Source: Treponema sp. (GTDB lineage: Bacteria > Spirochaetota > Spirochaetia > Treponematales > Breznakiellaceae). Taken from it: DNA of 32,036 nt. Each line of letters opens with the position of its first letter. Within the stretch, counting starts at the first letter, position 1. Positions 1 through 32,036 of this stretch are shown in pieces. Under the pieces are notes generated by a model that made no database searches, was not told where the DNA came from, and saw only the letters and a program-made list of their open reading frames with translations. The stretch lies in the NCBI GenBank assembly GCA_031268385.1, contig JAIRXH010000044.1:1-32036 (forward strand), written 5' to 3'. The translations under genes were made by a program, and so were the position numbers.

Positions 1-92
1 ACCCGTACCGGATTATTGGCGGTTATATAATCGTCTATGCAATCCGGCAGCATGATTGTCTGCCCCCGGTTTTCCCCGTGTATGAATTCCAT
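1..92 (-). CDS. IS1182-family transposase, N-terminal fragment (truncated by window edge)
   Basis: Reverse complement from ATG at 92..90 reads MEFIHGENRGQTIMLPDCIDDYITANNPVR, open to the window edge; resembles the conserved IS1182/DUF772 N-terminus (FI.G..R.Q..LLP..LDDY...NPVR). GGAGGAG Shine-Dalgarno just upstream. Confidence 0.78.
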   Translation of the reverse strand, partial: MEFIHGENRGQTIMLPDCIDDYITANNPVR

Positions 93-133
93 GCCGGCTT
101 TCTCCTCCCGTCTGAGTATACCCCGCCGCCGGA

Positions 134-148
134 ACTTTTGACACAGTC
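134..148. mobile_element. Candidate IS terminal inverted repeat (acttttgacacagtc)
   Basis: Sequence resembles IS ends of the TTTTGACACAG type, 40-55 bp upstream of the transposase start; the partner end is outside the window. Confidence 0.35.
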
Positions 149-220
149 TGAGCCGCAAAGCTCCTGGCAAAGCTGCGTTTACTTTTTCAACGTCACCATT
201 TCCCTGCATACAACATAGAG

Positions 221-270
221 CTTGTTCCAAAACCCGGTTGGTGCGCAAACTTTGTTTGCGATGGAACAAG
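221..270. repeat. Nested inverted repeat: outer cttgttcca/tggaacaag (221-229/262-270), inner cgcaaac/gtttgcg (244-250/254-260)
   Basis: Perfect complementarity read directly. Confidence 0.85.
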
Positions 271-366
271 ATCAGCAAACAAAAAGTTCGTGCTACAGGT
301 GAGGTTTGCGGTAAATTCTTTCCAAAACGGGAATTGCCGGTAACCACCCATAGTTTCCTCCTCCCG

Positions 367-630
367 GTTTTCCGGGAAAACATTTTGTTTTCCATGGAAA
401 ACGCCATGATTTCCAGAGAAAAGATTTTGGTTTCCCTGGAAAAGGTTTTAGTTTCCGTGGAAAATGCCATGGTTTCCCTGGAAACCGCCATGGTTTCCCT
501 GGAAAAGATTCCGGTTTCCCTGGAAAAGATTTTGGTTTCCCTGGAAAAGATTTTGGTTTCCGTGGAAAACGCCATGATTTCCAGAGAAAAGATTCCGGTT
601 TCCCTGGAAACCGCCGCGTTTTCCCTGGCT
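367..630. repeat. 21-bp tandem repeat array, 12 units plus partial unit, each with a TTTCC-n-GGAAA-like palindromic core
   Basis: Units such as gtttccctggaaaagattttg; translated in one frame gives VFRENIL/FSMENAM/ISREKIL/VSLEKVL/VSVENAM/VSLETAM/VSLEKIP/VSLEKIL/VSLEKIL/VSVENAM/ISREKIP/VSLETAA. Confidence 0.95.
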
Positions 631-647
631 TTTACCACAGCCGCCCC

Positions 648-738
648 GGAGTTTTACGGCATCCAAAGCCCGCGCCGCCCGCACCCCCCGCGTAACCGCC
701 GCAGTGCCGAGATCGCCTGGAGTTTCGCGGCATCCAAA
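648..738. repeat. Direct repeat ggagttttacggcatccaaa (648-667) / ggagtttcgcggcatccaaa (719-738)
   Basis: 18 of 20 positions identical by eye. Confidence 0.85.
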
Positions 739-781
739 CTCCGCGCAGCTTGCAAACTCCGCTTTGACGCCGCGAAACTCC
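719..781. repeat. Inverted repeat ggagtttcgcggc (719-731) / gccgcgaaactcc (769-781)
   Basis: 13-bp perfect arms. Confidence 0.88.
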
Positions 782-784
782 CCA

Positions 785-815
785 GCCGAAGGCGAAGCGG
801 AGCTTCGCCTTCGGC
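785..815. repeat. Hairpin gccgaaggcgaagc-gga-gcttcgccttcggc
   Basis: 14-bp perfect stem, 3-nt loop. Confidence 0.93.
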
Positions 816-840
816 CGTTGACCTCTCTCCCCAAAAGCGG

Positions 841-904
841 TATCATACTTTTGCGGCGCTGATTTGTCCGCGTTCGAATACATCGGCGCTTCCATAGTAT
901 GATA
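841..904. repeat. Inverted repeat tatcatact/agtatgata enclosing a degenerate hairpin at 856-890
   Basis: 9-bp perfect outer arms; the inner 35 nt match 1164-1198 at 26 of 35 positions. Confidence 0.8.
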
Positions 905-908
905 TTGG

Positions 909-943
909 ACTTGTGCAACAACCCGGTTGGTTGTTGCACAAGT
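909..943. repeat. Hairpin acttgtgcaacaacc-cggtt-ggttgttgcacaagt
   Basis: 15-bp perfect stem, 5-nt loop. Confidence 0.95.
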
Positions 944-1002
944 TTCGCGGATTTGACGAATTTCTTGCGGAAAGCCGCCATATCTGCTGTTTTTTAGTGG
1001 AA

Positions 1003-1154
1003 GTTGGGGCTGTCCAGGAAGGTGGTGCGCAAACTGCGTTTGCGACTTCCCGGACAGCCCTTGCATGTGCTCCCGTTTCGTTGAAACGGTGCGCAAATGC
1101 CGCATCAAGGAAGCTGTCCGAACAAGTTTTTCAAACTTTTCGGACAGCCCCAAC
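1003..1154. repeat. Compound inverted repeat: hairpins 1007-1060 and 1113-1148, small hairpin 1073-1089, and an alternative 13-bp long-range pairing 1003-1015/1142-1154
   Basis: gggctgtcc (1007-1015) pairs with ggacagccc (1052-1060); gttggggctgtcc (1003-1015) also pairs with ggacagccccaac (1142-1154); gctgtccgaa (1113-1122) pairs with ttcggacagc (1139-1148); ccgtttc-gtt-gaaacgg at 1073-1089. Confidence 0.9.
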
Positions 1155-1162
1155 TCTAGGGA

Positions 1163-1198
1163 AGCACTGATTTATTCGAATGCGAATAAATCAGTGCT
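1163..1198. repeat. Hairpin agcactgatttattcg-aatg-cgaataaatcagtgct
   Basis: 16-bp perfect stem, 4-nt loop. Confidence 0.95.
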
Positions 1199-1209
1199 AC
1201 TTTACCGTA

Positions 1210-1245
1210 GTTTTTCGCAGTTTTCCGCAGGAAAACGAGAAAAAC
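1210..1245. repeat. Imperfect hairpin gtttttcgcagttttcc-gca-ggaaaacgagaaaaac
   Basis: 7-bp perfect inner stem (1220-1226/1230-1236) plus imperfect outer stem. Confidence 0.7.
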
Positions 1246-1247
1246 CA

Positions 1248-1290
1248 TAGGGTAACGCTGATTAGCCACAAGTTAATCAGCGTTACCCTA
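1248..1290. repeat. Hairpin tagggtaacgctgatta-gccacaagt-taatcagcgttacccta, 24 nt upstream of the PPIase start
   Basis: 17-bp perfect stem, 9-nt loop. Confidence 0.95.
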
Positions 1291-1314
1291 GTATTGTTTG
1301 CGAGGTGGGTGTTT

Positions 1315-2838
1315 ATGGCTTTCAAGGGGAAAAAACCGGCCGGTCGGGAAGAAAAATCCCAAAAAGATGAAATAATCCGCCGTTTCAGGGCCAATCCCGC
1401 CCTTTTTATTGGTACCATCGTCATTCTGATCATCGTTATCGTTTCTTTTGTGCTGGTTCCGGCCCTGGCGCCCGAGGCGGGGGGAGGCTTCGGCGACCTT
1501 GTTTTCGGCGTTTACAACAAGATCCCCATCAAATACGTCGCGGACAACTATTTTTCCGGCATGGTGAGCAGTTTCGCCAGAGCCAGGCAGTCCGAAATGA
1601 CTGGGGATAATTCCCAGCTTGTCAATTTTGAAATCTGGCAGCAGGCCTATATTGAGGCGGTGCTGCAAACGGCGATTCTTGACGAAATGAACCGTTCGGG
1701 CTACGCGGCGCCCGCGGGCCTGGTGGACAGGGAGGTGGCGATGCTTCCCGATTTGCAGGAAAACGGCCGTTATTCGCCCTCGCGGTACCAGTCGCTTGAC
1801 GATTCGACCCGTCTTGCCATCTGGGAAAGGACCCGCGACAGGATAATCCGGGATAGATATGAAACGGATATAGGAGAAATGAGCGTGTCGGGGGGGGAGG
1901 CCGCCTTCATCGCCTCCATGGGGTCAGGTCAGCGCAGCTTCGACATGGTGTCTTTTTCCACAGACAATTATCCTGAAGAGGAGCAGACGGCGTTTGCGTT
2001 CGCCAATCCCGATCTTTTTACGGTTACCCGCCTTTCAAAAATCACCGTAAGTTCCGGCGAACAGGAGGCCCTGAGGGTGCTCGCCTCCATCATGGACGGG
2101 ACGACTTCCTTTGAGGAAGCCGCGCGGAGTTATTCGCAGGATGAATACGCGCAGCAGGGCGGCGACATGGGGATCAAAATGGCCTTTGAGCTTTCCGTCG
2201 AGGTTTCCGAAACCGCCGACAGGGACGCGCTTGCATCCCTTGGCGCGGGGACCTACAGCGGGATCATCAAGGTTCCTTCGGGGTGGGCCTTTTTCAGGGC
2301 GGAAGAAGCGCCTCACGCGGCCGTTATGGAAGACGAGCTCTCAAAACAGAAAATACGTTCCTACCTCAGGGAATACGAAGGCGGCCGTATGGCAGACTGG
2401 GCCGAAGGGGAAGCGCTGGCCTTTATCGCCCTTGTGGATGAATACGGATTCGCCGAAGCGGCAAATCAAAAGAACATTGCAAGGCGCAGTTTCGGGCCCC
2501 TTCCGGTCAACTACGGCAGCGTGGAACTTTTTCCCTCGCTTGAGACCGCCTCAATCACCGAGCTTCTGCCCGGAGCGACGGACGAAAATTTCTGGCTCAC
2601 CGCCTTTTCGACTCCCCTCTATACCCCCTCGGAGCCTGTCGTTCTGGGAAGAAACGTCCTGGTGCTCTTTCCCCTGGAAGAAAGCGGGGACGACGAATCT
2701 TCCGCGAATCTTATAGAATCCTACGTGTCTTACTGGATAAGCCTGCTTGCACGGCAGAGCATCCGTTCCCATTTTCTTACCAGAGACGTATTTGAGGACG
2801 GCTTCATGCAGGCCTACCGCCGCTATGTGTCGCCCTGA
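1315..2838 (+). CDS. Membrane-anchored SurA/PpiD-like peptidyl-prolyl isomerase (parvulin/PpiC type)
   Basis: Start reassigned to MAFKGKK (upstream of it is hairpin DNA); N-terminal TM segment (PALFIGTIVILIIVIVSFVLV); parvulin-like segment FEEAARSYSQDEYAQQGGDMG. Confidence 0.8.
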   Translation: MAFKGKKPAGREEKSQKDEIIRRFRANPALFIGTIVILIIVIVSFVLVPALAPEAGGGFGDLVFGVYNKIPIKYVADNYFSGMVSSFARARQSEMTGDNSQLVNFEIWQQAYIEAVLQTAILDEMNRSGYAAPAGLVDREVAMLPDLQENGRYSPSRYQSLDDSTRLAIWERTRDRIIRDRYETDIGEMSVSGGEAAFIASMGSGQRSFDMVSFSTDNYPEEEQTAFAFANPDLFTVTRLSKITVSSGEQEALRVLASIMDGTTSFEEAARSYSQDEYAQQGGDMGIKMAFELSVEVSETADRDALASLGAGTYSGIIKVPSGWAFFRAEEAPHAAVMEDELSKQKIRSYLREYEGGRMADWAEGEALAFIALVDEYGFAEAANQKNIARRSFGPLPVNYGSVELFPSLETASITELLPGATDENFWLTAFSTPLYTPSEPVVLGRNVLVLFPLEESGDDESSANLIESYVSYWISLLARQSIRSHFLTRDVFEDGFMQAYRRYVSP

Positions 2839-2859
2839 TTTCCGCCGCCCGCCTGGAGC

Positions 2860-4575
2860 ATGTTGATCCATGGACGCCTCATAGAGACCGGCCGGGGTTA
2901 TTCCCTTTCCTACCGGGGAAAAACCCTGCTTTCCGTCATGGATCCCGCCGCGCAGGCCGAGCGCGCCCTGGGAACCGTTTCCCTGGTGAACCGTACGCTG
3001 TACTTCTGTCCCTCTCCCCTGTTCGGTTACGGCCTTGAGGGATTTCTTGAACGGTTAAGCGGGGAAAGTCCCGATTCGGCGGTGCTCTGCGTGGAAGCCG
3101 AAGAAGAGCTGCTTGAACTTTCCGGCAACGCCATGAAGGGACTGCTTGAAAATCCCCGCCTGCGTCTTGCCGGAGCGGGCGATCCAGGGGCGCTCTGCGA
3201 TTTTGTCCGGGACGCCTGGGGAAGCCGCCGTTTCCGCCGTGTGGAACCGCTCCGGCTTTCGGGCGGCTGGCGGCTGCACCGGGAACTGTACGATTCCCTT
3301 GCCGGCGTACTGAGGGAAGACATCGCCCTTGAATGGGGGAACGCCGTTACCCTGATGAAGCTGGGCCGGCGCTACATGAGAAACGCCGTCCGCAACCTCG
3401 CCCTCGTTCCCTCATGCCGGAGCCTCCGGGATCTTTCCTTCGGCGCCCGGCCCGTTCTGGTCCTTGGCGCGGGGCCTTCCCTCGACGGGCTTCTTGACTG
3501 TCTTGAACGGCGTTTCGGCGAAAGCCTCCGGGACGGAGCGCCGGAAGGCTCCCGTTCCTTCAAAATAATGTGCGTGGACACGGCCCTTCCGGCCATGAGG
3601 GCGCGGCGTATCAAACCGGATCTCGCGGTGGCCCTTGAAAGCCAGCACTGGAACATCAGGGATTTTACCGGCCTTGGGGACTGGGAACTTCCTCTTGCCA
3701 TGGATCTTTCCGCCCTTCCTGAAACGGCGGAAATGCTTGGAAGCCGCGTTCATCTTTTCTTTACGCCCTGGACCCCCCTCCGCGTCTTCGGCCGTCTTGA
3801 AAAGGCGGGGCTGCTCCCGGAACGCCTGCGGCCGCTGGGATCGGTGGGTCTTGCCGCGGCGGCCGCCGCGCTCCGCCTGGGCTCGGGTCCCGTGTTGTGC
3901 GGGGGCATAGACTTTTCATTTACCCCCGACAGCTACCACGCCCGCTCGACGCCCGGACACCGTGAAAAGCTCAGGGAACACAACCGCTTTCAGGGTGTGC
4001 TCAACGCCGGCGCCGGTTTCCGTCCGGGAACCTCGGCGGCTTCCGCGAAATCGGGCGCCGCCGTGCGGAGCGACGCCGTCATGAGGGGATACCGGGATCT
4101 TTTCGAGCGGGAATTTTCCGGGACAAGGATCATCGGCATTTCAGGCGGCGGACTTCATCTGGGGGTGAAGACGGTGGACGCCGAAGAGGCCTGCGGGCTC
4201 CTGGGGGAAAACGCCGGAAGCGCCGCAGGGGAACACACGGACGCGGCCGCCGGGGAAAACGCCGGAAGGGCCGCAGGGAAAACCCGCGCCGGAAAGAAGG
4301 AGGATCTGCTCCGTTTCGTCCGGGGCGAGAGGGAAAGTCTCGCGGAACTGCGGGACATACTTACGGGGGAAACTGCCGCCGGCGCCGAAAGGCTTGACGG
4401 GCTTCTTGATGGCCTTGATTACCTGTGGGCGCACCTTCCCGGCTGCGCCGGACGCGGCGGCGCGAGGCCCCCGGCGTCCGACATCGCTTTCCTTAAAATG
4501 GTACGCGCGGAAATCGATCCTTTTCTGAAACTCTGGAAGGGCCTTGCCGAGAAACTTACACAACGCGGTTCCTGA
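2860..4575 (+). CDS. DUF115 / MptE-like (motility-associated factor type) protein
   Basis: RPVLVLGAGPSLDGLLD...FKIMCVDTALPAMRARRIKPDLAVALESQHWN is typical of the DUF115/Maf glycosyltransferase-like family. Confidence 0.75.
   Translation: MLIHGRLIETGRGYSLSYRGKTLLSVMDPAAQAERALGTVSLVNRTLYFCPSPLFGYGLEGFLERLSGESPDSAVLCVEAEEELLELSGNAMKGLLENPRLRLAGAGDPGALCDFVRDAWGSRRFRRVEPLRLSGGWRLHRELYDSLAGVLREDIALEWGNAVTLMKLGRRYMRNAVRNLALVPSCRSLRDLSFGARPVLVLGAGPSLDGLLDCLERRFGESLRDGAPEGSRSFKIMCVDTALPAMRARRIKPDLAVALESQHWNIRDFTGLGDWELPLAMDLSALPETAEMLGSRVHLFFTPWTPLRVFGRLEKAGLLPERLRPLGSVGLAAAAAALRLGSGPVLCGGIDFSFTPDSYHARSTPGHREKLREHNRFQGVLNAGAGFRPGTSAASAKSGAAVRSDAVMRGYRDLFEREFSGTRIIGISGGGLHLGVKTVDAEEACGLLGENAGSAAGEHTDAAAGENAGRAAGKTRAGKKEDLLRFVRGERESLAELRDILTGETAAGAERLDGLLDGLDYLWAHLPGCAGRGGARPPASDIAFLKMVRAEIDPFLKLWKGLAEKLTQRGS
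4203..4298 (+). repeat. Coding 24-nt (8-aa) degenerate tandem repeat: GENAGSAA/GEHTDAAA/GENAGRAA/GKTRAGKK
   Basis: Includes 28-nt near-identical copies at 4203-4230 and 4251-4278 (26/28). Confidence 0.75.
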
Positions 4576-6076
4576 AACCGGCCGGACAAATTCCCGCGTA
4601 CTCCCTGAAATTTTTTGAAAAAACACGGTAATCGGCGTACCCTACTTTTTCGGAAATTTCATAGATTTTTTCGCTGCTTTCACGGAGCAGTACCTTTGCC
4701 TTTTCCATGCGGCGCCTGGTAAGGTATTTAAGAAAAGACTCTCCCGCGCATTCGCCGAACATTTTTGAAAAATAGGAAGCGTTTAACCGCAGGGCGCGGG
4801 CGGTACCGGCCATGGTAAGCGGCCTGGAATAGTGCTTTTCGATATAATCCAGCGCCTGCAAAAAATTCCGCTTGACGCCGACCTGTCTTTCGGGCGGCAG
4901 GCGTTCAGGCAGAAGAACAAGTTTTTTGTGCAGGTCTTCCTGCCGCCAGGCCGTTTCAATTTCATCGCGTATCACCCGCAGTTCTCCGTCTTCAAGCTCC
5001 CAGACGCGGCCTATGCCGGAAACAAGGGAAGAAAAGAACGCGATTAGATCGCGGGGATTTATCTGTTCCGCGCCGCCGTTAATTATCCCGAATATCTCCT
5101 CCACCCAGGCCCTGTACCCGGCAAAGCGCCGGTTTGCAAGCAGCACGACGGGCTTCACGGACCGGAAATCGGCGGCAAGGGGTTTTTCCCTGCGGCCGCA
5201 CAGTTCATCGTATATGAACGTATGCTGTTTCGCGTAAACCAGATTGTACAGGAGGGCCGTCTCCGCCTGATTATAGGAAAGCCAGCCGTCTTCAAAGCGC
5301 GTCCAGCCTCCTTCCCCGGTAAAGGAGGCGGCCTCCGTCATTTCAGGCAGGTTTCCGCGAAACACGCCGCTCATGAGTGCCGAGGCGCGGGGGGCATCAT
5401 GAGCGCCTTGACGGGCCTTGAAAAAAAGGCACGCGTATTCCGTGGCGGACGGCTGAAAGAGAAGGTATCTGGTCCGGGATCCTTCAACGGCGCCTGTCAT
5501 CATTGTTTCGGGAGAAAACTCCCGTGAAGAACAATCGGGCCTTCTGCATATTCCCGCGCGTACAAAAGGCGTTTCTTCCGTGTCTATGCCGAACCCGGAC
5601 AGCAAAATGTCCCGGTCCGGGGGCTGCGCGTCAATATGCTTAAGCCACAGGGTAAGGCGGTCAAGGCCGGCGGATCTGAACCTGCGGAGAATAGACTCGT
5701 CTTCCCGTACCGCATCAAGGCATTTTTCAACCGCCTCCCGCAGGGCGTCCTCGTTGACGGGCTTGAGAAGATAATCCGAGACGCCGAGTTTTAACGCCGT
5801 CCGCGCGTATTCGAAATCGGAAAACCCGCTGATGACAATAATGCGCCTGGGATCGACTGTTTCCCTTACCGCCTCAATCATTTCAAGCCCGCTGAAATTC
5901 GGCATCTTGATGTCGGTAATTACAATGTCGGGCTTCTTTTCGCGTACCATCTCCACCGCGCCGAGGCCGTCCCTTGCCGTGAGGATCGTATCAATCCCCA
6001 GGGAGGCCCAGTCTATTGCCCCGGCGATACCTTCCCTTATCCACTTTTCATCGTCACAAACCAGCAGACTGGACAT
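4556..6076 (-). CDS. YesN-type response regulator with AraC-family DNA-binding domain
   Basis: MSSLLVCDDEKWIREGI...DIVITDIKMPNFSGLEMIE receiver; C-terminal AraC HTH (LNASYFSKMFGECAGESFLKYLTRRRMEKAKVLL...VGYADYRVFSKNFREYAGICPAGFR). Confidence 0.93.
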   Translation of the reverse strand: MSSLLVCDDEKWIREGIAGAIDWASLGIDTILTARDGLGAVEMVREKKPDIVITDIKMPNFSGLEMIEAVRETVDPRRIIVISGFSDFEYARTALKLGVSDYLLKPVNEDALREAVEKCLDAVREDESILRRFRSAGLDRLTLWLKHIDAQPPDRDILLSGFGIDTEETPFVRAGICRRPDCSSREFSPETMMTGAVEGSRTRYLLFQPSATEYACLFFKARQGAHDAPRASALMSGVFRGNLPEMTEAASFTGEGGWTRFEDGWLSYNQAETALLYNLVYAKQHTFIYDELCGRREKPLAADFRSVKPVVLLANRRFAGYRAWVEEIFGIINGGAEQINPRDLIAFFSSLVSGIGRVWELEDGELRVIRDEIETAWRQEDLHKKLVLLPERLPPERQVGVKRNFLQALDYIEKHYSRPLTMAGTARALRLNASYFSKMFGECAGESFLKYLTRRRMEKAKVLLRESSEKIYEISEKVGYADYRVFSKNFREYAGICPAGFRNRVV

Positions 6077-7859
6077 GCTCCGCCTCCACAAAAACGGGAA
6101 CGCGGACATACACACGAGTCCCCGCGCCCGGAACGCTTTCTATTTTAAGGCCGTATCTGTTTCCGTAATGTATCTTTATCTGCATGTTGATGTTGCGAAG
6201 CGCGAAATTGCCCACTTCATTCATATCGTTCCTTTCCAGGGAATGCCGCAGATCTTTCAGTTTTTCGGGAGAAATACCCGCGCCCGTGTCGCTTACGGTA
6301 AAAACCAGATCGTCTCCGTCCGGCGCGCACGAAAGTTCCACAATGCCGTTGTCCGCCTTTCCCTCAATGCCATGATTCAGGGCGTTCTCAAGCAGGGGCT
6401 GGAATATGTATTTCAGCGTCCTTAATCCGTAAAGCGATCTGTCAATGTTCACGACAAAATCAACAATAAAATCACTTTTTATCGCGTAAATGTTCATGTA
6501 ACTTTCCGCCATCTGTATTACCTGTTTTATGGTAATAATGTCCTGACCTTCACTGAGCGCGATTCTGAAATAGGAAACCAGGGAAGAAACAAGGCTCGTG
6601 ATCTGGGGAACCTTGTTGATCCTCGCCATCCAGTGTATCGCGTCCAGCGTGTTGTATAAAAAATGTGCGTTGATTTGATACCCCATCATTTTAAGGCGAA
6701 GATCCTTCTTGACAAGTTCATCCTGATAGAGTTTTTCCATCATGCTTGCGAGGTTTTTCGACATCTCGTTAAATCCGTCATAGAGAAGACCGATCTCGTC
6801 TTTTCTGACAAGGGGAATGGTACAGTCAAGTTCTCCGTCCTTGACCCGGCGCATGGCCCCGAAGAGAACCTGCAGGGGATTAAGCAGATTTATCGAAAGA
6901 ATCCAGGCAATGCCCGTACTGAGCAGAATAAAAATGACAATGACCAGAAACACCACCCTGGTGATCATCCTGTTTTGGTATACTATCTGCCGGTAGGGAG
7001 CGAAGACAAAAACTTTCCATTTGTAGGGTAAAATATTGGAATAGGACACCAGAAATTTTTCACCGTTTATCGTTTCAAGATAATAGCCTGAATTCCCGCT
7101 TTCCTCCGCGGCCGTAAAAACACGGTCAAAGAGTTCAATGGTAACAGGCGATCCGTAACCGGAAACAATGCCGCCGCCGCTGTCGGCAATTATGATGCTG
7201 CGGGGATCATCCCGCAGAAAATTCTGGACAAGCTGGCTTTGAACGGCCTTTATGTCCAGATTGATGGAGATATAGCCGTCGGGAAGGTAATTCCCCATGC
7301 TCCTTACGGACACAAAGAGGGATATAACCTCTTCGCCGTTTATTTTCGCGCGGGGAGACACCGACGGGCTTGCGGCCATATAGACGCCGCGATCCCGGCC
7401 GGAGGCCGTCCGCGGCCATTCAAGGCCGGACAGATCCCCCGTATAAATATTCGAAGAAACATTGTTGCTTGCAAAGAGCCAGTTCTGCTCACGGGAATAA
7501 ATAGTGACGCTGTGTATCATGTTGTCGGTAAATTGTATGTTCCCCGTGAGGAACACGAGGTGCGCCATATTTTCCGCGTAATTACTGTCGGTCACGTTCA
7601 TGGGGGCGAGTATCAGGTTCCGCACGGTTCTGTTTACCGCCATGTTGAGCAGATCCTGATAGAATTTCCCGGTAATAAGGCGGAAGCGGTCGGAAAAATA
7701 ATCCAGGCGGGCCGTATATACGGAGCCGGTGTTTTTTTCTACTATATCCATTGACTGGCGGGAAATAAAGAACGAACAAAAAATCAGGGGCAGAATGATA
7801 ATCACCGAAAAAAGGACGAACAGTTTTCCCTGCAGACGCGATCTGAACCTGAAACGCAT
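6054..7859 (-). CDS. YesM-type sensor histidine kinase (HisKA_7TM-less, His_kinase/HATPase)
   Basis: N-terminal TM, HAMP-like segment, LKMMGYQINAHFLYNTLDAIHWMARIN, FQPLLENALNHGIEGK, VSDTGAGISPEKL. The start could instead be 7877. Confidence 0.93.
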   Translation of the reverse strand: MRFRFRSRLQGKLFVLFSVIIILPLIFCSFFISRQSMDIVEKNTGSVYTARLDYFSDRFRLITGKFYQDLLNMAVNRTVRNLILAPMNVTDSNYAENMAHLVFLTGNIQFTDNMIHSVTIYSREQNWLFASNNVSSNIYTGDLSGLEWPRTASGRDRGVYMAASPSVSPRAKINGEEVISLFVSVRSMGNYLPDGYISINLDIKAVQSQLVQNFLRDDPRSIIIADSGGGIVSGYGSPVTIELFDRVFTAAEESGNSGYYLETINGEKFLVSYSNILPYKWKVFVFAPYRQIVYQNRMITRVVFLVIVIFILLSTGIAWILSINLLNPLQVLFGAMRRVKDGELDCTIPLVRKDEIGLLYDGFNEMSKNLASMMEKLYQDELVKKDLRLKMMGYQINAHFLYNTLDAIHWMARINKVPQITSLVSSLVSYFRIALSEGQDIITIKQVIQMAESYMNIYAIKSDFIVDFVVNIDRSLYGLRTLKYIFQPLLENALNHGIEGKADNGIVELSCAPDGDDLVFTVSDTGAGISPEKLKDLRHSLERNDMNEVGNFALRNINMQIKIHYGNRYGLKIESVPGAGTRVYVRVPVFVEAEHVQSAGL

Positions 7860-8048
7860 GGGAGTATTATCCCACATTCCGTAAAAAAAATGAAGAACCA
7901 GGGGAACAGGTTCCGGGCGGGGGCTGCCGCCTTTCGGGCGCTAAAATAAATAAAAAACACACATAATGCAAAATCCAATCCTGTACAGACGGCGGGGAAG
8001 GGAGGATCATTATTTGTATTCAATTTATTTTCAGGAGGATTGAGATCC

Positions 8049-9380
8049 ATGAAGAAACAGGTATTGCTTATTTTGACCCTGGCCCTTTTCTGTCTTGTCT
8101 TTGCGTCGTGCGGCGGCAGGCAGTCAGGCGGTTCGGGCAGTCAGGCGATTGTGGTAAATAACCAGCTGGTCGGACGGGCCGACGCTCCCATTGAAATTAC
8201 CTTTCAGCCCGACCCCGGCCACTGGCTCAGTTCCACCGACAGCGGCGTGGCCGCCTATTTTGAAAAGAAGGCGCGGGCCTGGGCGGAAGCTCACCCCGAT
8301 GTCAAAATTGTGCCTGTGGCCCAAAGCGTCAACATCAACGACTCCATGGGCAAGCTGCTTATCCAGGCGGCGGACGGCAACGCGCCCGATTTCGCGGAAG
8401 TGGACTCCTTCGTGCTTCCCAACTTCAAGCAGTATCTCAAGCCGCTGGACGACGTGCTTGCCGAAAAGGGCATTGACAAGGCGTCATGGTTTCCCTTCGC
8501 GCAGGAAGGCGTAACGTACAACGGAAAATTTGTGGCCCTCTGGCATACCACCGATGTCCGCGTGCTGTATTACAACAGGGCGCTCGTGCCCAATCCGCCC
8601 AAGACATGGGAAGAACTGTTCTCCATAGGCCAGGAACTCAAGGCACAGGGGTACACTCCCCTTCTCTACCCCGCCGGACGCAATGAAACCACGTCCTGCG
8701 ACATACTTCCCTGGTTCTGGTCCCAGGGTGGATTGCTGGTGGATGGCAGCGGAACCCCCGTTTTTGATCAGGGAAACAACCGTGCTTATCTTTTAAACAC
8801 CCTCGCGTTCCTCAAGCAGACCATTGATACAGGCATTTCCCCGGCGCGGGTCACCACCTTTGGTACCGACAGCGACATGAACAACGAAGTGGTCGCGGGA
8901 AAAGTCGCCATGTTTGTGGGGGGAAGCTGGCTTTCGTCCCAGTTGAGGACGATCATGGGCGACAAGGAATTTTCCGACACCTGGGGGCTCGCCCAGATTC
9001 CCATGCCACAGGGCGGGAAACGTGTTTCCACCGCCGGAGGTTGGACCGTGGCGGTGTTCACCAAGGATGATCAGAAACGGAAGCTGGCCGCCGATTTCGC
9101 CATCAGCTGTTACATCGACGACGCGGCGATGGACGAGTACAGCTCCATCTCGGGGCAGCTTCCCTGCAGATCCACGATCTATGAAAAGTCGGATTTCTTC
9201 AAAAACGATCCGGTTCTCGTGGCCTACGCCAACGAACTGGAATTCGCGAGGGTCCGTCCCGGCGTGGAAATATATCCCGTCATTTCGCAGGAATTCCAGG
9301 TAGCCATTTCCGATGTCATCACCGGCGCGGCATCGCCCGAAGCGGCGTTAAGAACCATGTCGCAGAACATCTCGCGGTAG
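8049..9380 (+). CDS. Sugar ABC transporter substrate-binding lipoprotein (CUT1)
   Basis: Lipobox-like CLVFASCGG; family-1 SBP features; aggagga upstream. Confidence 0.92.
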   Translation: MKKQVLLILTLALFCLVFASCGGRQSGGSGSQAIVVNNQLVGRADAPIEITFQPDPGHWLSSTDSGVAAYFEKKARAWAEAHPDVKIVPVAQSVNINDSMGKLLIQAADGNAPDFAEVDSFVLPNFKQYLKPLDDVLAEKGIDKASWFPFAQEGVTYNGKFVALWHTTDVRVLYYNRALVPNPPKTWEELFSIGQELKAQGYTPLLYPAGRNETTSCDILPWFWSQGGLLVDGSGTPVFDQGNNRAYLLNTLAFLKQTIDTGISPARVTTFGTDSDMNNEVVAGKVAMFVGGSWLSSQLRTIMGDKEFSDTWGLAQIPMPQGGKRVSTAGGWTVAVFTKDDQKRKLAADFAISCYIDDAAMDEYSSISGQLPCRSTIYEKSDFFKNDPVLVAYANELEFARVRPGVEIYPVISQEFQVAISDVITGAASPEAALRTMSQNISR

Positions 9381-9390
9381 CACCCAAGGG

Positions 9391-9427
9391 GGCGTCCCCC
9401 GGAATACACCGGGGAGGCGCCTTTTTT
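9391..9427 (+). terminator. Stem-loop plus T-run between SBP and permease genes (partial terminator/attenuator)
   Basis: ggcgtcccccgg-n6-ccggggaggcgcc followed by tttttt. Confidence 0.75.
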
Positions 9428-9447
9428 CCCGCACAGGAGTTTACCCA

Positions 9448-10365
9448 ATGCGGACTAACGCCACGATCCTCTCAAAAGCGGGTTTTTCGCGCCGCCTGGC
9501 GCGGGGGCCCTTGTTATGGCTTCTGCCGCTTTTGCTTGTCCTTTTTTGTTTTTACCTTTACCCTGTCATTGACGTTGTCCGCTACAGCTTTACCGACGCG
9601 AAGATGACTTCAAACGAGTACGTCTACACGTTTCGTTCCTATATAAATGTCTTTACTTCCCAGGCATTTTATCAGTCCCTGTGGCGCACCTTCATCTTCG
9701 TTTCAATAAGCGTCGTGTTCCAGTTCCTTCTCGGTTTCGCGATTGCCTACGCGGTGGATCACGGGGAGCGGAGAAAGGCGAAGGGTACGCTTGTTACCCG
9801 CACCATCGCCCTTGTTTCCTGGGCCATACCCGGCGTAGTCATAGGCGTCATCTGGAAAATCATGCTGGAAGAGTCCCCTTCCGGCATTTTCAATTACGGC
9901 CTTTCCCTTTTCGGCGTATCCATGGTCGACTTTTTGTCGAATCCCGGCCACGCGATCATTTCTGTTTCCGTGGCCAATGTATGGCGGGGAACCGCCCAGA
10001 GCATGATCCTCCTTTACGCGGGGCTCAAAACCGTTTCATGGGATGTTATCGAGGCGGGCTTTATAGACGGGGCGAACATGTGGGGCCGCCTCTGGCATAT
10101 AATCCTTCCCTCCATGCGCTCCGTTATTACCGTCAATATCCTTTTGAATATCATCAACACCTTTAACACGTTTGACATGGTCATGTCCCTGACGGGCGGA
10201 GGACCAGGACGCAGTACCGAAGTGCTGGTGCTGGGCGTTTACAACCGCATATTCAGCATGTACAATCTTGGGCAGGGCAGCGCCATGGCCGTTATACTGC
10301 TGTTTATAAATATCATCATGTCCCTGTTTTACATACGGCTTGCGGCAAGGGGAGAAAAAAAATGA
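9448..10365 (+). CDS. Sugar ABC transporter permease (MalF/UgpA-like)
   Basis: Multiple TM; EAGFIDGANMWGRLWHIILPSM matches the EAA loop. Confidence 0.93.
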   Translation: MRTNATILSKAGFSRRLARGPLLWLLPLLLVLFCFYLYPVIDVVRYSFTDAKMTSNEYVYTFRSYINVFTSQAFYQSLWRTFIFVSISVVFQFLLGFAIAYAVDHGERRKAKGTLVTRTIALVSWAIPGVVIGVIWKIMLEESPSGIFNYGLSLFGVSMVDFLSNPGHAIISVSVANVWRGTAQSMILLYAGLKTVSWDVIEAGFIDGANMWGRLWHIILPSMRSVITVNILLNIINTFNTFDMVMSLTGGGPGRSTEVLVLGVYNRIFSMYNLGQGSAMAVILLFINIIMSLFYIRLAARGEKK

Positions 10366-11210
10366 AAAGACGGGGAAAAAGCGGAAAAGTTGTGTCACTG
10401 GTTTTTCTGTACGCGTTTTTTGTTTTTATAGCGGTCTTTTTTCTGTTTCCTGTAGTCTGGACCGTTTCCCTGAGTTTCAAGACCATGCGGGAACTGTACC
10501 GCTTTCCCCCGAAAATCCTGCCCGGCTCCCTGTACCTTGAAAATTACGGGTACGTTATCAACCAGTACAACATCTTCGCGGGAGTGCGCAATTCTTTTTA
10601 CATTACCATCATCACGGTTGTGGGGACCCTTTTGATAACCATACCGGCGGCCTATGCCTTCTCGCGGATCAAATTCGCCCTGAGCCGCGTTCTGCAGTTT
10701 TCCATACTGCTCTTTCAGATGATATCCCCCATCGTCATGCTCATTCCCCTGTACCGTTATTTTTCAAGAATGGGACTTTTGAATTCGTACTTCGGCCTTG
10801 TCGCCATCTACATTGCCGTTTCGGTTCCCTTTCAGGTGTGGTTCATACGCGGCTTTCTTGACACCATTCCCGTTCAGCTTGACGAGGCCGCGACCATTGA
10901 CGGCTGCAACCGGCTACAGGTAATAACCCGCGTGCTGCTTCCCGTCATTACCCCCGGCCTTTTCTCGGCGTCCCTCCTCATATTCATAAGCAGCTGGAGC
11001 CAGTTTGTAGTGCCCTACATTCTGATAAGCGCCCCGGCCAAAATGCCCGTGTCGGTGGCGCTTGTCAACCTGCAGTCGTCGCTGACCAGCATCAACACGC
11101 AGTTCCTCGCGGCCGGAAGCGTTGTCGCCATCGCGCCCACAATCATTCTCTTTGTCATACTGCAAAAATTCATCGTTTCCGCAATGACGGCGGGGGCGAT
11201 TAAGGGGTAG
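10362..11210 (+). CDS. Sugar ABC transporter permease (MalG/UgpE-like)
   Basis: Multiple TM; LDEAATIDGCNRLQVITRVLLPVITPG EAA loop; ATGA overlap with the previous gene. Confidence 0.93.
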   Translation: MKRRGKSGKVVSLVFLYAFFVFIAVFFLFPVVWTVSLSFKTMRELYRFPPKILPGSLYLENYGYVINQYNIFAGVRNSFYITIITVVGTLLITIPAAYAFSRIKFALSRVLQFSILLFQMISPIVMLIPLYRYFSRMGLLNSYFGLVAIYIAVSVPFQVWFIRGFLDTIPVQLDEAATIDGCNRLQVITRVLLPVITPGLFSASLLIFISSWSQFVVPYILISAPAKMPVSVALVNLQSSLTSINTQFLAAGSVVAIAPTIILFVILQKFIVSAMTAGAIKG

Positions 11211-11243
11211 TATTGCCCTTCACCAATCTAGCGGAGGCTTATC

Positions 11244-13964
11244 ATGTCTGATGCAAAAGTTATTTACGCGGTATCAAAAACCCACTGGGATCGTGAATGG
11301 TATCTCAATTTCCAGAATTTTCGCGTCCGTCTTGTCAAACTGATGGACAATCTTCTGGACATTCTTGAAAAAGATCCCGGGTATGTTTCATTTATGATGG
11401 ACGGACAGATGATCCCCATTGAAGATTATCTTGCCGTAAAACCGGACCAGGCTTCACGGATAAAGAAATTCGTGGAAAGCGGACGGCTTGTCATCGGGCC
11501 CTGGTATGTGCTTCCCGACGAAGTGCTTGTTTCAGGCGAAACCCACATACGCAACTGGCTCATGGGGGAACGTCTTGTCCGCAGGTTCGGCGGCAAAAAA
11601 ATGAACATAGGCTACCTTCCCGATTCCTTCGGACATCCTTCGCAGATGCCCCAGATAGCAAGCGGACTCGGCATGAAGTGGATGACATTCTGGCGTGGGG
11701 CTACCGAAGAGGTAGACAAAAACGAATTCTACTGGGAAGCCCCCGACGGTTCAAAGATCCTCGTAAACCTCATGCCCAAGGGTTATTCAACAGGCGCGGA
11801 ATTCCCCGACGATCCCGATATTCTCGCCGCAAGGCTCGACAGGTACATAGACGATTTCTCCTCAAACGCGAACACCGATATTCTGTACATGAGCAACGGC
11901 GGGGATCACCTTGAGGCGGTTCCCTATCTTTCAAAAGTAATAAAAGGCGCAAATGAGCGGATGAAGAACGGAAAGATCGTTCATACGACGCTGGAAAAAT
12001 TCTTTGGCGATCTCTGTGAAAAACTGAAGGGAAAAAACATCAAAACCATCAAGGGCGAGATGATGGGCACCCACACGGCGATTCTTCTGACTTCTACCCT
12101 TTCAACCCGCATGTATCTGAAACAGTTAAACTTTGAATGTGAAAGGCTTCTTCTTGACATTGTCGAACCCATACACAGCATTGCCGCCTTCCAGGGCTAT
12201 GCGTATCCGAAAGAACTGATACTTGAGGCCTGGCGCCATCTTCTTCAGAACATGCCCCACGACAGCATCTGCGGGTGCAGCATTGACGAAGTACACAGGG
12301 ACATGCTGTACCGGTACAACCAGGTCAGGGAAATAGGCGAGGCGCTGCTTGACAGATGCGGCATCTTTTACGGCGCCGCGGGCGGGAAAGGGCTTAAAAG
12401 CCGGGATGCCGTGGCCCTGTTCAACGCGTCGGGACAAACAAGATCAAGTCCCGTTACCGTTACCGTCGATCTTGAGCCGAAACTCATGGGAAGGCTGGAA
12501 TTCAACGATCTTGACGTACCCCTCGCGTCCGATACAAAGGCGGTAAGGAAAACAAAAATCCACGATGTTCTTGGCAGGAGCGTCCCCGCCTCGGTGCGGG
12601 CCTTTGACGGAGAGCGGGAAATACCCTGCACGCTCAATTCGGCCGAAGTATACACGGGAAAACTCAAACTGAACCCCTACACATTCCCAAATCAATACTG
12701 TTCAATACGCTGCTCCGTTACTTTCCTCGCGAAAGACATTCCCGCGATGGGGTACAAGTCGGTAAGTTTCCTTCCCGTCTATGAAGGGAAAAGCGGCAGG
12801 GAAGAAATTGCCGTGCCGTTTGTTGAAAACGAATTCTTCGCGGCAAGTCCCGCCGGAAACGACGGCAGCCTTGACGTACTCGACAAGAAAACGGGCGCCC
12901 TGTATTCGGGCGTGGGCCGCCTTGTCGACTCGGGGGACTCTGGCGACGAATACACCTATTGTCCGCCCCTTTACGACAGCTTTGTGTATCCCGATCCCGA
13001 TTCAATTGTCATCACCGCCGAAAAGAGGGGAAACGTGTCGCAGGTTCTTGCCGTATCGGGCGTCATGCATCTGCCCGAAACAATGCTGGAAACGGACGTA
13101 CGCCGGAGCGGAAGGCTTGTGGACTGCGCCTTTACCACCAGGGTAATCCTGTACGGCGGCGTTCCCCGTATCGACTTTGAAACCGAATTTGACAACAGGG
13201 CGGAATACCACCGCCTGCGGGTCCTTTTTCCCGCGGGCGTCAGGGCGGAAACTTCGGTCAGCGCCGGAGCCTTCTCCGTTGACACAAGGCCGGTGGAAAA
13301 AAAGCAGGACCCCGAATGGCAGGAATGGTTTACCACAAATCCCCAAAAAGAATTCTGCGATGTTTCGGACGGACAAAGAGGGCTTACCGTCGCCAACCGG
13401 GGACTTCCCGAATACGAGGTTTACAATGAGGAGAGGCAGTCGGTAATTGCCGTTACGCTCCTGCGCTGCGTCGGGGAAATAAGCAAATGGAATATGCGTA
13501 CCCGCAAGGACAGGGGAGGCTGGCTGGTATTCGCGCCGGAAGGCCAGTGCAAGGGGAAATACCGTTTTGACTATTCCGTCATTCCCCACGCGGGAAACTG
13601 GGAATCTTCGGAAAGCCATGAGGAGGCGCGGAATTTCGCGTCTCCTCCTTTCCCCCTGCCGTTTACCCCGGCGGAAAAGCCGGACGGGGATGTCCTTCCC
13701 GCCGAAAAGAGTTTTGTTTCCCTTCCCGCCGGCCTTGTCGTCACCGCTTTCAAGCCCTGCGAATTTGAGGAGGGATATATCCTCCGTTTCTACAACACCA
13801 GAACAAAAACAGTAAAGGGCGATGTGGTGTTTAACATCCCGGTCAAAAAGGTGTACAATGCGGGGATGAACGAGGAAACCCTGAATGAAATGAAACTTGA
13901 AAACGGCAGAACCGTTGTCGAAGCCGTTCCGTTCAGGGTAATAACACTGAAGCTGGGAGTATGA
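11244..13964 (+). CDS. Glycoside hydrolase family 38 alpha-mannosidase
   Basis: SKTHWDREWYLNF, GYLPDSFGHPSQMPQI, HDSICGCSIDEVHRDM are GH38 signatures. Confidence 0.93.
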   Translation: MSDAKVIYAVSKTHWDREWYLNFQNFRVRLVKLMDNLLDILEKDPGYVSFMMDGQMIPIEDYLAVKPDQASRIKKFVESGRLVIGPWYVLPDEVLVSGETHIRNWLMGERLVRRFGGKKMNIGYLPDSFGHPSQMPQIASGLGMKWMTFWRGATEEVDKNEFYWEAPDGSKILVNLMPKGYSTGAEFPDDPDILAARLDRYIDDFSSNANTDILYMSNGGDHLEAVPYLSKVIKGANERMKNGKIVHTTLEKFFGDLCEKLKGKNIKTIKGEMMGTHTAILLTSTLSTRMYLKQLNFECERLLLDIVEPIHSIAAFQGYAYPKELILEAWRHLLQNMPHDSICGCSIDEVHRDMLYRYNQVREIGEALLDRCGIFYGAAGGKGLKSRDAVALFNASGQTRSSPVTVTVDLEPKLMGRLEFNDLDVPLASDTKAVRKTKIHDVLGRSVPASVRAFDGEREIPCTLNSAEVYTGKLKLNPYTFPNQYCSIRCSVTFLAKDIPAMGYKSVSFLPVYEGKSGREEIAVPFVENEFFAASPAGNDGSLDVLDKKTGALYSGVGRLVDSGDSGDEYTYCPPLYDSFVYPDPDSIVITAEKRGNVSQVLAVSGVMHLPETMLETDVRRSGRLVDCAFTTRVILYGGVPRIDFETEFDNRAEYHRLRVLFPAGVRAETSVSAGAFSVDTRPVEKKQDPEWQEWFTTNPQKEFCDVSDGQRGLTVANRGLPEYEVYNEERQSVIAVTLLRCVGEISKWNMRTRKDRGGWLVFAPEGQCKGKYRFDYSVIPHAGNWESSESHEEARNFASPPFPLPFTPAEKPDGDVLPAEKSFVSLPAGLVVTAFKPCEFEEGYILRFYNTRTKTVKGDVVFNIPVKKVYNAGMNEETLNEMKLENGRTVVEAVPFRVITLKLGV

Positions 13965-13965
13965 A

Positions 13966-14646
13966 ATGAAGCGTTCTGAAATAAACGGATACATACGGGA
14001 TGCCAAAAATTTCATCGGCGGGATGAAATTTTTCCTTCCCCCCTTCGCCTTCTGGAGCCCGGAAGACTGGCGGCAAAAGGGAAGTGAATACGACGAAATA
14101 CGGAAAAACCAGCTCGGCTGGGATCTGACCGATTTCGGCGGCGGCGATTATGAAAAGCTCGGGCTTTTTCTCTTTACCATCCGGAACGGAAATACGCATG
14201 ACCCTTCATGCAAAAAAACCTACGCGGAAAAAATCCTCCTTGTGCGTCCCGGACAACTGACGCCATATCATTTCCACAGGGGCAAAATGGAAGACATCAT
14301 CAACCGGGGCGGCAAAGGCCCGCTTAACGTGCAGGTGTACCGTTCGGCGGGGGAAAAAGAACTTGACAGATCCTCCAAAGTGCCACTCTCCGTCGACGGC
14401 CGCAATTATCTTGCCGAACCGGGAAGCGTCATAAGGCTCCTTCCCGGAGAAAGCATCACGCTTTTTCAGGGGGTTTTTCATCAGTTCTGGTCGGACGGCG
14501 CGGAGCTGCTTCTGGGCGAAGTTTCAATGGTCAACGACGATCACGCCGACAACTTCTTTCTGGAAGAGCGGGGCCGTTTCCCCGCCATTACGGAAGACGA
14601 AGCCCCTCTGCATCTTTTGGTAAGCGATTACGGGAAAATATCATGA
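13966..14646 (+). CDS. D-lyxose ketol-isomerase-like cupin (D-lyxose/D-mannose isomerase)
   Basis: MKRSEINGYIRDAKNF...LPPFAFWSPEDW; cupin-like TPYHFHRGKMEDIINRGG. Confidence 0.82.
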   Translation: MKRSEINGYIRDAKNFIGGMKFFLPPFAFWSPEDWRQKGSEYDEIRKNQLGWDLTDFGGGDYEKLGLFLFTIRNGNTHDPSCKKTYAEKILLVRPGQLTPYHFHRGKMEDIINRGGKGPLNVQVYRSAGEKELDRSSKVPLSVDGRNYLAEPGSVIRLLPGESITLFQGVFHQFWSDGAELLLGEVSMVNDDHADNFFLEERGRFPAITEDEAPLHLLVSDYGKIS

Positions 14647-15617
14647 GGCTCAAAGTCGGAATAGCGGGGGCGGGCGGCATAGCCGGTACAATGGCGCGGA
14701 CCCTTAATCAAATGGAAACGGCTTCGGCCTATGCCGTGGCGTCAAGGGATTACCAGAAAGCGAAAACTTTCGCCGGCGCGTATAACATCGAAAAAGCATA
14801 CGGATCATACGGGGAAATGTTTGGGGACCCCAAAGTCGATCTGGTCTACATCGCGACTCCCCATTCCCATCATTACGAGCAGATGAAAGAGGCCCTTGGA
14901 GAGGGAAAAAACGTGCTCTGCGAAAAGGCGTTTACCGTCAACGCCGCACAGGCCCTGGAGATTCTTGAACTGGGAAAAAAGAAGAAGCTCCTTGTCGCCG
15001 AGGGAATATGGACGCGCTACCTTCCCCTGCGGAACATAATAAACGAAACAATGGCAAGCGGGATAATAGGAACGCCGCGTTTTCTTTCCGCCGTATTCTC
15101 GAATCCCATCGCCCATATAGAGCGCATCGCAAGGCCGGAACTCGCGGGCGGCGCGCTTTTGGACACGGGGGTCTACCCCATCAATTTCGCGCTCATGACC
15201 TTCGGCGGCGGCATAAAGGAAATTGTTTCGGCCATGCGCTTTCTTGACTCGGGCGTTGACGCGGAGGACAACATAATCTTCCGGTACGCCGACGGCAGGA
15301 CGGCGCTCCTCCATGCCTGCGTACAGGCCGCCGGTCCCGGCCGGTGTACCATTGAGGGGGAAAAGGGCCACATCGAAATTGATCCCATTCTCAACGCGAA
15401 AAAAATTACCGTGTACGACGCCGCCAAAACGGTGACAGGCGTAAAAGAAGTTCCCCCGCAGATCTCGGGCTTTGAATACGAGGTGGAATCCTGCCGGAAA
15501 GCCATTGAGGAGGGGAAGATCGAATGTCCTGAAATGCCCCATTCCGAAATTCTCAAGGTAATGAAGATCATGGATTCAATAAGAAACAGCGGGGGATTCA
15601 AATACCCCGGGGAATAA
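14643..15617 (+). CDS. Gfo/Idh/MocA-family oxidoreductase
   Basis: VGIAGAGGIAGTMARTL Rossmann; VDLVYIATPHSHHYEQMKEALGEGKNVLCEKAFTVN (EKP-like motif). Confidence 0.92.
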   Translation: MRLKVGIAGAGGIAGTMARTLNQMETASAYAVASRDYQKAKTFAGAYNIEKAYGSYGEMFGDPKVDLVYIATPHSHHYEQMKEALGEGKNVLCEKAFTVNAAQALEILELGKKKKLLVAEGIWTRYLPLRNIINETMASGIIGTPRFLSAVFSNPIAHIERIARPELAGGALLDTGVYPINFALMTFGGGIKEIVSAMRFLDSGVDAEDNIIFRYADGRTALLHACVQAAGPGRCTIEGEKGHIEIDPILNAKKITVYDAAKTVTGVKEVPPQISGFEYEVESCRKAIEEGKIECPEMPHSEILKVMKIMDSIRNSGGFKYPGE

Positions 15618-15662
15618 GAGTCCGGGGAACAGGGCGCGGACCGGGAATTCCCTGAACGGGCT

Positions 15663-17468
15663 TTATTCGTCTTTTGTCTTGAGCACCGCGAGGAAGGCGC
15701 TCTGGGGCAGCTCAACTTCCCCAACCATGCGCATGCGCTTCTTCCCTTCCTTCTGTTTTTCAAGGAGCTTGCGTTTGCGGGTAATGTCGCCGCCGTAGCA
15801 TTTGGCAAGCACGTCCTTGCGCAGGGCGTTCACCGTTTCGCGCGCGATGATCTGGCTGCCTATGGACCCCTGTATGGGGATCTTGAACTGCTGGCGGGGA
15901 ATCTCGTCGCGGAGGCGTTCGCAGATCATGCGGGCCCGCGTCTGCGCGCCGTCCCTGAACACAAGCTGGGAAAGCGCGTCAACCTGCCTGCCGTTAAGGA
16001 GTATGTCAAGTTTTACAAGATCCGTCGGCTTGTACCCCGTAATGTCATAATCAAACGAGGCATAGCCGCGGCTCGTGCTTTTGAGGCGGTCGTAAAAATC
16101 GAAGAGCACCTCGGCAAGGGGCATGTCATAGACAATCTCCACCCGTTTTTCATCAAGGTATGTCATGTTGGTCTGAACCCCCCGCTTTTCAAGGCACAGC
16201 GTCATGATGTTCCCGAGGTAATCGGCGGGGGTTATCACCGCCGCGCGTATGTACGGCTCCTGGGCGCTTTCGACGCGGCCCTCGCCGGGATACTCGCAGG
16301 GATTGTCGACAAAGACCTCGCCGCCGTTCCGCAGACACACCCTGTAGCGGACAGAAGGAGCGGTAAAAATAACAGACTGATCGAATTCCCGTTCAAGCCG
16401 TTCCTGTATTACCTCAAGGTGAAGAAGGCCCAGAAATCCGCAGCGGAAACCGAAGCCCAAAGCCGCCGACGAATCTTTTTCATAGACAAGCGAGGCGTCG
16501 TTGAGCTTCAGTTTTTCCATCGCCGCCCGCAGTTCCTCGTAGTCGTTTGAATCGACAGGATATATCGAAGAAAAAACGACGGGCTTTACTTCGCGGAAAC
16601 CGGGCAGGGGAGAGGCGCAGGGATTGTCCTGGCATGTTACCGTATCGCCGACGCGGATATCGGCAACGGTCTTGATCCCCGCGATGATGTACCCCACATC
16701 CCCCGCGGAAAGCTCCTCCGTTTCACAAAGGGCAAGCCTGAAGATCCCCGCCTCCTCGACCTCGTAAACGGAACCTGAAGACATAAAGGAGATCTTCATA
16801 CCCTTTTTTATTACGCCGTCAAAAATACGGAGGTACACCACGACGCCGCGGTAAGAATCGTAACGGCAGTCAAAGATGAGGGCGCGCAGGGGAGAGGCCG
16901 CGCTGCCTTCGGGCGGGGGAATGCGCTTTACAACGGCCTCGAAAAGCTCGTCAACGCCCGTCCCCTTGCGGGCGGAAACCAGAAGGGCGCTTTCCCCGTC
17001 AAGCCCCAGATCCTTTTCGATCTGTTTCTTTACGCCGGGAATGTCGGCGGCCTGCATGTCTATCTTGTTGATCACGGGCACTATTTCAAGATTGTGCTCC
17101 AGGGCAAGGTACATGTTGGAAAGGGTCTGGGCCTGCACCCCCTGGGTGGCGTCGACAAGCAGCAGCGCCCCTTCGCAGGAATTGATGGCCCGGCTCACCT
17201 CATAGGTAAAATCCACGTGGCCGGGGGTATCGACAAGGTTAAGTTCGTATTCCCTGCCGTCCAGCGCGGCGTACGGAATGGTCACCGCCTGGCTTTTTAT
17301 GGTGATCCCCCGCTCGCGCTCTATGTCCATGTTGTCGAGTATCTGATCCTGAAAATTCCGGTCATCCACAAGACGCCCCTTCTGAATGAGCCGGTCGGCA
17401 AGGGTTGACTTTCCGTGATCGATGTGGGCGATGATACAAAAATTGCGGATCAGGGAGGGATCTTTCAT
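15663..17468 (-). CDS. lepA: Elongation factor 4 (LepA)
   Basis: [76 protein letters not shown]. Confidence 0.98.
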
Positions 17469-17513
17469 GAAATGATTATAGGCAATTTTTGTCCTTTCGT
17501 ATATCCTTTTGAT

Positions 17514-19826
17514 ATGATAAAGATTTATCCTGACGGCGCGTGGGTGCTAGAAGGCTCAAGTATTGTACCTGACGGCGAAGGCGCCGGAGCGGAACTGGCA
17601 AAACGGGGACTTTCGCTTTCCCGTGACCAGGGGCGGAGGGGAACCATCGCGCACGGCATCCTTGAGGCCCATAACGGCGGAGACGGCAAAAACCTTGCCC
17701 TTACGTTTGACGCGCTCGCTTCCCACGACATAACCTGCGTAAGCATCATACAGACCGCCCGGGCAAGCGGCATGGATCGTTTTCCCCTTCCCTATGTGCT
17801 TACAAACTGCCACAACAGCCTCTGCGCGGTAGGCGGCACCATCAACGCCGACGATCACGCCTTTGCCCTTTCCGCGGCGAAAAAATACGGGGGAATATAT
17901 GTGCCGCCGTATCTGGCGGTAATCCATTCCTATATGCGGGAAATGATGGCCGGCTGCGGCAAAATGATTCTGGGTTCCGACAGCCACACCCGTTACGGCG
18001 CGCTTGGAACCATGGCGGTGGGCGAAGGCGGCGGAGAGCTTGTCAAACAGCTTCTGGGAAAAACCTACGACTTTCCCTCCCCGCCCGTTGTCGCGGTCTG
18101 TCTTTCCGGCGCGCCCCGCGCGGGCGTAGGTCCCCATGATGTCGCCCTCGCGATCATAGGCGCCGTATTCAAAAACGGCTTCGTCAAAAACAAGGTAATG
18201 GAATTCCTGGGAGACGGCGTCGGGAATCTTTCGGTCGATTACCGCAACGGTATAGACGTAATGACCACGGAAACGGCCTGTTGGAGTTCCATCTGGAAAA
18301 CCGATGAAAAAGTGCGGAAGTACCTTGAAGTGCGGGGACGCGGCGGCGACTACCGCGAGCTTGAGCCGGCGGACGCCGCGTATTACGACGGCCTTATCCG
18401 CGTCGATCTTGACGCCGTCGAACCCTGCATCGCCCTCCCCTTTCATCCCGCCAATGTGCATACCATACGGGAATTCAGGGCGAACGCGAAAGACATACTC
18501 GCCGGGACGGAAAAGGAATGCCTCAAGACAGTGGGCGGAAGCGGCCCCGAAATGAACCTCGTAAAAAAAATACACGGCGGCAGCCTCCACGTCGATCAGG
18601 GGATCATCGCGGGCTGCTCGGGGGGTTCCTTTGAAAACATCACGGCGGCAGCCTCCATCCTTGACGGGAAGTCAACCGGCGCGGACGGCTTTTCGTTAAG
18701 CGTGTACCCCGAAAGCCAGCCCACGCTCCTTGAACTTGCAAGAAACGGCGCGGCGGCGAAACTCATGGAAGCCGGGGTGGTAATGCGGGAAGCCTTCTGC
18801 GGCCCGTGCTTTGGCGCGGGGGACGTTCCGGCAAACGGCGATTTTTCCGTGCGGCACACCACAAGAAATTTCCCGAACCGTGAAGGCTCCAAACCGGACG
18901 AGGGGCAAATCGCCTGGGTGGCCCTCATGGACGCCCGTTCCATAGCCGCCACCGCCGCCAACGGGGGAAGGCTCACCGCGGCGGACGAGATCGGCTTTTC
19001 ACCTGGCGGCGCGAAATTTTTCTTCAACAGGAACGTGTACGAAAAACGGGTCTACGGCGGAAGACCAGGTACGGCGGGCGGCGCGGATAAAGGCGCCTCA
19101 AGGGAAACGGAACTTGTCTTTGGCCCCAACATCAAGGACTGGCCTTCCTTTTCCCCGCTCCTTTCCCACCTCCTTGTCAGGATCGCAAGCTTCATCACCG
19201 ATCCTGTCACCACCACCGACGAACTCATTCCCTCGGGCGAGACATCTTCATACCGTTCCAATCCCCCGCGCCTTGCCGAATTTACCCTGAGCCGGAGGGA
19301 TCCAGGCTATGTGCAAAGGGCGAAAGACATACGCCGGCTTGGGGAGGACCTGCGGGACGGGAAGACAGACGGCGAAACAGAACTAATACTTTCGACAATA
19401 AAGGCCGTACCGGGATACGAAACTATCGAAAAAGACAGGATCACCCTGGGAAGCGCAATCTACGCCCGCAAACCCGGTGACGGTTCCGCGCGGGAACAGG
19501 CGGCGTCATGCCAGCGGGTGCTCGGCGGCAGGGCGAACCTCGCCCTTGAATACGCCACCAAACGCTACCGCTCCAACCTCATCAACTGGGGGATACTTCC
19601 CTTCATCGTGGATGATGAAAACGCCTTTCACCCCGGCGACTATGTTTTTTTCCCCGGCATAAGGGAGTCCCTTCTTGGAGGAGAAAAAACGGTAAAAGGC
19701 TTTGTCCACGGAGAGGGAAAACCCCTGGAGATTGCCGCTCACCTGGGGGAACTTACACCGGACGAACGGAACATACTCGCCGACGGCTGTCTCATAAACT
19801 ACTACGCAAAGGATCGGACAGGCTGA
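17514..19826 (+). CDS. Aconitase-family hydratase
   Basis: [56 protein letters not shown] (Fe-S cysteine motifs). Start reassigned to [10 protein letters not shown]; the upstream part of the ORF lies antisense in lepA. Confidence 0.88.
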
Positions 19827-19876
19827 AAGACGGCCGGCGGCATTTCTTCACTGCCCGTCGCTTGGCCGTTTCCGCA

Positions 19877-20875
19877 TTAATAACGCACTTCAACGGTTTC
19901 GGGAAAAATTCCAGCGAGAACCGCCATTTTTTCCTTTGACGGGGGCTGCAGGTCTTTTCTGAACTCAAGCCCGAGACTTTTAAATTTCCCCTCGCCCAAG
20001 CTGTGGTACGGAAGAAATTCGGCATACGAAAGACGGGAAAGTTCCGAGGCAAATTCCGCTATTTGGGATATGGCTTCTTCATTATCATTAACACCCGGAA
20101 CCAGCGGAATGCGCATACAGTAGTCACACCGTAAATCGTCAAGATGATGAAAATTCTTTTTTATCAGAAGATTCGAAGCCCCCGTGAATTTTTTATGCTG
20201 CTCCGCATCCGCGACTTTCATGTCAACAAGAAAAAGATCGGTATAGGGAATAACGGCGTCCAGATGATCCTCCGGTACGCACAACGCGCTTTCCAGGGCG
20301 GTATGCACACCGTTATCTTTGAGACGCTCCAGCAGTTTTGCCGCCGCGGCATACTGAAGCAGCGGCTCCCCGCCGGAAACGGTGACTCCGCCGTTCGATT
20401 TTTCATAAAAAGGCATGTCCCTTTTGGCGGCTTTCACAATTTCATCGAGCGTCATCATACGCCCGGTCAGAACAAGGCTTTCGGAGGGACACACCTCCGC
20501 GCACTTTCCGCAGACCGTACAACCGTCCCTTTTATACACATGAACGCCGTTTTCACCAATACCGTGCAGAGAGAGCGGACATACGGAGACACAGCCCCCA
20601 CAGCCTATACATTTGGCCTCAAAATACTGGATGTCAGGATGTACATTCCACGACTCGGGATTATGACACCAGAAACAGCGAAGATTGCAGCCTTTAAGAA
20701 ATATGTTTGTCCGTATGCCGGGGCCGTCATGCAGCGACATCCGCTGAATGTCAAAGACACACAGGCGATCCGGTTCTCTACTTTCCATGGAGGGCGTTTC
20801 CGGGGCACGGCAGCCGCATATATGCGGCCCCGGGCCGCCCGGAAACCCGGCCGGGGTTTCCGAATCCGTACTCAT
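19877..20875 (-). CDS. Glycyl radical enzyme-activating protein (radical SAM with two 4Fe-4S ferredoxin-type clusters)
   Basis: GPGIRTNIFLKGCNLRCFWCHNPES (CxxxCxxC), CIGCGGCVSVCP...CTVCGKCAEVCP, GGVTVSGGEPLLQ. Confidence 0.95.
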   Translation of the reverse strand: MSTDSETPAGFPGGPGPHICGCRAPETPSMESREPDRLCVFDIQRMSLHDGPGIRTNIFLKGCNLRCFWCHNPESWNVHPDIQYFEAKCIGCGGCVSVCPLSLHGIGENGVHVYKRDGCTVCGKCAEVCPSESLVLTGRMMTLDEIVKAAKRDMPFYEKSNGGVTVSGGEPLLQYAAAAKLLERLKDNGVHTALESALCVPEDHLDAVIPYTDLFLVDMKVADAEQHKKFTGASNLLIKKNFHHLDDLRCDYCMRIPLVPGVNDNEEAISQIAEFASELSRLSYAEFLPYHSLGEGKFKSLGLEFRKDLQPPSKEKMAVLAGIFPETVEVRY

Positions 20876-22176
20876 TTCAAATAAGTCTGCGCCGCTTTTT
20901 CCATCGTGTCGTTGTAGGCTTCGGGCGTAATGCTCAAGCCGATAAGCGCCTGCAGCTGATCTTTGTGAATCTCCGCCATCGCGCTGGGCAGATACTGATC
21001 ATACCAAAGCTGAATATTGGGCGCCTTTTGAAGCATATCCAGCACCGTTACATTGAGTGGATTACCCGCCGTCGCGTTTTTTGTAGGTGGAACGCGGCCG
21101 GTTTCGATTCTGGCTTTCACGGCGGGCTCATCTATCAGAAAACGGATCACCTCAAATGCCTGGTCGGCATAAGGCGTCATGGAACTGATGCAATAGAAAG
21201 TATCGCCGACGGTTCCGACCATGTTGTTTATATCACCCTTGCCGCCTTCGAGCGCGGGAAAGGGAAACAGTGAAATATCCTCAACCGGAGCCTGGTCATC
21301 ATAAAAACCCGACACCGTCCAGGCGCCGTCGAGCACCATGCCGCATTCACGGTTGTAGAACATCTGCCGGTGAACGCCCGTCTCTCCGTCAAGACTGTTG
21401 TACCCTTCGCCAAAATAGCCTTTTTCAGCCCATTCCTGAATTTTCCGGCCGGCCCAGAGGAAGGCTTCATCGTTAAAGGTAACGCCGTTTGCCCGATTCG
21501 CGGCGTCCGCGAATGTCTGGGGACCGGCATACCTGTCCACAAGGTACATGTAATAAAACGAAGCGACATATTTTGCCTTGTTCGCAAGCCCGAAGGGAAT
21601 AACGTTGTTTGCGATCATTTTATCGCAGACCGCTTCCAGTTCCCCTATTGTTCCGGGAACCCTTATCCCCAATTTGTCAAATACCGCCGTGTTGTAAAAA
21701 ATACCGGCCACCGAACAATTTTCTACCGGTACGGCCCAGACATCCCCGTTATACGTGGCCTGCGCGATACCGGCATCCATGAAATAATCCTTGTAATTAT
21801 TCTGGTTCAAATAACGGGTAAGGGGAATAATTTTATCGGCATTGATATATTCAATCATACCCCCTCCCGTCCAGGTAACAAATATATCGGGCGCGGTATT
21901 TGATCCAAGCGCCACAACAATCTTGGATTTATAATCCTCATTCTGAAGCACGTTTTTGTCTACCCTGTATCCGGGATTTGCGGTCTCGAAACGCGCCAGA
22001 CTGTCGGTGATAATACTGTCCACTCCGCTTTCGGTCTGAATCTCCCAGAGAGCGATTGTCTTTGTATCCTGTGCGGAAGAAGCGCCGCCACCCGTCTTTG
22101 AACATCCCGCAAAAGAAAAAACAACGACCAATGCCAACGGTAAAACAACCGGCCGGCAAAACCATGACCTTTTCAT
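20872..22176 (-). CDS. Sugar ABC transporter substrate-binding lipoprotein
   Basis: MKRSWFCRPVVLPLALVVVFSFAGCSK lipobox; SBP family 1; clear paralogue of 28957-30267. Confidence 0.92.
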   Translation of the reverse strand: MKRSWFCRPVVLPLALVVVFSFAGCSKTGGGASSAQDTKTIALWEIQTESGVDSIITDSLARFETANPGYRVDKNVLQNEDYKSKIVVALGSNTAPDIFVTWTGGGMIEYINADKIIPLTRYLNQNNYKDYFMDAGIAQATYNGDVWAVPVENCSVAGIFYNTAVFDKLGIRVPGTIGELEAVCDKMIANNVIPFGLANKAKYVASFYYMYLVDRYAGPQTFADAANRANGVTFNDEAFLWAGRKIQEWAEKGYFGEGYNSLDGETGVHRQMFYNRECGMVLDGAWTVSGFYDDQAPVEDISLFPFPALEGGKGDINNMVGTVGDTFYCISSMTPYADQAFEVIRFLIDEPAVKARIETGRVPPTKNATAGNPLNVTVLDMLQKAPNIQLWYDQYLPSAMAEIHKDQLQALIGLSITPEAYNDTMEKAAQTYLK

Positions 22177-22202
22177 ATCCTTCTCCTCTTGTCTCGTATT
22201 AT

Positions 22203-22222
22203 TATTATACATACGTATAATA
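22203..22222. promoter_or_regulatory. Inverted repeat tattatac-atac-gtataata upstream of the second SBP gene (possible operator/promoter)
   Basis: 8-bp perfect arms, 4-bp spacer, in an AT-rich 82-bp intergenic gap 26 bp upstream of the SBP start. Confidence 0.5.
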
Positions 22223-22258
22223 CCATTCATAATACATATCCGGGGGTCTTTAACACGG

Positions 22259-23044
22259 TTATGACGCCGTTTCAAAATGACTCCACGCATCGGCGGGATT
22301 TTGAACGCAGAATTTACCCCCGCTTATTTCCAGGGTAACTCCGGAAACATAAGACGCATAATCCGAGGCGAGAAAAGCTATGCAGTTCCCGACTTCCTCA
22401 GAACGGCCAAAACGCCGCATGGCGATGCTGTTTTTCATGGCCTCGCCGTTTGCTTCAATCAGCGGACGGGTAATGCCGGTATCAATGACTCCGGGAGTGT
22501 AGGCGCACACACGTATGCATAAAGGCGCAAGTTCGGCGGCAAGGACTTTTGTCATACTGGACACGGCGGCCTTGCTTGCCGCATAAAGCCCGCTTCCCAC
22601 CGAAGGCATTATGCCCGCAAAAGAAGCCGCGTTTATCAATACGCCGCCGTTTCGCATTTTTTGCCGCGCTATCCTGCCGCCCAGGTATACCGATTTCATA
22701 TTCACATCCAGCGTCCGGTACCACACATCCTCGGGAGTTTCCACAAGCAGGCACTGCGGATAAACGGCGGCGTTGCTCACCCAGACGCCTATTTCCCCAA
22801 GATTTTTCTCCGCATTATCCGCAAAATTAAAAAGAGCCGCCGAATCGGCTACATCACAGATTGCTCCGTACGCGGAGATATTTTCTTTTCTGAGTGCATC
22901 ACGCGCATCCGCGAGATGTTTTTCGTTTGTCCCGCAAAAAGCCACTTTGGCGCCGCACAGACCCAACGCCCTGACCGCCGCGAAGCCTATACCCGAACTT
23001 CCGCCGGTAACAACGGCCGTTCTGCCGGTCAAATCTATTTTCAT
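22259..23044 (-). CDS. Short-chain dehydrogenase/reductase (SDR)
   Basis: TAVVTGGSSGIGFAAVRAL, VSNAAVY, GLYAASKAAVSSM (YxxxK). Confidence 0.95.
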   Translation of the reverse strand: MKIDLTGRTAVVTGGSSGIGFAAVRALGLCGAKVAFCGTNEKHLADARDALRKENISAYGAICDVADSAALFNFADNAEKNLGEIGVWVSNAAVYPQCLLVETPEDVWYRTLDVNMKSVYLGGRIARQKMRNGGVLINAASFAGIMPSVGSGLYAASKAAVSSMTKVLAAELAPLCIRVCAYTPGVIDTGITRPLIEANGEAMKNSIAMRRFGRSEEVGNCIAFLASDYASYVSGVTLEISGGKFCVQNPADAWSHFETAS

Positions 23045-23046
23045 TT

Positions 23047-24756
23047 TCAGGCGTTCCCTTTCCGGTCCAAAAAAAACCGGCGATCAATAACGGCCCCCTT
23101 GTCGGCCGAGGAAGCCACGACCGAATAGAGTTCCAGACAGCCCCGTGGAATTGTTTTTGTTATCTTTACCCAGCCTGAAAAACGGCGTTTTATTTCCTCG
23201 TCGGACACGTTCAGATTGAGCGTCCCCTCAATGACGTCAATGTCTATTCCATCTCCGTCTTCAACAATGGCCAAGGGCCCCCCTTCGGCGGCCTCGGGCG
23301 ATATATGGCCGACGAAACAGCCGTTATTGGTGCCTGAAAAACGGCCGTCCGTAATAAGCGCGACCGACTTGTGCAGCCCCATGCCGTAGATATACTTCAT
23401 GGCCTTGAACATCTCCCTCATACCAGGTCCGCCCTTGGGGCCCTCATACCGTATGACAACTACATCGCCCCCCCTGATGTTCCCGCCAAGAATCGCCTGT
23501 TCCGCTTCCTCTTCGCTGTTAAACACCCGCGCCTTCCCGCTGAAACGGCGCAGGGCGGGATCAATGGCCCCAGGTTTGCTAATCGCGGTATTCGGAGCAA
23601 GGTTCCCGTGAAGTACAGCTATTCCCCCCGTAGCACTGAAAGGATCTTCCCTGGTTTTTATTATTTCGGGATTTTCAGGATAGCTGAATGTATAAGACGC
23701 AATATTCTCCCCAAGCGTCCGTCCGGTACAGGTCAACGCGCCGAGATCAAGGAGATCCCCAAGCATGCCCATTACGCGGGGAATTCCCCCGGCCCGGTGG
23801 AAGGCTTCCATATCCCAGGACGCCGCGGGATTTACCCTGGCAATCTGCGGCGTTATTTTATTCAGGGACTCAAATTCCTCAATCACGTTCATGTCAAGAC
23901 CGGCTTCATTGGCGACAGCGCATAAATGCAGGACAGCGTTTGTCGAACCGCTTATCGCCATGACAACTTTTATGGCGTTTTTTACCGCCTCTTTGACAAG
24001 AATTTTGCGCGCGCCGACATCCCCTTTCACAAGCGTACAGACAGCCATGCCTGACAAAAAAGCATACCGGAGCCGTTCGGCGTACACCGCCGGGACAAGG
24101 GCTTCTCCCGGAAGGGAAAGTCCCAGCGCTTCCGAGACACAGCTCATGGTGTTTGCCGTTCCCAGAAACGAACAGGACCCGCAGCCGGGGCAGGCGGTAT
24201 TTTCAAGTGAAACAAATTCATCCTTTGAAATTTTTCCCTGAACATACATGCCCCGGGCTTCTTCTATCGAGGTCAAATCGGATTTTCTGCCGTCAAATTC
24301 CGTTCCGCCAAGCATGGGGCCGCCGTGTACCATGACGGCCGGAATATCAAGCCTGGCCGCCGCCATCAGCATCGCGGGGACGATTTTGTCGCAGGAGGCA
24401 AGCAGCACAAGTCCATCAAGTTTGTGCGCGCGCGCCATGCATTCAACGGAGTCGCAGATTATTTCGCGGGAAGGAAGTATGTAATTCATTCCTTCGTGCC
24501 CCTGGGCAATGCCGTCGCAGGCGGCGGGAACCCCGAATTCAACGGCAGTGCCTCCTGCGCTGTATATGCCTTTCTTTACAAATTCGGCCACATTGTTCAG
24601 GTTAACATGACCGGGAATAAGGGTATTCCATGAATTGGCAATGCCTATGAGGGGTCTTCCGTTCAGTTCATAATCGGTGTATCCCATGGATTTGAAAAGC
24701 GAACGGTAAAACACGCTGTTTTCGCCTTTCAGGATGTCTTCACTCCTGTATTTCAT
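23047..24756 (-). CDS. IlvD/EDD-family dehydratase (dihydroxy-acid or sugar-acid dehydratase)
   Basis: ASCDKIVPAMLMAAARLDIPAVMVHGGPM, CPGCGSCSFLGTANTMSCVSEALGLSLPG, ITDGRFSGTNNGCFVGHISPEAAEGGPLA. Confidence 0.93.
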   Translation of the reverse strand: MKYRSEDILKGENSVFYRSLFKSMGYTDYELNGRPLIGIANSWNTLIPGHVNLNNVAEFVKKGIYSAGGTAVEFGVPAACDGIAQGHEGMNYILPSREIICDSVECMARAHKLDGLVLLASCDKIVPAMLMAAARLDIPAVMVHGGPMLGGTEFDGRKSDLTSIEEARGMYVQGKISKDEFVSLENTACPGCGSCSFLGTANTMSCVSEALGLSLPGEALVPAVYAERLRYAFLSGMAVCTLVKGDVGARKILVKEAVKNAIKVVMAISGSTNAVLHLCAVANEAGLDMNVIEEFESLNKITPQIARVNPAASWDMEAFHRAGGIPRVMGMLGDLLDLGALTCTGRTLGENIASYTFSYPENPEIIKTREDPFSATGGIAVLHGNLAPNTAISKPGAIDPALRRFSGKARVFNSEEEAEQAILGGNIRGGDVVVIRYEGPKGGPGMREMFKAMKYIYGMGLHKSVALITDGRFSGTNNGCFVGHISPEAAEGGPLAIVEDGDGIDIDVIEGTLNLNVSDEEIKRRFSGWVKITKTIPRGCLELYSVVASSADKGAVIDRRFFLDRKGNA

Positions 24757-24758
24757 GT

Positions 24759-25598
24759 TTAACCCTTTATGGCCCCCGCTATCATCCCCCTGACAAGTTT
24801 GTCCTGCCCTATGGCATAGGCGATAATCATCGGAAGTACGGACATAAACAGCACGCAAAGAACCAGAGGGACGGAAGACGAATATTGGCCCTTGTAATTC
24901 CAGACTGCCAGCGGCAGCGTACGCATTGTCCTTGACTGCATCAAGACAAGGGCAAAACTGAATTCGTTCCACATTGCAATCGCATCGTAAATCGCCACCG
25001 TTACAAGACCCGAACCGGTCAGCGGAACGATAACATTCGCGAAGACGCCGATTTTACCGCAGCCGTCAATTTCCGCGGCGTCTTCCAGTTCAAGGGGAAT
25101 TGTCTTCATGAAATTCACGAGAATGTAAACGGTAATGGGTATATTAAAGGCAACATAGGGAACAACCAGCCCCTGCAGCTTGTCGTACATTCCCAGAGCC
25201 CTCGTTAAAAGATAGATGGGAATAAGGGTTACATGCATGGGAATCGCCATACTGGCGACAAAAAATGAATTGAGAGGCCGGTTAAAGCGGAAACGGAAGC
25301 GTGAAAGCGGATAGGCCGCGCACAGACTCAGAAAAAGCAGCACCACAAGCGCGACTACCGTCACGACAAGACTGTTTCTGAAATAGGTAAATATGCCGTC
25401 TTTAACCACACGGACATAATTTGAAAACATGAATTCCCGGGGAAAGGAAAAAAAACCGTTTCTTCCATAATCGGGCTGCGACTTGAATGACGACATAATC
25501 ATAAGATAAAAAGGCAGGAGGCTGATCAGCGTCCATACAAAGGCAAAAAGACCCGTGAGTATATATACGGGCAGACGCCGGGCGTTAAATTTTTTCAT
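24759..25598 (-). CDS. Sugar ABC transporter permease (MalG-like)
   Basis: Multiple TM; LELEDAAEIDGCGKIGVFANVIVPLTGSG EAA loop. Confidence 0.93.
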   Translation of the reverse strand: MKKFNARRLPVYILTGLFAFVWTLISLLPFYLMIMSSFKSQPDYGRNGFFSFPREFMFSNYVRVVKDGIFTYFRNSLVVTVVALVVLLFLSLCAAYPLSRFRFRFNRPLNSFFVASMAIPMHVTLIPIYLLTRALGMYDKLQGLVVPYVAFNIPITVYILVNFMKTIPLELEDAAEIDGCGKIGVFANVIVPLTGSGLVTVAIYDAIAMWNEFSFALVLMQSRTMRTLPLAVWNYKGQYSSSVPLVLCVLFMSVLPMIIAYAIGQDKLVRGMIAGAIKG

Positions 25599-26497
25599 GC
25601 TCTTTTACCGTTCTCCTTCATGATTATATTGGAAATAAAAAGAAAGAACAGTGAAAACAGGACGACAATGATAAACATGCCGGAAGCGATTGAGGACCCG
25701 TATCCCATACGCCTGAAACGGAAGGTCATGCGGTACATATAGGTCGCCATCAGCTCCGAAGACGAATTCGGGCCCCCTTCGGTCATGATGTACACAAGGT
25801 CAAAATATTTCAATGAACCTATCATGGAAAGGGTACAGGCCGTCTGGATAGACACCTTTATCATGGGTAGTACAATGCGAAAAAAATACTGTGAAAGCGT
25901 GGCGCCGTCTATAAGCGACGCTTCGTAAATTTCGGTATCCATGGCGGACAAAACGGCGCGGTAAAAAAGCATATAAAAAGGTATCGCCGTCCAGCAGATA
26001 ACGGTAAACACGCCAATAAGCGACATTGACGGATTGCCAAGAATATCCACAATGCCGCCGCCGAACATCCGTGAAACGGTTGTAAAAATGCCGTTACGGG
26101 GCGAATAAATAAACGTAAAAAGCATTCCGACGGCGGCTGTGGAAAACAGCGAAGGAAAATAATACACGACCCTGAGGGGACCTGAACGCGGCCCCATTCT
26201 GTCCAGCATAAACGCCAAGGCTATCGCTATTGGCTGCTGGACAACAAGAGACATGACAATAATCAGCAGGTTGTGCCTGATGGCCCCCGTAAATGACGGG
26301 TCCCTCAACAGCTCCCTCCAATTCATTACCTCGACGAACCGCTTTACCGGATCTATTCCGTTCCAGTCCCGAAAACTCAGAAAAAACGCGTATCCGACAG
26401 AATAATAAATATACACCAGAAGCAGAAATATCGCCGGCACCAAAAACAGCGTGGAGACAAAAAATATTTCCCGCCGCCGTGCGTTATACAGGTTCAC
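25595..26497 (-). CDS. Sugar ABC transporter permease (MalF-like)
   Basis: Multiple TM; YEASLIDGATLSQYFFRIVLPMI EAA loop. Confidence 0.93.
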   Translation of the reverse strand: MNLYNARRREIFFVSTLFLVPAIFLLLVYIYYSVGYAFFLSFRDWNGIDPVKRFVEVMNWRELLRDPSFTGAIRHNLLIIVMSLVVQQPIAIALAFMLDRMGPRSGPLRVVYYFPSLFSTAAVGMLFTFIYSPRNGIFTTVSRMFGGGIVDILGNPSMSLIGVFTVICWTAIPFYMLFYRAVLSAMDTEIYEASLIDGATLSQYFFRIVLPMIKVSIQTACTLSMIGSLKYFDLVYIMTEGGPNSSSELMATYMYRMTFRFRRMGYGSSIASGMFIIVVLFSLFFLFISNIIMKENGKRA

Positions 26498-26505
26498 GGT
26501 TCCTC

Positions 26506-28707
26506 CTATGCATGGTGCCGGTAACGGGCAATTATGTCATCCTGTATATCACGATCAAGATCGACAAAATGCGCGGAAAAACCGCCGACCCGTACCAGCA
26601 CATGCGTGTAACTGTTGGGATCCTTCTGGGCTTTCAGCAGTTCTTCGGGATCCGAGGAAGAATTCCCCTGGTACATCTGCCCTCCAAGCGACAGGAATGT
26701 GGAAAGAAACTGGCCGTTAAGCCGCGAATTAATCCACGAGGGATCAAAATCCCACATTGACGATCCGCCGCCCGAAAAACGGTGCATTGGAAGTTTGCAG
26801 TTTGAAAGTATGGCCGCCGTAACGCCCGCTTTCATGGAATGGCTCGCGGGCGTCGTTCCCTGAGAAACGGCCGTATGCGCAAAAGAACCATCGGCCATTG
26901 CCCCAAGGTGCATGGCGCATTTATTGGCCCATACAAAGGTAAACACCACAGGCTTTACTACACCGCCTAACCTGTTTTCATAGGATTCATAAATATCGCA
27001 AATATCATTGACATACCGCACCGCCAGAGCGTCGGACTCTTCGTTGTCCTCTCCGAATTTGGGTATATTCAGCAGCTTCTGCCGCAAGATTTCGCGATCC
27101 TCAAAATTCGATTCCAGCGCGGCGACCATCTCCGAGGCGGAACAAAAATGTTCATCAAAGACAGCTTTCTTTATGCCATACAAATAGTCCGCCGCGGTAC
27201 CTATACCTACAGGGGATACGCCGTAATCATTGTACCTTGTTCCGCCATCCGACATGTTCCGCCCCCTCAACATGCAGTCATTCAGCATGGAGCTCGCGTA
27301 ATAGGTAGGCCTGTATACGGCGCTGTACCTGCTCAAAATGTCTATGCAGTCAAAATACTCAAGCAGAATCCGGCGGCTTTCGGCGAGAAAACCGGCGTAA
27401 AATTCATCCCAGGAACCGCAGTGTTCAAGCCCCCTGTAACGCAGAGAATCATAGGTTTTTCCGTTTACCAGATCCCTGTTTCCCGTTACGGCAAGCTCGA
27501 CAAATTTTGGCATATTAAACCAGCCGCAGAGAAGAAGATCGCTGTTGGCGTTTGAACAGGAAATTTCCATGCAGCCGTTTGACGTATAGGAAAGCGCCTC
27601 ATGATAGGGAGTTCCCCTATACTCAAGAGACCCCGCTATTGCCTTGTCACTGAGAATCTGTCCCCTGTTTCTGCCCCGTATGAGCCAGTCAGCGGCAAAT
27701 TCAATAAACCCATCCGGAGGCTCGGCCGGCATTTTGATATATACCAGAAGGCTGGTAATATCCAACTCCGTCACCGCGTTGGCAAACATATAGGTAAGAG
27801 GACTTACCGCGGAGACGCCGTTTGGGTGGCTGCCGCCGAGATTGACAGTATCGTTATGTTCTTCATCCATGCAGATACGGCTGTCCAACTGTATCAAAAG
27901 ACAACCACAAAGATCATACGCTTCCTGTTCGGTAATTATTCCAAGTTTGAGATCCTTTTCAAGGTATGGCCACAGGTAATAATCAATCCATCCCGGTCCC
28001 CACGTACCGCTTGCCTCCTGTGTTACGGTAAAATAAACCATGTTGACACATTGTACCGCCTCGCGGAAATTTGCCGCGGGATAGCGGGGAACGCGGCGGC
28101 AGATTTCGGCCTGTTTCTTCATACCTCTTTTTTCAAGTTCTTCCACATAACGATCGTTATACCGTATGAGGGCATCCAGCGTGATAATCAGGCCCCGGTA
28201 GAATTCGATGGATTTTTGATCTCTTGTACGGACCAAACCGCGCTCGGCCAAATCACGCATTCCCTGCCAGCCGGCATGCAGCACAATTTGAAACGCATGG
28301 GCTTCATGGCCGTTCCAGAAAGCGTCGGCATGAAGTCCGCACTCGACATAATCGGAACGCATGTATGGATATTTTTTGGCTACTTCCTCATACATGGCTC
28401 TATGGGCAAGTCCAAAAAGGTAAGTACCGTCGGTATGCGTTTTTCTGGGATGCTGCCCCGGAACAGTGCCAGGAAGAAATCTTTTAAAATTATACCGGCC
28501 TATTACTACATCATCATCTTCAACATCAATAATCTGCTGATCAAACTGATACGCCACAGAGCGCGCGGTTCTTTCCCACATGGGCAAATCTTTATAGAGT
28601 TCTTCATAAGCGTACTTTGAAGATTCATATATGGGCTGCAAGACGGCGTCTTCAGCGTGCTGTCTTACCCTTTTTTCCTTTTCCAGAACGGCCTGCGATA
28701 ATTTCAT
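26506..28707 (-). CDS. Glycyl radical enzyme (PFL/GRE superfamily, substrate unknown)
   Basis: C-terminal glycyl radical motif VLVRVGGFSAHFVDLDRDIQDDIIARY (radical Gly codon 26581-26583); candidate thiyl Cys motif SNGCMEIS (Cys codon 27571-27573). Start set at MKLSQAVLEKE with GGGAG upstream. Confidence 0.92.
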   Translation of the reverse strand: MKLSQAVLEKEKRVRQHAEDAVLQPIYESSKYAYEELYKDLPMWERTARSVAYQFDQQIIDVEDDDVVIGRYNFKRFLPGTVPGQHPRKTHTDGTYLFGLAHRAMYEEVAKKYPYMRSDYVECGLHADAFWNGHEAHAFQIVLHAGWQGMRDLAERGLVRTRDQKSIEFYRGLIITLDALIRYNDRYVEELEKRGMKKQAEICRRVPRYPAANFREAVQCVNMVYFTVTQEASGTWGPGWIDYYLWPYLEKDLKLGIITEQEAYDLCGCLLIQLDSRICMDEEHNDTVNLGGSHPNGVSAVSPLTYMFANAVTELDITSLLVYIKMPAEPPDGFIEFAADWLIRGRNRGQILSDKAIAGSLEYRGTPYHEALSYTSNGCMEISCSNANSDLLLCGWFNMPKFVELAVTGNRDLVNGKTYDSLRYRGLEHCGSWDEFYAGFLAESRRILLEYFDCIDILSRYSAVYRPTYYASSMLNDCMLRGRNMSDGGTRYNDYGVSPVGIGTAADYLYGIKKAVFDEHFCSASEMVAALESNFEDREILRQKLLNIPKFGEDNEESDALAVRYVNDICDIYESYENRLGGVVKPVVFTFVWANKCAMHLGAMADGSFAHTAVSQGTTPASHSMKAGVTAAILSNCKLPMHRFSGGGSSMWDFDPSWINSRLNGQFLSTFLSLGGQMYQGNSSSDPEELLKAQKDPNSYTHVLVRVGGFSAHFVDLDRDIQDDIIARYRHHA

Positions 28708-28743
28708 CGTCGTATGCTCCCTTTCAGCACTGTTATATTTTTC

Positions 28744-28759
28744 AGGCGGAAGACCGCCT
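28744..28759 (-). promoter_or_regulatory. Small 5'-leader hairpin of the GRE transcript
   Basis: aggcgg-aaga-ccgcct, 6-bp perfect stem between the predicted promoter and the GRE start. Confidence 0.5.
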
Positions 28760-28774
28760 TCTTTCACGAAAAGG

Positions 28775-28803
28775 AGCTTAAATGCACTCTTTTCGTTTGT
28801 CAA
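28775..28803 (-). promoter_or_regulatory. Sigma70-type promoter for the GRE operon: TTGACA - 17 bp - TAAGCT
   Basis: -35 complement at 28798-28803, -10 complement at 28775-28780, 17-bp spacer. Confidence 0.65.
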
Positions 28804-28816
28804 GCATTTATCCAGA

Positions 28817-28845
28817 CAGGCGTCTCCGGTATACGGAGGCGTCTG
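28817..28845. promoter_or_regulatory. Near-palindromic candidate operator upstream of the GRE -35 box
   Basis: CAGGCGTCTCCG-gtata-CGGAGGCGTCTG; arms match as inverted repeats at 10 of 12 positions. Confidence 0.55.
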
Positions 28846-28918
28846 CGGGAAGACCTCAAAATTGACATTTTGAAATCATCCTCATCGTACAATGCGCTTT
28901 CCACAATCCGGAAGACAA

Positions 28919-28946
28919 GCCTCCAAAAGCAGGAGTTTTTGGAGGC
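28919..28946 (-). terminator. Stem-loop after the SBP gene (terminator or mRNA-stabilising hairpin; no strong U-tract)
   Basis: gcctccaaaa-n8-ttttggaggc, 10-bp perfect stem, 11 nt after the SBP stop codon. Confidence 0.6.
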
Positions 28947-28956
28947 TCCCGGAAAA

Positions 28957-30267
28957 TTACTTCAGATACCGTTGGGCGGCATCTTCCATGGCCTGGTTGT
29001 ACTGTTCCGGCGTAATGGCAAGACCAACAAGGGACTGGAGAGAATCCTTGTGTATTTCCGCCATTGCACTGGGAAGGTACTGATCATACCAGAGTTGTGT
29101 ACTGGTACTTGCCTTCAGATACTTGAGAACGTCTTCGCTGAGGGGATCACCCGCACTGGCATTCTTTGTAGGAGGAGTACCGCCGCCGGCAACAAATCCC
29201 TTGACCGCGGCATCATCAATAAGATACTGAATAAGTTTGAAGGATTCGTCAGGATATTTTGCCTTTGAATTGATACAATAGAAAGAATCGCCAATGGTGC
29301 CTACCATGCCGTTTATTGTACCTCTGCCACCCTCAACGACGGGGAACGGGAACAAACCATAATCATTGATATTTTGCCCATCAGACATTAAATTCGCTAC
29401 AGTCCAGGATCCTTCAATCAGCATGGCCGCTTCCTGGTTGTAGAACATCCTGCGGTGTGCATCGGCCTCGCCATCAAGGCTGTTATAGCCTTCGGGGAAA
29501 TATCCTTTCCGGGCCCATTCCTGCATTTTCCGTGATGCCCAAGTGAACGCCGGATCATTGAATGTCCCGCCATTTATCCGGTTGGCCGCATTCTGGAAAA
29601 CCTGGGGGCCGCCGTAGCGGTCAACCAGGAGCATATAATAGAAGGACGCGTGATATTTTGCCTTGTTCGCCAGTCCAAAGGGAACGATGCCCGCGGCGCG
29701 TATTTTGTCACAGTTGGCTTCCAGTTCGGCAAGGGTAGCGGGAATTTTAAGCCCCAGCCTGTCGTATATTCTTTTACTGTACCAGACAAACAGAACGGAA
29801 GCATTCAATCCGGGGGTTGCCCAAACATCATTCTGATAGGTTGCCTGATTTATGCCACCTTCCATGAAATAATCTTTGTACGCGGGAAGATTCTGATAAG
29901 AGGCGTTCATATACTTGGTCAGAGGGATGATCAGGTTGGATTTGACATATTCAATCATGCCGCCGCCTGTCCAGGTAATAAACACATCGGGAGCCGTATT
30001 GGAACCCAGCGCGATAACAATCTTTGCCTTGTAATCTTCATTTTGCAGAAAAGTTTGTTCTATAGCAAAGTCGGGATTATCTTTCTCAAACCGGGTTATA
30101 TTTGCTTTAATATTGTCATCATAAACCGGAGGAGAGATGATCTTCCAAAATGATATGATCTTCTTTCCCGAAGCATTTCCATCTCGTCCCGGTCCGGCAT
30201 AAGCCGACAGGGCAAGCGCCACAAACAATACTGTTCCCAGTATTACGGCCCTGCTCAACTGTTTCAT
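28957..30267 (-). CDS. Sugar ABC transporter substrate-binding protein
   Basis: Signal peptide MKQLSRAVILGTVLFVALALSAYAGPG; SBP family 1; C-terminal LWYDQYLPSAMAEIHKD block shared with 20872-22176. Confidence 0.92.
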   Translation of the reverse strand: MKQLSRAVILGTVLFVALALSAYAGPGRDGNASGKKIISFWKIISPPVYDDNIKANITRFEKDNPDFAIEQTFLQNEDYKAKIVIALGSNTAPDVFITWTGGGMIEYVKSNLIIPLTKYMNASYQNLPAYKDYFMEGGINQATYQNDVWATPGLNASVLFVWYSKRIYDRLGLKIPATLAELEANCDKIRAAGIVPFGLANKAKYHASFYYMLLVDRYGGPQVFQNAANRINGGTFNDPAFTWASRKMQEWARKGYFPEGYNSLDGEADAHRRMFYNQEAAMLIEGSWTVANLMSDGQNINDYGLFPFPVVEGGRGTINGMVGTIGDSFYCINSKAKYPDESFKLIQYLIDDAAVKGFVAGGGTPPTKNASAGDPLSEDVLKYLKASTSTQLWYDQYLPSAMAEIHKDSLQSLVGLAITPEQYNQAMEDAAQRYLK

Positions 30268-30292
30268 AATTATACCTCTTTCTCTGAAATTA

Positions 30293-30312
30293 TGCGCAAA
30301 AAACCTTGCGCA
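30293..30312 (-). promoter_or_regulatory. Intercistronic hairpin between permease and SBP genes
   Basis: tgcgcaa-n6-ttgcgca, 7-bp perfect stem in the permease-SBP gap. Confidence 0.55.
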
Positions 30313-30364
30313 TCTATCTTTATTCCCGGCTATCCTCCGGAAACAGGTAGACCACATATTCCCC

Positions 30365-31210
30365 TTAACCTTTCAGCGCGCCCGCCATCATTCCCTGGAC
30401 CAGCTTGTCCTGACCTACGGCATAGGCAATGATCATGGGAACCACCGACAGCAGCAGAACACAGAAAATCAGGGGAACGGTTCCCGAATACTGCCCTTTA
30501 TAGTTCCATACGGCCATGGGGAGGGTACGCATGCCCACAGACTGGGTCAACACCAGCGCGAACGTAAATTCATTCCACATGTTGATGGCATCAAAAATAC
30601 CTACTGTTACCACTCCCGCGCCGGACAGGGGAACAATAACATTTTTGAATATACCGGTTTTGCTACAGCCGTCAATTTCGGCCGCGTCTTCCAGTTCCCT
30701 GGGTATGTTCCTCATAAAATTAACCAGGATAAATACGGTAATCGGAATGTTGAACGCGATATAGGGAATAATGAGAGCGGGATATGTATCGTATATTCCC
30801 ATTGAACGGGTCAGAAGGTATATGGGAATAAGGGTAACATGCATGGGTATGGCCAGGCTTGCCACAAAAAATGAAAACATGGGTTTTCGAAGACGGAAAT
30901 GAAACCGTGAAAGGGGATAGCTTACCAGCATACTGATGATGAGTAACAGAGTGAGTGAAATCACTACCAGAATTACACTGTTCTTGAAGTAGTTGAAAAT
31001 ACCGTCTTTTATGACGGTAACATAATTGGAAAGTATGTAAGTCTGGGGCAGAGAAAAAAATCCATGTACGGCATAATCACCCTGATCCTTCAGGGATGTC
31101 AACACCATTGAATAAAAAGGCAGCAGGCTGATGGCGGCGTAAAACAACGCAAAGAAACCCACAATAACATAAAAAAACAAATAACGGGCCCTGAATTTAT
31201 TGACAATCAT
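30365..31210 (-). CDS. Sugar ABC transporter permease (MalG-like)
   Basis: Paralogue of 24759-25598; LEDAAEIDGCSKTGIFKNVIVPLSGAG EAA loop. Confidence 0.93.
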   Translation of the reverse strand: MIVNKFRARYLFFYVIVGFFALFYAAISLLPFYSMVLTSLKDQGDYAVHGFFSLPQTYILSNYVTVIKDGIFNYFKNSVILVVISLTLLLIISMLVSYPLSRFHFRLRKPMFSFFVASLAIPMHVTLIPIYLLTRSMGIYDTYPALIIPYIAFNIPITVFILVNFMRNIPRELEDAAEIDGCSKTGIFKNVIVPLSGAGVVTVGIFDAINMWNEFTFALVLTQSVGMRTLPMAVWNYKGQYSGTVPLIFCVLLLSVVPMIIAYAVGQDKLVQGMMAGALKG

Positions 31211-32036
31211 TCTTCGCCTTCCTTGAGCGCTTTACTCGAAATAAAAAGGACCACAAGCGAGAAGACAACCACTATGACAAACAGCCCTCCGGCGATAGCC
31301 GATCCATAACCCATCTGCCGGAAACGAAATGTCTGCCTGAACATATAGGTCGCCATCAATTCGGAAGAAAAACTGGGGCCTCCGTCGGTAATGATGTAGA
31401 TCAAATCAAAATATTTCAGGGAACCTATCATTGAAAGGGTACAGGCGGTCTGGATTGAAAATCTCAACACGGGAAGCATGATACGGAAGAAATACTGCCT
31501 TAAATTGGCGCCGTCTATTATCGCAGCTTCATAAATGTCGGTGGATATGCCGCTCATGGCAGCCATATAAAACAGAATATAAAAGGGAATGGCCGTCCAG
31601 CTGATGACCGAAAAGACGGACATCAGGGAAGTTCCAACCTGAAACATATCCACAGTCACTCTGACAGAAGCGCCCTGTACAACACTGGCAATGGCGCTCG
31701 CTATTGTGGTAAGGATACCGTCCCGGGGAGAATAAATATACGAGAAAAGCACTCCCACGGAAGCGGTGGAAAACAGAGCCGGCAGATAGTAAATGACTTT
31801 TAGCGGAGTTGATTTTCGGCCTGCCCTTGTCAGCATAAAGGCAAGCGCCATGGCAACGGGCTGCTGGACAACAATCGACCATATAACGATCAGGATATTA
31901 TGCTTGAACGCGTTGCCAAACGCCCCGTCACCGATCAACTCCTTCCAGTTCATCAAACCGACAAAATCCTTAAAAGGAGCGATTCCGTTCCAGTCATGCA
32001 GACTGAGAAAAAACGCGTAACCTACGGAATAATAAA
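31207..32036 (-). CDS. Sugar ABC transporter permease (MalF-like), 5' end truncated by window edge
   Basis: Frame stays open past the listed ORF start to the window end (...YYSVGYAFFLSLHDWNGIAPFKDFVGLMNWKELIGD), colinear with 25595-26497. Confidence 0.93.
   Translation of the reverse strand, partial: YYSVGYAFFLSLHDWNGIAPFKDFVGLMNWKELIGDGAFGNAFKHNILIVIWSIVVQQPVAMALAFMLTRAGRKSTPLKVIYYLPALFSTASVGVLFSYIYSPRDGILTTIASAIASVVQGASVRVTVDMFQVGTSLMSVFSVISWTAIPFYILFYMAAMSGISTDIYEAAIIDGANLRQYFFRIMLPVLRFSIQTACTLSMIGSLKYFDLIYIITDGGPSFSSELMATYMFRQTFRFRQMGYGSAIAGGLFVIVVVFSLVVLFISSKALKEGEE

Follow-up and report, generated by a model that had tools for sequence, protein, structure and literature searches.

Palindromes in front of a SurA-like gene of Treponema: a probable mosaic of hairpin-built, MITE-like mini-transposons

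The palindromes that crowd about 1.1 kb of a Treponema contig very probably represent a mosaic of non-autonomous, hairpin-built, MITE-like mini-transposons, with an IS1182-family element on one side and the leader of a SurA-like gene on the other. These mini-transposons would have landed beside and inside one another at this leader. An IS5-type transposase would mobilize one of them, the D element, in trans, and deletion between direct copies of its TIR would leave solo hairpins that still end in TIRs, in the manner of a solo LTR. Template switching within the hairpins during replication would keep their arms complementary while the sequence drifts.

The window, i.e., the whole stretch of 32,036 nucleotides that was analyzed, corresponds to contig C1 of a metagenome-assembled genome (MAG) of 2.86 Mb in 207 contigs, with a completeness of 85%, whose source we take to be the termite gut, as for the MAG series to which it belongs. 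Copy numbers in the MAG were derived from searches and from a 199-kb sample of other contigs. The modules follow one another in the order IS1182 end, segment B with M1, 21-bp array, M2, promoter, solo D-type hairpin, E, C, D, ribosome-binding site, and gene, as given below with strands for the features that have one.

1–92, minus strand: 5′ end of an IS1182-family transposase gene (start codon 92–90), truncated by the contig end; the repeat extends to about 167
173–366: segment B, present a second time in contig C142, again beside this IS end and this array
218–273: M1 hairpin repeat, related to the E left hairpin, whose tip holds the 18-bp palindrome GCGCAAACTTTGTTTGCG; at least 8 genomic copies
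367–630: 21-bp tandem array of the dodecamer palindrome TTTCCNNGGAAA
645–702: degenerate half copy of M2 (direct repeat 645–702/716–773)
716–815: M2 double-hairpin repeat, GGAGTTT..AAACTCC and then GCCGAAGGCGAAGC..GCTTCGCCTTCGGC; often clustered
818–846, plus strand: sigma-70-type promoter TTGACC-17-TATCAT of the 1315 gene, from a consensus scan; conserved in the sister loci L031 and L032
847–900: decayed solo left-type D-family hairpin in reverse orientation (GGAAGCGCCGATGTATTCG..); module G, which cross-matches the D left hairpin
907–1001: E element, left hairpin (907–944) and middle hairpin; 88–91% copies in contigs C135 and C197, full copies with ANT duplications
1002–1155: C element, three hairpins, TIR AGTTGGGGCTGTCC/GGACAGCCCCAACT, inverted repeat I13; about 12 genomic copies (83–98%)
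1156–1159: target-site duplication CTAG left of D
1160–1287: D element, 128 bp, TIR GGAAGCACTGATT/GGTAACGCTGATT, three hairpins (left 1163–1198, middle 1210–1245, right 1251–1287); about 30 matches (81–98%)
1288–1291: target-site duplication CTAG right of D
1302–1308, plus strand: ribosome-binding site GAGGTGG, read from the sequence; region conserved in L031 and L032
1315–2838, plus strand: SurA/PpiD-like peptidyl-prolyl isomerase gene (Pfam SurA_N_3 and Rotamase), in whose leader the insertions sit

Orthologues of the gene at 1315–2838 are 81–82% identical, and all relatives found were in Treponema MAGs. Two open frames upstream, 238–897 and 448–981, showed no protein family and one sub-threshold match only in a profile search; both cross hairpins and the array and were dropped as genes. 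At the left end, positions 1–167 have further copies at the ends of contigs C148, C34, and C160. The C160 copy matched the NCBIfam model NF033551 (IS1182) at 9.6e-21, a partial match under the full-length cut-off, and also matched PF05598 in Pfam. This copy (C160:5555–5707, L007) directly adjoins an M2-type hairpin, GGAGTTTTCGC..GCGAAAACTCC, and, judged from it, hairpins may be targets of the IS1182-family element.

An earlier sequence-only reading had described 221–1290 as packed with consecutive palindromes, and these were confirmed at the coordinates given. The inverted repeats at 719–781, 785–815, 841–904, 909–943, 1007–1060, 1113–1148, 1163–1198, and 1248–1290 were found again, with perfect stems of 16/16 bp at 1163–1198 and 17/17 bp at 1248–1290. 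The repeat at 221–270 was recovered as a 12-bp pair (218–229/262–273) and the 21-bp palindrome array at 367–630 in 10 registers, while the short repeats at 1073–1089 and 1210–1245 were seen in the sequence and both form in the RNA fold. In the shuffle control that the same reading had proposed, 100 dinucleotide shuffles did not reproduce the hairpin density of 200–1300: this interval contains 8 non-overlapping perfect-stem hairpins (at least 9 bp) compared to 0.18 on average and never more than 2 per shuffle, and its longest stem is 17 bp compared to 11 in the shuffles. Furthermore, 37 hairpins with a stem of at least 11 bp and a loop of at most 15 were present in the 199-kb sample of the MAG versus 3 in 47 kb of related-genome loci, indicating that the whole MAG is hairpin-rich and that the studied site is a dense spot.

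The palindromes had also been called mostly unrelated in sequence, which turned out to be too strong. Those at 841–904 and 1163–1198 are of the same type (D left hairpin), one TIR is common to 1163–1198 and 1248–1290, and those at 221–270 and 909–943 belong to one type (M1/E). A genome-wide search for each hairpin module, as had been suggested, found every module except the promoter elsewhere in the MAG, segment B plus the array having one further copy only, in C142. There, C142:11032–11290 is 95% identical to 173–432 and carries an additional palindromic insertion of about 30 bp. This dispersal, the target-site duplications of D and E, and the IS1182-family transposase gene start at 1–92 support the proposal of a graveyard of small hairpin-type mobile repeats beside an IS.

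Comparison of its copies showed D to be a 128-bp three-hairpin element, of which the TIRs and the 4-bp YTAR duplications match IS5-type insertion sequences. A pattern search gave 130 D TIR half-sites versus none for the reversed control pattern. Full copies measure 128–144 bp, mostly starting with GGAAGCACTGATT and ending with GTTACC; among the 13 full copies in the fetched loci, nine have identical 4-bp flanks and four have no perfect duplication. Five different tetramers serve as duplications (CTAG, CTAA, CTAT, CCAG, and TTAG, most of them YTAR), the same on both sides of a given copy. In other genera of the family, the better copies are 78–88% alike, keep the three hairpins, and have matching CTAG or CTAA flanks; copies with duplications in these genera are L115, L116, L118, L119, L122, L138, and L139.

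In related genomes, L193 and L201 have TIRs like GGWARCRCTGAWTWAA on either end, and L194, L195, L197, L198, L202, and L203 have one such end each. The IS5 copies compared with D are broken or partial: L201 is a 1253-bp IS copy with both TIRs enclosing a broken IS5 transposase, L193 is shorter and has both ends, and in L194 an IS5 protein above the NCBIfam NF033581 cut-off lies beside a D-like end. YTAR flanks these relatives at both ends of L201 and L193 and at one end of L202, the left and right YTAR of L201 being in inverted rather than direct orientation to each other, so that this IS copy shows no duplication. Since both TIRs and YTAR duplications match, an IS5-type transposase most likely mobilized D in trans. 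A profile search for PF01609 in the MAG itself found none, and an IS5-type transposase matching D was found in other genomes of the family, with none in the 85% complete MAG. Short-read assemblies often lose multicopy IS; given this and the incompleteness of the MAG, the missing transposase is weak evidence. D has the properties of a MITE (no coding capacity, less than 600 bp, and multicopy, with about 30 matches plus solos) and those of an IS5-related MITE (TIRs common to IS5-type elements and a 4-bp target duplication of the YTAR type). Exact searches of IMG/VR with the D middle hairpin and the E right hairpin gave no match and thus no sign of phage carriage, and a distant blastn search of a plasmid collection gave no match to the region.

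E forms a family of its own, built on the three-hairpin plan of D but with other TIRs and a 3-bp ANT duplication. Such an ANT duplication is typical of the ISL2 group. The E copies that are intact at both ends run from GGACTTG to CAACTCT, and all nine of them are flanked by ATT, AAT, or AGT on both sides; copies with ANT duplications are L208, L209, L213, L215, L219–L222, and L038 (AGT/AGT). The left flank of the E element in the window is ATT (904–906), which fits the ANT target. The E right hairpin alone occurs 48 times in the MAG, 40 of these being exact to the pattern. E ends were scanned in PF05598 loci only, with one stray match (L177) and no IS found. In contig C17, E is inserted in the spacer of a D element, and the D sequence resumes on either side.

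In the window, the C element replaces the expected E right hairpin and is bounded by AGTTG and CAACT, whereas L038 has an ordinary E right hairpin at this junction. C and E have the outer bases AGASTTG in common. Clear target duplications for C were not found among the copies compared, and the flanks of the E–C composite in the window differ (ATT on the left versus AGT on the right). Another E–C composite, at C197:10378–10614 (the end of L023/L039/L083), carries C reversed relative to the window, which would mean two or more joinings of C to E, or an inversion of C. A near-perfect palindrome of about 310–330 bp with the arrangement E–C–E′ lies at the very end of contig C131 (7997–8308, L084/L005). 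Because it coincides with the contig end, it is not counted here as a natural 330-bp mega-palindrome; it may be a genuine inverted duplication or have been created by the assembly.

Both ends of D and E are palindromic, so that each element has four TIR occurrences. D ends also occur alone as palindromes of 37–42 bp, and several of these are hybrids with one outer end from the left TIR and the other from the right (L099, L102, L108, and L112); L222 is a hybrid-end solo hairpin of E. Some listed solos are full copies truncated by a contig end. We infer, with good support from these copies, that solo hairpins arise by deletion between direct TIR copies; recombination or slippage that joined two such copies would give hybrid ends. 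In a few solos the ends are unmixed and the duplications match (e.g., TTAG/TTAG in L079), which would be compatible with direct movement or with later rewriting of an arm. It is conceivable, though unlikely, that at least two families with different transposases (YTAR and ANT targets) adopted hairpin termini independently and that a single 37–42 bp palindrome, being a full pair of transposon ends, moves alone, possibly folded single-stranded. If so, few known mobile elements would be as small as these self-moving palindromes, and the treponemes of termite guts would offer a natural laboratory for hairpin-in-hairpin evolution.

The hairpin arms also appear to change together. Among 13 E left hairpins, 90% of the pair cells are standard and 17 cells are changed on both sides; the covariation is 0.206 compared to 0.103 in a shuffle control that is weak with so few related sequences (n = 13). 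For example, L027 has a quasi-palindrome, GGACTTGTTTAGTAACCCGGTTGGTTACT and then GGCTAACCTTCGGTTAGCTTGCAAGTC, and L215 has the perfect hairpin GGACTTGCAAGCTAACCTTCGGTTAGCTTGCAAGTC; the 5′ arm in L215 looks like one rewritten with the 3′ arm as template. Template switching is a documented source of multi-base compensating changes in stems (PMC8794818). Since the arms co-vary and at least one apparent template-switch rewriting is present, covariation here is not by itself evidence of RNA function. The suggestion of a cruciform or recombination hotspot stood in part: palindrome-mediated deletion is suggested by the solo and hybrid hairpins, and template switching by the rewritten arms, but this describes the elements genome-wide and not the site at 221–1290.

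Target-site duplications support the mobility of D and E; M1, M2, and the array are counted here as repeats only. The 18-bp palindrome GCGCAAACTNNGTTTGCG occurs in the tips of both M1 and C hairpin 1, near-identical in the latter and missing from the C copies L025 and L083, suggesting that hairpins gain hairpins at their tips. M2 has more than 35 genomic matches with compensating arm changes. It forms clusters of 2–5, often close to contig ends (L066, L067, L069, L070, L072, and L073 in C40, C75, C35, C54, C12, and C149), and its second hairpin is in places swapped for unrelated hairpins (GCCCAAAAGCC.. and GCTGTCCGCC..) past the same CCAG boundary. The core and period of the 21-bp array recur in two other genera. 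Of 150 family genomes, 3 have it, always with this dodecamer, an exact 21-bp period, unrelated 9-bp spacers, and two arrays per genome (C1, at 367–630 of the window, and C142 in its own genome; L231 5513–5671, L232 4899–5141, L233 5850–5924, and L234 5823–5981). Its frames are open on both strands and its coding potential is ambiguous; the third base of TCC and GAA is kept in nearly all array units of the window, which points to a constraint on the DNA. It could be a helically phased protein-binding array.

The loci L031 and L032 of sister species share with the window the start region and the promoter (TTGACC and TATCAT or TATTAT, 17 nt apart), and they are without the roughly 430 bp of elements between promoter and gene. 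The insertions would have stretched the distance from the –10 box to the ATG from about 35 nt, as in L032, to 468 nt in the window, leaving a highly folded leader: 853–1330 folds at –223 kcal/mol with z = –13.9. The modules at 847–1291 are likely transcribed as a long folded mRNA leader, and the gene is probably still expressed because the promoter and the ribosome-binding site are intact, perhaps with altered mRNA stability or translation.

Because YTAR contains TAA/TAG, a D-type element that inserts right at a stop codon restores it, which would be a simple means of persistence in gene-dense genomes. At about 9 of roughly 40 D and solo sites, a small count in which each site was tested on two sides without correction, the flanking TAR is precisely the stop of an open frame of 250 codons or more, compared to 3.9% of the YTAR sites in the 199-kb sample. 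This excess can be explained by selection against insertion within genes, for which the count is likewise uncorrected, without any preference.

Could the region instead be one structured RNA, i.e., a riboswitch, leader, or sRNA selected for its fold, as the sequence-only reading had also offered? The very stable fold, the compensating stem changes, and the position between a conserved promoter and a start codon are what such an RNA would show. However, no Rfam match was obtained at gathering or relaxed thresholds, the modules move independently and are found separately at tens of unrelated sites, the sister species have the same promoter and gene without them, and arm rewriting can account for the covariation, so that a single RNA is very improbable. 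Spread as REP/REPIN-type repeats by a RAYT (Y1, HUH) transposase would fit palindromes in tens of copies, M2 clusters that resemble REP clusters, and the one RAYT-like Y1_Tnp gene in the MAG (C180:1727–2062, L113). The flank of this gene, however, has one D half-site and no match to M2, E, or C, and D and E have TIRs and target-site duplications, unlike REPINs; this explanation is very unlikely for the hairpins.

Chromosomal integrons are known in other Treponema (PMC3607928), and M2 is a clustered, imperfect inverted repeat of about 100 bp with variable arms, as attC-like cassette recombination sites might be. Yet no integron integrase scored above the cut-off (TIGR02249, in the 85% complete MAG), only general tyrosine recombinases matched, as in all control genomes, and on inspection M2 is without RYYYAAC/GTTRRRY ends, which makes attC sites barely credible. 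It is also highly improbable that the palindromes arose without transposition, by in-place replication errors (template switching or inverted duplication) or short-read misassembly. Arm rewriting was observed, many copies lie at contig ends, and the terminal palindrome of C131 has the typical shape of an artefact; but the same sequences have matching duplications at unrelated sites and in other genera, the D element of the window has unique flanks and an intact CTAG pair, and the promoter and gene are collinear with the sister species. Collectively, a mosaic of mini-transposons remains the preferred reading.

Compared to known systems, these elements are familiar in kind, being MITE-like and related to IS5. 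D resembles IS5-family MITEs (IS5 subgroup, YTAR target) in being short and non-coding, with IS5-type TIRs, a 4-bp YTAR duplication, and tens of copies, and differs from them in that each terminus is a full hairpin, giving four TIR copies, with a conserved middle hairpin and abundant solo and hybrid hairpins of 37–42 bp. Like REP/REPIN sequences, the elements are dispersed intergenic palindromes in tens of copies that fold in mRNA, but they have target-site duplications and TIRs, and linkage to a RAYT was not seen. Repetitive hairpin-forming and double-hairpin elements of mitochondria are likewise small, mobile-looking, hairpin-built, and invasive of intergenic regions (PMC2800124); compared by description only, the present elements differ in their bacterial host and in their DDE-transposon-type ends and duplications. 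The mechanism recalls solo LTRs, in which deletion between direct terminal-repeat copies leaves one terminal unit on site, except that the unit remaining here is a 37–42 bp palindrome with an inverted TIR pair. Hairpins maintained by template switching also acquire multi-base compensating changes that perfect a stem in one event (PMC8794818), but those described here are in mobile repeats rather than RNA genes and were recognized by comparing copies rather than by reconstructing ancestry. A literature search, with most subscription papers outside its coverage, found nothing direct on such repeats in termite-gut Treponema. As far as these tools show, the form is new: the elements end in hairpins, hold four TIR copies, and also occur as solo or hybrid hairpins, unrelated families with one plan are nested, and hairpin-ended elements are spread across several genera.

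These results define hairpin-ended mini-transposon families across several genera of termite-gut treponemes and offer a concrete route from a full element to a solo hairpin. They also provide a warning that compensating stem changes in dispersed bacterial repeats may stem from template switching in palindromes, and reading stem covariation in such repeats as RNA function needs a locus-level control. Finally, the locus represents a natural insertion experiment: three species conserve the promoter and start codon, and one of them has about 430 nt of hairpins.
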